Origin: Melioribacteraceae bacterium
GTDB lineage: Bacteria > Bacteroidota > Ignavibacteria > Ignavibacteriales > Melioribacteraceae
Assembly: GCA_027030245.1 (NCBI GenBank)
Contig: JALVFE010000016.1
Coordinates: 62,001-126,000 of the forward strand
Direction of reading: 5' to 3'
Length of the DNA: 64,000 bases
The notes beneath the pieces are model-generated. The model was not told the DNA's origin. It was given only the letters and a program-made list of their open reading frames with translations, and did not search any database. Of the stretch, positions 1 through 64,000 are shown in pieces (the first letter of the stretch is position 1; each line of letters begins with the position of its first letter). A program made the position numbers and the translations under genes.

Positions 1-173
1 CCTGTGCCTTTGAAAATCATATGTTCCACAAAATGCGCAATACCGTTAATGTTTTCTTCGTTTCTTGTTCCTACATTGAACCAAAAACCGATTGCAAACG
101 ATGCGGCGCCGGGCAACCGCTCCGTTACAATTTTCAATCCGTTCGGGAATTGTAAGTAATCGTATTTTTCCAT
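1..173 (-). CDS. M16 family zinc peptidase (N-terminal fragment)
   Basis: Only the first 57 codons lie in the window; the gene runs off the left edge. Reading the minus strand from the ATG at 171-173 gives a protein starting MEKYDYLQFPNGLKIV and reaching HFVEHMIFKGTG. The HxxEH pattern (H-F-V-E-H) is the inverted zinc-binding motif of M16 (pitrilysin/insulinase) peptidases, and the preceding GFWFNVGTRNE matches the usual family N-terminus. These enzymes degrade peptides or presequences, in the cytoplasm or periplasm; no signal peptide is visible here. It sits 64 bp downstream of the aminotransferase gene on the same strand and may share its transcript. Family is secure; exact role is not. Confidence 0.9.
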   Translation of the reverse strand, partial: MEKYDYLQFPNGLKIVTERLPGAASFAIGFWFNVGTRNEENINGIAHFVEHMIFKGT

Positions 174-237
174 AAACCAGAAAATCAGTTAAGTAAATTA
201 ATCAGCTTGCAAAACTACAAATTAAACTTTGCAAAAA

Positions 238-1449
238 CTACTTTTCGTATTTTTCCACATAATCGGCAAAAAAGTTACCGATACGCTCGTAAGCTTTCGT
301 AAGGATTTCTTCATTTGGCAAAAATACGATTCTGAAATGCTGTGTTCCGGGAACTTGACCGAATCCGCTTCCGGGTACAACCACCACGCCGGTTTCTTTA
401 ATCAATTCGGCAACAAAATGATTATCGGAATTCTTTATATGCAAACGGGGGAAAGCATAAAATGCACCGCGCGGAATTTCGCAAGTGATACCCGGAATAT
501 CGTTTAACATTTTCACGGTAAGATCTCTGCGGCGAACCAATTTTTCCATTACGGTTTTAAGATGACTTTGGTCTCCGTCAAGAGCAACCGGAATTGAGTA
601 CTGAATAGGATGATTTGCCGATAAACGCGATCTTAAAATTTTATTAATCGCTTCGATGTAATCCGAAAGAACTTCCCGGTTTCCGCTCATAATTCCCCAA
701 CCGATTCTGAATCCCGGCGCAAGGTAATTTTTAGATAATCCGCCGAAAGTAATGACGGGAACTTCGGAGTTTAACGATGCAATGGAAACGTGAGTTTCAC
801 CGTCCATCAATAACTTATCATAAATTTCATCGGCAAAAATTACAAGATTATGTTCCAATGCCAAATCAACTATTTCGCGTAACGTTTCGGCAGTACTGTT
901 CGAACCCGTTGGATTATTCGGATTAATTAATATTATGGCTTTTGTTTTATCGTTTATTTTCTTCCGGATATCGTCAACATCGGGCTGCCAGCCATTGCTT
1001 TCATCGAGATAGTAAGGATTTTCGACCATTTGTAATTTGCTTTGAATTGCGGTATACAACGGGTAACCCGGTGTTGGAGTAAGAATGTTTTCGCCTTGAT
1101 TAACCAAAGCGGTTAAACAAATATCTATTGCTTCGCTTGCGCCTGTTGTAACAAATATATCTTGAATGTTTTTAATGCCTTTGCGTTCCGCTTCCCTTCT
1201 AATCGATTCGCGCGCTTCCTCAATCCCCGAAGACGGACCGTAGCCGTTTTTATTTTCCAACATTGCTTTGTAACTTGCTTCAATCATCGGGCGAGGAGTT
1301 TCAAAATCGTAAATATTCGGATCTCCGATATTCAAATACAACATTTCTTTTCCCGACTTTGCAACTTCGTCGGCTATCAGTAAAACGTCTCTAACGGCAT
1401 AAGTAATGTTTCTTGTTCTCTCGGCTGCTTTAATTTCTTTCATGTTCAT
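238..1449 (-). CDS. Class I/II pyridoxal-phosphate aminotransferase (AlaA/AspC-like)
   Basis: A 403-residue fold-type I PLP aminotransferase, normal in length. Visible landmarks are the NPNNPTGSN segment near residue 180, FADEIYDKL (Asp and Tyr contacting PLP) and the Schiff-base lysine in SKNYLAPGFRIGW near residue 240. The C-terminal arginine that binds the substrate carboxylate is in HFRIVFLP. The sequence resembles the AlaA-type branch (glutamate-pyruvate or aspartate transaminase). The start ATG has a GAGG ribosome site about 6 nt upstream. It directly follows the receiver/ATP-grasp gene (20 bp gap), downstream of two glutamate dehydrogenases, so a role in glutamate-linked amino-group exchange is plausible. 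The exact amino acid specificity cannot be read from sequence. Confidence 0.9.
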   Translation of the reverse strand: MNMKEIKAAERTRNITYAVRDVLLIADEVAKSGKEMLYLNIGDPNIYDFETPRPMIEASYKAMLENKNGYGPSSGIEEARESIRREAERKGIKNIQDIFVTTGASEAIDICLTALVNQGENILTPTPGYPLYTAIQSKLQMVENPYYLDESNGWQPDVDDIRKKINDKTKAIILINPNNPTGSNSTAETLREIVDLALEHNLVIFADEIYDKLLMDGETHVSIASLNSEVPVITFGGLSKNYLAPGFRIGWGIMSGNREVLSDYIEAINKILRSRLSANHPIQYSIPVALDGDQSHLKTVMEKLVRRRDLTVKMLNDIPGITCEIPRGAFYAFPRLHIKNSDNHFVAELIKETGVVVVPGSGFGQVPGTQHFRIVFLPNEEILTKAYERIGNFFADYVEKYEK

Positions 1450-1469
1450 TGTTACCTCGTAATTTAAAC

Positions 1470-4400
1470 TTATTTGTTGTTATTACCGGTTTGCGGTTTA
1501 ATTATAATTCCGTGATTTTTTCTACCGTTGATTTTGATTATCAACGGATTATTAAAACTTAAATGTTTTGTGAAAGTTTTTCTATCCACCGGTTCTATGC
1601 TTTCCAACCAATCCCAATCGAGAAACGAATTGTTATTTAATGTATGAACCGTAAAATATCCTACCATCAAAGATGTAATATTATGAAAAAAATGAGTTCC
1701 TTGCGAAGGTTGAACACTCATATCTTCGAAATCCGTTTCAACAATAACTTTGGCGCCGGATATATTTTCCCAAACAACAGGTATACCGAGCCAAGGATCG
1801 AGCGAACCCCATCGCCCCATTCCAATCAGTAGATACGGACGGTTTTGCTGATTCAACATTGTGTTGTATTGACTTATTTCGGTTGCCGCTTCCCTGCTTT
1901 TTGCCCTTTTGAATGTTTGGCGGTCAATTAATACGATGTCGTGAATATCGTTCATTACACCATGACCTAAAACCTGATCGCTTTCGCATAATAATTGCGA
2001 TTTTTCAACGTTTTCAATTTTAAGATTTTCCAATTCTTCGTTAATAACTATGGGTCTTAACTGAACCACACCGAACTCGTTTTTAGGGTAATCGCTTGTT
2101 TTAAGATTGACCGCAAATTCGATTTCAACAGGCGTTCCCATTCCCCAAGTGCCCAAATTCAAAAGAAGATTCAGAATATCCGGCAGTGGAAATATTTTGT
2201 GGCGTAAAATGGGAGCAAGCGTAACCAACCGTGCTCCCGCCCGTGCTATTCCGTCATAAATCATATCGTTTTCAGGAGAATAGGTTGACCCCACATAATT
2301 CAAAGTTCCGTCTTTTTCCGCAACATCAAGCGGATACAAATCCAATAATTCATCGTGAGTTTCTTCTTCCAAATTAATTTCTCTATTTAAATTCAGAGCA
2401 TAGAATTCGGTCTGTGCATTTTCCAAACTTTCTTTAATTGAATGAAACTGCATAATGTCCATCGGATATCTTGGACAAAAGCGAACGCATTTCCCGCCGT
2501 CCACAACCGTTTTACCCAAACCCAAAGCAACGCCAGCAATTCCGTCTTGGGGTTTTTGCGGTTTGATCGGATAAAAATTATACGATTTTGCCACTCCCGA
2601 AATATCGGGATAAAAACGGTTTTCATGTTTTTTACCAATTAACTTTTGGACTATTACCGCCATCTTTTCCTCTTCCAGACGGTAAGAAGTCATCCTCACA
2701 TATTCTTTCGCTCGTTGGAAAAAAGTGGATGCATAAACTTTTTTAATTGTTATTAGTAACTCATTTAATCTTATGAGCGGATTTGAATTGTTATTGGGCA
2801 ACATGTATGTTTCGTAAATTCCGGCAAACGGATGATACTGGGAATCTTCGAGCAAACTGGAAGACCTTACTGCAAGCGGAGTATTAACCACATCCAAGAA
2901 ATTTGCCAATTCGGAAATAATTTCCGTCGGGAAATGTTCGGCTTTTAGAAAACGTTTTGTTATTTCCGCATCATCCTTACATTCAATTGCGAATCTTCGT
3001 AAATGATTTTGATCGAGAAATTGATCGAACACTTCCGTGGCAATAATAATTGCCGGCGGCACGAAAATTTCAACGCCTTCAAATTTATTTTCAAGTTCAT
3101 AATCGCTTAACAAAGTATTCAGAAACCCCAAACCACGGGCTTTTCCGCCGAGAGAGCCGCCGCCGACTCTTGCAATGCTCCTTTCGGGATTGAAAGTTTC
3201 TTTATCGAAATATGTAATTATCCCTCTTTGCCTGAGCTGTTTGTATTTTTCTATGGAATTGATGAGATCTTGTCTGAGTTCTTCTACGCTTTTATAATCT
3301 TCTACTTTACGCGGCCGTAAATATTCCGCCAAACGAAATTCGGTTCTAGCTTTCAGCCAATTGGAAAAGTGGTTTTTTTGTGCGTGATAAACGATGCTTT
3401 CGTCCGGCACGACTTTCAATAATTTTTGAAGAGATGCAAGATCATGCGCTCTACCGACTTCTTTACCGTCCGGCGTTCTGAAAATAAAATCACCGAAACT
3501 GAAATACTCGAACATAAATTGGCGTAATTCTTCCAAAAGGGTCAACGAATCTTTTAAGATAAATGCGGCTTTGGCTTTATAGGCTTCTTCCCTGTTCGAT
3601 TCGTCGTTGGAAAGCAAGAGAACCGGAATATCGGGAATCTCCCGTTTTACGGCGCGCGCAAATTTCACTCCGGCTTTCGGATCGTTTACCCCTTTACGCG
3701 GAAAATCAACGTCGGATATTACACCGAGACAATTTTCTTTGTATAATTTGAAATAGCTCCACGCTTCTTCGTACGTACTGCAAAGAAGTATTTTGGGGCG
3801 TGCGCGCATACGCAAATATCTGTGAGTAAGGTTAACGCCTTCGGCAATCAATCTGTGTGATTGATTAAACAGTTCGGAATATAACAAAGGTAGAAACGAC
3901 GAATAATATTGAACATCATCTTCAATCAGAATTATATTTTGAACGCCTACTATTCTGGTATCGTGATCGATGTTTAACTTATCTTCCAAATATTTTACGA
4001 TTCCGATAATCAACCGGAAATCGCCTTGCCACATAAAAACTTTTTCGAATACTCTTAACTTTTTTGTCGCTTTAAGATGTTCCAATTCCCTTTTATTGTG
4101 AGTCAAAAGAACAACGGGAATTTCCAGATGATACTCGCGGACCATTTCGGCAAATCTAACCGCTTCCATGTCCTCAATGTGGAGAGTGGTAATAATTAAA
4201 TCGAATCTTTTTTCTTCCTTAATCAGTTGAATCGCTTTTCTTGCGGTAGAAACCCTTGTAAGCTCCGGAGTATGACTTAACTGTAAATCGCGATATTCGT
4301 GGCGCAACAATTCATACAGTCTTCCGTCTTCTTCGAAAAGATAAAGGTCGTATAAACTCGATACCAAAAGGATATCGCGTATTCTGAATCTCATTAAATT

Positions 4401-4499
4401 ATGAAACGGCAGTGTCTTTTTACCGAAACCGTATTCGACCCAGAATTTTTGTTTTCCTTTAAGAGTTTTTTTGGTTTCGGTTTTAATTTTGTAGCTCAT
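1470..4499 (-). CDS. Receiver-receiver-PEP synthase-like ATP-grasp protein, copy 1
   Basis: A 1009-residue multidomain protein. Residues ~41-175 look like a receiver domain in which the phospho-acceptor Asp is replaced (DLIITT, Thr104/Thr105). Residues ~187-330 form a second receiver with an acidic pair (ED193-195), a candidate phospho-Asp in ISD263 and a conserved Lys in ILK316. After a ~100-residue linker comes a PPDK_N/PEP-synthase ATP-grasp region (~449-820) with SLGGKARGLGF, AVRSSSLLEDSQ, GLGK and VEIEFA...QLRP motifs. The usual swivelling phosphohistidine domain (TxGGxTxHxAI) and the PEP-binding barrel are absent. The last ~180 residues carry GMGRWGSLDPWLGIPV and PSQGTHFFHNIT (His936, His939) instead, both kept in copy 2. 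It probably transfers phosphate from ATP under receiver control; the substrate is unknown. An intrinsic terminator separates it from the GDH gene upstream. Confidence 0.8.
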   Translation of the reverse strand: MSYKIKTETKKTLKGKQKFWVEYGFGKKTLPFHNLMRFRIRDILLVSSLYDLYLFEEDGRLYELLRHEYRDLQLSHTPELTRVSTARKAIQLIKEEKRFDLIITTLHIEDMEAVRFAEMVREYHLEIPVVLLTHNKRELEHLKATKKLRVFEKVFMWQGDFRLIIGIVKYLEDKLNIDHDTRIVGVQNIILIEDDVQYYSSFLPLLYSELFNQSHRLIAEGVNLTHRYLRMRARPKILLCSTYEEAWSYFKLYKENCLGVISDVDFPRKGVNDPKAGVKFARAVKREIPDIPVLLLSNDESNREEAYKAKAAFILKDSLTLLEELRQFMFEYFSFGDFIFRTPDGKEVGRAHDLASLQKLLKVVPDESIVYHAQKNHFSNWLKARTEFRLAEYLRPRKVEDYKSVEELRQDLINSIEKYKQLRQRGIITYFDKETFNPERSIARVGGGSLGGKARGLGFLNTLLSDYELENKFEGVEIFVPPAIIIATEVFDQFLDQNHLRRFAIECKDDAEITKRFLKAEHFPTEIISELANFLDVVNTPLAVRSSSLLEDSQYHPFAGIYETYMLPNNNSNPLIRLNELLITIKKVYASTFFQRAKEYVRMTSYRLEEEKMAVIVQKLIGKKHENRFYPDISGVAKSYNFYPIKPQKPQDGIAGVALGLGKTVVDGGKCVRFCPRYPMDIMQFHSIKESLENAQTEFYALNLNREINLEEETHDELLDLYPLDVAEKDGTLNYVGSTYSPENDMIYDGIARAGARLVTLAPILRHKIFPLPDILNLLLNLGTWGMGTPVEIEFAVNLKTSDYPKNEFGVVQLRPIVINEELENLKIENVEKSQLLCESDQVLGHGVMNDIHDIVLIDRQTFKRAKSREAATEISQYNTMLNQQNRPYLLIGMGRWGSLDPWLGIPVVWENISGAKVIVETDFEDMSVQPSQGTHFFHNITSLMVGYFTVHTLNNNSFLDWDWLESIEPVDRKTFTKHLSFNNPLIIKINGRKNHGIIIKPQTGNNNK

Positions 4500-4576
4500 T
4501 TAAGCAGTGACCTTTTTTCGATTGATACCTGAAAATTAAGAATAATTAGGAACTATTAGAAATTTTAGAAATGAAT

Positions 4577-4612
4577 TTTAAAAATAAAAAGCCGCCCGGT
4601 GAAAGGCGGCTT
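4577..4612 (-). terminator. Intrinsic terminator after the first GDH gene
   Basis: Perfect 8-bp stem AAGCCGCC (4589-4596) / GGCGGCTT (4605-4612) with an 8-nt loop. On the minus strand it is followed by a T-rich run (plus-strand aaaataaaaa at 4581-4590). It lies 19 bp after the GDH stop codon and before the receiver/ATP-grasp copy 1 start, so it would end or reduce read-through between them. Confidence 0.8.
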
Positions 4613-4630
4613 ATAAAAAGAATGACGGGA

Positions 4631-6037
<1,407 letters not shown>

Positions 6038-6051
6038 TTATCGTGAAATGA

Positions 6052-9045
6052 TCAGTACATTTCCAAACCCGGTTTAATTATTACTCCTTCGTTTTGCCTT
6101 CCGCTGATTTTTGTTACTACCGGTTTTTCAAAAACCAAATGACGGGCAAATCCCAATTTTTCAACTTCTTTTTGTTTTTTCAACCATTCCCAATCAACAA
6201 AGCATTCTTTACAATTGGATTTAATTGTAAAGTAAGCTATTCTGAATGCCGTTATGTTATGGAAGAAGTGAGAGCCTTGGGACGGTTCGACTTTAAAATC
6301 TTTAAAACTTGATTCCACAATAACCGAAGCGCCGGAAATTTGATCCCAAGTTACCGGTATGCCGAGCCAAGGATCCATGCTTCCCCATCTGCCCACACCG
6401 ATTAACACATAAGGTTTTTTCTCATCACGCAATTTTTCATTCATCCGGCTGATTTCCAAGGCAACTTCTTTGCTTTTTCCCCGGTCGAATGTATCGGCAT
6501 CAACAACTATAATATCGTAAATATCATCGATTATGCCGTCTCCCAAAACTTGGGTACTTCTGCAAATCAAATTTTCATTCTTCACGTTTGTTAAATCTAT
6601 GTCAATCGATTCCCGGCTGAGAACCATGGGTCGCATTTGCAGTAAAGCAAATTCTTTCGGTTCGCCTTGCGGAACCTTGGTGTTCATTGCAAATTCTATT
6701 TCCACTTGGGTGCCCATTCCCCAAGAGCCGTATCGCAAAACGGTATTCAGAATTTCAGGTAACGGAATAATATTGTGCTTTAATATCGGTGCAAATGTAA
6801 CAAGCCGCATCCCGTTTCTGGAAAGTCCGTCGTATATCGCTTCGTTCTCTTGTGAATATGTTGATGCAATGTTTGCGAGTGTACCATCTTTTTCGGCAAC
6901 ATCCAAATCATATTCTTTTACCAAATCGTTCAAAAGATTTTGATCGTCCATCGCAAAATCCGCAGAAAGATCTACGGCGTAAAATTTTTGCTGTGTGTTT
7001 CTAAGCGTTTCCTTCGTGGAATAAAATTGTAAAAGATGCTTTGGATATTTAGGACAAAACCTTACCGAATTGCCTCCTTCGACAATTATTTTCCCTAGTC
7101 CCAAAGCTACATGCGCAATTCCGTCTGTTGCTTTTTGGGGCGGAATGGGATAAAAATTATACGATTTTGCAACACCGGAAATATTCGGGTAAAATCTGTT
7201 TTCGTAAGTTGCGCCTACAATTTTCTGAATTATCACCGCCATCTTTTCTTCTTCCAGGCGGTACGATGTAGCTTTCAGATAATCTTTTGCTTTCTTAAAA
7301 AATGTTGATGCATAAACCAATTTTATCGCCAATAAAAGTTCTTCCAATCGCTCTTCCAAATCTTCGTCTTGATTTGGAATCATAAAAGTTTCATAGACTC
7401 CGGCAAACGGTTGGAATTGAGAATCTTCCAACAGACTTGAACTTCTTACCGCCAACGGAACTTTTACGATATGAAGAAATTCCATTAGCTTCACCGTCAC
7501 GTCGCTCGGGAATTTTTCCGCAAGGATAAATCTTTCGACTATTTTAGCATCATCTTCTTCGTTTATTGCAAAATCGAAAAGATCATTCTCCTCTATGAAT
7601 TTGTCGTAAATGTCGGTTGCCAAAACTATTGCCGCGGGAACGTAAATATCTATTCCCTTGAATTTGTTAGACAGTTCAAGATTACTGATTAAATTATTAA
7701 TGAATCCGAGCCCCCGTGCTTTTCCGCCGAGCGAACCGTAACCGATTTTCGCGAAACTGTTTTTGGGGTCGAATGTTTCCTTGGCAAATTCGGTTATTGT
7801 TCCTTGTTGTCTCTGCTCCAAATAATGGCGGATACTCGTTAAAAGCATTTGGCGTAATGCTTCGGGTGATTCGAAATCGCTAATCTTCCGTGGTCTTAAT
7901 TGATTTGCCAACCAAAATTCAGTACGGGCTTTAAGCCACGTTGAAAAATGATTTCTTTCGGAATGATAAAGAATCGATTCGATGGGAACAACTTCCAACT
8001 GTTTGGCAAGTTCCCGCAAATTTGCGGCGTGCCCAACCCTTTTTCCATCCGGAGTTTTAAATACGAAATCACCGAAGCTGAAATTTTCAATCATGAATTT
8101 CCGCAAATCGTTAAGCAACCTGGGGGAACCTTTCAGCAAAAAAGCCGCTCCGATTTCATAAGCCGTTTCTTTCAATTCTTCTTGGGTCGATTGCAACAAT
8201 ACGGGAACATCTTCGGTAACAGACTTGATTTGTTTTGCAAGTTTTATTCCGGCTTCGGGGTCTTTAACTCCGTTATGCAAAAAATTAATATCGGAAATTA
8301 CCCCGAGAATATTTTGTTTATATTTTTCAAAATAATTCCATGCTTCCTCAAAGGTAGTACAGAGCAGGATTTTGGGTCGCGCCCGCATTCTTAAAAATCT
8401 GTGCGAAGCATTCACGCCTTCGGAAATAAGCCTTTGGGATTGTTTGAAAATTTCGGTGTAAATAAGGGGAAGATATGCTGAATAAAATTTTATATCGTCT
8501 TCCACGAGAATAATTACTTGCACACCGACAGCTTTCGTATCCCTTTCAACGTTGATTCTGTCTTCAACCGATTTAATGATACCGATTAACAAACGGTAGT
8601 CGCCCTGCCAAATAAATATCCGTTCGAATATTGAAATTCTCGGATCGTTTTCTATTTCCTTTCTTTCTTGATTATCGTAAGCAAGAAGAATTATGGGAAT
8701 TTTTATACCGAATGATTTAATTTCTTGTGCAAATTGCACAACGTGCATATCTTCGATGTGCATTGTGGTTAAAATCAAATCGAATTGGTTTTCTTGGAGC
8801 AACAAATCAATTGCTTCTTTAGAAGTTGTAACATGCGTGATTTCGGGGGCGTGACTTAAATTAAGTGATTGGTATTCTTCGCGGATAAGTTCGTATAACC
8901 TGCCGTCTTCTTCAAACAGATAATTGTCGTAAAGACTTGAAACAAGAAGAATCTCACGAATTTTAAAACGCATCAGCTTTTGGAATTTTTTAACCCGCGT
9001 GCCGAATACGTCGGTTATTAATTTTTTTTGAATATCGTCATCCAT
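6052..9045 (-). CDS. Receiver-receiver-PEP synthase-like ATP-grasp protein, copy 2
   Basis: A 997-residue paralogue of the protein encoded at 1470-4499, colinear from the first receiver to the C-terminus. The first receiver again lacks its phospho-acceptor Asp (DLILTTMH). The second keeps the acidic cluster (VEDD), a candidate phospho-Asp (ISDINF) and Lys (LLKGS). The ATP-grasp motifs SLGGKARGLGF, AVRSSSLLEDSQ, ALGLGK and VEIEFA are retained, as is the unusual C-terminal block GVGRWGSMDPWLGIPV ... PSQGSHFFHNIT. No canonical phosphohistidine swivel domain is visible. It starts 35 bp downstream of the second GDH gene with no terminator between, so the two are probably co-transcribed. Databases often label such proteins 'phosphoenolpyruvate synthase', but PEP synthesis is doubtful without the C-terminal catalytic domains. 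Confidence 0.8.
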   Translation of the reverse strand: MDDDIQKKLITDVFGTRVKKFQKLMRFKIREILLVSSLYDNYLFEEDGRLYELIREEYQSLNLSHAPEITHVTTSKEAIDLLLQENQFDLILTTMHIEDMHVVQFAQEIKSFGIKIPIILLAYDNQERKEIENDPRISIFERIFIWQGDYRLLIGIIKSVEDRINVERDTKAVGVQVIILVEDDIKFYSAYLPLIYTEIFKQSQRLISEGVNASHRFLRMRARPKILLCTTFEEAWNYFEKYKQNILGVISDINFLHNGVKDPEAGIKLAKQIKSVTEDVPVLLQSTQEELKETAYEIGAAFLLKGSPRLLNDLRKFMIENFSFGDFVFKTPDGKRVGHAANLRELAKQLEVVPIESILYHSERNHFSTWLKARTEFWLANQLRPRKISDFESPEALRQMLLTSIRHYLEQRQQGTITEFAKETFDPKNSFAKIGYGSLGGKARGLGFINNLISNLELSNKFKGIDIYVPAAIVLATDIYDKFIEENDLFDFAINEEDDAKIVERFILAEKFPSDVTVKLMEFLHIVKVPLAVRSSSLLEDSQFQPFAGVYETFMIPNQDEDLEERLEELLLAIKLVYASTFFKKAKDYLKATSYRLEEEKMAVIIQKIVGATYENRFYPNISGVAKSYNFYPIPPQKATDGIAHVALGLGKIIVEGGNSVRFCPKYPKHLLQFYSTKETLRNTQQKFYAVDLSADFAMDDQNLLNDLVKEYDLDVAEKDGTLANIASTYSQENEAIYDGLSRNGMRLVTFAPILKHNIIPLPEILNTVLRYGSWGMGTQVEIEFAMNTKVPQGEPKEFALLQMRPMVLSRESIDIDLTNVKNENLICRSTQVLGDGIIDDIYDIIVVDADTFDRGKSKEVALEISRMNEKLRDEKKPYVLIGVGRWGSMDPWLGIPVTWDQISGASVIVESSFKDFKVEPSQGSHFFHNITAFRIAYFTIKSNCKECFVDWEWLKKQKEVEKLGFARHLVFEKPVVTKISGRQNEGVIIKPGLEMY

Positions 9046-9080
9046 AAGGTTTCACAGTGCAACCGGAAATTGTTGATAAA

Positions 9081-10421
9081 TTAAACCAAACCTTGATCCA
9101 TCATTGCATCGGCAACTTTAAGGAAACCGGCAATATTGGCGCCGTTTACATAATTGCCCGGCGAACCGAATCTATCGGCTGTTTCCAAACAAGTATTATG
9201 AATTCTTTTCATTATTTCGTGAAGACGGTTGTCCACTTCTTCCTTCGACCACGGAAGCCTCATGCTGTTCTGGGACATTTCCAATCCGGAAGTTGCCACG
9301 CCGCCGGCATTGGCGGCTTTAGCCGGTCCGAACAAAACGCCGGCTTCTTGAAACATCTTAACCGCTTCCAATGTTGTTGGCATATTCGCCGCTTCGCAAA
9401 CGGCAATGCATCCGTTATCTATTAAACTTTTGGCATCATCGGGATAAATTTCATTTTCGGTTGCGCAGGGAATGGCAATATCCACTTTTACACCCCACGG
9501 TTTTTTGCCCGGATGAAATTCCACATTATATTTCTTAGCGTAATCTTCCACGGCATCGTTATTGCTTGCGCGTAATTTTAACATAAAATCAACTTTCTCG
9601 CCTTTTACGCCATCCGGATCGTAAATAAATCCGTCGGGACCGGAAAGCGTGACAACCTTTCCACCGAGATCATTAATTTTTTGAACCGCTCCCCAAGCAA
9701 CATTTCCAAAGCCGGAAACCGCAACGGTTTTCCCTTCAATCGATTCCCCTTTTGTTTTAAGCATTTCTTCGGTAAAATAAACCACTCCGTAGCCCGTAGC
9801 TTCGGGTCTGATTAATGAACCGCCCCAATTTAATCCTTTACCGGTAAGAACTCCGCTGAATTCGTTTTTTAATCTTTTATATTGCCCGAACAAATATCCG
9901 ATTTCCCGCGTACCAACACCTATATCTCCGGCGGGAACATCCGTGTTCGGTCCGATATGACGGAAAAGTTCGGTCATAAAACTTTGGCAAAATCTCATAA
10001 TTTCGTTATCGCTTTTACCTTTCGGATTAAAATCGGAACCGCCTTTGCCGCCGCCCATTGGTAAAGTTGTAAGACTATTTTTAAAAACTTGTTCGAACGC
10101 CAAAAATTTAAGGATACCCAAAGTTACCGAAGGGTGAAATCGTAATCCCCCTTTGTAAGGTCCGATTGCGCTGTTCATTTCGATTCTGAATCCACGGTTA
10201 ATGTGATATTCGCCTTGATCGTCCATCCATGGAACACGGAACATTATAACTCTTTCGGGTTCAACCATTCTTTCAAAAATCTTGGCATATTGATATTCGG
10301 GATGCCTTTCGAAAACCAATTCAAGCGATTCCCCCACTTCTCTTACCGCTTGATGAAATTCCGGTTCGGCGGGGTTTTTGGCTTTTACTTCTTCAATTAT
10401 GTTCTCAATGTATTGTGACAT
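9081..10421 (-). CDS. gdhA: Glutamate dehydrogenase, NAD-type motif (paralogue 2)
   Basis: A 446-residue hexameric glutamate dehydrogenase, clearly paralogous to the gene at 4631-5995 and nearly identical to it around the active site ([28 protein letters not shown]). It differs in the coenzyme domain: the Rossmann loop is SGFGNVAWG and beta-2 ends TLSGPDGFIYDPDG. This resembles the NAD-dependent clostridial enzyme rather than E. coli GdhA. The following stretch (MLKLRASNN ... PGKKPWGVKVDIAIPCATENEI) also follows the clostridial type. It may therefore serve glutamate catabolism with NAD, but coenzyme use is inferred. It is the first gene of the minus-strand run; the 256 bp upstream (10422-10677) hold no gene. 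Confidence 0.95.
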   Translation of the reverse strand: MSQYIENIIEEVKAKNPAEPEFHQAVREVGESLELVFERHPEYQYAKIFERMVEPERVIMFRVPWMDDQGEYHINRGFRIEMNSAIGPYKGGLRFHPSVTLGILKFLAFEQVFKNSLTTLPMGGGKGGSDFNPKGKSDNEIMRFCQSFMTELFRHIGPNTDVPAGDIGVGTREIGYLFGQYKRLKNEFSGVLTGKGLNWGGSLIRPEATGYGVVYFTEEMLKTKGESIEGKTVAVSGFGNVAWGAVQKINDLGGKVVTLSGPDGFIYDPDGVKGEKVDFMLKLRASNNDAVEDYAKKYNVEFHPGKKPWGVKVDIAIPCATENEIYPDDAKSLIDNGCIAVCEAANMPTTLEAVKMFQEAGVLFGPAKAANAGGVATSGLEMSQNSMRLPWSKEEVDNRLHEIMKRIHNTCLETADRFGSPGNYVNGANIAGFLKVADAMMDQGLV

Positions 10422-10677
10422 TCTTAACTCTCTTTGGTTAATTGAAAATTGAAATTAATTCCCGAATTTATCCGGGCGATAAATGAGGTTGACAGGGAAT
10501 GACAAAATTTATTCTTAAAAATCCGCATATATTCATTCGCTAATTTTTTCGGCAATAAAAAAATACCTTTATATCTTAAACATATATTGTAAAAGATAGT
10601 TTAGCAAGAAAAAATTTATTTTTGAAAAAAAATTCTGAGAAGGATAGGATAGGCAATATTTTAAATTCCCGGATGTT

Positions 10678-11541
10678 TTATGCCGTTTTCTTATTTTCTT
10701 TTGCGTTTTTGTTAATTTCGAAAATTTGCGGTTTTCTTGGCTCGCCGAAATTATCCATTGTATTACTTACGTACCACCAACTGTCCGGTACTTCAACAAT
10801 ATAATTGCCGCTTTTCTCGTGAGCGGTTTCAAGTATCAAATCGAAAACATCAACCGGCAGATCGAGATTGATTTTCAGTTTACTGGAAAAATCATATTTA
10901 CTGTTTTGAGCTTTAACATAATATTGAGAGAAATGAAAAATTGCATCGGAGTTTCTTGCGGCGGTTACAACGGGTAGCGTATGCAGGAACAAAATAAAAT
11001 CCAATTTAAGCGATGAATATTTTTCGTACAAATAATCCAAATAAGTCAGATTGGCAACACCTTCGTTCCGGTTGCCGAATAATTGCCATAACCCGGTGAT
11101 TCCGGGTTTGGAAGTAAGTTTGTTTCTCTCCTCGTAAAATTCAGGATAATCCCTTTTTAATATTTCCAAATCGTGCAACATCAACGGGCGCGGACCGATA
11201 ATACTCATGTGGCCCATAATAACATTTATAAATTGCGGAATTTCATCCAATCCAGTTTTTCTCAACCACTTTGCGAACGGTGTGATTTTTTCGCTTAAAA
11301 AAGGCTTCAAAAAAATATTATTGTTATCGTTCAACTTTTTATGATGATTCGATTCCGATTTAATCGTTTTCAATTTTAAAATCTTGAAACGGTGTTTCTC
11401 TAAGGTAAGTCCCCTTTCTTGAATAAAAAGAGGAAATTCGCGAAGCTCTATAAACAAAATTATAGAAAAGAACACCAACAATGGAAACATTAAAATGAAA
11501 AGAAATAATGAAACAAAAATATCAACAATTCTTTTTGCCAT
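10678..11541 (-). CDS. Small sugar-phosphate transferase (polyprenyl-phosphate phosphoglycosyltransferase, PglC-like core)
   Basis: The core (~190 residues) is a bacterial sugar transferase (PF02397 type): one N-terminal hydrophobic segment after MAKRIVDIF, then the QERGL, KLKTI, LRKTGLDEIPQFINV and SIIGPRP motifs and GITGLWQLFGN. Such monotopic enzymes transfer a sugar phosphate from a nucleotide sugar to undecaprenyl phosphate, starting glycan synthesis. An extension of ~90 residues at the C-terminus (LPVDVFDLILET..., PDSWWYV) is not part of the family and I do not recognise it. I chose the ATG at 11541 because family members start just before the membrane helix. The frame stays open to an ATG at 11589 and a TTG at 11601, 12 bp after the mlaE-like gene. 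No other glycan genes are adjacent. Confidence 0.85.
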   Translation of the reverse strand: MAKRIVDIFVSLFLFILMFPLLVFFSIILFIELREFPLFIQERGLTLEKHRFKILKLKTIKSESNHHKKLNDNNNIFLKPFLSEKITPFAKWLRKTGLDEIPQFINVIMGHMSIIGPRPLMLHDLEILKRDYPEFYEERNKLTSKPGITGLWQLFGNRNEGVANLTYLDYLYEKYSSLKLDFILFLHTLPVVTAARNSDAIFHFSQYYVKAQNSKYDFSSKLKINLDLPVDVFDLILETAHEKSGNYIVEVPDSWWYVSNTMDNFGEPRKPQIFEINKNAKENKKTA

Positions 11542-11613
11542 GGAATATAACTTTGTCCCGAAAAATTTATTTGAAATAAAAATGTGCATAAATATAAGCA
11601 AAAGTTTATGAAA

Positions 11614-12387
11614 TCAAAAAATTATTGACCATAAAACATAGTCAGATATTAAGATAACCGCAGACGCATAAACAAAAGCTTTAATTGTTGAAAGTCCTAC
11701 ACCTTCTGCGCCTCCGACAGTGCTAAACCCGATATGGCACCCGAGTAAAGCGGTTAAACCACCAAACACCATTCCCTTAAACATCCCGAACGTAAAGTCA
11801 CCCATCGCAAAAAAACGCTTTACGGAAAAGAAAAAGACGTCAAAAGATATGCCAAGAAAATAATTTGATACTAAATACGCACCGATAACCGCAATTACAT
11901 CTGCAAAAATGATTAGAACCGGTAACATAAAAATAGAAGCAAAGAATCTCGGCATAGCCAAAAACCGCACGGGATTAATTCCCATCGTCTCCAAAGCATC
12001 GATTTGTTCGGTAACTTTCATCGAGCCGATTTCCGCAGCAATGGAAGCGCCGACCCTGCCGGCAATAATAATTCCCGTTAACACGGGACCTAATTCCGTA
12101 ATAATCGCACGGCTTGTCGCCGTTCCCAAAAATGAAAGCGGAGCCAAACCTTTTAATTGATAAGCCGCTTGCCATGCAGCAACCGCTCCGGTAAAAATAG
12201 CAATGATAATTACCAACGGCAGCGAATTTACTCCTATATGCTCCATTTGGCTTAGTACAAGCCGTCTTTTCTTAACAAGCAAGGGCGCTTCTTTCAATAT
12301 ATCAAAAAACAGAACGGCTATGCGGCCGAATTCTTCAAAGAACAATAAAGTTTTATTTCCCAGTTTACCGAAAATGACATAAATCAT
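11614..12387 (-). CDS. mlaE: MlaE/YrbE family ABC transporter permease, unpartnered
   Basis: A 257-residue membrane protein with ~5 hydrophobic segments and MlaE-family features: ELGPVLTGIIIAGRVGASIAAEIGSM, then TEQIDALETMGINPVRFLAMPR. In other bacteria MlaE works with the ATPase MlaF and substrate-binding MlaD to move phospholipids between outer and inner membranes. Here the next gene is a sugar transferase, and upstream is a 381-bp intergenic region, so mlaF and mlaD are not adjacent. Length and motifs are intact, so it looks functional with partners encoded elsewhere. In Bacteroidota-like genomes such permeases are often just upstream of the ATPase gene, which makes the present neighbour unusual. 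Confidence 0.9.
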   Translation of the reverse strand: MIYVIFGKLGNKTLLFFEEFGRIAVLFFDILKEAPLLVKKRRLVLSQMEHIGVNSLPLVIIIAIFTGAVAAWQAAYQLKGLAPLSFLGTATSRAIITELGPVLTGIIIAGRVGASIAAEIGSMKVTEQIDALETMGINPVRFLAMPRFFASIFMLPVLIIFADVIAVIGAYLVSNYFLGISFDVFFFSVKRFFAMGDFTFGMFKGMVFGGLTALLGCHIGFSTVGGAEGVGLSTIKAFVYASAVILISDYVLWSIIF

Positions 12388-12550
12388 AGAAAATTATCCG
12401 GTCTTCATTTAAATTGTCGGAAAAAAAATTAAAATGTATATCAAAAAAAGGAAAAAAATACCGAATTAATAAACAAACTAAGCTTTTTATTTGAAATTAA
12501 CAAAAAATGTTTACCGATATAAAATTAGACATAAATAACTTATTTTTGTA

Positions 12551-12580
12551 TTGACTATGTGGTAATTTTTTTATTATTTT
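12551..12580 (+). promoter_or_regulatory. Candidate promoter for the ilvE leader transcript
   Basis: TTGACT (12551-12556) and an 18-nt spacer precede TATTTT (12575-12580), about 35 nt before the leader ORF. The -10 choice is uncertain because the region is AT-rich. In the remainder of the 381-bp gap (12388-12550) I see only AT-rich sequence with no gene; it must also hold the mlaE promoter. Confidence 0.5.
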
Positions 12581-12616
12581 ATGTTGTAAGCAGCAGCAAA
12601 GGAAAACCGGAAATAA

Positions 12617-12772
12617 ATGAATTTTTTAATACAAAATCTCATTTTAATACTAGTGTTACCGCTAATTATTATCGTTAACAGGACTTTTGTATTCAATCCC
12701 GGTCGGTTTTCCGCCGGGATTTTTTTTAACAAAATTTATTTTTCAACCCAAAATGTAAAGGGGCAATTATGA
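12617..12772 (+). CDS. Leu/Ile/Val-rich leader peptide of ilvE (attenuator)
   Basis: A 51-codon ORF from ATG 12617 to a TGA at 12770-12772 that overlaps the ilvE start (ATGA). Codons 4-20 read LIQNLILILVLPLIIIV: of 17 residues, 14 are Leu, Ile or Val. A GGA lies 5-8 nt before the ATG. The branched-chain codon run ends about 15 nt before a strong intrinsic terminator placed upstream of the branched-chain aminotransferase gene. This is the layout of a classical ilv attenuator: ribosome stalling at scarce Leu/Ile/Val codons would favour an alternative RNA fold and read-through. Unlike E. coli leaders, the frame continues through the terminator. An alternative reading is a small membrane peptide. 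Confidence 0.7.
   Translation: MNFLIQNLILILVLPLIIIVNRTFVFNPGRFSAGIFFNKIYFSTQNVKGQL
12695..12727 (+). terminator. Attenuator terminator in the ilvE leader
   Basis: Stem AATCCCGG (12695-12702) / CCGGGATT (12714-12721), extended by CGG/CCG around a TTTT loop with one bulged T, then an unbroken T run to 12727. It stands 42 nt before the ilvE ATG. Its loop-side CGGTTTT (12704-12710) can pair with AAAACCG at 12603-12609 just before the leader ORF, one possible competing fold. Confidence 0.8.
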
Positions 12773-13839
12773 GCGATATTATTTTTAAGGACATCGAACA
12801 GCAAAAAGAAGTAAAATTACCGGAGAATCTAATTTTCGGAAGAACGTTTACCGATCACGTTTTCGAAATGGATTATGACGAAGCTCTCGGCGGTTGGCAT
12901 AATCCTACCATAAAAAAATTCGGCGATTTGAGAATGAGTCCGGCAACAATGGTATTACATTACGGACAAGCAATATTCGAAGGAATGAAAGCGTATAAAC
13001 AAGATAACGGAAAAATTGCTTTGTTCCGCCCGCAAGACCATTTTAAAAGATTAAACCGGTCGGCTAAAAGAATGTGCGTACCGCTTGTGGATGAAAAATT
13101 TTTGCTGGACGCATTAATCGAATTAATCAAAATCGATAAGGATTGGATTCCCACAAAGCCAGGGCATGCGCTTTATATCCGCCCGCTAATTTTTGCAACC
13201 GATCCGTTTTTGGGAGTGAGAGCTTCCAATAATTATAAATTGATAATTATGCTGAGTCCGGTAGGACCTTACTACCCCGAAGGATTCAAACCCGTACCGA
13301 TACTTGCAACCGATAATTACGTGCGCGCCGTACGCAAAGGTGTTGGCGAATGCAAAACCGCAGGAAATTATGCCGCCAGCTTGGCCGCCCAGCAAGAAGC
13401 AATCAAAGAAGGTTATACTCAAGTACTCTGGCTCGATGCAATCGAGCAAAAATATCTCGAAGAGGTTGGTACGATGAATATTTTCGTTCAATTTAAAGAC
13501 GAAGTTGCCACTCCTCCTCTTACGGGAAGCATTTTACCGGGAATCACGCGTAAATCCGTCATTCAAATATTAAAAGACTGGAATTACAACATAAACGAAC
13601 GGCCGATTGCATTACAAGAGGTTATCGACAGATACAAAGAAGGTACGCTGGTTGAAATTTTCGGCAGCGGTACCGCAGCGGTTATATCTTCTCTCAGCCG
13701 ATTGAAATATCACGATACCGTTCTCGAATTCAGCGAAGAAAAAGCAGGCGAACTCGGAACAAAATTATACAACGAAATTACTGATATTCAGTACGGCAGA
13801 AAAGAAGACAGATACAATTGGTTGGTTTACCTCTATTAG
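12769..13839 (+). CDS. ilvE: Branched-chain amino acid aminotransferase
   Basis: A 356-residue fold-type IV PLP aminotransferase catalysing the last step of Leu, Ile and Val synthesis (and the first of their breakdown) with glutamate/2-oxoglutarate. Landmarks: HYGQAIFEGMKAYK near residue 65, FRPQDHFKRLNRSAKRM, RPLIFATDPFLGVR, the PLP-binding lysine in GECKTAGNYAASL near residue 202, and EVGTMNIFV and GSILPGITRKS. The length suits the larger (human BCAT-like) class. The ATG has AAGGGG 6-9 nt upstream. Control is likely through the leader peptide and terminator immediately upstream. It is a single-gene unit followed by its own terminator. Confidence 0.95.
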   Translation: MSDIIFKDIEQQKEVKLPENLIFGRTFTDHVFEMDYDEALGGWHNPTIKKFGDLRMSPATMVLHYGQAIFEGMKAYKQDNGKIALFRPQDHFKRLNRSAKRMCVPLVDEKFLLDALIELIKIDKDWIPTKPGHALYIRPLIFATDPFLGVRASNNYKLIIMLSPVGPYYPEGFKPVPILATDNYVRAVRKGVGECKTAGNYAASLAAQQEAIKEGYTQVLWLDAIEQKYLEEVGTMNIFVQFKDEVATPPLTGSILPGITRKSVIQILKDWNYNINERPIALQEVIDRYKEGTLVEIFGSGTAAVISSLSRLKYHDTVLEFSEEKAGELGTKLYNEITDIQYGRKEDRYNWLVYLY

Positions 13840-13865
13840 AAAATCTCGCTTTATGTTTTTTCATC

Positions 13866-13896
13866 AAAGGTCGCTGGATGCGGCCTTTTTTATTTT
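13866..13896 (+). terminator. Intrinsic terminator after ilvE
   Basis: Stem AAAGGTCGC (13866-13874) / GCGGCCTTT (13880-13888) with one T-G pair and a 5-nt loop, followed by a T-rich run. It is 27 bp after the ilvE stop. Confidence 0.85.
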
Positions 13897-13936
13897 TATA
13901 ATTACCCTCAATCCCGGAAAAAGCAATTAAATTTTT

Positions 13937-13978
13937 CACTTGACAAGTGCACATAAGTTCACTATATTTGTAGTGAAC
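13937..13978 (+). promoter_or_regulatory. lexA promoter with overlapping palindromic operator
   Basis: TTGACA (13940-13945), a 17-bp spacer and TATATT (13963-13968), extended to TATATTTG. A perfect inverted repeat, GTTCACTA (13957-13964) and TAGTGAAC (13971-13978) separated by 6 bp, covers the -10. A second, shorter palindrome CACTTG-A-CAAGTG (13937-13949) covers the -35. Position and symmetry fit LexA autorepression (inferred). The half-sites differ from both the E. coli CTG-N10-CAG box and the Bacillus GAAC-N4-GTTC box. Confidence 0.8.
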
Positions 13979-13992
13979 AAATTGACACTATC

Positions 13993-14625
13993 ATGAGAAA
14001 AAAGCTAACTGAAAGACAACTTGAAATTCTACAGTTTATCGAAGACTTTGTAGAAGAAAATAACTTTCCGCCTACCTACCGGGAAATAGGTAAAAAATTC
14101 AATATCGCCAGCACTTTCGGCGTTAAAAGACATATAGATGCATTGGTTAAAAAAGGATATTTAACTACCGAATCAAATTCTTTTCGCTCCATTTCATTGA
14201 AAGACAGAAAGAAAAACGTTAACTGCGAAGAAAATAATTATGTATCCGTTCCTCTCGTAGGTAAAGTTGCGGCCGGTTATCCGGTTTTAGCCGAAGAAAA
14301 TATTGAAGGAAATATTTCCCTGGATGCTTCTCTATTAAAAAGTAAAGGAAATCTCTTCGGTTTGAAAGTTCAAGGCGATAGCATGATTGAAGCGGGAATT
14401 TTCGAGGGTGATCTGGTAATCGTAAAATCACAGAAAATTTGTCAAAATGGAGATATAATAGTTGCACTTGTGGAAGATGAATCTACGTTAAAAAGATATG
14501 TGAAAAAGAACGGGAAAACTTTTCTAATGCCCGAAAACCCGGATTTCGAACCGATTGACGTAACAAACAATAAAAATTTTCAAATTGTCGGGAAGGTGAT
14601 AGCCGTTTACAGGAGTTTTAATTAA
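13993..14625 (+). CDS. lexA: LexA repressor
   Basis: A 210-residue SOS repressor. Residues 1-65 form the winged helix-turn-helix (LTERQLEILQFI, PPTYREIGKKFNI). The self-cleavage Ala94-Gly95 bond lies in KVAAGYPV. The catalytic Ser130 is in QGDSMIEAGI and Lys167 in STLKRYV, so the RecA-triggered autoproteolysis machinery is complete. The recognition helix region (ASTFGVKRHIDAL) differs from E. coli, consistent with the different operator upstream. The gene starts 15 bp after the palindrome and leads a three-gene run with two small ORFs. Confidence 0.95.
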   Translation: MRKKLTERQLEILQFIEDFVEENNFPPTYREIGKKFNIASTFGVKRHIDALVKKGYLTTESNSFRSISLKDRKKNVNCEENNYVSVPLVGKVAAGYPVLAEENIEGNISLDASLLKSKGNLFGLKVQGDSMIEAGIFEGDLVIVKSQKICQNGDIIVALVEDESTLKRYVKKNGKTFLMPENPDFEPIDVTNNKNFQIVGKVIAVYRSFN

Positions 14626-14626
14626 A

Positions 14627-14875
14627 ATGAAATCGGAAATATTTAACAAGGCGATTTTGGAAAGACACAGAATAAAATTTTTATACGATTTCAGATTGAT
14701 AAATCTGGAACCGTATTTTATCGGCGTAAACAAACACGGGAACAAAGTTATTTACGGGCGAGTTAACAATACAAATAAAATTTGCGCATTCGAATACAAC
14801 AAAATTACAAACATTAAAATTATTAACTCTCATAAATTTTCACCTATTATTCCTATTCTGCCTTCATTAAACTAA
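14627..14875 (+). CDS. Small protein with weak WYL-like pattern, lexA operon
   Basis: An 82-residue protein starting 1 bp after the lexA stop, with AGGAG 11 nt upstream. I do not recognise it firmly. The middle (FLYDFRLINLEPYFIGVNKHGNKVIYGR ... FEYNKITNIKII, given here only in outline) has the spacing of a WYL domain. That is, a basic beta strand, L-x-P-Y-x-x-G, a G-x-x-V strand, then F-x-x-x-K-I-x-x-I. WYL domains bind nucleic acid or nucleotide ligands and often occur in transcription factors and defence proteins, but always with other domains; here it would stand alone. Its place in the lexA transcript suggests SOS-regulated expression. Function unknown. Confidence 0.6.
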   Translation: MKSEIFNKAILERHRIKFLYDFRLINLEPYFIGVNKHGNKVIYGRVNNTNKICAFEYNKITNIKIINSHKFSPIIPILPSLN

Positions 14876-14887
14876 CACGGAGGGGAG

Positions 14888-15283
14888 ATGGATAAAGCGA
14901 CATATCAGATGAATGTCGATAATTTAATTCAACACTTTTGGAAACACGGATACCTGACGTTGAAGAGAAAATTCGGTACTTACCTGCCCGAACCAAATTC
15001 CATCGGTAATTACGAAGTGGATGCTATCGGTAAACAAAAATCGAAATATGCAATCGGAATTGTTCTAACGGAAGAAGAACTTGACAATCCGAAAATTTAT
15101 TCCAAATTGGAATTTCTCTCAACCCGCGAGACCAAATTTTCGCGTAAAAAAGTTACTTTGTTTGTCGGAGTTCCGAAAGGATACATAAATAAAGCAAAAT
15201 TAATCATTTCCAGTCTTTCGGAAATGGCCAGGAAAAACATAAAATTGGTTCCAATTTCGGTTGAAAACAAACAATTTAATTAA
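14888..15283 (+). CDS. Hypothetical protein, possibly a degenerate PD-(D/E)XK-like fold, lexA operon
   Basis: A 131-residue soluble protein with a strong GGAGG ribosome site just before the ATG, 12 bp after the preceding ORF. The centre reads NYEVDAIGKQKSKYAIGIVLTEEEL. An acidic residue, a short loop, a hydrophobic strand and a following helix recall the core of PD-(D/E)XK nucleases (x-x-D-x-x ... I-x-V/E-x-K). The E-x-K half is not intact, however (GIVLTEEE). A later strand VTLFVGVPKGY precedes a helix. It may be an inactive nuclease-like domain or simply a look-alike. Co-transcription with lexA hints at a DNA-damage link. Function unknown. Confidence 0.6.
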   Translation: MDKATYQMNVDNLIQHFWKHGYLTLKRKFGTYLPEPNSIGNYEVDAIGKQKSKYAIGIVLTEEELDNPKIYSKLEFLSTRETKFSRKKVTLFVGVPKGYINKAKLIISSLSEMARKNIKLVPISVENKQFN

Positions 15284-15467
15284 CTGCCCGGTCTCCTTCC
15301 GGAAAATATTTCCCGGTTTTTGTAAACAAATTTCAAATTCGGTTGTATAAATTTCGAGTTTATAAAAATATGGGAAAAACCATCCGCATATTTTTCACTA
15401 AAATCGGAAATGTCTAAATACCTTAATTTCCAGGTCTGTGGGCAAAAATAAAGAATGGGGCTCTGCC

Positions 15468-15496
15468 TTGACATTTATTTAACCGCAGTTTATTTT
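15468..15496 (+). promoter_or_regulatory. Promoter for the uppS-bamA envelope operon
   Basis: TTGACA (15468-15473), 17-bp spacer, TATTTT (15491-15496) followed by GG, 34 bp before the uppS start. The remaining sequence from 15284 shows no convincing gene. Confidence 0.7.
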
Positions 15497-15529
15497 GGTA
15501 AGTCTAATTAAATTTATTGAGAGTGCGAA

Positions 15530-16351
15530 TTGGCAAAAAAATTAAGCAAGAATGATTTACTGAAACTTGACGAATTAAAAGATAACGGAAACATTCCCGA
15601 ACATATTGCAATAATAATGGACGGTAACGGCAGATGGGCGAGAAAACGCGGACTGCCAAGGGCAACAGGTCACAAGAAAGGCGTTGACACGGTAAGAATT
15701 GTTGTGGAAGCATGCATAAAACTCGGTGTTAAGTATCTTACTCTTTACACTTTTAGCACGGAAAATTGGAAACGACCGAAAAATGAAATTACGACTTTGA
15801 TGAAACTTATGGTTCGAAGTCTGCAGACCGAAACCAACGAATTGCATGCGAACGGTGTTAGAATTAACACAATAGGCGAAATTGAAGCTTTACCCGATGC
15901 CGTTCAGAACGAATTGAGTCAAGCCATCGAAAAAACAAAAAACAACGATAAACTCGTGCTGAACTTAGCCGTAAGTTACAGCGGACGTTGGGAAATTACG
16001 GAAGCAGTTAAAAAAATTGCACAAGAGTATAAAGACGGTAAGATTGATATTTCGGATATAAACGATGAATTAATTTCCGAACATCTAACCACAGCCGGTA
16101 TGCCCGATCCCGATTTAATGATAAGAAGCGGCGGCGAATACAGAATAAGCAATTTTCTTATCTGGCAAATTGCATACTCGGAATTATATGTTACAAAAGT
16201 CCTTTGGCCTGAATTTAAGTGTAAAAATTTAATCGACGCCATTAAAGACTATCAAAAAAGAGAAAGACGATTCGGTTTAACCAGTGAACAATTATCAAAT
16301 AACTTCAAGCGATCAAAGAATGTTAAAAACCTGTCTAAAGAATTGGTGTAG
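15530..16351 (+). CDS. uppS: Undecaprenyl diphosphate synthase
   Basis: A 273-residue cis-prenyltransferase adding isopentenyl units to farnesyl diphosphate to make the C55 carrier lipid for peptidoglycan and LPS. Signature motifs are HIAIIMDGNGRWARKRG (catalytic Asp in MDGNG), GHKKGVDTVR, TLYTFSTENWKRP, and near the C-terminus DLMIRSGGEYRISNFLIWQIAYSE (outlined, conserved basic and Ser residues present). The start is a TTG with GAGAG upstream; no better start exists and the motif spacing is right. It heads a long plus-strand envelope operon and overlaps the bamA reading frame by about 30 bp. Confidence 0.95.
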   Translation: MAKKLSKNDLLKLDELKDNGNIPEHIAIIMDGNGRWARKRGLPRATGHKKGVDTVRIVVEACIKLGVKYLTLYTFSTENWKRPKNEITTLMKLMVRSLQTETNELHANGVRINTIGEIEALPDAVQNELSQAIEKTKNNDKLVLNLAVSYSGRWEITEAVKKIAQEYKDGKIDISDINDELISEHLTTAGMPDPDLMIRSGGEYRISNFLIWQIAYSELYVTKVLWPEFKCKNLIDAIKDYQKRERRFGLTSEQLSNNFKRSKNVKNLSKELV

Positions 16352-18824
16352 TCTCTGCCTTCTAACTTTTTTATTAATTACCAATTTAAATTTTGCACAG
16401 TTTCAGAAGGCTAATTATAAAATTTTGGGAATATCGGTTGAAGGTAATAAAACAGCCGATTCGAGAACGATTATTGCAAACAGCGGATTGCGCGAAGGTA
16501 ATGAAATTGAAGTCCCCGGCGATGCGACAAACAATGCAATTAAAAGATTATGGGCTCTCGGAATTTTTAATGACGTTCAAATTTTGATTGATAAAAAAAT
16601 TGATAACGGCGTATTCCTTAAAATCAAAGTGGAAGAACTTCCCCGGGCTGAAGAAATCGTAATCCGGGGTAACGACGAAATTGACGAAGACGATATCAAA
16701 AAGGAAATTCAAATAATACGGGGACAAACGCTTAAACCTCAGGAAATTAAAACCGCTCAATATAAAATCAAAAAGTTATATGAAAAAGAAGGATTTTTGA
16801 ACGCAAAAATCACCCCGCTTCTCTATTCCTTTTTTGAAGCCGATACCGGCAAAGAAGAAATTTCCGTTACATGGCGAAATGATAAAGATTTATCCGACGA
16901 ATACGTAACAACCTACGATTACTCCCCCGAAAGAAGAACAAACATTATTAGAAAAATAAAAAGCCGGAAACTCCTCCTTTTTGATATTACCGAAGGAGAT
17001 AAAGTTATAGTCCGGAAAATTAAGTTTGTCGGGAATGAAAAATTTGAAGACGACGATTTAAAATCCGAATTTGACGAAACGGTGGAAGATAAATGGTGGC
17101 GTTTTTGGAGCAGCGCAACCTTCAACCGGGAAAATTTCGAAAAAGATAAAGAATTGTTAACAAAGTTTTACATGAAAAACGGCTATCGCGATTTTGAGAT
17201 TCTCGGCGATACTTTGTTGTTCTCTCCCGATAATAAATATGTGGATATTGTAATAAGCGTAAGCGAAGGTCCACAATACAAAATTAGAAATATTATTTGG
17301 GAAGGCAATACGGTTTATCCCGATAAAGTGTTAACCAAACGTCTCGATTTCATGCGCGGAGATATATACGATTTTGAGAAGTTCAATCAAAACCTTTACG
17401 GCAATGAAACGCAAACCGACGTGGCTTCTCTTTACATGGATAACGGATATCTGCGATACGAACAAGAAGTAAGCGAAAAAATAGTTCTGCCCGATTCTGT
17501 CGACATAATAGTTCACGTAACGGAAAACAACAAATTCAAAATCGGTCGCGTGGATATTACCGGAAACAACAGAACAAAAGACAAAGTAATCAGAAGAGAG
17601 TTGTACACAATTCCGGGCGATTATTTCAGAAGAAGCGCTATTTTCCGCAGCATGCAACAATTGGCAAATCTTCAATATTTTAATGTTGAAAAATTATACA
17701 AAGAAGGGGTTAATCCCAGACCGGTTGATGACAGTACGGTAGCTTTGGTCTACAAAGTTGAAGAAAAATCGAGCGATTATCTTAACGCATCAATCGGGTA
17801 CAACGGAGTGTTCGGCTTCAGCGGTTCAATCGGTGTTACACTTTCTAACTTTTCACTTTCAGAACCATTCCAATTAGGCGGTGGTCAAAAACTTGATTTC
17901 AATTGGCAATTCGGGGTCGGTAATTTTTACAGAACATTTAATTTCGGGTTTACCGAACCGTGGCTTTACGATACCCCTACTCTGCTCGGATTTAATTTGT
18001 TCGATACGCGTCAAAGATATATTTACGATTTAAGACAATCCGGAGCAACACTAAGATTGGGAAGGCGTTTAACATGGCCGGACGATAGATTTTATGTTCA
18101 AGGAATGCTGAAATTTCAATACAACAACGTAATTGACGGCAGGAATTTCTACCTTGAAGGGTTAACAAGACAATATACTATCGGGGCAACAATTTCCCGT
18201 ACGGATATCGATAATCCCATTTTCCCGTCCACAGGGTCCAAAATTTCATTAAACACGGAATTATCGGGCGGACCTTTTCTTCCGGGAAACGTAGATTATC
18301 TGAAATTTCAATTTAAAACCGAATGGTATAGACGTTTGTTTAATTCAAACCGTTTAACATTCTATACCGGTGTGGATTTGGGTTACATTCACGAAATTGT
18401 TCCGGGTACCCCGATTCAACCGTTTGAGTTTTTCTACATGGGCGGAAACGGATTGGTAATTGCCACAACGCCTTTAAGAGGTTACGACGACAGATCGGTC
18501 GGGCCCAGAAGAACAACCGAAGGGCAAACCCAAGTTGTGGGCGGCAGAGTTATGGCTAAATACACGGCCGAACTAAGAGCCGCTTTGGTTTTGGAACCCA
18601 TGCCGATTTATGTTTTGGCTTTTGCCGAAGCGGGCAATACTTTCTTAAATCTGGAAAGCGCCAACCTTCTTAATCTGAGAAGATCGGTCGGTTTGGGAGC
18701 CCGTATTTTAATTAATCCCATCGGACTTATCGGATTCGACTACGGTTACGGTTTCGATAGACGGGCAGTAGACGGTCAAGAGCCGCAATGGGTATTTCAT
18801 TTTCAATTTGGAAGAGGATTTTAA
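16320..18824 (+). CDS. bamA: BamA outer-membrane assembly factor (Omp85)
   Basis: About 834 residues from the ATG at 16320, chosen because it begins a signal peptide (MLKTCLKNW, hydrophobic core, NFAQ); the frame itself is open from 16284. Five POTRA-like repeats span roughly residues 35-440 (e.g. ISVEGNKTADSRTI, IKFVGNEKFEDDDL, VDITGNNRTKDKVI). A 16-strand Omp85 barrel follows (SIGYNGVFGFSG...) with the conserved TPLRGYDDRSVGP loop and a terminal aromatic beta-signal (HFQFGRGF). It inserts beta-barrel proteins into the outer membrane. The downstream skp-like chaperones and lipid A genes are the usual company. Confidence 0.95.
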   Translation: MLKTCLKNWCSLCLLTFLLITNLNFAQFQKANYKILGISVEGNKTADSRTIIANSGLREGNEIEVPGDATNNAIKRLWALGIFNDVQILIDKKIDNGVFLKIKVEELPRAEEIVIRGNDEIDEDDIKKEIQIIRGQTLKPQEIKTAQYKIKKLYEKEGFLNAKITPLLYSFFEADTGKEEISVTWRNDKDLSDEYVTTYDYSPERRTNIIRKIKSRKLLLFDITEGDKVIVRKIKFVGNEKFEDDDLKSEFDETVEDKWWRFWSSATFNRENFEKDKELLTKFYMKNGYRDFEILGDTLLFSPDNKYVDIVISVSEGPQYKIRNIIWEGNTVYPDKVLTKRLDFMRGDIYDFEKFNQNLYGNETQTDVASLYMDNGYLRYEQEVSEKIVLPDSVDIIVHVTENNKFKIGRVDITGNNRTKDKVIRRELYTIPGDYFRRSAIFRSMQQLANLQYFNVEKLYKEGVNPRPVDDSTVALVYKVEEKSSDYLNASIGYNGVFGFSGSIGVTLSNFSLSEPFQLGGGQKLDFNWQFGVGNFYRTFNFGFTEPWLYDTPTLLGFNLFDTRQRYIYDLRQSGATLRLGRRLTWPDDRFYVQGMLKFQYNNVIDGRNFYLEGLTRQYTIGATISRTDIDNPIFPSTGSKISLNTELSGGPFLPGNVDYLKFQFKTEWYRRLFNSNRLTFYTGVDLGYIHEIVPGTPIQPFEFFYMGGNGLVIATTPLRGYDDRSVGPRRTTEGQTQVVGGRVMAKYTAELRAALVLEPMPIYVLAFAEAGNTFLNLESANLLNLRRSVGLGARILINPIGLIGFDYGYGFDRRAVDGQEPQWVFHFQFGRGF

Positions 18825-18847
18825 TCAACAAAATAGAAGAGGTAACA

Positions 18848-19375
18848 TTGAAAAAGATAACATTCATTTTAGTAGTATTTTTGTCAGTTAGTTTATTCGC
18901 TCAAAATTCATCCTTAAAAATCGGATGGGTAGATTCACAGATTATTTTGCAACAATACCCTCCTGCAATAAAAGCTCAAAGCGACTTGGATGCTTTGGCA
19001 CAGGAATGGTCGAAACAAATTGACAGCATGACAAAAGAATTACAAAAAGCATACGAAGATGCGCAAAAACAAATTGCAAACATGACTCCCGAAAAACAAA
19101 AAGAAGTTCAACAAGAACTGATTCAAAAAGAACAAAAAATTCAAGAATTCCGTCAGCAAAAATTCGGACAACCCAACGGTGAATTCTTTGTGAAACAAGA
19201 TGAATTACTAAAACCGATTAAAGAAGACATATTGAAAGCTATCGACGAGGTCCGGCAAGAAGAACACATGAATTTCGTTTTCGATAAAGCAGGCGGATTG
19301 GTTTTGCTTTTTGCCGATGATCAATTCGACCTGACTAATGCCGTACTCGATAAACTAAAAAGAGGGAAAAAATAA
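18848..19375 (+). CDS. OmpH/Skp-family periplasmic chaperone, copy 1
   Basis: About 175 residues from a TTG at 18848, preferred because GAGG lies just upstream and the product starts with a clean signal peptide (KKITFILVVFLSVSLFAQ). The frame is open from 18788, inside bamA. The mature part begins LKIGWVDSQIILQQYPPA, continues with a long charged coiled coil rich in Gln and Lys (~40-120), and ends FVFDKAGGLVLLFADDQFDLT, all typical of Skp/OmpH. Skp trimers carry unfolded outer-membrane proteins to BamA. The gene follows bamA directly; an intrinsic terminator separates it from a second copy. Confidence 0.9.
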   Translation: MKKITFILVVFLSVSLFAQNSSLKIGWVDSQIILQQYPPAIKAQSDLDALAQEWSKQIDSMTKELQKAYEDAQKQIANMTPEKQKEVQQELIQKEQKIQEFRQQKFGQPNGEFFVKQDELLKPIKEDILKAIDEVRQEEHMNFVFDKAGGLVLLFADDQFDLTNAVLDKLKRGKK

Positions 19376-19425
19376 TTCCCTTCTCTTTCTGTGCTAAAAA
19401 ATTCCGATTATTTATTTATTTTTAT

Positions 19426-19454
19426 AAGCAAAGTCATTCCGGCTTTGCTTTTTT
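19426..19454 (+). terminator. Intrinsic terminator between the two skp genes
   Basis: Stem AAGCAAAG (19426-19433) / CTTTGCTT (19443-19450), 9-nt loop, then TTTT. It lies 50 bp after the first skp stop and 21 bp before the second skp start. It may be leaky, raising uppS-bamA-skp expression relative to the lpx genes. Confidence 0.75.
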
Positions 19455-19475
19455 ATAATTTAAAGTGATTGAACC

Positions 19476-19985
19476 ATGAAAAAAATATTTCTTCCTTTTC
19501 TCGCCGTATTGATTTTTACCGGTTCGGTAAACGCACAACTTAAAATCGGATATGTTGATTCCGAAGCAATTATGAAACAACTTCCCGATGCCCAAGACGC
19601 GCAGAAGAAAATCGATGCGTTTATTCAAGAATGGCAAGAAGAAATTTCCAAAATGGAAGCCGATTGGAAGAAGCGATATAAAGATTACGAAAACCGCAAA
19701 TTGATTATGAGCAATCAAAAAAGAGACGAAGTTGAAAAAGAACTTGTTGCTTTGGAAGATAAAATACGTGAATTCAAACAAAAAAAATTCGGCGTCAACG
19801 GAGAGTTATTCCAAAAACAAGAAGAATTAATGAAACCGATACAAAACAAAATTTTCAATGCAATTAAAGAAGTGGCGGAAGAAAACGATTTGGACTTTGT
19901 ATTCGACCGCAGCGGAGATCTAATATTTCTTTATGCTAAAGAAAAATACGATATTACACCTCTTGTGATGGAGAAACTTCAATAG
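19476..19985 (+). CDS. OmpH/Skp-family periplasmic chaperone, copy 2
   Basis: A 169-residue paralogue of the preceding gene with a signal peptide (MKKIFLPFLAVLIFTGSVNA), the opening LKIGYVDSEAIMKQLPDA, a central charged coiled coil (~35-115), and the closing LDFVFDRSGDLIFLYAKEKYDIT. It shares layout and motifs with copy 1 but is clearly diverged, so the duplication is not recent. It is probably a second Skp-like chaperone; the copies may have separate clients or form mixed trimers. It is followed 2 bp later by lpxD. Confidence 0.9.
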   Translation: MKKIFLPFLAVLIFTGSVNAQLKIGYVDSEAIMKQLPDAQDAQKKIDAFIQEWQEEISKMEADWKKRYKDYENRKLIMSNQKRDEVEKELVALEDKIREFKQKKFGVNGELFQKQEELMKPIQNKIFNAIKEVAEENDLDFVFDRSGDLIFLYAKEKYDITPLVMEKLQ

Positions 19986-19987
19986 TT

Positions 19988-21049
19988 ATGAAAATTACCG
20001 TAAAAGATATTGCCGGACTGGTAAACGGGAAAATAACAGGTGATGAAAATATTTTTATTTCCAATGTCGCCCGCATCCAAGATGCCCGGAAAGGCGATTT
20101 AACATTTTTATATCTTCCGCAGTATAAAAAGTTTTTAGAAACTACCGAAGCATCCGCAATTTTTGTTAAGCCCGAAGAAACCCTTACGCGTAAAGACTTA
20201 ACTTACATCATTGTAGAAAACCCTGATAAAGCTTTTCAAAAAATTATAACGGAATTTTTTCAACCTGAATTTAATCTGACCGGAATTGACGAAACGGCGT
20301 TTGTTCACCCCACTGCAAAATTGGGTAAAAATGTTGCTATCGGAAAATTCGTAGTGGTATCGGAAAATTGCAAAATCGGTGACAATACGAAAATTTACCA
20401 CGGAACCGTTATTATGGAAAATGTGGAAATCGGTTCGGACAATTTAATATTCCCGAATGTAACAATTCGCGAAAACTGTATTCTGGGTAACAGAATTATA
20501 ATTCATTCCGGAACCATAATCGGTTCGGACGGTTTCGGTTATTCAACCGACGAAAACGGCGTGTATCATAAAATTCCGCAAATCGGGAATGTTGTGATAA
20601 AAGACGATGTGGAAATCGGCTCGAACGTTTCGATTGACAGAGCGGCTGTAGGTTCCACCGTAATAGAAAAAGGCGTAAAGCTCGATAACCTTATTCAAGT
20701 CGCTCACAATGTAAAAATCGGTGAAAACACAGTAATCAGCGGGCAAGCCGGGGTTTCGGGAAGTACTAAAATCGGGAAAAACTGTGTTATTGCCGGTCAA
20801 GTCGGCATTGCGGGTCACCTTGAAATTACCGACAAGGTTTTAATAGGCGCACAATCGGGTATTTCAAAATCTATTTCCAAACCCGGAGTTTATTTTGGCT
20901 ATCCGGCAAAAGAAATGTCCGTTGCAAGAAAACTGGAAGCGCATATAAGAAACCTACCGAATTACAGCAAAAAAATTAAAGAACTTGAAAACAAAATTAA
21001 AGATTTGGAAAATAAACTAATCTCTTCAAAAGAAAAGGATTTAGGTTAA
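19988..21049 (+). CDS. lpxD: UDP-3-O-acylglucosamine N-acyltransferase
   Basis: A 353-residue LpxD, third step of lipid A synthesis, adding a hydroxyacyl chain to the 2-amino group. Residues ~1-100 are the uridine-binding domain. A left-handed beta-helix of hexapeptide repeats follows (IGKFVVVSENCKIGDN, IGSDNLIFPNVTIREN...), with the catalytic His in NLIQVAHNVKIGEN near residue 239. A C-terminal helical arm with a coiled coil (KIKELENKIKDLENKL) ends the protein. It sits between skp and the lpxC-fabZ fusion, overlapping the latter by one base. Confidence 0.95.
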   Translation: MKITVKDIAGLVNGKITGDENIFISNVARIQDARKGDLTFLYLPQYKKFLETTEASAIFVKPEETLTRKDLTYIIVENPDKAFQKIITEFFQPEFNLTGIDETAFVHPTAKLGKNVAIGKFVVVSENCKIGDNTKIYHGTVIMENVEIGSDNLIFPNVTIRENCILGNRIIIHSGTIIGSDGFGYSTDENGVYHKIPQIGNVVIKDDVEIGSNVSIDRAAVGSTVIEKGVKLDNLIQVAHNVKIGENTVISGQAGVSGSTKIGKNCVIAGQVGIAGHLEITDKVLIGAQSGISKSISKPGVYFGYPAKEMSVARKLEAHIRNLPNYSKKIKELENKIKDLENKLISSKEKDLG

Positions 21050-22473
21050 TGTTCGAATTACAACGCACAATAAAGAAACCTGTTACAATCAAAGGGAAAG
21101 GACTTCATACCGGAACGGAATGTATAATGACTTTTAAACCTGCTCCGGAAAATTACGGGATAAGATTTAAAAGGGTCGACCTTGGTGGTACACCCGAAAT
21201 TCCTGCCCTTGCCGAATATGTAGTTGATATTTCCCGGGGAACAACTCTCGGAATTGGAGATGCAAAAGTTTATACGGTTGAACATGTTCTTGCTGCAGTT
21301 AGCGGTTTACAAATAGATAATCTTATTATCGAACTTGACGGGATTGAGCCACCGATTGAAGACGGCAGCGCAAAACCCTTTGTAGATAAGCTTTTGGAAG
21401 CCGGGATAACCACTCAAAAAGAGCCGAAAGATTATTTGATTATCGACGAAACCATAATGTACCATAACGAAGAAGAACAAGTGGATATCGTTGCCCTTCC
21501 GCTTGACGGCTACCGCTTAACGGTTATGGTCGATTATCGCAATCCCGCTCTGGGCAGTCAGCATACGGGTTTGTTCGATCTTGAAAAAGAATTTGTAAGC
21601 GAGTTTGCTCCTGCAAGAACTTTTTGTTTTCTAAGCGAAGTTGACGCTTTGCTGGAAGCCGGATTAATAAAAGGCGGAAATCTCGATAATGCCGTTGTTA
21701 TAGTAGACCACGATCTTTCCGATGAAGAATTGGAAAAACTTAAGAATAAACTCGGCATAGGCGAAGACATTACAATCGGACAAACAGGATTTTTAAATGA
21801 AAAATCCTTGCGTTTCAAAAATGAACCGGTACGTCATAAACTACTTGATTTAATCGGCGATTTGGCTTTAATCGGCGTGCCGATAAAAGCTCAAATTTTA
21901 GCAGCGCGACCGGGTCACAAAGCAAACGTTGAATTCGCAAAAAAAATCAGAAAACTGTACCAGCAAAAAAAACTGGTAAAAAAATATCAGCATGTAAAAA
22001 AAGAAGGTATGGTTTTCGATGTAAACTCGATAATGAAGATACTTCCCCACCGCTACCCTTTCTTACTTGTTGATAAAATAATCCACTTGGAATTAGATAA
22101 GAAAGTTGTAGGCATAAAATCCGTTACGATAAACGAACCATTTTTCCAAGGTCATTTCCCCGGACAACCGATTATGCCCGGAGTATTAATAATTGAAGCT
22201 ATGGCTCAGACCGGCGGTCTTTTGATGCTAAACAGTTATATCGATCCTTCCGAGAAACTTGTATACTTCATGGGAATTAACAAAGCGAAATTCCGCAAAC
22301 CCGTTGTTCCAGGTGATCAATTGGTGCTTGAAGCCGAACTGATAAACAGAAAAAGCAAAGTTGTAGTAATGAAAGCCCAGGCATTTGTCGATAATAATCT
22401 TGTTGCCGAAGCCGAACTTACCGCTGCAATTGTCGACAGGGAAGATAAAAAAGAAGACAAAAAGAATGGTTGA
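21049..22473 (+). CDS. lpxC-fabZ: Fused LpxC deacetylase / FabZ dehydratase
   Basis: A 474-residue bifunctional protein. Residues 1-~305 are LpxC, the zinc UDP-3-O-acyl-GlcNAc deacetylase committing flux to lipid A, with Zn-site His79 in YTVEHVLAAVSG and the later HKLLDLIGD cluster and PGHKANVEFA. Residues ~320-474 are FabZ (3-hydroxyacyl-ACP dehydratase), with the catalytic His near 334 in ILPHRYPFLLVDK and Glu in GHFPGQPIMPGVLIIEAMAQ. This fusion is well known in the Bacteroidota/Chlorobiota group and supports the lineage call. It makes lipid A and fatty acid elongation share one polypeptide. Confidence 0.95.
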   Translation: MFELQRTIKKPVTIKGKGLHTGTECIMTFKPAPENYGIRFKRVDLGGTPEIPALAEYVVDISRGTTLGIGDAKVYTVEHVLAAVSGLQIDNLIIELDGIEPPIEDGSAKPFVDKLLEAGITTQKEPKDYLIIDETIMYHNEEEQVDIVALPLDGYRLTVMVDYRNPALGSQHTGLFDLEKEFVSEFAPARTFCFLSEVDALLEAGLIKGGNLDNAVVIVDHDLSDEELEKLKNKLGIGEDITIGQTGFLNEKSLRFKNEPVRHKLLDLIGDLALIGVPIKAQILAARPGHKANVEFAKKIRKLYQQKKLVKKYQHVKKEGMVFDVNSIMKILPHRYPFLLVDKIIHLELDKKVVGIKSVTINEPFFQGHFPGQPIMPGVLIIEAMAQTGGLLMLNSYIDPSEKLVYFMGINKAKFRKPVVPGDQLVLEAELINRKSKVVVMKAQAFVDNNLVAEAELTAAIVDREDKKEDKKNG

Positions 22474-23242
22474 TATTCACCCGACAGCATTGGTAAGCCC
22501 GAAAGCAAAGCTCGACGATAATGTTAAGATCGGTCCCTTTGCCGTAATCGAAGATGACGTTGAAATCGGATACGGCACTTCGGTCGGTCCTCATGCGGTT
22601 ATCTATAACGGTTCGCGACTCGGGAAAAACATAAACGTCTTTCAAGCCGCTTCCGTCGGTAATCTTCCCCAAGATTTGAAATTCGAAGGCGAAGATTCTT
22701 TGCTATTCGTGGGGGATAATACAACAATAAGGGAATTCGTTACCCTGCACCGAGGAACTAAAGAAACGGGTTATACTAAAGTAGGAAACAAGTGTTTATT
22801 AATGGCATACGCTCACGTTGCCCACGACTGCATCGTTGGCGATAATTGCATAATTGCGAATTCCGTACAGCTTGGCGGACACGTGGAAATAGACGATTGG
22901 GTAATAATCGGTGGGACTTCCGCTGTTCACCAATTTGTTAAAATCGGAAAACATGTAATGATAGGAGGCGGTTACAGAGTTGTTAACGATGTTCCCCCGT
23001 TTATTCTTGCCGCACACGAACCGCTACGCTACAACGGCTTGAACACCGTTGGATTACGCCGGCGGGGTTTCTCTAACGAAGACATTTATAAATTAAAAGA
23101 AGCCTACGCATTAATTTATAATCCCAAGCTTAATTATTCCCAAGCGTTGGAAGAATTAAGGAACAAATTCCCGGACGACGAAAATATTAAATCGGTAATT
23201 GAATTCATCGGTAACAGCAAACGCGGTATTATTAAAGGATGA
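22466..23242 (+). CDS. lpxA: UDP-N-acetylglucosamine acyltransferase
   Basis: A 258-residue LpxA, first step of lipid A synthesis. The start is taken as the ATG at 22466, giving MVDIHPTALVSPKAKL, the family N-terminus; it overlaps the lpxC-fabZ stop by 8 bp. Hexapeptide repeats form a left-handed beta-helix, and the catalytic His is in AYAHVAHDCIVGDN. The C-terminal helical part has the NTVGLRRRGFS motif. Order lpxD-lpxC/fabZ-lpxA gives co-expression of the first three lipid A enzymes. Confidence 0.95.
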   Translation: MVDIHPTALVSPKAKLDDNVKIGPFAVIEDDVEIGYGTSVGPHAVIYNGSRLGKNINVFQAASVGNLPQDLKFEGEDSLLFVGDNTTIREFVTLHRGTKETGYTKVGNKCLLMAYAHVAHDCIVGDNCIIANSVQLGGHVEIDDWVIIGGTSAVHQFVKIGKHVMIGGGYRVVNDVPPFILAAHEPLRYNGLNTVGLRRRGFSNEDIYKLKEAYALIYNPKLNYSQALEELRNKFPDDENIKSVIEFIGNSKRGIIKG

Positions 23243-23976
23243 AATGGCAGCTGTTGAATACCGGCTTCAACAACGGCTTATATAATATGCAAATCGATAC
23301 AAGTTTGGTTTCATCCGTAAAATCCGGTGAAGCCTATCTGAGATTTTACCGTTGGCAACCTTACTGCATTTCCCTCGGGAAACATCAAGATTTTAATGAT
23401 ATAAATTTAAAGCTTGCAAAAGCGGACGGGATTGACGTCGTGAAAAGACCTACTGGCGGAAGGGCAATTTTACATTCCGAAGAACTTACTTATTCTGTTA
23501 TTCTTCCCGCTTCCTCGGGATACTCTAGTGACCAGATTTATAATTTCATTTCCGCAGCGTTAATGAAGGGATTAATTTACTTTAATGCGGAATTTTCAAA
23601 AATAGAAACAGAAAACCTACAGCCAGATTTCAGAAAACTTTATAAACAACCGGAAAGTGTTTTGTGCTTTTCAAGCGCGGCGCGACACGAAATTAAATAT
23701 AAAGGGAAAAAACTTATCGGAAGCGCACAGCGAAGAATGGCTAACGGAATACTTCAGCACGGTTCGATTCTTGTAGGACCTTCACATAAAAGTATTGTTA
23801 AATATCTGATGTTGAACGACGAGGAGCAAATTAAGCTAAGAAACGAAATCGATTCGAAAACTACCGAAATATCTACAATCCTCAATTCCGAAGTCGATTA
23901 TGATCAACTCACCGAAGCATTAATCCAAGGGTTTTCCGAAATTTGGAATATAAATCACTTAACAAAAGCCGTTTGA
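23239..23976 (+). CDS. Octanoyltransferase, LipM type (biotin/lipoate A/B ligase family)
   Basis: A 245-residue BPL/LplA/LipB-fold protein overlapping lpxA by 4 bp. Motifs are YRWQPYCISLGKHQ, the invariant KRPTGGRAILHSEELTYSV, and VLCFSSAARHEIKYKGKKLIGSAQRR. The Cys (C143) in CFSSAARHE sits where LipM octanoyltransferases have their acyl-thioester cysteine, and Lys158 in GKKLIGSAQ is the family lysine. LipM moves octanoate from acyl carrier protein to the lipoyl domain or GcvH before LipA inserts sulfur. An LplA lipoate ligase is the alternative, but LplA lacks this cysteine arrangement. No lipA is adjacent. Confidence 0.8.
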   Translation: MKWQLLNTGFNNGLYNMQIDTSLVSSVKSGEAYLRFYRWQPYCISLGKHQDFNDINLKLAKADGIDVVKRPTGGRAILHSEELTYSVILPASSGYSSDQIYNFISAALMKGLIYFNAEFSKIETENLQPDFRKLYKQPESVLCFSSAARHEIKYKGKKLIGSAQRRMANGILQHGSILVGPSHKSIVKYLMLNDEEQIKLRNEIDSKTTEISTILNSEVDYDQLTEALIQGFSEIWNINHLTKAV

Positions 23977-24037
23977 CCTTCTCGATTATTTTCAATAATT
24001 ATGTTTATTTTTATAAGATAATTAATTTTATAAGTGG

Positions 24038-25123
24038 ATGAACAATAAATTCAAATACATTTTGCTGTTATTATCCGTTTTGGCGGAAATTCTGTACGGC
24101 CAAAAAAGCATTTTCGAAATTCAATCGTACTTGCAAAACGTTCCTGTTTACGATATTTCGAGCGAGGGTAAAAACATTTGGTTTGCTACCAACGGTTACG
24201 GGATTTTTAAATATACACCCGCAACAAACAAATGGGAAAACTATTCCACGAATAACAAAAAATTAAAAATAGATTTTTTTTACTGTATCACATCAAACAA
24301 AGATTATGTTTGGGCTGGATCGACCGACGGATTATTCATACTGAATAAAAAAAGAAACCGGTGGAAAAGAAGGAAATTCGGTAAAGGCGGTCAGCTTGGG
24401 AATTGGATACGCACTTTGCAATACGATAAATACAGCAACGTTGTTTGGATAGGCAGATTTCAATACCTGACAGTTTATGATTTGAAAAGAAGAAAATACC
24501 GGGATATCGATTTGAAAGTTAAAGGGAACGAAAAAACAAATAACATTCGCAGCATTTTGGTCGAAGGCGACTCTGTTTTGTGGATTGGCACCGAAGGCGG
24601 ACTACACCGTTTGTCTAAAAAAAGGATAGTTAAAGTCGATTCCACAAATACCTTTTACGATAATTCTCTAAATTACTTTAACGGCGAAGGGGACGAAGTG
24701 TCCGTTTCGGCAATTCTTTCGGAACGTAACTATTTATGGTTGGGAACGGACGAATTTATCACTCCGCAAAATCCTAACTTCAATTTGGGGGGACTGTTCA
24801 GATTCGATAAGGAAAACGAATGGATCAAACTGGACGAAAACAACGGACTGCAAGCAAACGGAATTTTTTCGCTTGCCAGAACCGGAAATACAATTTGGGT
24901 ATCCACATACAAATTCGATCAAAACAAAAAAGAAGCTTCGGGAAGAGGTATCAGTTTGGTTAACAGAATAGACTTATCGGCTAAAAACGTAATTAACGAA
25001 AACTTGCCGAACAATATTTTCAAAATATTTTTCGACGGGAAATTTGTTTGGTTGGGAACGGAAAACGGGGTTTATAAAATTCCCGTAACAAATAAACTTG
25101 TTCCGGAATTCAAAGAGGATTAA
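24038..25123 (+). CDS. Exported two-component-regulator-type beta-propeller protein
   Basis: A 361-residue protein with a signal peptide (MNNKFKYILLLLSVLAEILYG) and about six propeller-blade repeats of the Reg_prop kind. Examples are NIWFATNGYGIFKY, VWAGSTDGLFIL, LWIGTEGGLHRL, LWLGTDEFI, IWVSTYKFD and VWLGTENGVYKI. In Bacteroidota such blades usually form the periplasmic sensor of hybrid histidine kinases; here no kinase or regulator domain follows, so it is a free-standing periplasmic or surface propeller. It precedes the heptose genes by 3 bp and is likely co-transcribed. Ligand or partner unknown. Confidence 0.8.
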   Translation: MNNKFKYILLLLSVLAEILYGQKSIFEIQSYLQNVPVYDISSEGKNIWFATNGYGIFKYTPATNKWENYSTNNKKLKIDFFYCITSNKDYVWAGSTDGLFILNKKRNRWKRRKFGKGGQLGNWIRTLQYDKYSNVVWIGRFQYLTVYDLKRRKYRDIDLKVKGNEKTNNIRSILVEGDSVLWIGTEGGLHRLSKKRIVKVDSTNTFYDNSLNYFNGEGDEVSVSAILSERNYLWLGTDEFITPQNPNFNLGGLFRFDKENEWIKLDENNGLQANGIFSLARTGNTIWVSTYKFDQNKKEASGRGISLVNRIDLSAKNVINENLPNNIFKIFFDGKFVWLGTENGVYKIPVTNKLVPEFKED

Positions 25124-25126
25124 ATA

Positions 25127-26122
25127 ATGTTAAATATTTCAAAAGATGAACTTCTAAACTTAAAGGATTCATTCCAAGGCAAGAAAATTGCGGTAATCGG
25201 AGATATGATGCTCGATGCTTATTTTTGGGGCGACGTAAAAAGAATTTCGCCCGAAGCTCCGGTGCCCGTGGTTGAAATAGAAAACGAATTTTTCAGGTTC
25301 GGCGGGGCTGCAAACGTTGCGTTGAATATTCTCAAACTCGGCGCAATCCCCTTTCCTCTCGGCGTTATAGGAAACGATCAATACGGTAAACTTTTTAACG
25401 AACTTTTATCGAAAGACGATATCACATCCGAAGGAATAATTGTTGACGAAACCCGTCCGACTACTATCAAGACAAGAGTAATTGCGGAAAATCAACATAT
25501 TGTAAGAATCGACCGTGAAAATAAATCTTACGTTTCACCTGAAATCGAAAACAAAATCGTTTCCGTTTTGAAAAATGAGATAGATAATTTGGATGCGATA
25601 ATTCTGCAAGATTACAACAAAGGCGTGCTTACAAAAAGACTGATTAACGAAATTATCCGGCTTGCAAACGGACACAACAAAATAATAACAGTAGATCCGA
25701 AGTTCGATAATTTCCTCGAATACAAAAACGTTACGGTCTTCAAACCGAATAAAAGAGAAACGGAAAACATATTCGGGATAAGGATACAATCCGAAGAAGA
25801 CATTTTGAATGCGGGCGAACGGCTGTTAAAAAATCTCAACAGTAAATACGTTTTGCTTACTTTGGGTGAAGAAGGTGTTGCATTGTTCGAAAAAAATAAT
25901 TCCGTTAAAAGAATACCCACAAAAGCAAGAAAAGTTGCCGATGTTTCCGGAGCCGGCGATACGGTAATTTCCACATTAACCGTTGCCCTTGCCGCAAACG
26001 CCGATGTTTATACTGCCGCATATCTTGCAAATTATGCCGGCGGTCTTGTTTGCGAGGAAGTAGGCATTGTGCCTATTGAATTAAACAAATTATTTAACAC
26101 AATCGAAGAAAAAGTTTTATGA
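25127..26122 (+). CDS. rfaE1: D-glycero-beta-D-manno-heptose-7-phosphate kinase
   Basis: A 331-residue PfkB-family sugar kinase matching the N-terminal half of HldE. It opens VIGDMMLDAYFWGDVKRISPEAPVPVVE, contains FRFGGAANVALN, and carries the PfkB signature with catalytic Asp in DVSGAGDTVISTL near residue 275. It phosphorylates heptose 7-phosphate at C1 for ADP-heptose and the LPS inner core. The adenylyltransferase half is a separate gene overlapping by 4 bp, in contrast to the E. coli bifunctional protein. Together with lpx genes it implies a heptose-containing LPS core. Confidence 0.92.
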   Translation: MLNISKDELLNLKDSFQGKKIAVIGDMMLDAYFWGDVKRISPEAPVPVVEIENEFFRFGGAANVALNILKLGAIPFPLGVIGNDQYGKLFNELLSKDDITSEGIIVDETRPTTIKTRVIAENQHIVRIDRENKSYVSPEIENKIVSVLKNEIDNLDAIILQDYNKGVLTKRLINEIIRLANGHNKIITVDPKFDNFLEYKNVTVFKPNKRETENIFGIRIQSEEDILNAGERLLKNLNSKYVLLTLGEEGVALFEKNNSVKRIPTKARKVADVSGAGDTVISTLTVALAANADVYTAAYLANYAGGLVCEEVGIVPIELNKLFNTIEEKVL

Positions 26123-26598
26123 AAAATTTTATTACCGGTTTGGAAGAACTTATCGAAATAAGAGAACGGCTAAAAAAAGAAGGTAAAAAAGTTGTTTTTA
26201 CAAACGGCTGTTTCGATATTATTCATGCGGGGCATGTGGATTATCTTACAAAAGCAAAATCGTTCGGCGATGTCCTAATTGTTGGCTTGAACAGTGACGA
26301 ATCGGTAAAAAAAATTAAAGGCAAAAAAAGACCTATTATACCGGAACAAGAACGAGCTTTTATTCTGTATAATCTTAAACCGGTCGATTATGTAGTTTTA
26401 TTCGATGAAGAAACACCGGCGGATCTAATCGGGAAATTGATTCCGGATTATTTGGTAAAAGGTTCCGATTGGGATATTGAAAACATTGTAGGCAGAGATA
26501 TCGTTGAGCAAAACGGAGGTGAGGTGAAAACCATCGATTTCATTCACCGCCAATCCACCTCCAATATTATAAAAACAATTTTGGAAAAATACGCGTAA
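26119..26598 (+). CDS. rfaE2: D-glycero-beta-D-manno-heptose 1-phosphate adenylyltransferase
   Basis: A 159-residue nucleotidyltransferase equal to the C-terminal half of HldE. The HxGH-type motif is in FTNGCFDIIHAGHVDYL, followed by VGLNSDESVKKIKGKKRP and the ISTTS-like tail in FIHRQSTSNII. It joins AMP to heptose-1-phosphate, giving ADP-heptose. It overlaps the kinase gene by 4 bp (ATGA), so the two are translationally coupled. Confidence 0.93.
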   Translation: MKNFITGLEELIEIRERLKKEGKKVVFTNGCFDIIHAGHVDYLTKAKSFGDVLIVGLNSDESVKKIKGKKRPIIPEQERAFILYNLKPVDYVVLFDEETPADLIGKLIPDYLVKGSDWDIENIVGRDIVEQNGGEVKTIDFIHRQSTSNIIKTILEKYA

Positions 26599-26601
26599 GC
26601 T

Positions 26602-29600
26602 TTGGAAGAAAAACAAAAAGATAAAGCAAAAAAATTCGAACGGTCTTTATTCCGTAAAATACTGAACGGAATTATAGCTTTGTTCGCAATACTGATTGTA
26701 ATCATCTTGGTGTTTTTCGGATTTTCACAAACCAAATCTTTCCGGACATACCTCCGTTCCCAAATAATAGATAATGTTAACCAATCAATTAACGGCGAAC
26801 TGGAAATCGGGAAAATCGACGGTTCGGTTCTTACTTCCCTTATTTTGCGGAACGTAAATCTCACAAACGATGCGGATACAATTTTTCAAGCGGAACGGAT
26901 TGAAATTAAAAGCAGTCCTTTGCATTTATTGCTTAGAAAAATTTACATCCGGAAATTTGAAATAAAAAACGCCAAAGTATCTTTGCTGCAACATCAAAAC
27001 GGATATTGGAATTACGAACTTTTGGGCGATACTTCGCAAGCAGATACTACGGTTTCACCCGAGAAGAAAGAAAAGGATTCAACGTTCCCTTTCGGAATTC
27101 AAATAAACAAACTGGATTTGAAAAACATTTCGTTTATCCGGAGGGCAAAAGAATATCCTTCGTCGGAAGTGCTGTACGATCATGTAAATATTGATAATTT
27201 AAACATCGACCACATATACTTAAGCGCAAAGCTCAAAGCCGATCTGAAAAAACAGTTTGCCGATCTTGATCTTTTCAACCTTTCAGGATATCCGAATTTC
27301 AGAATTTTTCATTTAAAAGAGCTTTCAGGTAAATTTTCATTTACCAAAAAGTTTGCTAAAATAAACGACTTCAAACTTGTGACCGACAGTTCGAACGTTA
27401 AACTCGACGCGAAACTTAACGGATTTAATTTATTCGGCAACTTAGACTTGGCGAAGTTTAACAATTACCCTCTCGATATTTCACTTAATGCGAAAAGATT
27501 TTATTTTGACGATCTCTCGACTTTCATAGACGCAACGAAAATACTAAAGGGAACCGTAGCCGTTGATTTCAAAGCCAAAGGAAAATTCGGGAACTTCGAC
27601 GTAAAAAAACTTTCGGTTGATTATTTGAATACCCATCTTTTACTTTCAGGGAACGTAAAAAATCTGCACAAACCCGGAAAATTATTTTTCGATGTCCGGA
27701 TTAAAGATTCGCAAATACTTCAAGACGATGTTCTCAAACTTTTACCGGAATTTTCGCTTCCGGAATTTTACGGTCTGGAATTAAACGGTTTGAATATGAC
27801 TTTCAAAGGCGAACCGACAAGGTTCCACTCTGTTTTGGAAAGCAACGTCGGCACTGGATCGATTGATCTGGATGCTTACATGGATTTGCAAGCGAAAGAA
27901 CCCGAATACGACGTAGAGTTTCGCACGAATCAACTGAACTTACTGCCGGTCGTCGGCACAACCACGGATTTAACCGGTTCGGGTAAAATAAAAGGGAAAA
28001 GCTTTACGCCTACAAAAATGGCAAGTAAAATCGAACTTCAACTTTTCGATTCGCATTATAATGTGTACAACATCGATACGCTGAACTTTTACACTACCGC
28101 AAATGCAAAGGTTTTAGACCTTAATCTTGAATCGCTGGTAAATAATTCCGAAGTTAACGTTAAAGGCGAATTGGATTTGCGTGATAAGCAAAATCCAGTT
28201 TACAATCTTACCGGCAACGCATTGAATTTGAATCTTGCTACATTCACAAAAGACTCGCTCGATGCTTCCAATTTAAATTTTACCTTTTCCGCAAAAGGCA
28301 AATCGTTGGATATCGATTCGATGAACGCTGCTTTTGTCGTCCGGCTCGATTCCTCCGAATACCGCGGTAAAAATATCGATGATACTGATATTAGTCTGAA
28401 GCTTGTGCATAATGCTTCCGGCCGCAAAATAGAACTTAATTCCGACTTGATAGATTTCCACATTGCCGGGGATTTTTCGCTTGAGAAAAGCATCGAGCTT
28501 TTGGCATACGAAAGCGACGCGATTTCGGAAATAATCAAAAACAAATTGAAGGAACTTAATCCCGCCAAATTTATTGTTCGCAAGCAAACCGCCGATACGC
28601 TCTACCACATTTCCCCGATAGCAAACGAAAATATAAATTTCGATTTCAACTTTGAATTTAAAGATTTGGAACTTTTAGCATTGTTCACCAATCTTGAAAA
28701 ACTGGATATCGAAGGTAAAGGTTCGGGAAGCGTAAAAAACACAAGCAATAATTTTTCCGTATCGTCCAATTTTTATCTCGATTATTTTTTGAATAAAAAC
28801 AACGGCAATGTGATTTACTTTTCCGATGCGGGAATTAAATTTCATTTCAGTCGTGATAATCAAACGCTTAAATTCGACAAATTATTCGGCTCGCTTTCCA
28901 TCGAAGGAAAACATATTTACGCCGGCGCAGATTTGAAAAACGCGACCATTGATTTAATTTTTAACCAAAGCAAACTTTTCTACAGTCTTGCGGCGGAAGC
29001 TCAAGAAGAAATTTATGCCGAAGCCGAAGGCGAACTGTTAATGGAACCGGATGTTCAACGCATTTCCGTAGAAAATCTTTGGGTAAATTATAAAAATACG
29101 GATTGGGAAAACGAAGAAACATTTTACATAACAATTGCCGATTCATTCGTTTCTCTCGATAACATTGTTCTGGTTAACGATAACGCCAGCTTTTCGATTG
29201 ACGGTAGAATGAACAACGACGGCACTCAAAATCTTTCTGTAAAACTTCAACGATTGCCGGGAAGGGTTTTCAGTAAATATATTTTTGAACACGACTATCA
29301 ATATTTTGATTCCGACATTAATCTGTTAGCCGAAATTTCGGGAACTCCTTCAGAACCGTTAATCGATTTGAAGTATAACATGAAAGATATAACTTATCAA
29401 AATATCAATTTCGGCAGTCTCATTGCCAACTTAAATTATCATAACAAATTATTGAATCTAAATACATCATTTGTCGATTCGACCGGTAACTTCGAATCCC
29501 CTTTGTTTTTAATGCAAGGCTACGTTCCGGTTGACTTGCGTTTTACAAAAGTGGAGAACCGTTTTCCCGACAGCACGGAAATGAACATTCAAATTAATTC

Positions 29601-31077
29601 CGAAAATTTTAAGCTTGCGCCGTTCGAAAATCTGATTCCCCAGATAAAAAAACTGAAGGGGGAATTTTTAGCCGATGTTTCAATTCGCGGAACATTTGAT
29701 GAACCGCAATTTTCCGGTTCCGCTAAACTGAAGAATTGCAACTTTACCGTTAAATCGACAAACTTAAATTACGGACTGAACAGTGAATTTAATTTCCACG
29801 ACGAAGCTGTTGATCTGACAAACTTCATGTTGAAAAATACCGGTTTCTCCAAAAAATCCGGCAGACTGAAAGGCAACGGAGAAATTACATTTGATGGTTT
29901 TAAAGTCGATGAAATAAATATCTCCGCAGACGGGAATTTGGCATTGCTTAGCAACTATTCGAAAGGCGCAAACCCGGTTCTTTACGGCGATTTATTTGTG
30001 GAAACGGAAAATCCGCTTAAATATCTTTACAAAAACAACAAATCCTTCATTTCCGGAAAAATAAATATAGTTGACGCGGATATTGTGTATCTTTCCGGTC
30101 AAGTTAGTCAGAATTACTCGGATAGAAAAATTGTTTACAATTTTGTTGCCGACACTTCAAAATTAAAAAGGAATGAAATAGAATTCAGAAAAGCTTTGGA
30201 ATCAACCGTTAAAACTTCCGGCGAAGAAAATGACGGCTCTTTGAATTTCGATTATGATTTAAGTTTCGATATAAAATCAATTGCAAAATTTAAGTTTATC
30301 TTTTCAAATGTTTTAAATCAAAAACTCAGCGTTGAAACAAGAGGAAGTTTAAAATTTGCCAGTGTTGACGGAATCCCGCGAACCCAAGGCGAATTAAAAC
30401 TATTGCCCGGGTCAAAACTCGAATTCTTCAAACCTTTCGACGCAACGGGCTCAATACGTTTCGAAAGCGATATTGCCGATCCGTTTTTGGATATTGTGGC
30501 AACTTACATCGGGGAAATCGAAAAAGAAAATTCAACGGAAGAAGTTGCCGTAAAGTTAAAAATCAAAAGCGCCCTATCGAAATTAAAAGAAAACTTATCG
30601 AACGATCCTTCGATTTTTTCCATTTATGTCGGTCGTGAAAACATAGCCAACGAAACCCCCGATCCGCAATACGATGCATCGAACGCACTGCAATTTATTT
30701 TGTTCGGGCAACTTTCGTTGGATAAAAACTTAACGGCGAGCGAAAAGAGCAAACTTGCCGCTCTTGGCGAATCTGCGGCGTATGCTTTACTCGGTTCAAC
30801 TCTCAGCTCTTTTGTCCACTCCGCCGTGGGTGATGTTATCAGCAATATTCAGCTAAAAAAATCCGGCGAGGTTATTTTCTCGGGAAGAATTCAAAATATA
30901 AAATACAGTTTCGGTGGCAATACACAATATTTTCAAATAGATAAAGCGGATATAAAAATCGAATATCTTTTCAATCCGAATTTTTTAATCAGACTCGAAC
31001 AAAAAGACCCGGTTGTTGAAACGGCAACCGAAGAAAAAGTTCGGGAATTAGGTATCAAATACAGGTTTAGGTTTTAA
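26602..31077 (+). CDS. tamB: TamB/AsmA-like inner membrane to outer membrane bridge protein
   Basis: A 1491-residue protein with a single N-terminal transmembrane anchor (~residues 18-42, IIALFAILIVIILVFFGF) and a very long periplasmic region of repeated amphipathic beta strands. The C-terminal ~350 residues match the TamB (DUF490) domain: PRTQGELKLLPGSKLEFF, ATGSIRFESDIADPFLDI, and the closing barrel-like strands ending YRFRF. TamB-family proteins form hydrophobic grooves that carry phospholipids to, or help assemble proteins in, the outer membrane. The start is a TTG three bases after the heptose gene. The usual partner TamA is an Omp85 protein; an Omp85-like fusion lies two genes downstream. 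Confidence 0.88.
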   Translation: MEEKQKDKAKKFERSLFRKILNGIIALFAILIVIILVFFGFSQTKSFRTYLRSQIIDNVNQSINGELEIGKIDGSVLTSLILRNVNLTNDADTIFQAERIEIKSSPLHLLLRKIYIRKFEIKNAKVSLLQHQNGYWNYELLGDTSQADTTVSPEKKEKDSTFPFGIQINKLDLKNISFIRRAKEYPSSEVLYDHVNIDNLNIDHIYLSAKLKADLKKQFADLDLFNLSGYPNFRIFHLKELSGKFSFTKKFAKINDFKLVTDSSNVKLDAKLNGFNLFGNLDLAKFNNYPLDISLNAKRFYFDDLSTFIDATKILKGTVAVDFKAKGKFGNFDVKKLSVDYLNTHLLLSGNVKNLHKPGKLFFDVRIKDSQILQDDVLKLLPEFSLPEFYGLELNGLNMTFKGEPTRFHSVLESNVGTGSIDLDAYMDLQAKEPEYDVEFRTNQLNLLPVVGTTTDLTGSGKIKGKSFTPTKMASKIELQLFDSHYNVYNIDTLNFYTTANAKVLDLNLESLVNNSEVNVKGELDLRDKQNPVYNLTGNALNLNLATFTKDSLDASNLNFTFSAKGKSLDIDSMNAAFVVRLDSSEYRGKNIDDTDISLKLVHNASGRKIELNSDLIDFHIAGDFSLEKSIELLAYESDAISEIIKNKLKELNPAKFIVRKQTADTLYHISPIANENINFDFNFEFKDLELLALFTNLEKLDIEGKGSGSVKNTSNNFSVSSNFYLDYFLNKNNGNVIYFSDAGIKFHFSRDNQTLKFDKLFGSLSIEGKHIYAGADLKNATIDLIFNQSKLFYSLAAEAQEEIYAEAEGELLMEPDVQRISVENLWVNYKNTDWENEETFYITIADSFVSLDNIVLVNDNASFSIDGRMNNDGTQNLSVKLQRLPGRVFSKYIFEHDYQYFDSDINLLAEISGTPSEPLIDLKYNMKDITYQNINFGSLIANLNYHNKLLNLNTSFVDSTGNFESPLFLMQGYVPVDLRFTKVENRFPDSTEMNIQINSENFKLAPFENLIPQIKKLKGEFLADVSIRGTFDEPQFSGSAKLKNCNFTVKSTNLNYGLNSEFNFHDEAVDLTNFMLKNTGFSKKSGRLKGNGEITFDGFKVDEINISADGNLALLSNYSKGANPVLYGDLFVETENPLKYLYKNNKSFISGKINIVDADIVYLSGQVSQNYSDRKIVYNFVADTSKLKRNEIEFRKALESTVKTSGEENDGSLNFDYDLSFDIKSIAKFKFIFSNVLNQKLSVETRGSLKFASVDGIPRTQGELKLLPGSKLEFFKPFDATGSIRFESDIADPFLDIVATYIGEIEKENSTEEVAVKLKIKSALSKLKENLSNDPSIFSIYVGRENIANETPDPQYDASNALQFILFGQLSLDKNLTASEKSKLAALGESAAYALLGSTLSSFVHSAVGDVISNIQLKKSGEVIFSGRIQNIKYSFGGNTQYFQIDKADIKIEYLFNPNFLIRLEQKDPVVETATEEKVRELGIKYRFRF

Positions 31078-33168
31078 ATGAAAAAGAAATTAAAAAAATT
31101 CTTTGCTACAAACCCTTCGAGGGCTTACAAAGCAAAAACAATAGCTAAAAAATTAAATTTTACGGAACCTCACGAATATGAGGAACTCAAAGCATTTTTG
31201 CACGACCTTGTGCAAGAAGGATATCTGACGAGAGTCGGTAAACGGTTCAGGCTTAAAGAAATTACAAAACGGGTAACCGGCACACTTCAAATTTCCGCCG
31301 ATAACAATTTCGGTTTTGTAATTCCGGACAATCCGAAAATAAAAGACATATTCATTGCGGAAAAACATCTTGGAACGGCCTTCGACGGCGATATTGTTGA
31401 AGTGCATCTATTTGCAAAAAGAAAAGGTAAAAACCCGGAAGGAGAAATAGTAAATATTATTAAACGTGCAAAAAACGAAATTACCGGAATTCTGCGGAAA
31501 ACCGATTCGTTTTATTTTGTGGAGCCGGATAACAAAAAAATCTATCGCGATATTTATATTCCCCGCTCCAAATTAGGCGGTGCAAAAATCGGAGATAAAG
31601 TCGTGGTCTCCGGAATAAAATGGAACTCCCATCTTCTCAATCCCGAAGGGCAAATTATCGACGTTATCGGGAAAGCCGGAACATACGATACGGAAATGTA
31701 TTCAATCGCAAAAGAGTTTGATCTTAGATATAAATTTCCCCCGAAAGTTCTGAGCGATGCCGCAAAAATACCGGTTGAGATTAATCCGGCGAAAATTAAG
31801 AACCGGCTTGATTTAAGAAAGAAAAACATTTTTACAATTGATCCGGAAACAGCTAAAGATTTCGACGATGCGGTATCGGTTGAATTTTTGAAAAACGGAA
31901 ATTACTTAGTTGGTATCCATATCGCGGATGTAAGTCATTACGTTAGACCAGGCACATCGATTTTCAAAGAAGCTTATAAACGTTCAACCAGCGTTTATCT
32001 CGTCGGAAAAGTTATTCCGATGCTTCCGGAAAAACTGTCGAATCAAGTATGTTCATTGGTTCCGAACGAAGACCGGCTTACATATTCCGTAATAGTGGAA
32101 ATGACACCTTCCGCTAAGCTCGTGAATTATCAAATAAGAAAAACCGTTATTAAAAGTAAGCGCAGATTTACTTACGAAGAAGTTCAAAAAATAATAGACA
32201 ACCGGAAAGGAGAATTTAAAAAAGAAATTTTAACCCTTAACGAACTTGCGCAAACTTTAAGGAAGAAACGCGAAGCGAAAGGAAGTATCAACTTCGTAAA
32301 ACCCGAAGTGGAATTTGTATTGAATAAAAAAGGTGATCCCATAGATGTTAAAATTAAAAAAATTCAAGAAAGTAATAATTTAATTGAAGAATTCATGTTG
32401 CTGGCAAACAGAATTGTGGCAAGGCACGTTAATTTAAACAAACGAAAACACAATTACCCGTTTGTTTACCGTATTCACGATTTACCCGACGAAGAAAAAT
32501 TAGCCGAGTTTGCAAGTTTCGTTAAATCGCTTGGTTACTCTTTTACGCCCAATGCCGCTAACAGCTCGAAAGAAATGCAAAGGTTATTAAAACAAGTTAA
32601 GGGAACGCCCGAAGAAGCGGTAATTAACGAAGTGGCAATCCGCTCGATGGCAAAAGCCGTTTACTCGCCCGACAATATCGGGCATTATGGGCTCGGTTTC
32701 CGTTACTATACGCATTTCACTTCCCCGATAAGACGGTTCCCCGATTTGATTGTCCATCTTCAAATCTTTGAGTATATCGAGCACAATAAGAGAAAATTAT
32801 TTAATTATCATCAGCTGGAAGAATATTGCGATCACGCTTCGGCACAAGAAAGAAGCGCAGTTAATGCCGAAAGACTTTCCGTAAAATTGAAACAAATGGA
32901 ATTTTTAAGGAACAAACTTGGCGAGGAGTTTGTTGCTGTTATATCTGGCGTAACAAATTTCGGATTGTTCGTTGAGCTTGAGGACACATTAGCCGAAGGA
33001 TTGGTAAGTATCCGCGATATGGATGACGACTTTTACATTTTCGACGAAAAAAATTATACTCTTTACGGTAAGCGAAAAGGTAAGAAATACAGACTTGGCG
33101 ATAAGGTGAACGTAAAACTTATCAGAATTGATGAAGACAAACGGGAGATAGATTTTATACTTTCATAA
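31078..33168 (+). CDS. rnr: Ribonuclease R
   Basis: A 696-residue RNase II-family 3'-5' exoribonuclease. An N-terminal helix-turn-helix-like region (~1-60) is followed by cold-shock domains (RVTGTLQISADNNFGFVIPD, ITGILRKTDSFYFVEPD). The RNB catalytic domain begins near FTIDPETAKDFDDAVSVE, containing the metal-binding Asp cluster, and includes YTHFTSPIRRFPDLIVH. A C-terminal S1 domain (EEFVAVISGVTNFGLFVEL) ends the protein. It degrades structured RNA. It starts immediately after the tamB stop. Confidence 0.95.
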   Translation: MKKKLKKFFATNPSRAYKAKTIAKKLNFTEPHEYEELKAFLHDLVQEGYLTRVGKRFRLKEITKRVTGTLQISADNNFGFVIPDNPKIKDIFIAEKHLGTAFDGDIVEVHLFAKRKGKNPEGEIVNIIKRAKNEITGILRKTDSFYFVEPDNKKIYRDIYIPRSKLGGAKIGDKVVVSGIKWNSHLLNPEGQIIDVIGKAGTYDTEMYSIAKEFDLRYKFPPKVLSDAAKIPVEINPAKIKNRLDLRKKNIFTIDPETAKDFDDAVSVEFLKNGNYLVGIHIADVSHYVRPGTSIFKEAYKRSTSVYLVGKVIPMLPEKLSNQVCSLVPNEDRLTYSVIVEMTPSAKLVNYQIRKTVIKSKRRFTYEEVQKIIDNRKGEFKKEILTLNELAQTLRKKREAKGSINFVKPEVEFVLNKKGDPIDVKIKKIQESNNLIEEFMLLANRIVARHVNLNKRKHNYPFVYRIHDLPDEEKLAEFASFVKSLGYSFTPNAANSSKEMQRLLKQVKGTPEEAVINEVAIRSMAKAVYSPDNIGHYGLGFRYYTHFTSPIRRFPDLIVHLQIFEYIEHNKRKLFNYHQLEEYCDHASAQERSAVNAERLSVKLKQMEFLRNKLGEEFVAVISGVTNFGLFVELEDTLAEGLVSIRDMDDDFYIFDEKNYTLYGKRKGKKYRLGDKVNVKLIRIDEDKREIDFILS

Positions 33169-33216
33169 TTGGTAAAATATCTTTATTATAACTCAAAAAT
33201 TTTTCACGGTTGGAAT

Positions 33217-36200
33217 ATGAAAATTCTTCGAATCGCAATTTTGTTTTTCTGCTTTTTATCCGTATCACTGGCTCAACAATTCGGGCAAAATAAAGTTCAG
33301 TATAAAGAGTTCGATTGGTATTATATTCAGACAAAACACTTCGATCTTTATTTTACTTCCCAAGGAAAAGATATTGCGGAATTTGCGGCTCACATCGCGG
33401 AAAAATCCCTTGCCGATATTGAGAACGTGTTGAATTACCAAATCAACAACCGTATTATTGTTATTGTTTATAACTCTCACAATGATTTTCAAGAAACAAA
33501 TACTACTTTCGGATATTTGAGTCAAGGTGTCGGTGGTTTTACCGAACCTTTTAAGAACAGAGTTGTGCTTCCGTTCGAAGGTTCCTACAGAAAATTCAGA
33601 CACGTCATTCATCATGAATTGGTTCATGCGGTAATGCGTGACTTTTTGTACGGCGGAACTTTGCAAAATATTATTTCCAAAGGAATAACCCTTGAATTAC
33701 CGCAATGGTATCACGAGGGTATGGCGGAATATTTATCATCCGATTGGGAAACAAACTCCGATATGTTTATTGCCGATGCCATAATAAACGAATACTTACC
33801 CGATATCAACGGGCTTTACGGTTACTATGCCTACCGCGGCGGACAATCTTTGTTCAGATACATTGCTAAAACCTATGGCAGACAGAAGGTCGGTGAATTA
33901 CTAGCACGCATTAAAGATGTCGGGAACCTAGTTGACGGTGTAAAATCTTCCATAGGTTTAACACTGGAAGAACTAAATGAACGGTGGAAAAAATCTTTAA
34001 AAAAACAATATTGGCCGGAAATCGAATACCGTTCCGATCCCGACGAATTTGCGAAGAGATTAACGGATCATAAAAAATCTTTCGGATTTTACAATACAAG
34101 TCCGGCAATTTCACCACAAGGCGATAAAATCGCATTTATTTCCGACCGCGATATTTATCTCGATGTTTACATAATGAACTCTTTCGACGGGAAAATTATT
34201 AAGCGTGTTGTGGAAAGCGGAAAATCTGCGGATTTCGAGGAATTAAACGTTCTATTCCCTTCTCTTACTTGGGCGCCCGATAATAAGCGAATAGCCCTTT
34301 CGGTTAAAAGCGAAGGTTACGACGTTATTTCCGTGATAGACGTTGAAGAAGACGAAACCGAATTTCTGCCATTTAAATTAGACGGAATCGAATCGGTTAG
34401 TTGGTCGCCTGACGGCAAAAAAATCGCTTTTCTCGGCAGTAACGCAAAACAATCGGATATTTACGTTTACGATTTCGATACAAAAAAATTAACAAATCTC
34501 ACCGATGATATCTTCAGCGATTATCAACCGAGTTGGACGGCGGACAGTAAAAAAATTATTTTCTCTTCCGACCGGAAAGATTATTCAAAAGAAAACTTTC
34601 CCCAAGACGGTTATTCCATGACAACTTACGATTACAATCATTTGGATTTATACTTATTTGATGTTCAAACATCTGAAATTACAAGGTTAACCGATTGGGA
34701 ACTAAGCGATGAAATTTCCGCTGTATCATCGCCCGACAGTAAAGAAATATTATTCGTATCAGACAAAAACGGAATTAACAATATTTATAAAAAAAGAATC
34801 GTTTTTGAACCCGGGGATACCGTTTCATCGCTTCTTGAATTAAAAGCCTACCCGCTGACGAATTCCATCAACGGTTTAAATCAACTATCGCTTGCGGCGG
34901 ACGGGAAAAAACTCGTATTCACAACCCTATTCAAAGGCGGATATAATATCTTTCTTATCAATAATCCATTTGATATGAAACCGGTTGCCGACAGTTTAAA
35001 GCCTACCAAATTCATGGCATCTCTTTTATCCAGAGAGAAGCCTGTTGCGGAAGTTTTCGAATCCGACTCAATAAAATTTACCGATTCAACCAAAACGTTT
35101 AGCGCTATAGAAGAAACCGAAAAAGTTATTTCGGATTCTACTGTAGAAAAAACTTCCCCTCAAATTTTTACGGGGCAATACACAAAAAATACCGGTACAA
35201 CCGATACAATATCCGGGAAATATTCAAGATATATTTTTGGCGGAGATAATGTAATAATAGATTCATCCAAACTTCGCTTAAATAAAGAAAGATTATTTAA
35301 AGAAAAATTGGACGAAAACGGAAACTACCTGGTAAACAAATACATTGTTAATTTTTCACCGGATTTAATTTACGCAAACGCCGGTTACAGTACGCTTTAC
35401 GGATTGTTGGGAACTACCGTCCTCTCTTTCAGCGATGTTATGGGCGATCATATTTTAACGGGAGTTACCAGTTTACAAATCGATCTGAAAAACAGCGATT
35501 ACGGTTTGGCTTACTATTATCTACCGAAGAAAATCGATTGGGGAATTGAAGCTTATCATACCGCGCGGTTTGTTTATTTATCCAACGGTTTATTTTCAAA
35601 TCTTTATAGATTTAGAAACTTTGGTGGAGTTATCTCCGCAAGAATACCAATGAACCGTTTTTACAGAATAGATGCGGGAATTAGTCTTCAACGGGTTTCA
35701 TCGGAAAATCTCGATAATATTTTCGTCCCGATTGATAAATCCACATACTTAATTCCTTCATTAAGCTTTGTTCACGATAATACACTTTGGGGTTATACTT
35801 CACCCATTGAAGGTGTAAGATACAATTTTACGGTATTCGGTAATGCCGCATTTTTCAATAAAAACCAAGCTTTTTATTCTGTTGTTTGGGATTACAGAAG
35901 ATATTTCAGATTCTGGTTCGATAATTCATTCGCTTTCCGTTTTTCCGGCGGTTATTCGGGAGGCGGAAATCCGCAAAGATTTTTCATCGGGGGAACCGAA
36001 AGTTGGTTAAACAGGGAATTTGCAACGGGACAAATACCGGTTAGAACCGCCGCCGATTTTGCGTTTCTTACTCCGGCGCTGCCGCTCAGAGGTTACAGAT
36101 ACGCCGAACGCATAGGGACAAAATACGCACTGCTAAACCTCGAATTACGCATGCCTTTAATCAGATATTTATTAACCGGACCCATTCCTCTGCTCTTCAG

Positions 36201-36438
36201 AAATATTTTGGGGACTGCATTTATCGATGTCGGTTCGGCATGGGATGATACAAAAAAACTTAAATTCGTCGGAAGAGATGAATTCGGGAAATGGGAAACA
36301 AAAGACCTTTTCATCGGAACCGGTTTCGGTGCAAGAGTCTTCTTTTTATTTTTATGGAGATTCGATGTTGCTTGGTCTTACGACCTCAAAAACTTTTCCG
36401 TTCCGAAATATTATATTTCAATAGGGCTGGATTTTTAG
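33217..36438 (+). CDS. Metalloprotease / TolB-like propeller / Omp85-like barrel fusion
   Basis: About 1073 residues from the ATG at 33217, which starts a signal peptide (MKILRIAILFFCFLSVSLAQ); the frame is open from 33169. Three parts are visible. Residues ~20-270 form a gluzincin-like peptidase domain with HHELVH (H133-E134-x-x-H137) and a likely third ligand in HEGMAEY (~167-171). Residues ~280-620 contain TolB/PD40 propeller blades (ISPQGDKIAFISDRD, WSPDGKKIAFLGS, WTADSKKIIFSSDR, SSPDSKEILFVSD). Residues ~720-1073 form an outer-membrane barrel with the Omp85 hallmark LPLRGYRYAERIGTKYALLNLE and an aromatic end (YISIGLDF). A surface or periplasmic protease tethered to its own barrel is likely. 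Function unknown. Confidence 0.8.
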   Translation: MKILRIAILFFCFLSVSLAQQFGQNKVQYKEFDWYYIQTKHFDLYFTSQGKDIAEFAAHIAEKSLADIENVLNYQINNRIIVIVYNSHNDFQETNTTFGYLSQGVGGFTEPFKNRVVLPFEGSYRKFRHVIHHELVHAVMRDFLYGGTLQNIISKGITLELPQWYHEGMAEYLSSDWETNSDMFIADAIINEYLPDINGLYGYYAYRGGQSLFRYIAKTYGRQKVGELLARIKDVGNLVDGVKSSIGLTLEELNERWKKSLKKQYWPEIEYRSDPDEFAKRLTDHKKSFGFYNTSPAISPQGDKIAFISDRDIYLDVYIMNSFDGKIIKRVVESGKSADFEELNVLFPSLTWAPDNKRIALSVKSEGYDVISVIDVEEDETEFLPFKLDGIESVSWSPDGKKIAFLGSNAKQSDIYVYDFDTKKLTNLTDDIFSDYQPSWTADSKKIIFSSDRKDYSKENFPQDGYSMTTYDYNHLDLYLFDVQTSEITRLTDWELSDEISAVSSPDSKEILFVSDKNGINNIYKKRIVFEPGDTVSSLLELKAYPLTNSINGLNQLSLAADGKKLVFTTLFKGGYNIFLINNPFDMKPVADSLKPTKFMASLLSREKPVAEVFESDSIKFTDSTKTFSAIEETEKVISDSTVEKTSPQIFTGQYTKNTGTTDTISGKYSRYIFGGDNVIIDSSKLRLNKERLFKEKLDENGNYLVNKYIVNFSPDLIYANAGYSTLYGLLGTTVLSFSDVMGDHILTGVTSLQIDLKNSDYGLAYYYLPKKIDWGIEAYHTARFVYLSNGLFSNLYRFRNFGGVISARIPMNRFYRIDAGISLQRVSSENLDNIFVPIDKSTYLIPSLSFVHDNTLWGYTSPIEGVRYNFTVFGNAAFFNKNQAFYSVVWDYRRYFRFWFDNSFAFRFSGGYSGGGNPQRFFIGGTESWLNREFATGQIPVRTAADFAFLTPALPLRGYRYAERIGTKYALLNLELRMPLIRYLLTGPIPLLFRNILGTAFIDVGSAWDDTKKLKFVGRDEFGKWETKDLFIGTGFGARVFFLFLWRFDVAWSYDLKNFSVPKYYISIGLDF

Positions 36439-36449
36439 AAGGAAACGGA

Positions 36450-36731
36450 CTAAGCCGATTCCTTCTTGCTGTTTCCGGAAACTTTTGGCGACTCGGTTGA
36501 AGAAGATTTATCGCTCGATTTATTATTAGATGTTACCGAAGAAGAATTAGAGTTTTTATAATCAGTTAAATAAAATCCGCTACCCTTAAAAACTAATCCG
36601 GCACCGTTGCTTATTAATCTTTTAACTTTTCCGCCGCATTTCGGACAAGTTTCCAACGGAGCATCGCTCATTTTTTGAAATTCTTCAAATAAATAACCAC
36701 ATTCCAAACACTTATATTCATACGTAGGCAT
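36450..36731 (-). CDS. FmdB-type zinc ribbon protein
   Basis: A 93-residue protein from the ATG at 36731, preceded by a strong AGGAGG site; the frame extends upstream but that part overlaps the divergent gene. The first ~45 residues are a zinc ribbon: MPTYEYKCLECG ... LETCPKCGG with two CxxC pairs. The tail is low-complexity, Ser/Lys/Asn-rich. FmdB-family proteins are small putative regulators; no function is established for this group. It is convergent with the barrel fusion gene, 11 bp apart. Confidence 0.88.
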   Translation of the reverse strand: MPTYEYKCLECGYLFEEFQKMSDAPLETCPKCGGKVKRLISNGAGLVFKGSGFYLTDYKNSNSSSVTSNNKSSDKSSSTESPKVSGNSKKESA

Positions 36732-36846
36732 ACAGACCTCCTGAAAATTTATGACCACAAATTTAATTATTTGCGGACGAAAAAGAAATAATAATATTAT
36801 TATCGTTATTTTATTATCTTTAGTTAAAAAATGTTCCGGTTTTTTA

Positions 36847-37512
36847 ATGAAACAATTCAACTTAATAAAAATTATTGTAATTTCACTTTTACTTTCCGGT
36901 TGCCTCAATTATGAGCAAATAACAACAATAAAAACCGACGATTCGGGTAAAATGTTTATTCATTATTGGATGAAATTTTATTCCGGTCAAGATTCAATTT
37001 TGGTTAATCAGCTTGGTATATTTAACGAAGACTCTCTAAAGTCACAGTTTTCCGCCCCATTCACAAAGATTAAAAACATTTCGGTTTTCAACGATTACAC
37101 TGACAGCACAATTCATGCTCAAATAGAATTTGAGTTTACTAAATTCGATTCTTTAAATTTTCTTAAACCGTTTCGCAATAACGAATTATCGATTAAAAAA
37201 GGTCCGGAAAACACTAAAATTTTCTCTCAATTCATTCCACCGTTTGCAACGGGATTTGGATTCGAACCGCAAAATTACAAATTAAAGTACGTTTACTATT
37301 TACCGGGCGATATAATCAAACACAACGCGAACGAAAAATCGAACAATAAATTAACGTGGGAATTCAGCCTTGAAGATATCGGAACCGGGAAAACAATCAC
37401 CGCCACTTACATTCCTTTTAAATTGAAAGAAACCCCGTTAATAATTTATATAATTGCATTCATTGTTTTGATTATAGTTATATCGTTTTTATTTAAGAAA
37501 AGAGTCGACTAA
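36847..37512 (+). CDS. Lipoprotein with C-terminal membrane helix, unknown function
   Basis: A 221-residue protein from the ATG at 36847, chosen because it begins a lipoprotein signal (KIIVISLLLSGC, lipobox LSGC). The mature part is a ~180-residue beta-rich domain (FIHYWMKFYSGQDS..., FEFTKFDSLNFLKPF) ending in TYIPFKL. It is followed by a hydrophobic helix (TPLIIYIIAFIVLIIVISFLF) and a short basic tail. That is a double-anchored layout: lipid at the N-terminus and a membrane span at the C-terminus. I do not recognise the domain. It is divergent from the FmdB-like gene, with the shared promoter region in 36732-36846. Confidence 0.75.
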   Translation: MKQFNLIKIIVISLLLSGCLNYEQITTIKTDDSGKMFIHYWMKFYSGQDSILVNQLGIFNEDSLKSQFSAPFTKIKNISVFNDYTDSTIHAQIEFEFTKFDSLNFLKPFRNNELSIKKGPENTKIFSQFIPPFATGFGFEPQNYKLKYVYYLPGDIIKHNANEKSNNKLTWEFSLEDIGTGKTITATYIPFKLKETPLIIYIIAFIVLIIVISFLFKKRVD

Positions 37513-37562
37513 AAAAATAAATTTCCCCCAAGGGAAAATTCGCCATAACTGTTTTTGTTTAT

Positions 37563-37593
37563 TTGACTTAGCAAAACGAATTATTTATATTTG
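37563..37593 (+). promoter_or_regulatory. Promoter for prs
   Basis: TTGACT (37563-37568), exactly 17 bp, then TATATT (37586-37591) extended to TATATTTG, 47 bp before the prs ATG. Its core is nearly the same as the lexA promoter. Confidence 0.75.
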
Positions 37594-37639
37594 CAGATTG
37601 TGAATTTTTGAACGATTAGGAATTTAAAATAAGTTTCCG

Positions 37640-38578
37640 ATGGAAGATCAACCGCGTATTTTTTCCGGAAGCTCGAATCCGGAATTGACCAAGAAAATAG
37701 TGGATTATCTCAAGTTACCGTTAGGTAATATTGAGTCCAAACATTTTAGCGACGGTGAAATCTGGATTAAATTCAAAGAGAATATTCGCGGCGGAGATGT
37801 TTTCATTGTACAATCAACACACCCGCCCGCAGATAATTTGATGGAATTATTGATTATGCTCGATGCGGCAAAACGTTCTTCCGCAAGAAGAGTTACTGCC
37901 GTAATTCCATATTTCGGTTATGCGCGGCAAGACAGAAAAGATCAACCGCGCGTTGCAATTTCGGCTAAACTTGTTGCCAATTTAATTACGGTTGCCGGCG
38001 CCGACAGAGTGATTGCAATGGATTTACATGCGGCACAAATACAAGGGTTTTTCGATATTCCTTCGGATCATTTGTATGCTTCGCCGGTATTTACAAGTTT
38101 ATGGAAAGGCAAAGCCGATAATCTTGTGGTGGTTTCTCCCGATGTCGGCGGTATTAAATTAGCAAGATCTTATTCAAAAAGAATTGGAGCGAAATTAGTA
38201 GTAATCGATAAACGAAGACCGAAACCAAACGAAACGGAAGTCATGCACATTATCGGTGATGTGGAAGGGAAAGACGTATTGATTGTAGACGATATTATCG
38301 ATACCGGCGGAACTTTTGTTTCGGCTATAGAAGCATTGAAAAAACGCGGTGCAAAAAAAATCTACGGCGCTGTTACGCACGCAGTACTTTCGGGTAAAGC
38401 GATAGATAAAATTGAAAATTCGGCAATTGAGAAATTGTATGTCACTGACAGCATTCCGCTTCACAGGGAATCGGAAAAAATAGTTGTACGTACCGCCTCG
38501 GTTTTATTAGCAGAGGCAATTTTGAGAACCCATAACAATGAATCAATCAGCTCTTTATTTGATGTTGACAAAAGTTAA
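37640..38578 (+). CDS. prs: Ribose-phosphate pyrophosphokinase
   Basis: A 312-residue class I PRPP synthase making PRPP from ribose 5-phosphate and ATP for purine, pyrimidine, His and Trp synthesis. Motifs are IFSGSSNPELTKKIVDYL, FSDGEIWIKF, YFGYARQDRK (ATP loop), MDLHAAQIQGFFDIP, VSPDVGGIKLA and the PRPP loop VLIVDDIIDTGGTF. Length is normal. It starts a plus-strand run with bL25 and pth. Confidence 0.96.
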   Translation: MEDQPRIFSGSSNPELTKKIVDYLKLPLGNIESKHFSDGEIWIKFKENIRGGDVFIVQSTHPPADNLMELLIMLDAAKRSSARRVTAVIPYFGYARQDRKDQPRVAISAKLVANLITVAGADRVIAMDLHAAQIQGFFDIPSDHLYASPVFTSLWKGKADNLVVVSPDVGGIKLARSYSKRIGAKLVVIDKRRPKPNETEVMHIIGDVEGKDVLIVDDIIDTGGTFVSAIEALKKRGAKKIYGAVTHAVLSGKAIDKIENSAIEKLYVTDSIPLHRESEKIVVRTASVLLAEAILRTHNNESISSLFDVDKS

Positions 38579-38606
38579 ATAATAATATTAATGGAGTAAT
38601 ACAAAA

Positions 38607-39257
38607 ATGGCAGAGATTAAGCTTAATGCAAAATCGAGAGAAATTTCCACAAAAGGGAAAATAAACGAGTTACGAAGACAAGGTTTCGTACCGGGAGTTT
38701 TCTATATTAAAAACGAAGAACCGATTTATTTTTATGTTTCCGAATCGAGTCTGAGACCTTTGGTTTATACTACCGAAATGCACTTGGTAGATTTGGTAAT
38801 CGACGATAACAAAAATTATAAATCGATCGTAAAAGACGTTCAATTCGATCCGGTAACTGATAAAATGATCCACGTGGATTTACAAGGTATAACCGTCGGG
38901 CAAGCAATTGAAGTACAAGTGCCGATTTTGTTAACAGGTCAAGCAATCGGTATTAAAGAAGGCGGAAGATTGCAACAGGTTATCCACAAATTGGATATTG
39001 AATGTTTACCAAAAGATATCCCCGAGCAGCTTGAAGTAGATATATCTAACTTAAAAATCGGCGATAACTTGCTGGTGAAAGACTTATCATACGATAACAT
39101 TAAAATTTTAACGGAAGAAGATGCGGTAATAGTAACCATACTTGCACCTAAGGGAACCGAAGAAGAAGAGGAAGCAGCCGCAGAATTAGGCGAAGAAGCA
39201 CCAGCGGAACCAGAGGTAATTTCTAAAGGTAAATCCGAAGAAGAAGACCAAGGTTAA
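38607..39257 (+). CDS. rplY: 50S ribosomal protein bL25 (long CTC form)
   Basis: A 216-residue bL25/TL5/CTC protein binding 5S rRNA. The N-terminal ~95 residues are the rRNA-binding domain (NELRRQGFVPGVFY, VKDVQFDPVTDKMIHVDLQ). A second beta domain follows (VEVQVPILLTGQAIGIKEGG-type segment, LEVDISNLKIGDNLLVKDL), ending in an acidic low-complexity tail of Glu and Ala. A GGAGT ribosome site precedes the ATG. Linkage to prs and pth is common in bacteria. Confidence 0.95.
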   Translation: MAEIKLNAKSREISTKGKINELRRQGFVPGVFYIKNEEPIYFYVSESSLRPLVYTTEMHLVDLVIDDNKNYKSIVKDVQFDPVTDKMIHVDLQGITVGQAIEVQVPILLTGQAIGIKEGGRLQQVIHKLDIECLPKDIPEQLEVDISNLKIGDNLLVKDLSYDNIKILTEEDAVIVTILAPKGTEEEEEAAAELGEEAPAEPEVISKGKSEEEDQG

Positions 39258-39265
39258 ACCGGAAA

Positions 39266-39838
39266 TTGAGAGTGATTTTTGGCATAGGCAACCCTGGCGA
39301 AAAATATAAATTTACCAGACATAATATTGGTTTCATCATTATCGACTACTTTGCTAAAAAACATAACCTAGAATTTAAACCGTCTAAATTCGATTTTTAC
39401 TATGCGGAAGGAATTTTGGATTCCTTCCGCTATTTTCTGATTAAGCCCACAACCTTTGTTAACAATAGCGGAATTGCCGCAAAAGACATAATAGAAAATT
39501 ACAAAGTAAATTTATCCGATTTCCTTGTTGTTACAGATGACGTTAATCTTGAACCCGGTAAAATAAGAATTCGAAATGCTGGTGGGGACGGCGGGCATAA
39601 TGGAATTGCGTCTATAATTTATCACCTCGAAACCGATAAATTTCCGAGATTACGCTTCGGTATAGGTGCTGATTTCGATAAAGGAGAATTAGCCGATTAT
39701 GTTCTAAGTCGCTTCGACGAAAAAACTTTTAATACAATTGAACCCAACATAAAATTTGCCGCCGAACTATTAGAAGAATTCATTATCGGCGGGACGAAGG
39801 GCATGCTGGATTTTTACAGCAAAAGCTTAATTAGTTAA
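39266..39838 (+). CDS. pth: Peptidyl-tRNA hydrolase
   Basis: A 190-residue Pth releasing peptides from prematurely dropped peptidyl-tRNA. Key residues are Asn and His in GIGNPGEKYKFTRHNIGF (catalytic His ~20), the KPTTFVNNSG segment, and VTDDVNLEPGKIRIR with GGDGGHNGIASI. The start is TTG at 39266 (RVIFGIG); a GTG two codons later is an alternative. It begins 8 bp after bL25. Confidence 0.95.
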   Translation: MRVIFGIGNPGEKYKFTRHNIGFIIIDYFAKKHNLEFKPSKFDFYYAEGILDSFRYFLIKPTTFVNNSGIAAKDIIENYKVNLSDFLVVTDDVNLEPGKIRIRNAGGDGGHNGIASIIYHLETDKFPRLRFGIGADFDKGELADYVLSRFDEKTFNTIEPNIKFAAELLEEFIIGGTKGMLDFYSKSLIS

Positions 39839-39877
39839 TGTAATCAATATATAATGAAAATAATAAAAGGGTAAAAT

Positions 39878-41944
39878 ATGGAATCACTTATTTACGCTAT
39901 TCCTTTTTTTGGTATTGCTGCTTTGCTATATTCTTTTTTTAAGAATATATGGATTTCTAAGCAAGAACCCGGCACCGAAAAAATGGTTACAATTTCCAAC
40001 CATATTAAAGAAGGTGCTATCGCTTTTCTGAAAACCGAATATAAAGTTCTGGTAATATTTGTAATAGCTGTAGCTCTTCTTCTCGGTTTTGCTAATGCCG
40101 GTAGAGAAGATTCATCTTGGTTAATTGCAATTTCTTTCATTGTCGGTGCGTTTAGTTCGGCGCTTGCAGGTTATTTGGGAATGATTGCCGCAACAAAAGC
40201 TAACGTTAGAACAACCAATGCAGCCAGAAAAGGTTTGGGACCAGCTTTGGAAATTGCTTTTTCAGGCGGCTCTATAATGGGAATGAACGTTGTCGGTTTA
40301 GGTATTTTCGGACTCGGAACATTGTTTTTAATATATTCAAATCAAAATTGGGACTTGGCAAAAGTAATTAATGTTCTTTCCGGTTTTTCCCTCGGAGCTT
40401 CTTCCATAGCTCTCTTTGCCAGAGTTGGCGGTGGAATTTATACGAAAGCCGCTGACGTTGGAGCCGATCTTGCAGGCAAAGTTTACGAAGGTATTCCGGA
40501 AGATGATCCCAGAAACCCCGCAACTATTGCTGATAACGTTGGCGATAATGTTGGCGACGTTGCCGGTATGGGCGCAGATTTGTTTGAATCTTACGTTGGA
40601 GCTACAATCGGCGCAATGGTTTTAGGTGCGGTTTTTACCGAAGTATTCCCCCAAGGAGAAAGTTTAGCCGGCGTTTTATTACCATTAACCTTAGCCGGTG
40701 TGGGAATTTTACTCTCAATTCTCGGAACTTTTTTTGTAAAAGTAAAAGAAGGCGGTAATCCGCAAAAAGCTTTGAACACCGGCGAATTTGTTACCGCTGC
40801 ACTGATGTTGGTTGCATCCTATTTTATAATAAATGCAATGCTTCCTGCCGAATGGTCTTTGGACGGATTTAATTATACCGCAAACGGTGTATTTTTTGCA
40901 ACAATCATTGGATTAATTGCGGGCGTTTTAATAGGATTGATTACCGAATATTATACGGGAACAGAATATAAATCCGTTAGAAATATTGCCGAACAATCGG
41001 TAACCGGTGCGGCAACAAATATTATTGCCGGTTTAAGCGTTGGGATGTTATCGACTGCATTACCCATCTTGATAATTGCTGCAAGTATAATTGGTGCATA
41101 CGAATTTGCCAATCTTTACGGAATAGCAATTGCTGCGCTTGGAATGCTTTCCACCACCGGAATCCAGTTGGCTGTAGATGCTTACGGTCCGATTTCCGAT
41201 AATGCCGGCGGAATTGCGGAAATGTCTGAACTTCCCAGCGAAGTCAGAGGAAGAACGGATAAACTCGATGCTGTTGGTAATACAACCGCTGCAATAGGCA
41301 AAGGTTTTGCAATAGGCTCAGCAGCCTTAACTGCATTGGCGCTTTTTTCCGCCTTTATGCATCAAGCTAAGATTGATACGATTGATATATCCAAACCGAT
41401 AATTATGGGCGGATTGTTTATTGGAGCTATGTTGCCTTTCCTTTTCTCTTCAATGGCAATGAGTGCGGTAGGTCGCGCAGCTAAAAAAATGATTCTTGAA
41501 GTCGGAAGACAATTCAGAGAAATTCCCGGTCTGAGAGAAGGAAAAGCAGAAGCAGAATATGCAAAGTGTGTTCAAATTTCCACGCAAGCTGCAATTAAAG
41601 AAATGATTTTACCGGGAGTTATGGCAGTGGTTGTACCCGTGGTTGTAGGATTTTTAAGCAAAGAAATGTTAGCCGGATTGCTTGCGGGGGTAACCGCCAG
41701 CGGCGTTTTAATGGCTATCTTTCAAGCGAATGCCGGCGGTGCATGGGATAATGCAAAAAAATTAATCGAAGGTGGAATTGATATAGACGGGAAAAGATAC
41801 GAAAAAGGTTCCGATGCGCATAAAGCTGCGGTTGTTGGTGATACGGTGGGAGATCCGTTTAAAGATACTTCCGGTCCTTCGTTAAACATTTTAATAAAAC
41901 TCTTATCGGTGGTATCTTTTGTTATTGCACCATTGATAAGATAA
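39878..41944 (+). CDS. hppA: Membrane-bound ion-translocating pyrophosphatase
   Basis: A 688-residue integral membrane protein of ~16 helices that couples pyrophosphate hydrolysis to ion export. The pyrophosphate site is seen in [38 protein letters not shown] and, near the end, [15 protein letters not shown]. The GNTTAA stretch (residues 467-472) has Ala rather than Lys, the signature of the K+-dependent subfamily. Glu237 in DLFESYVGA is at the position typical of Na+-pumping members, so Na+ (or Na+/H+) transport is likelier than pure H+; this ion call is inference. It follows pth by 39 bp. Confidence 0.94.
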
Positions 41945-42035
41945 GGTTATATTTGTAAATTAATATTTTATAAACCCTGCTTTTCTAATTAAAACGATAA
42001 TTTAGAAAGGCCAAAGACCAAAGGGAGGTTCATTT

Positions 42036-42449
42036 ATGAAAGAAAATCACTATGAGAGTGTTATAATTGTTAATGCCGCTCTCGAAGACACACAAATTGA
42101 AAATACGATTAAAAAAATCGAAGACTTCATAACAAACAATGGCGGTAAAATTATCGACATTGACAAATGGGGCAGAAAACGCCTCGCCTATCCAATTAAA
42201 AAATCCAAAAGCGGTTATTATGTAATTTATAGATTTACCGCTCCTGCCGATATGATTAAGAAATTGGAGCGAATTTATAAATTGGATGAAACAATTTACC
42301 GTTTTCTTACTATAAAGCTAACGAAAAAAGATTTAGAGCATCTTAACAAGAAGTTGCAAGAAAAAAGTGCAAAGGAAGCCGAAGCAACAGAGCCCGCTTC
42401 CGAACCTGCAACTGAAGAAACTGTTGTTACCGAAGAACAATCGGAATAA
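42036..42449 (+). CDS. rpsF: 30S ribosomal protein bS6
   Basis: A 137-residue bS6 with a strong GGGAGG ribosome site. The ferredoxin-like domain (ESVIIVNAALEDTQIENTIKK, DKWGRKRLAYPIKKSKSGYYV) is normal; a Glu/Ala/Thr-rich tail of ~35 residues follows. It binds next to bS18 on the 30S platform. First gene of the conserved rpsF-ssb-rpsR-rplI operon. Confidence 0.96.
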   Translation: MKENHYESVIIVNAALEDTQIENTIKKIEDFITNNGGKIIDIDKWGRKRLAYPIKKSKSGYYVIYRFTAPADMIKKLERIYKLDETIYRFLTIKLTKKDLEHLNKKLQEKSAKEAEATEPASEPATEETVVTEEQSE

Positions 42450-42497
42450 TAAATTTGTAATGTATAAATATCAATTAGATATGTATGGAGGTAAGTG

Positions 42498-43001
42498 ATG
42501 GCTGATTTGAAAATGCCTGAATTAAATTCTGTAATTATTGCTGGTAATTTAACTAAAGATCCCGTTTTTCGTGAAACTACAAACAAAACTCCGGTGGTCA
42601 ACTTTCACATTGCGGCTAACAGACGTTACAAAGATAGTCAGAACCAATGGCAAGAAGATGTTTGTTACGTCGGAGTAGTTGCATGGAACAAACTTGCCGA
42701 AAGTTGCAAAGACAGACTAAAAAAAGGAAGCGCTGTTTTAGTCGACGGCGAATTACAAAGTAGAACTTTTAAAACCGACGACGGCAGAAACAGAACCATC
42801 GTTGAAATTAAAGCAAAAAGAATTCAATTTTTAAATAAAATCAATAAATCCGCTGAAGAAACTACGGAAAGCGAACCAGAGACCGATGTAGCAGTTGACG
42901 AGGACGCTGTTGAAGAAACCGAAAATACCGATTTCACAGATAACTCATTCGATAAATTTTTGAGCGATGAAGAATCCGATTTGCTTAGCGGAGATAATTA
43001 A
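42498..43001 (+). CDS. ssb: Single-stranded DNA-binding protein
   Basis: A 167-residue SSB from the ATG at 42498, 6 nt after GGAGG. The OB fold spans ~1-110 ([60 protein letters not shown]). An acidic, flexible tail follows and ends [14 protein letters not shown]. The usual C-terminal tip DDxxPF, which binds partner proteins, is not present. The stop is clean and followed at once by the rpsR ribosome site, so this does not look like a frameshift. It covers ssDNA in replication and repair. Confidence 0.94.
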
Positions 43002-43015
43002 TTTTGAGGAGTAAA

Positions 43016-43225
43016 ATGAAAACAAAAAAAATAAGAAGAGTTATTACTGATTATATCGACTATAAAGATGCAAAAAAGTTGCAAAAATTTGTATCCGACC
43101 AAGGGAAAATAATTCCCAGACGAATTACCGGATTAAGTGCAAAGCAACACAGAGAAGTGGTTAGAGCAATTAAAAGAGCCAGACAAATTGCAATTATGCC
43201 GTTTGTGTCTGAGTCAGTTAAGTAA
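43016..43225 (+). CDS. rpsR: 30S ribosomal protein bS18
   Basis: A 69-residue bS18 from the ATG at 43016, 5 nt after GAGGAG; an upstream in-frame start is less likely. Core motifs: [42 protein letters not shown] (outlined), giving the [12 protein letters not shown] signature. It pairs with bS6 on the small subunit. The N-terminus is short and lacks a CxxC pair. Confidence 0.95.
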
Positions 43226-43239
43226 AGGAGAATACCAGA

Positions 43240-43683
43240 ATGAAAGTAATTTTAAGAAAAAACTTTGAGCAACTTGGGCGTGTGGGAGATATCGTTGAGG
43301 TGAAAGACGGATACGCACGTAATTATTTACTCCCCCGCCAAATTGCATACATCGCAACCAAAGGAAATATTCGCGCTCTGGAAGAAGAGAAACAACAAAT
43401 TGAAAAGATAGAAGCGAAACTCTTGGAAAACGCTAAGAAAATTGCAGATGAATTGGCGAATGTTTCCATTACAATTCCCGTTAAAGTCGGCGAAGAAGAC
43501 AAAATATTCGGTTCGGTTACATCTCAAATGATTGCCGATGCACTAAAAGAAAAAAACTACGATATCGATAAAAGAAAAATAGAGATTAAAGAACCGATTA
43601 AAGCACTCGGTATCTACGATATCAATATCAAACTGCATCCCGAAGTAACCGCGACGGTTAAAACTTGGATTGTTCGCGAGTAG
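43240..43683 (+). CDS. rplI: 50S ribosomal protein bL9
   Basis: A 147-residue bL9: N-terminal domain with the family signature (GRVGDIVEVKDGYARNYLLP), long connecting helix, and C-terminal domain ending HPEVTATVKTWIVRE. It binds 23S rRNA at the base of the L1 stalk. Last gene of the operon; a strong terminator follows. Confidence 0.96.
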   Translation: MKVILRKNFEQLGRVGDIVEVKDGYARNYLLPRQIAYIATKGNIRALEEEKQQIEKIEAKLLENAKKIADELANVSITIPVKVGEEDKIFGSVTSQMIADALKEKNYDIDKRKIEIKEPIKALGIYDINIKLHPEVTATVKTWIVRE

Positions 43684-43693
43684 GTTTTCCGAC

Positions 43694-43727
43694 AAAGCTG
43701 TTCCCCAAAAAGGAACAGCTTTTTTTA
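43694..43727 (+). terminator. Strong intrinsic terminator after rplI
   Basis: Perfect 11-bp stem AAAGCTGTTCC (43694-43704) / GGAACAGCTTT (43712-43722), 7-nt loop, then a T run. It ends the rpsF-ssb-rpsR-rplI operon. Confidence 0.93.
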
Positions 43728-43834
43728 TTTATTCCCCTCAACACGAAGAAAAACCGCAAATTCTAACTTTGCGTTTTAAGCGGTTATAGCCTTTAATTTT
43801 CTTGCTTATTTTAACGTTCCAACCCCTAATAAAA

Positions 43835-43863
43835 TTGAATTTTTTTCATTTTCTGTCTATATT
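43835..43863 (+). promoter_or_regulatory. Promoter for secDF
   Basis: TTGAAT (43835-43840), 17-bp spacer, TATATT (43858-43863), 56 bp upstream of the secDF ATG. The rest of 43728-43918 shows no gene. Confidence 0.65.
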
Positions 43864-43918
43864 AGAAGTCTTATTTTAAATTAAACGGCTAATAAATAAC
43901 TAAATTTTCGAGAAGGTA

Positions 43919-46900
43919 ATGAAAGAATTAAGATTTAGAATTTTCGTTATAATTGCTGCTTTTGCATTGAGTATTTACCTGCTCTATCCTACTTACAAGG
44001 ATTATCAATACAACCAACAAATTCAAAAAACTTTAGAATCGATTAAAGACAGTTTATTACAAAAAAATCCCTCGATTTCAAAAGACGAACTCAACCAAAT
44101 TTTAACTCTGAAAGAAGATAGCTTACGCGCTTCCAATCCGGATATTAGAAAAGCCCGGGAAAACCGGATAAAACTCGGTTTGGATTTACAAGGCGGTATG
44201 TATCTCGTTATGGAAGTTAATACGGTAAAACTTTTGGAGAGATTGGCAAAAGATCCCGATGCAACTTTTAAGCAAGTATTAAAGGAAGCTGAGAAGGAAG
44301 CAAAAATTTCAAACGAAGAAGTGGTAAAAATTCTTGCTCGTAAGCTAAAAGAAAAAAACATACGCTTAAGCCGGTACTTCGGAACCATACGACAGGAAGA
44401 CGATGAAATTATAAATGATTTGTTAGAACAAGAAAAAGACGCCGTTACAAGGGCAATAGAAATTATCAGAAACCGTGTCGATCAATACGGTGTTTCCGAA
44501 CCGAGTATTCAACAACAAGGCGCTAGAAGAATAATTGTCGAACTTCCCGGTGTTTCTAAAAAAGAAGAAGCTAAAAGTCTTCTTCAAGGCAGAGCATTGC
44601 TTGAATTTAAATTGGTTAAAGAACCCAACTTTGCATTTCCTATTTTAAATAAGATTGATGAAATTCTCGCTAAAAAATTTAATACAGATTCCACAGCAAC
44701 GGAACAAGATTCAACTGCCGACGAGCAATTGACCGAAGAGGAATTTGCTAAGAAACATCCTTTCTTTGCGATAGCACGTTTAATTTCACAAAATTCGGCG
44801 GACCTTATTGTAAAAGAAAGCGATAAAAATAAGGTGATGAGCTATCTCAATATGCCGGAAGTGAAAAAAGTAATTCCCGATAACGTGGAATTTCTCTTTT
44901 CCGCTAAACCACAGTTTGTTCAAGACGGCGTAAAATATTTCAGACTGTACATGGTTAACAAACAACCGGAATTAACCGGGAATGTAATTGTTGATGCTAA
45001 TGCTACGATTAATCCGCAGACTACCGCTCCGATGGTAACCATGGATATGAATCCCGAAGGCGCGCGTGAATGGGCAAGGATAACCGGCGCAAACATTGGG
45101 AAACGTTGTGCTATTGTTTTGGATAATTATGTTTATACCGCTCCGGTTATTCAAAATAAAATCCCTTCCGGACGTTCGCAAATTACCGGAATGGAAGATT
45201 TGGAAGAAGCCAAACTTGTTTCCATCGTTCTTAAGGCAGGTGCGCTTCCGGCGCCAATAGATATAATCGAAGAAAGAACCGTAGGTCCTTCACTCGGACA
45301 AGATTCAATTTCACAAGGGTTTAACTCCACAATAATCGGTTTCTTGTTAGTTGCTTTGTTCATGATTCTTTATTACAAAACATCCGGTGCATTTGCCGAT
45401 CTTGCGCTACTTGCAACGGTTGTTTTCATTTTGGGGGTTTTGGCAGGATTTAAGGCAACTCTGACTTTGCCGGGTATTGCGGGTATCATTCTTACTATTG
45501 GTATGGCGGTTGACGCAAACGTGCTTATCTTCGAAAGAATCCGCGAAGAAATGGCTACGGGAAAAACAATAAAAGCAGCTGTAGACAGCGGTTTCGCTAA
45601 TTCGTACTCCGCAATCTTCGATTCGAATATCACTACTTTCTTTACCGCAATAATACTTTATCAATTCGGTAGCGGTCCAATTCAAGGGTTTGCGTTAACT
45701 TTAATGATTGGTATTGTATCGAGTTTATTCTCTGCACTCGTTATTACCAAAATATTGTTTGAATACATGATTTACAAAGGGAAAAAAATTAACGTCGGTT
45801 ACCGTAAAAGAATATTTGGTAGTACAAATATCGACTTTCTCGGGAAACGTAAAATTGCTTACGCTATTTCCGGCGCTTTAATCATTCTCGGAATTATTAG
45901 TTTGTTTGTAAGAGGCGTTGAACTAGGAATTGATTTCAAAGGAGGTTCCGAGGTTGCTTTGCAATTTGAGAAACCTATAGACATCTCAGATATACGTTCC
46001 AAACTAAATACATTGGGACTCGGGAATATCGAAGTGAAAACTTTCGGAAGCGAGCAAGGTGTTTTGATAAGGACTGAGCTACAAGAAATTCCAAAAGAAA
46101 TTATGCCGAAAATTCTTTCAACATTGAATAACGCGCTAAAAGAAGTCGCGCCTGAAGTTAATGCCGAAATTGTGGATTCTGCAGCCAATAAAATAGTTTA
46201 TCAATTCCCCGATCCTAAAACCGCCACAACGGTTGCGGAAAAATTGACCGAAAAAGGATTTGCAGCCGCTAAGGTTTCCGAAGATCCGAATGAAAATAAA
46301 GTTGTTGTAAGACTCAGTATTGCAAATTGGATTGAAGAAAATCTACAACAGGAATATGCGGACAATCCGTTCAAAATGTTGAAAGAAGAAAAGGTTGGAC
46401 CTAAAATCGGGAAAGAGTTAAAGCAAGACGCCATTATTTCTGTCGTTCTTGCCTTAATTGTTATTTTGATTTATCTCGGTTTCAGATTTAAGTTTGCATT
46501 TGCAAACGGCGCGGTTATCGCATTGTTCCACGACGTGATGATTACACTTGGAGTTTTCTCTTTATTATATGGCGTAATTCCGTTCTTAAATCTTGAAATT
46601 TCCATAAGCGTTGTTGCCGCTTTCTTAACTTTGGTCGGTTACTCCATTAACGATACGGTTGTGGTTTACGACAGAATTAGGGAAGAACTAAAAATTCATA
46701 AAACCAAACCGTTAGAAGAAAATATGAACAATGCTATAAATAAAGTATTGAGCAGAACAATTGTAACCAGTTTAACTACTATTCTGGTTGTGTTTGTACT
46801 GTTAGTGTTCGGCGGTGAAGTATTGAGAGGTTTTGCGTTTACTTTGTTCTTCGGAATCATTGTTGGTACTTATTCTTCAATATTTATAGCAAGCTCGTTT

Positions 46901-46945
46901 GTTTTAGATTACACAAAGAAACGCGGCTCAAAAATTCAATTTTAA
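43919..46945 (+). CDS. secDF: Fused protein translocase subunits SecD-SecF
   Basis: A 1008-residue fusion. SecD (~1-630): N-terminal helix, RIKLGLDLQGGMYLVMEV, a long periplasmic domain (AIEIIRNRVDQYGVSEPSI), and a transmembrane block with GMAVDANVLIFERIREEM. SecF (~645-1008): helix, LGIDFKGGSEVALQF, periplasmic region and GYSINDTVVVYDRIREEL. The paired D...ER/DR signatures mark the proton-driven helices. SecDF uses the ion gradient to pull secreted proteins across after SecA. Fused SecDF is common in Bacteroidota and some Firmicutes. The stop abuts the convergent YhhN gene with no spacer. Confidence 0.96.
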   Translation: MKELRFRIFVIIAAFALSIYLLYPTYKDYQYNQQIQKTLESIKDSLLQKNPSISKDELNQILTLKEDSLRASNPDIRKARENRIKLGLDLQGGMYLVMEVNTVKLLERLAKDPDATFKQVLKEAEKEAKISNEEVVKILARKLKEKNIRLSRYFGTIRQEDDEIINDLLEQEKDAVTRAIEIIRNRVDQYGVSEPSIQQQGARRIIVELPGVSKKEEAKSLLQGRALLEFKLVKEPNFAFPILNKIDEILAKKFNTDSTATEQDSTADEQLTEEEFAKKHPFFAIARLISQNSADLIVKESDKNKVMSYLNMPEVKKVIPDNVEFLFSAKPQFVQDGVKYFRLYMVNKQPELTGNVIVDANATINPQTTAPMVTMDMNPEGAREWARITGANIGKRCAIVLDNYVYTAPVIQNKIPSGRSQITGMEDLEEAKLVSIVLKAGALPAPIDIIEERTVGPSLGQDSISQGFNSTIIGFLLVALFMILYYKTSGAFADLALLATVVFILGVLAGFKATLTLPGIAGIILTIGMAVDANVLIFERIREEMATGKTIKAAVDSGFANSYSAIFDSNITTFFTAIILYQFGSGPIQGFALTLMIGIVSSLFSALVITKILFEYMIYKGKKINVGYRKRIFGSTNIDFLGKRKIAYAISGALIILGIISLFVRGVELGIDFKGGSEVALQFEKPIDISDIRSKLNTLGLGNIEVKTFGSEQGVLIRTELQEIPKEIMPKILSTLNNALKEVAPEVNAEIVDSAANKIVYQFPDPKTATTVAEKLTEKGFAAAKVSEDPNENKVVVRLSIANWIEENLQQEYADNPFKMLKEEKVGPKIGKELKQDAIISVVLALIVILIYLGFRFKFAFANGAVIALFHDVMITLGVFSLLYGVIPFLNLEISISVVAAFLTLVGYSINDTVVVYDRIREELKIHKTKPLEENMNNAINKVLSRTIVTSLTTILVVFVLLVFGGEVLRGFAFTLFFGIIVGTYSSIFIASSFVLDYTKKRGSKIQF

Positions 46946-47572
46946 TTATCCAAAAGTTAAAGATATTGCTATAAAAAACTGGGCGGTGTAATAACTGCCC
47001 AGTATAAACATTTCCGCAAATTTTATTTTACTCCTGAATTTGTTCAATGCCAAAACCGAGTCGGAAAGGATAAATAAAATTGCACCGGATGCTATAAAAA
47101 CACTGCGCGAATTCCCGTGAACCAAATAATTATTTACTGCTATCCAGACCATTACGGAAGCTACGACAATATAAATTAAAACCGGTATTTTATATTTCCC
47201 CACTCCCCTTTTAATTAAGAAATAAATAAAAAACGAAAAAAGCAAAACCGGTATCAAGCTTGGCACGTTCAAGTTGCCTTTGGGTAAAAATGCAGTTATG
47301 TAAAGGAAATGGGTAATCAAAAATGCCGATAATCCGTGAACAAAATATTTTTCTTCGTAAAGCAAAAAAACATCACCGAGCAGTGAGAAAATTAATCCGC
47401 ACAAAATTAACGTAAAATAAACGGGATTACTTCCCTTAAAAAAAATGACCGCGAAGACAATTATCAGTATTGTTGTTAACGGTTTGAAGATGATAAAAAT
47501 TTTAGGAGCTTTATTTTTCGCTAAAATTGTGATAACGGCAGATAGAAATATCGCGAGCGTAAAATAGAACAT
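46946..47572 (-). CDS. YhhN/TMEM86 family membrane protein (lysoplasmalogenase-like)
   Basis: A 208-residue protein with about eight hydrophobic helices. Family landmarks are KPLTTILIIVFA near residue 30, GLIFSLLGDVFLL near 60, and FVHGLSAFLITHFLYI near 80, plus GAILFILSDSVLALNKF. In animals this family hydrolyses lysoplasmalogens; in bacteria the role is mostly unproved. It is the last gene of the partner-switching operon, 2 bp after the PDZ-phosphatase gene, so it may be part of the same stress response at the membrane. Confidence 0.85.
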   Translation of the reverse strand: MFYFTLAIFLSAVITILAKNKAPKIFIIFKPLTTILIIVFAVIFFKGSNPVYFTLILCGLIFSLLGDVFLLYEEKYFVHGLSAFLITHFLYITAFLPKGNLNVPSLIPVLLFSFFIYFLIKRGVGKYKIPVLIYIVVASVMVWIAVNNYLVHGNSRSVFIASGAILFILSDSVLALNKFRSKIKFAEMFILGSYYTAQFFIAISLTFG

Positions 47573-47574
47573 TG

Positions 47575-50190
47575 TTAACCTAATTGCGGAGAAGGATTAA
47601 TAAAACTGTCCGTCTTTGTTTTTAACCGCTCATTAATTTCCTTTGTGATACGCACAACAACCAAAGTAATATCATCGCTCTGTTCCCGTCCGTTTTGAAA
47701 TTTGTTTACACTTTCGGTGATTTTCTGTAAAATTCTTTTTGCATCAAGTGTATTATTTTGAAGAATAACTTTTTCCAACCGTTCGGCTCCGTAAAACTGA
47801 TTCATATTATTCATGGCTTCTTCAATTCCATCTGTTGTAAACACAAATAAATCGCCGGGCGCCAAGTGAATTTCAATTTCTTCAAGAGTGTTTTGGAACA
47901 AATCTCCGCTTTCCAAACCCAACCCCATTCCTTTGGGGACAAAAGATTTTACCGTATTATCTCTTACTAATTTTACCGGTGTGTGCCCTGCCCTTGCAAT
48001 TTTAACTATTTTCTCGCTTGTTTCAAAAAGCGCCAAGGTTGCGGTGATAAACCATTGCTTATCCAAACTTTCGAAAATATTTTTATTTAGTTCGGTTAAA
48101 ATATCTCTCGGGGATTTATCTTCCGTACAATACAATCTAATCATTGTTTGTAATTTAGACATGTAAAACGATGCGGAAAGTCCTTTACCCGAAACATCGG
48201 CAACAACCACAAATATTTTGGTGGGTGAAATTTTAATTAAATCATAATAATCTCCGCCCACGTGCATTGCGGGTTGCATAAATCCGGCAATATCCAAACC
48301 ATGAATAAAAGGAATCTCTTGCGGTAAAAGTTGTTGTTGGATTTTTTTCGCAACAATTAAATCCCTTTCAAGTTTAATTTTTTCAGTTTCGGCTTGGTAA
48401 AGTCGTGCATTTTCTATTGATATCGCCGTTTGATTTGCTGCCGCAACCAGCAATTCCAAATCTTTGCCGGCAAATTGTGCTCCGGAATGTTTTAATCCGA
48501 AAAGCAGCATGCCGTTAACGGTTGATTTGCTTACAAGCGGAATTACTATATAAATTCCTTCGCTCATTAATCTTTCGGCAACAGCGGGAAAAACTTCCGT
48601 AAATTCCGACCTTTCGAAAGCGGGATATTGATTGGAACCGTTTTTTTGTTTTAAGTGCTTTAATAAATTATTTATATCGCAGTCAAAATTTAATTTACCG
48701 TTAACGAATCCGAAGTTCCTTACCAATCTGCAGTTTTGGGAATTCTTATCTTTTAATACAATACCGAATTTTTCAAGTTTTAACGAATCGACAAATGTAT
48801 CCAATACAGAATCGAGTATATTTTCCAATCCTACAATTGTAGAAATATTATTCGAAAACTCAAGTAATACTTTTCTGTAAGCAAATTGTTCGGGGTAAAA
48901 ACGCCTTGTGATAATTTCTTGAAACCGGTCTTTCGTTGATTGAAAAACTATTGAGAAAATAATAAAGATTAGAGCCGCAATTAATCCTTGATATTCCGTT
49001 GCAATTGCCTGACTTATTTTCTGCCCAAGAATATAAATAGTTAAAAAGTAAATTCCGGCAAGCGAAACCGTAGCCGTTCCGTACATTAACGTATTTTTTA
49101 CAACATCGGAAACATCCATTAACGAATACTTGAATATAGAATAACCGAAAGCAATGGGTAACGCAACAATTAAAATTATCGGCATGAAATATTCGGGAGA
49201 ATTGAAAATCGATCCGGCTAAAACCCGTGCGAGTGTATTCACATAAATTATTGATAACAGAGCTATTCCGTAACTAACAAGAATTACAAATACCGGATTT
49301 CTTTTCTTTTCATCTTTAAGTCTTACGTAATGAATGAATAACGAGACGAATCCTATTATAAAACTTAGTCCGAATAAAACATTGTAAAAAATGATTAAAT
49401 ACATATTTAACCGGAACGGAGATTTCGCACCGTAGACATAAAAAATCTTAAACAAAATCATTCCGGCAGTAAGTATTGTGGGAATAACAAACAGAATGGT
49501 TTTGGTAGATTTTCTTTCTGCAAACTTAAACGATTGGGGGAAAACCCAAAAGAAATAAATGTACACAAATGGTAATACAATCGCAGCTATCGAATATATA
49601 ATATCTATAATTACAAGAAGCCATTTGATTTGCCAAACCGGATTTACGGAAGGAGTACCGGAAACAAGCACCCACATTGAGTTTAATATAAGAAGAGCTC
49701 CTATTGAAAAAAACAGTTGCTGTGTTCTACCGTTCGGTTTAGATGAGATAACAATGTAACCAACTATCAGCCAGAAAAGAGAGAGTAAAACAATGCTTAA
49801 GGCACCAAAGTTGATGAGCTTTTTAATCTTAACTTTTGTTTCAATGATTTTACCATTATGCACAATTTTATAAACAGCCGAATCCCCTTGTGCAAGCCGG
49901 TCTATTGCTTTTGACGCGGTGAATAAACTATTAATTTTTTCACCGTTTATTTCCAGCAATTGATCGCCGTCTCTAATTCCCGCTTGCCAGGCAACTCCGT
50001 TTTCTTTTACCAAGTCGAAAACGAAGATAGTGCTGTCGGGTGTAATTTGTTTCGGCACCCACAAGCATTCGTCGTTAGAACGCGGAGTTACTTCAAAAAT
50101 AAAGTAAAGATTGATTAACGAAATAACGGTTAAAAAAATCGTTAGCGGGAATAAAACTTTGTTTCTATATTTAATGAATTTTTCGCTCAT
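47575..50190 (-). CDS. Membrane PDZ-GAF-SpoIIE (PP2C) serine phosphatase
   Basis: An 871-residue sensor phosphatase. One transmembrane helix (~11-32) is followed by an extracytoplasmic PDZ domain (~55-125, GVAWQAGIRDGDQLLEINGEKI). About eight further helices (~130-410), a GAF domain (~445-600) and a SpoIIE-type PP2C domain (~640-855) come next. The PP2C metal motifs are GGDYYDLIKI, VVADVSGKGLSA, ARAGHTPVKL and FVFTTDGIEEAM. SpoIIE/RsbU phosphatases dephosphorylate STAS antagonists to free a sigma factor. The PDZ placement suggests it senses peptides or misfolded envelope proteins (inference). It overlaps the preceding phosphatase gene by 4 bp. Confidence 0.88.
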   Translation of the reverse strand: MSEKFIKYRNKVLFPLTIFLTVISLINLYFIFEVTPRSNDECLWVPKQITPDSTIFVFDLVKENGVAWQAGIRDGDQLLEINGEKINSLFTASKAIDRLAQGDSAVYKIVHNGKIIETKVKIKKLINFGALSIVLLSLFWLIVGYIVISSKPNGRTQQLFFSIGALLILNSMWVLVSGTPSVNPVWQIKWLLVIIDIIYSIAAIVLPFVYIYFFWVFPQSFKFAERKSTKTILFVIPTILTAGMILFKIFYVYGAKSPFRLNMYLIIFYNVLFGLSFIIGFVSLFIHYVRLKDEKKRNPVFVILVSYGIALLSIIYVNTLARVLAGSIFNSPEYFMPIILIVALPIAFGYSIFKYSLMDVSDVVKNTLMYGTATVSLAGIYFLTIYILGQKISQAIATEYQGLIAALIFIIFSIVFQSTKDRFQEIITRRFYPEQFAYRKVLLEFSNNISTIVGLENILDSVLDTFVDSLKLEKFGIVLKDKNSQNCRLVRNFGFVNGKLNFDCDINNLLKHLKQKNGSNQYPAFERSEFTEVFPAVAERLMSEGIYIVIPLVSKSTVNGMLLFGLKHSGAQFAGKDLELLVAAANQTAISIENARLYQAETEKIKLERDLIVAKKIQQQLLPQEIPFIHGLDIAGFMQPAMHVGGDYYDLIKISPTKIFVVVADVSGKGLSASFYMSKLQTMIRLYCTEDKSPRDILTELNKNIFESLDKQWFITATLALFETSEKIVKIARAGHTPVKLVRDNTVKSFVPKGMGLGLESGDLFQNTLEEIEIHLAPGDLFVFTTDGIEEAMNNMNQFYGAERLEKVILQNNTLDAKRILQKITESVNKFQNGREQSDDITLVVVRITKEINERLKTKTDSFINPSPQLG

Positions 50191-51869
50191 TCTTTTATCT
50201 TAAACACGCAACATGTAATATCATCGGATTGCTCGGCGCCCGAAGTATGTTCTGAAACGTCTTTTATTATTTCATCTAAAATTTTTTGCGCCGGATATTT
50301 GCTTTTTTCAAGAACCAATTTCTGCAATCTTTCTTCCGTGTATTCGTTTTTATCTGTATCCATTGCTTCGGTAATGCCGTCCGTGTACATTACTATAACA
50401 TCGTCACGTTTAAGTTGAATCATTTCAAATTCATAATCTATTACGGTTGTCATAACCCCTAAAATCATTCCGCCGGTTTTTAGTTTTATTATATTTCCGT
50501 CTCTTACAAGCAGCGGCGGATTATGTCCGGCATTAACGTATGTGAAAGTCAATTTTTCAGTATCCAGAATTCCCCAAAAGAAAGTTATAAAACTTCCCAT
50601 CGTAGTATTTTCCGACACCAAATCATTTATAAGATTAGACGCTTCAACAAGCGGAATGTTTTGCTTAAGAATTGCTTTCAAAAATGCCTGCAGATTTGCC
50701 ATTAACAATGCCGCTTGTACTCCTTTTCCCGCAACATCCGCAATCGCAACCAACAAACGGTTTTCGTCAAGTTTAATTACATCGTAGTAATCGCCGCCGA
50801 CTTGTTTAGCGGTTTTATTGTATGCGGCAATTTCCACTTTCTCAAATTCAGGCAGTTTTTTCGGCAACAGATTCTTTTGTATTGTTCTAGCCAATTCCAA
50901 ATCTTTTTCAAGCTTTTGTTTTTCCAAAGCTTCCTTGAACAGTCTGCTGTTTTCTATCGAAATGATAGCGAGACTTGCTACGGACGAAATATATTCAAGA
51001 TCGGATTGAGTGAAATCTTTGCCGGTTAATCTTTTGCCCAGAATAATATATCCGCGTACTTCATTTTTGATTGTCATCGGTACCGCAAGAACAAATCCCG
51101 CATCCGATAGTCCGGGTAAATTCTTTCTAAATTCTTCACCATAAATGATATTATTGTGATTAAACAACCCATTTGTATCCAACAAGTTTTTAAGTTTCTC
51201 TTCCGGATAGTTGCTCTCGAGAATTTCTGGTTTATTATTATCCTTAACAATCACCGCAAATTGGGAAATAAGCATTTGTGCAATTACGGAAAACACCAAC
51301 AATTTACCGACTCTTTCCTTTTCAAGTATTCCGCTAAATTCTTTACTCAAATCGAACAAGGAACTTAGCTGATTAATTTTTGCGTCAAGATTCAGATTAA
51401 CTTTTTTTAACTCTTCAAGGGTAAGAGTATTTTCAATTGCGGTACTGCTAATATTAGTTAAAGTTTTAAGGAAATTTTTATCTTCTTCGGAAAAATCTTC
51501 TTTTGTTATTTTTTCGCCCAAAACTATTATCCCCAATTCTTTTTCGGATGTAGCAATTAACTCGTAATGGGCAAAGCCGTATTTTTGCAGAAATTCTTTG
51601 AGTTTTGTGTTAGCAGTTATTTCCGATATGCCGAGTTCGGGGAAATTATTTTTCACTTCGTCGTTTATTCCTTTCGAGTAAGATATTTTTAATTTCCCGT
51701 CTTTTTCAACAAGCGCAACAAATCCCTTTGTTACCTGCAGTTTTGCGAAAACGGTAAGCAATAAATTGTTAAGAATGAAATCGAGCTTTAGACTTGAGTT
51801 TACGGAATTGGAAAAGTCGACCAAAGCCGACAAATCACGCAAAGCCGATTCATTTTTTTGACGGTTCAT
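50187..51869 (-). CDS. Cytoplasmic GAF-GAF-SpoIIE (PP2C) serine phosphatase
   Basis: A 560-residue soluble protein. Two GAF domains (~15-160 and ~175-315, the second ending LAIISIENSRLFKEAL) join through a coiled coil (EKQKLEKDLELARTIQKNLLP) to a SpoIIE PP2C domain (~340-558). Its metal motifs GGDYYDVIKL, VAIADVAGKGVQAA, VNAGHNPPLL and VIVMYTDGITEAM are intact. It likely dephosphorylates the neighbouring STAS protein when a small molecule binds the GAF domains. Its start abuts the RsbW-like kinase stop (0 bp). Confidence 0.9.
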   Translation of the reverse strand: MNRQKNESALRDLSALVDFSNSVNSSLKLDFILNNLLLTVFAKLQVTKGFVALVEKDGKLKISYSKGINDEVKNNFPELGISEITANTKLKEFLQKYGFAHYELIATSEKELGIIVLGEKITKEDFSEEDKNFLKTLTNISSTAIENTLTLEELKKVNLNLDAKINQLSSLFDLSKEFSGILEKERVGKLLVFSVIAQMLISQFAVIVKDNNKPEILESNYPEEKLKNLLDTNGLFNHNNIIYGEEFRKNLPGLSDAGFVLAVPMTIKNEVRGYIILGKRLTGKDFTQSDLEYISSVASLAIISIENSRLFKEALEKQKLEKDLELARTIQKNLLPKKLPEFEKVEIAAYNKTAKQVGGDYYDVIKLDENRLLVAIADVAGKGVQAALLMANLQAFLKAILKQNIPLVEASNLINDLVSENTTMGSFITFFWGILDTEKLTFTYVNAGHNPPLLVRDGNIIKLKTGGMILGVMTTVIDYEFEMIQLKRDDVIVMYTDGITEAMDTDKNEYTEERLQKLVLEKSKYPAQKILDEIIKDVSEHTSGAEQSDDITCCVFKIKE

Positions 51870-52307
51870 TTAGTTCGGTAAATATTTAACTAATGTTACA
51901 CGATTGCGATTACCGGTAAGATGGCTGTATTTAACTTCGTCCATAAGTTTTTTCATCAAGAATATTCCCAAGCCGCCCACTCTTTTTTCTTTATGATACT
52001 CTTCCAAATCCGGGTCTTTGATGTCTTTTATATTGAATTTCTCACCCTTATCGGTTATTGATACGGAGAACTTATTGTTTTTGCACTTTACGTTGATTTC
52101 AATTTCACCTTCGGGCGAAAAATGGTATGCATGTTTAATTACGTTGGTACAAGCTTCATCTACAGCTAAAATAATTTCACCGATGGCTTCTTTCTTTAAT
52201 TTACATTCCATTCCGGTTTTATGTATAAAATCCCTAATCCGCGAAAGGTTATCCGTGGTACTTTTAACTTTAATCTTTCTGTTTATTTCTTTAGTTTTGA
52301 TTTTCAA
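51870..52307 (-). CDS. RsbW-like anti-sigma factor / serine kinase
   Basis: A 145-residue GHKL-fold kinase of the RsbW/SpoIIAB type. The N-box is DEACTNVIKHAY, G1 is ITDKGEKFN and G2 is GGLGIFLMKK. There is no histidine-kinase dimerisation domain, as expected. In partner switching it either holds a sigma factor or phosphorylates the STAS antagonist on Ser. The STAS gene is directly upstream (adjacent, 0 bp) and PP2C phosphatases flank both, which supports this. Whether it binds the ECF sigma encoded at the head of the operon cannot be told from sequence. Confidence 0.92.
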   Translation of the reverse strand: MKIKTKEINRKIKVKSTTDNLSRIRDFIHKTGMECKLKKEAIGEIILAVDEACTNVIKHAYHFSPEGEIEINVKCKNNKFSVSITDKGEKFNIKDIKDPDLEEYHKEKRVGGLGIFLMKKLMDEVKYSHLTGNRNRVTLVKYLPN

Positions 52308-52658
52308 TTATTGCTCATTAAATTTTTTAATTGCTTCATTTTCGTCATTATAAAATTCGTAAAGCATCGGGAATCCTAAAAGATCGAATATATTGTAAAC
52401 TTCTTTTTTAAGATTGGAAAACTTTATATCGCCGCCGTTTTCTCTCATTGTTTCTATGTAAGCCATAAAAACTCCGAGTCCGGCGCTGCTGATATAATTC
52501 AGATCTTTCAGGTTTACGACGACTTTATATTTCCCATCGTCAATCAATTTGTTGAAAGCATCTTCAAGTTCCGGCGCAGTATGCGCGTCCAAATAGCCCT
52601 TTACATCCAAAATACTAACCGAACCATCCGATCTAGTTTGAACGTTAAATTCAGTCAT
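52308..52658 (-). CDS. STAS-domain anti-sigma factor antagonist
   Basis: A 116-residue SpoIIAA/RsbV-type protein: SILDVKGYLDAHTAPELEDAF, then the phosphorylation loop LNYISSAGLGVFM with the conserved Ser at ~58-59. Dephosphorylated STAS proteins bind the kinase and free its target. It overlaps the upstream phosphatase gene by 1 bp and abuts the RsbW-like gene. Confidence 0.93.
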   Translation of the reverse strand: MTEFNVQTRSDGSVSILDVKGYLDAHTAPELEDAFNKLIDDGKYKVVVNLKDLNYISSAGLGVFMAYIETMRENGGDIKFSNLKKEVYNIFDLLGFPMLYEFYNDENEAIKKFNEQ

Positions 52659-54703
52659 TAATTATCTCCGTTCAACTTGTTAATAAAATTCCACTTAAAT
52701 ATAACAAGAGTTATATCGTCGTGTTGCGGATTTTCTTTAGAAAATACCGAAAGTTCTTTAATAATTTTTCTCGATAATGCATCGGGTGAAAGTTCTCCGG
52801 AATTTTTAACAATTGCTTCCAGCCGGTCGTATCCGAATTCTTCGTTTGCAGAATTCATCGCCTCGTTTACTCCGTCGGTAAACAATATAATCAAATCCCC
52901 ATTCCCCAATTGAACTTCCATTTCTTCCAAAGTCCTGGCAAATTCTTTCGACGGACTTATTCCGAGTCCTATTCCCCGCGGGACATAAGATTGAAGTGTA
53001 TCATTGCGTTTATGAAGCACAGGTGCATGACCAGCGCGGGAAAATTTGAACTTTCCGTTTTTCGTATTTAATATTCCGAAAGTTGCCGTAACGAACGATT
53101 TTCTGTCCAAACTCTTCTTCAAAATTTCATTCGCACGAATGAGAATTTCTGCGGGGGAAAAATCAATTTTTGAAAGGGATTCGAAAATCCCTTTTACTTC
53201 GGACATAATGAAAGCCGACTGAATACCTTTACCGGAAACATCGGCAATTACAAAGCCGTAATGTTCATCGTCGAACCGGAAGAAATCGTAATAATCGCCG
53301 CCGACCTCAAACGCAGGAATAAAAGAAGCTGAAACGTCAACGTTAGGAATATCGGGTTTCCCTTTCGGTAATATTTTTTGCTGAATTTCCCTTGCCAAAT
53401 CAAGCTCTTTCTCCATTCTTTCCTTTTCAATCGATTGCTCGATTAATTTTGAATTCTCAATAGCAACAGCGGCAAAATCGGCAAAAGCCGAAATAGCCTT
53501 TTTATCTTCTTCATCGAAGCCCATACTCATTTGTTTTGCCGTAAAAAGATATCCGATATTCTTTCCGTGAATATTCAGCGGAGCAATTATGACCGATTGA
53601 AATTTAGATGAACGGAAAAAATCATATTTTTCCAAAGTATTTAATTCGGTAAGTTCTTTGGGATTAACTAAATCCGAGTTGAATAAGTTTACCGAAATCT
53701 TTTCGGCGTCTTCCTTGTTTATGTTATTAACCGAATTTATTTCAAGCGTATCGTTAAAATTTGTAACCAACCAAGCCGATTGGCAATTACATACGTCCTT
53801 TGTCATTTCTGTAATTGTATTGACCAATTCATCAAAATCCAAAACACGGGTGATTAATTTATTCAAGTCCATCAAGGATGTAAGTTCTTGAGTTTTCCTG
53901 TCAATAGCTTCTGCGGTGGGAAGATGAAAAAGTGCGGTAAAAAAAACAACTATAAAATAAACGGTAGCATACAAAAATATTAAGCCGATAAATTTATTTA
54001 ATGCCGGGGAAAGCAGAGCTACAAAATTTGCGTCTTGAGTTTGGGTAAAGCCGAACGTTGAACCGAATACTACCATAAAAATAATTGAAAGCAGAAGAAG
54101 AATTCTTTTTTGTTTTTTTGCGATAAATGCTATCCACGCAACCCTAATTGAATTAATTACCGCAACGACAATGGCAATACCGGTAAGCGAATCCGTAATA
54201 AAATCATATTCCCAATCCGAATCCCAAATTCCGGCAACAACCGATGCCAAAATAAAAAGTATCATCATCGTATTAAAATAAAGTGTCGGAACACTTTTTT
54301 GATGAGCAAAAAACAATTCCCTCAAAACATCGAATATATATGCGGTGGAAACCAAAATAATAAACACAAATAAATAAACTAACAATGAAGTTATTACATT
54401 GTCATTCGTGCTTAAATATTCCGGCGAAACGGTTAGTAAAAAATAAACCAATGCTCCCAGGATCATCGAGTTAACTAAAATTCCAACCGGTGATGACGCT
54501 TGATTGTGAACAAATTCGTATAGAAACAGCGCCCAAGAGAAAAATGCCGTTAATACAAGTATTTCGGTAATTAAAGAAACAAGAATATTGCCGGGTTCGG
54601 GGAAAAATATTTTTGCAATTAAAAACAATACGCTAAATACAATTGCTGTTTGCAATCTTCGCTTACTATCCGACTCAAAAAATTTACGTAAGAAAAAATC
54701 CAT
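52658..54703 (-). CDS. Membrane GAF-SpoIIE (PP2C) serine phosphatase
   Basis: A 681-residue protein with about seven to eight N-terminal transmembrane helices (~20-265), a GAF-like domain (~280-430), a coiled-coil linker (EKERMEKELDLAREIQQKILP) and a SpoIIE PP2C domain (~455-670). The PP2C motifs GGDYYDFFRF, VIADVSGKGIQSA, SRAGHAPVLH and IILFTDGVNEAM are present. The membrane part has no PDZ, unlike the third phosphatase of the operon, so it should read a different cue. It begins 2 bp after the ECF sigma gene. Confidence 0.9.
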   Translation of the reverse strand: MDFFLRKFFESDSKRRLQTAIVFSVLFLIAKIFFPEPGNILVSLITEILVLTAFFSWALFLYEFVHNQASSPVGILVNSMILGALVYFLLTVSPEYLSTNDNVITSLLVYLFVFIILVSTAYIFDVLRELFFAHQKSVPTLYFNTMMILFILASVVAGIWDSDWEYDFITDSLTGIAIVVAVINSIRVAWIAFIAKKQKRILLLLSIIFMVVFGSTFGFTQTQDANFVALLSPALNKFIGLIFLYATVYFIVVFFTALFHLPTAEAIDRKTQELTSLMDLNKLITRVLDFDELVNTITEMTKDVCNCQSAWLVTNFNDTLEINSVNNINKEDAEKISVNLFNSDLVNPKELTELNTLEKYDFFRSSKFQSVIIAPLNIHGKNIGYLFTAKQMSMGFDEEDKKAISAFADFAAVAIENSKLIEQSIEKERMEKELDLAREIQQKILPKGKPDIPNVDVSASFIPAFEVGGDYYDFFRFDDEHYGFVIADVSGKGIQSAFIMSEVKGIFESLSKIDFSPAEILIRANEILKKSLDRKSFVTATFGILNTKNGKFKFSRAGHAPVLHKRNDTLQSYVPRGIGLGISPSKEFARTLEEMEVQLGNGDLIILFTDGVNEAMNSANEEFGYDRLEAIVKNSGELSPDALSRKIIKELSVFSKENPQHDDITLVIFKWNFINKLNGDN

Positions 54704-54705
54704 AC

Positions 54706-55293
54706 TTATAACAAGTCTTTTTGAAAGGGTTCTAAAATAATCCTCAATGCTTGTCTTGCGCGGAAAATTCTCGATTTGATTGTTCCGACTTCACAATTGA
54801 ATTTATCGGCAATTTCTTTATAACTTAGTCCGTCAATATCCCGCAAGACCAAAGGTTCTCTTAATTTATCCGGAAGCTTAGCAATTGCTTTTCTAACAAG
54901 AGAGGAAACATCCGGGTTATCCGAACGTGATTTTGCCCGAAGATGATACTCGTGCTCGTCGATCGGTGCAAATATGCTGCGTACTTTTTTCTTACGCAAA
55001 TAGTCTTTACATTTATTCACCGTTACTCTGTAAAGCCACGTTGTAAATTTGGATTCGTATCTGAAATCGCCGAGCATTTTAAAAGCACTGATGAAAACGT
55101 CTTGAGAAATATCATCGATGTAATCCACATCGCCGAGCGTTAAGTAAATCAAGTTTCTAACCTTCTCTTTATGTTTAAGAACCAATTTTGTAAATGCCGA
55201 ATCGTCGCCGTTTTGAAATTTCCGAATCAGTTCAAAATCTTCATCTTTCTCAGGTTGTACCTTATCGGCATTATTCTTATTGATTTCGCTCAA
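54706..55293 (-). CDS. ECF-type RNA polymerase sigma factor
   Basis: A 195-residue group 4 sigma factor with region 2 (~25-95, DSAFTKLVLKHKEKVRNLIY, DDISQDVFISAFKML, KFTTWLYRVTVNKCKDYLRK) and region 4 (~130-185, LPDKLREPLVLRDIDGLSYKEIADKF, GTIKSRIFRARQALR); no region 3. The start is a TTG at 55293, the only candidate before region 2. No zinc-finger or transmembrane anti-sigma is adjacent. Instead the operon continues with a PP2C phosphatase, a STAS protein and an RsbW-like kinase. Promoter motifs of ECF type precede it and the divergent STAS gene. Confidence 0.93.
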   Translation of the reverse strand: MSEINKNNADKVQPEKDEDFELIRKFQNGDDSAFTKLVLKHKEKVRNLIYLTLGDVDYIDDISQDVFISAFKMLGDFRYESKFTTWLYRVTVNKCKDYLRKKKVRSIFAPIDEHEYHLRAKSRSDNPDVSSLVRKAIAKLPDKLREPLVLRDIDGLSYKEIADKFNCEVGTIKSRIFRARQALRIILEPFQKDLL

Positions 55294-55298
55294 TTTTA

Positions 55299-55323
55299 GA
55301 CGTAATCCCGTGCTTTTGGTTTT
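55299..55323 (-). promoter_or_regulatory. Candidate ECF-type promoter reading toward the sigma gene
   Basis: Minus-strand AAAAC (55323-55319), 16-nt spacer, CGTC (55302-55299). It matches the AAC-N16-CGT layout of ECF promoters, but the -10 ends only 5 nt before the TTG start, which would give a nearly leaderless mRNA. Weak on its own. Confidence 0.35.
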
Positions 55324-55365
55324 AAAATTACCGGAACTATTTACTTAAATCGTACTAAATAAGTT

Positions 55366-55390
55366 TGAACTTTTATAATGTACGTGCGTC
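55366..55390 (+). promoter_or_regulatory. Candidate ECF-type promoter for the divergent STAS gene
   Basis: TGAAC (55366-55370), exactly 16 nt, CGTC (55387-55390), in the style of sigmaW/sigmaE-like promoters. It leaves a ~135-nt leader before the STAS ATG at 55535. If real, the ECF sigma would drive production of an antagonist that helps free it. Confidence 0.45.
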
Positions 55391-55534
55391 AAATAGTAAA
55401 AATTTCTTTCATTTTTCGTAAAGAATACCTAACTTAAATAAACGTAAATTTAGCATAATTTATGAAATCCTCATAGTAAATTAAGCAATTCCGAGAAATG
55501 ATAAACAATTAACATAAAAAATTTAGAGGTTGTT

Positions 55535-55885
55535 ATGAAAATTAAAACTCACGAACATTACAACGCGGTGGTAATCGAATTAAGAGGAAACGTGATGGGA
55601 GGTCCCGACGCGGAAGAGTTCAGCAAACTTCTACATAAACTTTTGGACGAAGGCAAAAAAAATGTAGTCGTGGATTTAGCTCATGTTAAATTTATGAACA
55701 GCTCGGGTTTGGGAATGTTGATTAGCGGTTACACAACAATGAAAAACGGCGGTGGTTCCTTGGTTTTGGCTAATGCCACCGAAAAAATTAACAGCTTGCT
55801 TGTAATAACAAAATTAATTACGATTTTCGATAATTTCGATTCGGTGGAAGAAGCGGTTCAGAGTTTCGCAAAAGAAAAAGAATAA
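55535..55885 (+). CDS. STAS-domain anti-sigma factor antagonist, second copy
   Basis: A 116-residue STAS protein divergent from the sigma operon, with GAGG 7-10 nt before its ATG. It opens MKIKTHEHYNAVVIELRGNVMGG and carries the phosphorylation loop VKFMNSSGLGMLI with the conserved Ser, followed by LANATEKINSLLVITKL. It resembles SpoIIAA/RsbV-type antagonists and is clearly distinct from the copy at 52308-52658. It could be a second substrate for the same kinase and phosphatases. Confidence 0.93.
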   Translation: MKIKTHEHYNAVVIELRGNVMGGPDAEEFSKLLHKLLDEGKKNVVVDLAHVKFMNSSGLGMLISGYTTMKNGGGSLVLANATEKINSLLVITKLITIFDNFDSVEEAVQSFAKEKE

Positions 55886-55905
55886 CATCCGGTTTTTATT
55901 TCAAC

Positions 55906-55981
55906 GGGTTGATTCAAAAGTGTGAGAAAAATATTATTTACTTATGATGTTTTTAAAATTAATTCACTTTTGAATCGACCC
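55906..55981. repeat. 17-bp inverted repeat with AT-rich 42-bp centre
   Basis: Arms GGGTTGATTCAAAAGTG (55906-55922) and CACTTTTGAATCGACCC (55965-55981) pair along 17 positions with one T-G. It sits between the second STAS gene and purA. No T run follows the right arm strongly (cattttattg), so it is a poor intrinsic terminator. It could be an RNA structure, a protein-binding site or a short MITE-like element. Confidence 0.75.
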
Positions 55982-56022
55982 ATTTTATTGTTCATTTCAA
56001 AAATCATTTCTTTGGAGAATAA

Positions 56023-57291
<1,269 letters not shown>

Positions 57292-57292
57292 A

Positions 57293-58672
57293 TCATTTAT
57301 TGTATAAAACCTTTTTCCACTTTTTAATCTCTTTTTTTACTATTGACGGATTCGGTGAACCGTAAGTTTTTTTTCTACTTAACGCGTTCTCAATGCTTAA
57401 AATTTTTTTGACATTTTTATCAGCAAATAAAGGATGAATTTTTAACAAATCTTCTTGTTTAACTTCCTTAAGTTTGATTTGTTTTTCTTCGGCAAAAAAT
57501 ACAAGCTTCCCGACAATTTTATGTGCATCTCTGAACGGTATTCCTTGTAAAACAAGCCATTCGGCCATATCCGTAGCTAAAATAAAATTACCGTCCAATT
57601 CTTTCAAGAATCTTTTATTGTCTATTTGTAACGACTGCAAAATTTTCGAAAATATTTTCAACGATTTGGAATATTGAATAAAGGAATCGAAAACGGGTTC
57701 TTTATCTTCTTGCATATCACGATTATAACTTAGCGGCAAACCTTTCATCATTGTAATTAAGGATAAATAATTCCCGAATGTTCTACCGCTTTTACCTCTA
57801 ATCAATTCCAGTAAATCAGGATTTTTCTTTTGAGGCATTAAAGAGGAACCTGTAGTAAATTCATCGCCTATTTTTAAAAAATTCCATTCTTGAGTTACCC
57901 ATAAAATAATTTCTTCGGCAATTCTGCTTAAGTGCATCATTCCAATATTACAAGAATTCAAAAAATCTATGGCAAAATCTCTGTCCGAAACCGAATCCAT
58001 TGCATTAGCGGAAATTTTTGAAAAGCCCAAAATTTCTGCGGAATATTCCCGGTCTAAAGGCAAAGTAGAGCCGGCTAAAGCGCCGCTGCCCAAAGGTAAA
58101 GTATCACATTCTTCAAATACAAATTTCAATCTTTTTTTATCCCGTTCAAACATTTCCATATAAGCTAAAAAATGAAAAGCCAACGAAACCGGTTGCGCCC
58201 TTTGCAAATGCGTATATCCCGGGATAATCGTTTCGGTATGTTTTTCTGAAACCGCAAGAAGAATTTTTTGAAGATCAATAATCTCGTTAATTAACTGATT
58301 AATAGCTTTTTTTAACCATAGCCGAAAACCCGTTACTACTTGGTCGTTTCTGCTTCTTCCCGTATGCAATTTTTTGGCAACATCTCCTATCAACTCTAAT
58401 AGTCTGGATTCAACGGCTGAATGGATATCTTCGAATTCGCCCGCATCGGGAAACCAAAAACCATTCTTACTTTCTTCCAATATTTTGCGGAGACCTTCGA
58501 TTATTTTCTTTTCTTCAGTACCGGTTAACAAGTCGCATTTTGCCAACATTTTAGTGTGGGCAATACTTACTTCAATATCTTCGTCCAATAAATTGATATC
58601 GAAATTAAGCGAAGAAGAAAACTCCATTCCCTCGTCGGCAAACTTTTTTTTAAATCTTCCGCCCCAAAGCAT
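57293..58672 (-). CDS. argH: Argininosuccinate lyase
   Basis: A 459-residue fumarase/aspartase-family enzyme splitting argininosuccinate into arginine and fumarate, last step of the pathway. It has MLWGGRFKKKFAD, the HTGRSRNDQVVT segment, PGYTHLQRAQPVS (catalytic His), and the mobile-loop signature FTTGSSLMPQKKNPD with the catalytic Ser. Last gene of the arginine cluster, 32 bp after argG. Confidence 0.97.
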   Translation of the reverse strand: MLWGGRFKKKFADEGMEFSSSLNFDINLLDEDIEVSIAHTKMLAKCDLLTGTEEKKIIEGLRKILEESKNGFWFPDAGEFEDIHSAVESRLLELIGDVAKKLHTGRSRNDQVVTGFRLWLKKAINQLINEIIDLQKILLAVSEKHTETIIPGYTHLQRAQPVSLAFHFLAYMEMFERDKKRLKFVFEECDTLPLGSGALAGSTLPLDREYSAEILGFSKISANAMDSVSDRDFAIDFLNSCNIGMMHLSRIAEEIILWVTQEWNFLKIGDEFTTGSSLMPQKKNPDLLELIRGKSGRTFGNYLSLITMMKGLPLSYNRDMQEDKEPVFDSFIQYSKSLKIFSKILQSLQIDNKRFLKELDGNFILATDMAEWLVLQGIPFRDAHKIVGKLVFFAEEKQIKLKEVKQEDLLKIHPLFADKNVKKILSIENALSRKKTYGSPNPSIVKKEIKKWKKVLYNK

Positions 58673-58704
58673 AAATATATTATTCCTTACAAAAATTGAG
58701 TGTT

Positions 58705-59943
58705 TTATAAACTGACAGTTTCATTAATATTCTTAACTGCTTTCTTGGTATTGCGTACGGTACTTAACGTCTTAAATTGTAAACCGTATAAATGAATGAA
58801 GCCTTTTGCCGCCGAATGATCGAATTTATCACCTTCCGCATAGGTTGCCAACTCTTCATTATATAAACTAAACACGGACTGACGAGACAGTACGGTAATA
58901 TTTCCTTTATACAATTGCAGAGTAATTTCACCGGAAATATATTTTTGGGTTGAATCAACAAACGCCATTAAAGATTCAAAAAGCGGAGTAAACCAAAGTC
59001 CGTCGTATATCATGTTTGCAATTTTATTTGATACATTTTGTTTGTATCTGAAAGTATCTTTATCCAGAATGAGTTTTTCAAGTTCGTGGTGAGCTTTATG
59101 TAGAATAACCGCTGCCGGAGCTTCGTATATTTCCCTTGATTTTATACCTACCACTCTGTTTTCTATTATATCCAATCTCCCGATGCCGTGCATGGCTCCA
59201 ATTTCATTTAATTTTTTTATCAATTCCACAGGCGGCATTTCATGCGAGTTTAATATTACCGGTATTCCTTTATCAAATGAAATGCTCAAATTTACAGGAT
59301 AGTCGGGAGCATTCCGCGGATCCACGGTAATTTGCCAGGCATCATCCGGCGGTGTCTCAGTAGGGTCTTCCAAAATCCCGCACTCAACTGAAATTCCGAA
59401 AATATTTTCATCGATAGAATACGGATTATTCTTTGTGGCTTGAACAGGAATATTATGCTTTATTGCGTAATCAATTTCTTCCTCTCTACTTTTGAATTCC
59501 CACTCTCTTACCGGAGCTAATATATTGAGATGAGGGGCAAGTGTTTGAATTGCAACTTCGAACCTTACTTGATCGTTTCCTTTGCCCGTAGCACCGTGAG
59601 CAATTGTATCTGCTCCTTCCTCCAACGCTACATCAACCAACATTTTAGCTAATAAAGGCCGCCCGATGGAACAAGCCATCGGATATTCGCCTTCGTATAT
59701 AGCTCCGGCTTTAAGCGCACTCCATACATATTGTTTAATAAACTCTTCTTTCAAATCAATTATTCTTACTTTGGAAGCGCCGGTTTCTAATGCTTTTTCC
59801 CTCAATCCGATTAATTCTGTTTTTTGTCCCAAATCACCGGTTACTGCTATAATTTCAGCATCGTATTTCTCGCTTAACCATTTTACCATTACCGAGGTAT
59901 CAAGTCCGCCGGAATAAGCAACCACAATTTTTCGAGGTTTCAT
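58705..59943 (-). CDS. argG: Argininosuccinate synthase
   Basis: A 412-residue ATP-pyrophosphatase-family enzyme joining citrulline and aspartate. The ATP loop is [32 protein letters not shown] and [15 protein letters not shown] follow, all family hallmarks. It lies 14 bp downstream of argR, so regulator and enzyme share a transcript. Length and motifs are ordinary. Confidence 0.97.
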
Positions 59944-59957
59944 TTGGTATTTCTCCG

Positions 59958-60413
59958 TTAATATTGATTTGTACTCATTAAGTTCTTAATAAATTCGATA
60001 ATAATTTCTATACTCTGCGATTTATCGGGAATAATTAAAACGGTATCATCGCCTCCAACAGTTCCCAATATTTCTTTTCTATTGAGTCTGTCGATAAAAT
60101 GTGCAACGCCTTGCGCTCTTCCGGCTAATGTTCTCAATACAATTAAAGATTCGTTATGATCAATGGAAATTATTTCATAACCGATTAACTTACTAATCTG
60201 CTTCCCGGCTTCATCGCTGTTCATTATATATCTTATTCCTTTTTCGGTAACGGTACGGATAACGCCTAACTCCGCAAAATCCCTACTTAAGGTTGCCTGA
60301 GTAGCATAAACATTCCTCTCCGAAAGTAATTGAGCTAATTCTTCTTGACTACTAACTATTTTACTGCCAAGAATTTCTTTTATTAGTCTTTGCCTATTTA
60401 ATTTAGCCGACAT
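59958..60413 (-). CDS. argR: Arginine repressor
   Basis: A 151-residue ArgR/AhrC-type regulator. The N-terminal winged helix (~1-75) has the [32 protein letters not shown] layout (outlined; [10 protein letters not shown] is the recognition helix). The C-terminal domain binds arginine and forms hexamers, with [13 protein letters not shown] as its hallmark. It sits inside the biosynthetic cluster and probably controls it and itself. I could not identify ARG boxes confidently; the cluster promoter upstream of argC lies outside the window. Confidence 0.96.
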
Positions 60414-60443
60414 AACACCCTCTATTTCAGTTATTAAATTACT

Positions 60444-61583
60444 TTAAAATTCATTTATGACTTTTTTAATAATTTCAATGAAATTAGAAATTTCACCTTC
60501 GGTAATTAAAAACGAAGGATATAATCTGATAATCGATTCTCCGGCTCCTCCTACAACAACACCTTGTTTTAATAACCTTGGAATTAATTCTTTTGAAACA
60601 GGTTTATTAAATTCAATTGCTATCATCAATCCCTTTCCCCGAATACTTATAATTAAGGGCGATTCAATTTCATTCAATTTTGTTTTTATAAGATTGCCTT
60701 TGTATATAATGTCATCAAGAGTTTCCGCATTGAGTAAATCAAATACTTTATTTGCAGCCGCAACCGAAACCGGATTTCCACCGAACGTCGACCCGTGATC
60801 CCCGGGCTCAATTATTCCGGAAATTTCTTTCGAACAAACAACCGCTCCTAAAGGTAATCCGTTTGCAATACCTTTCGCCAAAGTAACCAAATCCGGTTTT
60901 ATATTTTCCCACTGATATGCAAAAATTTTTCCCGTTCTTCCGATTCCCGTTTGAACTTCATCCAGTATCAATAATAAATTATTTTCATCGCACAATTGTC
61001 TTAATTTAACTAAATAACCTTCTTCCGGAATAATGACACCGTTTTCGCCTTGAACCGGTTCTACCATTATTGCACAAGTATTTTCATCTATTATATTTTT
61101 TATCGATTCAATATTATTATATTCCGCAAAAGAAAATTCTTCTAGCATCGGGGAAAAACCTTTCCACAATGATTCTTTCCCGGTAGCAGAAAGACTCCCC
61201 ATGGTTCTCCCGTGAAAACTACCGTAGGTGGAAATAATCTTTTTTTTATTCCCACCCCATTTTCTTGCAAACTTGATTGCAGCTTCGTTTGCTTCCGTAC
61301 CGGAATTACAAAAGAAAACCGAATCCAAACCGCTCGATTCAACTAATTTTCCGGCTAGCTCTTGTTGAGGTGAAGATTCAAATAAATTTGAAACATGCCA
61401 TAGTTTGTTTATTTGTTCTTCTGCAGCTTTGGTTATTTCTTTGTGCCGGTGACCAAATCCGGTTACCGCAATTCCCGAAAGTAAATCAAGATATTCCCTC
61501 CCGTTCTTATCAAAAAGTTTAGACCCTTTTCCTTCAACAAATTCGACCGGAAATCTTGAATATGTATTTAGTAAAGCATTCAT
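60444..61583 (-). CDS. argD: Acetylornithine aminotransferase
   Basis: A 379-residue class III PLP aminotransferase making N-acetylornithine from acetylglutamate semialdehyde and glutamate. Landmarks are FCNSGTEANEAAIKFAR, GSFHGRTMGSLSATG, ILDEVQTGIGRTG (PLP Asp) and the Schiff-base lysine in VTLAKGIANGLPLGAVV near residue 240; GDHGSTFGGNPVS follows. Its position between argB and argR supports the acetylornithine assignment over related ornithine or succinylornithine enzymes. Confidence 0.95.
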   Translation of the reverse strand: MNALLNTYSRFPVEFVEGKGSKLFDKNGREYLDLLSGIAVTGFGHRHKEITKAAEEQINKLWHVSNLFESSPQQELAGKLVESSGLDSVFFCNSGTEANEAAIKFARKWGGNKKKIISTYGSFHGRTMGSLSATGKESLWKGFSPMLEEFSFAEYNNIESIKNIIDENTCAIMVEPVQGENGVIIPEEGYLVKLRQLCDENNLLLILDEVQTGIGRTGKIFAYQWENIKPDLVTLAKGIANGLPLGAVVCSKEISGIIEPGDHGSTFGGNPVSVAAANKVFDLLNAETLDDIIYKGNLIKTKLNEIESPLIISIRGKGLMIAIEFNKPVSKELIPRLLKQGVVVGGAGESIIRLYPSFLITEGEISNFIEIIKKVINEF

Positions 61584-61606
61584 CTTAATTTATCCATGAT
61601 TGCTAA

Positions 61607-62383
61607 TTATGATTTAATAATCCACGTACCGTTAAAATTTTTTATGCCGGAAGATCCGATTCGTAATTCGGTAAGTTTATTACCAACCCAGACTTTCCGG
61701 ATTGCATTATTCAAAAGCTCAAGACTGCTCTCAAGTTTTGGAATCATACCATCGGTAATATTTCCGTTTTCAATCCCCTTAATTATTTCCGCATCGGATA
61801 TTTTGTTCATGGCTTTTCCTTCTATTTCGATGGCATCAACATCCGAAACGAAAAGCACGGTATCCGCTTTCAAGGCAATTGCTATTTCTTTTGTAAAAAT
61901 ATCCGCATTTACGTTCATCAAATTTCCCGATTCATCAACACTTACCGAGGAAAACACAGGTATTACATTTTCTTTTAATATTTTTATTATCCACTTTGTG
62001 CTGCCGGTTAATTTGGGTTTTCCGACATAACCTAATTCCTTATTAAAATATTCCGCTGTGAAAAAGCCCCTGTCAATACCTGTTAATCCAACTGCTTCAA
62101 GTCCGTTTGAATTCAAGAAACCGGTTAATTTATTATTTACCAAACCGCTTTGAACAGCAGCTACAACATCCATTACATCTTTAGTGGTTTTACGTTGACC
62201 GTTAATAAACTCTTTTTCCACATTCAGTTTTGCCGACCATTCACTAATAAGGTTTCCAGCCCCATGAACAATGACTACTCCGTCATAATATTTTTTTAAC
62301 TTTTCAAGAAAATTTACATAGCGGATGTTCGTTGTGAACTCTTTCAATGCTTTTCCGCTTATTTTTAATACAACTATTTTCAT
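61607..62383 (-). CDS. argB: Acetylglutamate kinase
   Basis: A 258-residue amino-acid kinase phosphorylating N-acetylglutamate. It starts MKIVVLKISGKALKEF, has VIVHGAGNLISEW in the glycine-rich loop, VNADIFTKEIAIALKADTVLFVSDV for nucleotide and substrate binding, and DGMIPKLESSLELLNNAIRKV near the end. The short N-terminus lacks the helix associated with arginine-sensitive hexameric forms, so it may not be feedback-inhibited (inference). Confidence 0.94.
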   Translation of the reverse strand: MKIVVLKISGKALKEFTTNIRYVNFLEKLKKYYDGVVIVHGAGNLISEWSAKLNVEKEFINGQRKTTKDVMDVVAAVQSGLVNNKLTGFLNSNGLEAVGLTGIDRGFFTAEYFNKELGYVGKPKLTGSTKWIIKILKENVIPVFSSVSVDESGNLMNVNADIFTKEIAIALKADTVLFVSDVDAIEIEGKAMNKISDAEIIKGIENGNITDGMIPKLESSLELLNNAIRKVWVGNKLTELRIGSSGIKNFNGTWIIKS

Positions 62384-62409
62384 TATAAACTACCTTTTGT
62401 TTTTAATTA

Positions 62410-63615
62410 TTACGTTCTGTAAGAAGCGTTTATTTCAATGTACTTTTCAGTAAAATCGCAAGTCCACCAAGTAGTTGACGCTTTACCTTCGTTAAGATTA
62501 ACTGTTATGGAAATTTCTTTCTTAGAAAGAACGGCGGTTGCTTCTTCTTCATCAAAATCATGAGTATAATCACGACCAAGAATAACTACATCATCAAACA
62601 TTATTTCAATTTTTGCGGGATTGATATTCACCCCGCTTCTGCCAACAGCGGCGATAATTCTTCCCCAATTGGGATCACTCCCGTAAATTGCGGTTTTGAA
62701 AAGAGGCGAATTGGCAATTGTTTCGGCTATTTTATTTACATCATCTTCGCTTTTTCCTCCAATAACATTTAGTTCAATAAGTTTCGTAGCACCTTCCCCG
62801 TCTTTTACTATTTCTTTTGCCATTTGTACAGTCATTTGTTGAAGGGCTTCGCTGAAGATTTTTTCATTTTCCGAGCCTTCCGTTATTTTAACTCCCGAAA
62901 CACCGTTAGCCATCATCACAACCATATCGTTTGTACTTGTGTCTCCGTCAACAGAAATTTTGTTAAACGAATTTCCAACTGAATCCAACAGCATTTTCCG
63001 TAAAACTTTATTTCCTATTTCCGCATCTGTTGCAATGAAAGCCAACATTGTTGCCATGTTCGGCATTATCATTCCACTGCCCTTAGCAATTCCCCCGAGA
63101 GTAACTTCCCCTTCTTTCAATCTTATTTTATATGCACAATGTTTTGCTTTCGTGTCCGTTGTCATAATTGCTTTTGCGGCATCTACTCCTCCATCCGGCG
63201 ACACTTTATTAACTATCGTTTCGATTCCGTTCTTTAAAATATCCATAGGTAAATATTCTCCTATGACACCGGTGGAACTTATTATTACTTCGTTAGTGTC
63301 CATATTTAATTTTTGAGCACAAAGTTTTTGCATCTCAAGTGCATCTTTGTAACCGGTTTCTCCCGTGCAAGCATTAGCGTTTCCAGAATTAATCAATATT
63401 GCTCTAATCTTATTACCTCTATTTATAATTTTTTTTGATATTTGAAGAGGAGCGGCTTGAACTTTGTTTAACGTAAACGTTCCGGAAACACTGGCGGGAG
63501 TATCGGAAACAATTAACGCCAAATCTTTTCTTTTTCTTTTTAAACCCGCATGAATTCCGGCAGCTTTTATTCCTTTCACCGAAGTAATAGAACCTTTGTC
63601 AATAGGAACAAACAT
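62410..63615 (-). CDS. argJ: Glutamate N-acetyltransferase / ornithine acetyltransferase
   Basis: A 401-residue ArgJ transferring the acetyl group from acetylornithine to glutamate and so recycling it. The self-cleavage site and nucleophile Thr lie in KGSGMIMPNMATMLAF; other hallmarks are RAILINSGNANACTG and SVDGDTSTNDMVVMMANG. Autocleavage yields alpha and beta chains. Both mono- and bifunctional ArgJ exist and sequence inspection cannot separate them; no argA is visible nearby. Confidence 0.95.
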   Translation of the reverse strand: MFVPIDKGSITSVKGIKAAGIHAGLKRKRKDLALIVSDTPASVSGTFTLNKVQAAPLQISKKIINRGNKIRAILINSGNANACTGETGYKDALEMQKLCAQKLNMDTNEVIISSTGVIGEYLPMDILKNGIETIVNKVSPDGGVDAAKAIMTTDTKAKHCAYKIRLKEGEVTLGGIAKGSGMIMPNMATMLAFIATDAEIGNKVLRKMLLDSVGNSFNKISVDGDTSTNDMVVMMANGVSGVKITEGSENEKIFSEALQQMTVQMAKEIVKDGEGATKLIELNVIGGKSEDDVNKIAETIANSPLFKTAIYGSDPNWGRIIAAVGRSGVNINPAKIEIMFDDVVILGRDYTHDFDEEEATAVLSKKEISITVNLNEGKASTTWWTCDFTEKYIEINASYRT

Positions 63616-63638
63616 CTGAATAAATCCCTTTTTAATTA

Positions 63639-64000
63639 CTATTTTAATCCTGTCGAGCTATTCCAACCGTAAATATTATTTAGATTTTGAACGGCTTGTC
63701 CGGCAGCGCCTTTTATAAGATTATCTAAGGCAGAGGTTATTATCACACTATTATTTCGTACTGAAACATTTATATCACAATAATTGGTTTCAACAACCCA
63801 CTTTAATTCGGGTGGTGTTTTTCTAAGTCTGATAAATTCCGATTCATTATATTGTTTTTCATATTCGGATATAATCTCATCTTTATCGGCTTCGTTTTCC
63901 AAATAAACAGTTATTGTACTGTAGATGCCTCTTTCCACAGGTAAAAGATGCGTAGTAAAAGATAAATCCCCGTTAAAACCAATTTTTTTAAGCTCTTGTT
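63639..64000 (-). CDS. argC: N-acetyl-gamma-glutamyl-phosphate reductase (C-terminal part)
   Basis: The 3' part of argC; the gene runs past the right edge. The frame is open to 64000, reading QELKKIGFNGDLSFTTHLLP then VERGIYSTI, the family segment around the second catalytic His (H-L-x-P-x-x-R-G). A CDS start within the window near 63938 is therefore not real. The end has ALDNLIKGAAGQAVQNLN, a conserved ArgC motif. It reduces acetylglutamyl phosphate with NADPH. It heads the visible arginine cluster. Confidence 0.93.
   Translation of the reverse strand, partial: QELKKIGFNGDLSFTTHLLPVERGIYSTITVYLENEADKDEIISEYEKQYNESEFIRLRKTPPELKWVVETNYCDINVSVRNNSVIITSALDNLIKGAAGQAVQNLNNIYGWNSSTGLK

Follow-up and report, generated by a model that had tools for sequence, protein, structure and literature searches.

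The 64,000-nucleotide stretch of DNA analysed here (the window) carries, on its reverse strand, an operon for an ECF sigma factor, three SpoIIE phosphatases (PPA, PPB and PPC), a STAS antagonist (STAS1), an RsbW-like kinase and a YhhN family protein, with a second STAS gene (STAS2) divergent from it (Table 1). This gene set had been listed in an earlier, sequence-only reading, and each member lies where that reading placed it, with its domains assigned by Pfam. The intergenic gaps are 2 bp for sigma-PPA, -1 bp for PPA-STAS1, 0 bp for both STAS1-kinase and kinase-PPB, -4 bp for PPB-PPC and 2 bp for PPC-YhhN, and no anti-sigma gene was found inside the operon.

Table 1. Features of the sigma operon region, with positions in the window
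Feature	Position	Strand	Basis
Predicted autoregulatory ECF promoter AAC-N16-CGTCTAAAA, abuts sigma start codon	55294..55321	-	Motif match and conservation
ECF sigma factor, 195 aa, TTG start	54706..55293	-	Sigma70_r2 and r4_2; best NCBIfam match RpoE/ECF
Vacant site where relatives have X, a membrane anti-sigma	54704..54705		Comparison of loci
PPA: membrane protein, SpoIIE phosphatase domain, weak GAF	52658..54703	-	Pfam
STAS1: STAS antagonist	52308..52658	-	Pfam, NCBIfam
KIN: RsbW/SpoIIAB-like kinase, TTG start	51870..52307	-	Pfam HATPase_c_2, NCBIfam
PPB: GAF_3 and SpoIIE phosphatase	50187..51869	-	Pfam
PPC: PDZ, membrane part, GAF_3, SpoIIE phosphatase	47575..50190	-	Pfam
YhhN family protein, accessory	46946..47572	-	Pfam
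STAS2: STAS protein, divergent, adjoins purA	55535..55885	+	Pfam, NCBIfam

The sigma factor is of the ECF type, with region 2 and region 4 and without region 3 (Pfam), and its best PDB relatives include AlgU, RpoE and SigW. The best NCBIfam matches of the operon proteins are to RpoE/ECF, ant_ant_sig and RsbW/SpoIIAB; cut-offs were passed only by the superfamily models sigma70-ECF and ant_ant_sig, the kinase scoring under the RsbW cut-off. The kinase has the N and G boxes of a HATPase_c_2 domain, and E51 and N55 of its N box are invariant in 18/18 alignment rows. Inspection by eye shows that the phosphatases retain the GGDYYD / ADV(S/A)GKG / TDG / DDIT acidic metal motifs and that STAS1 and STAS2 each retain a phosphorylatable serine, the equivalent of SpoIIAA S58. 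PPA and PPC were likewise judged by eye to have membrane parts, from their hydrophobic stretches, and the GAF match of PPA falls under the Pfam cut-off.

A sigma ortholog is present in 57 of 58 relatives from the window's order within the Ignavibacteria, and the gene order SIG-[X]-PPA-STAS1-KIN-PPB-PPC, together with divergent STAS2-purA, is repeated throughout it. Conservation of gene order had been proposed as a check on the locus, and because the order recurs so widely, the operon arrangement is not a product of chance. In relatives, X overlaps the sigma gene (median -4 bp) and is a class I (ASD) anti-sigma, with a three-helix bundle and helix 4 followed by a membrane helix, as in RseA and RsiW, an assignment for which the single sequence matches are each weak. 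Against solved structures, RsiW alone fell under E 0.01 (0.003; RseA 0.097). At E 0.1, zf-HC2 was matched in 14/17 rows and RseA_N in 12/17, with the scores seen below curated cut-offs, and the 19 best matches of a fold search were all anti-sigma entries, none under E 0.001.

An ASD-bearing X adjoins sigma in 37/37 loci of family f3 and in 20/20 loci fetched outside the order (class level), and this anti-sigma is ancestral. Unlike these loci, the window has no class I anti-sigma beside sigma. The sequence-only reading had seen neither a zinc-finger nor a membrane anti-sigma there, and this absence is derived: ASD loss in the window's clade is a single change on the sigma tree (clade support 99), which leaves the RsbW-like kinase as the only anti-sigma-like protein of the operon. 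Living relatives show three states: ASD present, ASD lost with X kept, and X lost. Truncated X is retained in 50/60 ASD-less loci, and X itself has gone in several lineages of the ASD-less clade; a search of the whole window genome for X gave no match at E 1.

The module behind X has also moved closer. Its gap has a median of 209 bp behind X in the ASD clade (n = 47), compared to 22.5 bp in ASD-less loci that keep X (n = 62) and 8 bp in those without X (n = 11); the tight operon described from the window thus holds for the ASD-less clade but not for the ASD clade. Sigma and module are adjacent in 73/73 resolved ASD-less loci and separated in 6/58 ASD loci (p 0.006). Since two ASD-clade loci (L210 and L252) had been fetched for looking odd, we also counted the first 97 loci, fetched irrespective of this question, where separation occurs in 0/58 ASD-less versus 4/34 ASD loci (p 0.017). 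Sigma or module is present alone in 0/48 near-complete f1/f2 genomes versus 4/37 f3 genomes (p 0.03). Left uncounted were the ASD-less genomes G451 (81% complete) and G452 (77%), whose assemblies contain sigma but lack a kinase ortholog and whose sigma contigs stop within PPA, and G463 (85%), which has no sigma and a kinase contig starting within PPA; G456 (80%) has neither gene. The f1 genomes with sigma and kinase on separate contigs (G446, G448, G458 and G462) fall outside the fetched loci. Sigma-X and the phosphatase-STAS-kinase module are two old independent systems that became neighbours in this order.

The promoter motif occurs once in the window with 0 mismatches, the chance expectation being 0.9 with 1 mismatch allowed. 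The weight therefore rests on conservation: AAC-N15..17-CGT lies close to the sigma start in 112/119 loci, against a shuffled mean of ~1. Genome-wide, 26 of 40 strict matches by our count are sigma's own promoter, and we found no enrichment beyond it that would point to a larger regulon, the 14 other strict matches being fewer than the 57 in the reversed control. In the ASD clade, a sigma promoter between X and PPA was found in 1/44 cases. These data suggest that sigma reads its own promoter; without an anti-sigma, such a sigma would lock on, and some inhibitor is therefore expected.

We favour the explanation, with a probability of about 0.42, that the kinase replaced the ASD anti-sigma as the inhibitor of sigma in the window's clade. 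An ECF sigma with predicted autoregulation and membrane anti-sigma X has merged with a phosphatase-STAS-kinase partner switch; in the window's clade, the ASD disappeared and the switch moved up into the sigma operon. The kinase would hold sigma as long as the STAS proteins carry phosphate; on a putative signal, one of the three sensor phosphatases would dephosphorylate STAS1 (or STAS2), the STAS protein would capture the kinase, and the freed sigma would transcribe its own operon, with sigma, kinase and antagonist rising together. In the sigB operon, sigma likewise raises sigma, kinase and antagonist jointly. More tentatively, an RsbW-family kinase taking over from a membrane ASD would be a non-orthologous swap of a whole regulatory layer, with its intermediates alive among relatives. 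We counted for kinase takeover that 16/56 genomes have a single region-3 sigma. The window genome has two Sigma70_r3 proteins, both from genes other than the operon's sigma, and the second could be the target of the kinase, which would speak against takeover.

The kinase is the best remaining anti-sigma candidate, but direct tests do not favour it. In the ASD-less clade, sigma and kinase have a partial distance correlation of -0.23 (control kinase-STAS1 +0.45; in the ASD clade 0.36), and the raw correlation of sigma is 0.70 with the kinase, below the values for PPA (0.84) and PPB (0.88). The earlier proposal of the kinase as anti-sigma survives in part, the kinase being the sole anti-sigma-like protein of the operon, but these correlations and the modules that occur elsewhere without sigma speak against its binding of sigma. 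Of seven genes, sigma has the longest ASD-loss branch (2.6% of its own tree), STAS1 the second longest (1.3%) and the kinase the shortest (0.3%), and the kinase has no group-specific fixed change. APC-corrected mutual information had no power, the positive control kinase-STAS1 not being clearly above mispairing with near relatives. For the sigma residues that contact the ASD, we assumed a chain offset of 3, presumed from the RpoE N-terminus. Relaxation of these residues showed no enrichment (p 0.57, 0.32). In the ASD-less clade, the sigma2-sigma4 linker seemed to have gained conservation, but the effect vanished once sites were matched by variability (p 0.64, 0.98). The contact residues were from Table 2 of PMC7406223, mapped via alignment to solved structures.

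A somewhat doubtful but serious alternative puts sigma upstream: it would drive the partner-switch operon, and kinase and STAS would act on an older, non-sigma target of the free-standing module. Such modules make up 13/80 kinase loci (outside the order by title, at least 2 kb upstream shown, no sigma match on the locus), and modules without sigma nearby occur in Calditrichota, KSB1 and other groups; two f3 genomes (L200 and L201) retain the module with sigma-X missing. That strict promoter matches are chiefly sigma's own and that the kinase scarcely altered at ASD loss also fit this alternative. However, in the ASD-less clade an autoregulated sigma would then have no inhibitor at all, and this alternative gives no account of the ASD being dispensable exactly where the module joined the operon. 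It is unlikely that sigma is instead restrained by an ASD protein in trans, truncated X, STAS directly or transcriptional control alone. The window genome does encode three further ASD proteins, truncated X is widely kept and STAS1 has the second longest ASD-loss branch, but each of the three follows its own, different ECF sigma, 10/10 X-less genomes have no X match, and anti-sigmas of one ECF group are, in the part of PMC7406223 drawn on, reported to be mostly orthogonal. Least probable is that the genes are simply neighbours in one operon and not linked in regulation, which would suit the lack of positive sigma-kinase signal in distance trees of the window's clade and the uninformative residue covariation, but not the order-wide conservation, the translational-coupling distances and the 0 separations in 73 resolved ASD-less loci.

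The locus shares features with several known systems. Like SigB/Rsb of Bacillus, the locus has an RsbW-like kinase, a STAS antagonist, SpoIIE/RsbU-type phosphatases and an operon promoter predicted to be read by sigma; unlike it, there are three phosphatases, kinase-sigma binding is putative, and the sigma is an ECF factor, whereas SigB/SigF partner switches act on sigmas with region 3. As in RpoE-RseA and SigW-RsiW, the sigma is RpoE-like and the membrane ASD anti-sigma of relatives overlaps its gene, but the window and its clade have no such ASD. EcfG-NepR-PhyR also places an ECF sigma under partner switching, as described in the part of PMC8103513 used here, but PhyR is a response regulator mimicking sigma, and none occurs among the 8 operon-region proteins scanned. 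In the Bordetella btr locus (BtrS with BtrUVW), the genes next to the ECF sigma likewise encode a phosphatase, a STAS protein and a kinase; there, according to the portion of PMC7498569 considered, BtrA is a separate secreted anti-sigma and the partner switch acts on secretion. That BtrS has its own anti-sigma despite btrUVW in the same locus we counted against takeover.

Casas-Pastor et al. found an ASD anti-sigma nearby for 6% of Bacteroidetes ECF sigmas versus 32% across phyla and suggested broken synteny or other modes, e.g., other anti-sigma classes, for Bacteroidetes; in the part of their survey consulted, RsbW served as non-interacting control and RsbW-type proteins are never described as ECF sigma binders (PMC7406223), a point that also speaks against takeover. 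The window's clade, from a neighbouring phylum, offers an ordered set of stages in the loss of the ASD from an ECF sigma that stands next to a partner switch, so the question is directly testable with orthologous pairs.

YhhN, read earlier as an operon member, is one in the window but is accessory rather than core, exceeding 50 bits in 7/97 loci, the window among them (some loci stop short of its position). STAS2 was found in 85/97 loci and still adjoins purA where sigma-X or the module is absent (L200, L201 and L137).

Gene calls, domain scans and gap measurements bore out the operon described by the sequence-only reading, in which an ECF sigma factor, three SpoIIE phosphatases (PPA, PPB and PPC), a STAS antagonist (STAS1) and an RsbW-like kinase lie together, with a second STAS gene (STAS2) divergent; the YhhN gene assigned to it is present in the window but is an accessory only, found in 7 of 97 loci. 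In the domain scan the sigma shows just regions 2 and 4; AlgU, RpoE and SigW are among its nearest solved structures, the kinase matches the structures of RsbW and SpoIIAB, and by eye the phosphatase motifs and the serines of both STAS proteins appear intact. Among 58 relatives of the window genome (G000; 3.8 Mb, 98% complete), 57 have a sigma ortholog above 200 bits, with the next paralog clearly lower, the sole one without being G050; in a search of 391 class genomes, scores outside the taxonomic order reach at most 176 bits among the matches listed. The arrangement sigma, X (a membrane protein), PPA, STAS1, kinase, PPB and PPC, with divergent STAS2 and purA, recurs across 117 loci, 97 within the order (window included) and 20 of those listed outside it, certain of which lack a member or are ended early by a contig edge.

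From its sequence, X has a single membrane helix and a periplasmic part. At the 117 loci, it carries an N-terminal domain of about 80 residues in 57, begins near the membrane helix without this domain in 50, and is missing in 10, the window among them; over all 140 loci of the order with a sigma, the split is 65, 64 and 11. The domain is an RseA/RsiW-type anti-sigma domain (ASD), each sequence match being weak singly. Its profile finds RsiW (E 0.003), an anti-CRISPR protein (0.06) and RseA (0.097) among solved structures, and at E 0.1 the individually weak zf-HC2 and RseA_N matches occur in 14 and 12 of 17 ASD rows, in which no zinc ligands were seen by eye. The predicted model consists of H1-H2-H3, a linker, H4 and the membrane helix (mean pLDDT 80, pTM 0.43), and the top 19 hits of a fold search are all anti-sigma entries (RsiW, RseA, MucA, RslA, RskA, DdvA and ChrR), none below E 0.001. 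Across G000, the profile detects three other ASD proteins, each directly behind another ECF sigma, and none near the window sigma. The 50 truncated X proteins retain the membrane helix and a conserved stretch after it, parts whose retention suggests that X may have a second function.

The ASD is present at 37/37 loci of family f3 and 20/20 class-level loci, and absent at 60/60 loci of families f1 and f2, the clade that holds the window. A quick search for the sigma tree gives one ASD change (SH-aLRT 99 for the ASD-less clade) and three more changes for the absence of X. Searching for X at E 1 gave no match in 10/10 X-less genomes (one of them, G021, 68% complete), the positive controls being the genome that supplied the query and a genome from f3, which do not gauge sensitivity for a diverged f1 X. 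In the ASD clade, the sigma overlaps X (median -4 bp) and the module of PPA, STAS1, kinase, PPB and PPC lies a median 209 bp downstream of X (n = 47). The gap to the module in the ASD-less clade has a median of 22.5 bp with X (n = 62) and 8 bp without (n = 11), the few longer ones being 151, 329 and 487 bp, the last due to a split PPA. A TTCCGT-N-CTTTA-like word pair occurs in 15/44 X-PPA intervals of the ASD clade (shuffle maximum 12), possibly a promoter belonging to the module, or else a terminator.

Sigma-X and module also occur apart in the ASD clade. L200 and L201 have STAS2 and the entire module without sigma-X; L137 has sigma-X but no module at the locus, and its genome lacks a kinase ortholog; L144, L210 and L252 have no module behind sigma-X within 3.6 to 8.4 kb; and L133 and L140 carry insertions of 2.5 and 6.3 kb. 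Scoring loci as separated when no PPA or STAS1 lay in the 2.5 kb read downstream, or when the gap exceeded 1.5 kb, gave 4/34 ASD versus 0/58 ASD-less among the first 97 loci (p 0.017; 5 undecided, kinship ignored) and 6/58 versus 0/73 over all order loci (p 0.006, kinship ignored), with L243 (split PPA) entered by hand as adjacent; counted as separated, it makes the total 7/58. At a completeness of 95% or more, sigma or module stood alone in 4/37 f3 (G050, G290, G337 and G364) versus 0/48 f1/f2 genomes (p 0.03, kinship ignored), where the sigma contig of G364 stops 0.3 kb past X, so that an assembly gap is possible; G432 is without either part. STAS2 adjoins purA with or without sigma-X or module, as in the window and at L137, L200 and L201. 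At L052, L136, L226, L232, L238 and L246, in members of two ASD-clade genera, PPA is absent and STAS1-kinase-PPB is kept.

Searching genome contigs with the kinase returned at least 80 loci. Of the 80 listed, 37 gave no match to the sigma at their locus, and in 17 of those at least 2 kb was visible upstream. Of these 17, four belong to the order: L298 and L314 seem to repeat L201 and L200, L307 resembles L205, and L301 resembles L140, whose sigma sits just past the flank. The remaining 13, with titles naming Calditrichota/Calditrichia, KSB1, Caldisericaceae, Chlorobi, Bacteroidetes/Bacteroidota, Ignavibacteriae or bacterium (e.g., L299, L308, L309, L316, L323 and L332), have PPA-STAS1-kinase-PPB, with PPB split or doubled in some, and no sigma in about 4.5 kb upstream, a count for the locus only, as a sigma may sit elsewhere in the genome. 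A history of fusion of two systems and loss of the ASD is well supported.

The sequence-only reading had proposed the kinase as the anti-sigma of the ECF factor. Its takeover from the ASD is the most economical reading of ASD loss, although it is unproven and there is genuine evidence pointing the opposite way. In trees of seven genes from 77 genomes, 23 of which have the ASD, built under a constraint that imposes the ASD split, the split branch takes 2.6% of tree length for the sigma, 1.3% for STAS1, 0.8% for STAS2, 0.7% for PPA and for PPB, 0.5% for purA and 0.3% for the kinase, so that the sigma altered sharply at ASD loss whereas the kinase did not. Partial distance correlations (purA, PPA, PPB and STAS2 removed) are 0.36 for sigma-kinase, 0.37 for sigma-STAS1 and 0.62 for kinase-STAS1 in the ASD clade, and -0.23, 0.04 and 0.45 in the ASD-less clade; they thus give no sign of special sigma-kinase coevolution in the clade where a takeover requires it. 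Residue covariation lacked power for this question, as even the kinase-STAS1 control did not clearly surpass mispairings among near relatives. As to another target, one of the two region-3 sigmas of G000 is presumably the housekeeping sigma, and the other is a possible candidate. However, 16/56 genomes have a single region-3 sigma (one incomplete genome has zero), so not every genome offers a SigB-type target.

Among the papers listed by literature searches, no title or abstract opening describes the arrangement; the ECF re-classification paper (PMC7826278) possibly mentions it. The Bordetella system differs, excerpts of its paper describing a separate anti-sigma there (PMC7498569). For RbaW, the excerpted report gives no sigma interaction by two-hybrid, with two ECFs among those tried, and its authors urge caution on the assay (PMC3999984).

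Coordinates of features in the window, the window genome and one related locus
Feature	Position	Details
Predicted sigma promoter, AAC-N16-CGTCTAAAA	55294-55321	directly before TTG start of sigma; motif match
STAS2 of the window	55535-55885	
Region-3 sigma of G000	G000:C16:18944-19165	open frame 289 aa
Region-3 sigma of G000	G000:C38:58407-58634	open frame 294 aa
Truncated X, example	L059:9853-11118	

A GAAC-N16-CGTC motif occurs in the STAS2-sigma interval at 90/119 loci, against a maximum of 28 for any such word pair after shuffling (base pairs permuted in blocks). The looser AAC-N15..17-CGT lies near the sigma start at 112/119 loci (ASD 43/46, truncated X 59/62, no X 10/11; shuffled mean about 1 over all); the strict GGAAC form was not found in the window promoter, and GAAC-N15..17-CGT occurs in only 1/44 X-PPA gaps. 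Oriented toward the sigma, the motif begins a median 30 to 31 nt upstream of the start codon, and its -10 element abuts or nearly abuts this codon in most of the 119 intervals, so that the sigma messenger is predicted to be leaderless or nearly so. Genome-wide, the strict form has matches in 30/39 genomes, and 26/40 sites are the sigma's own promoter.
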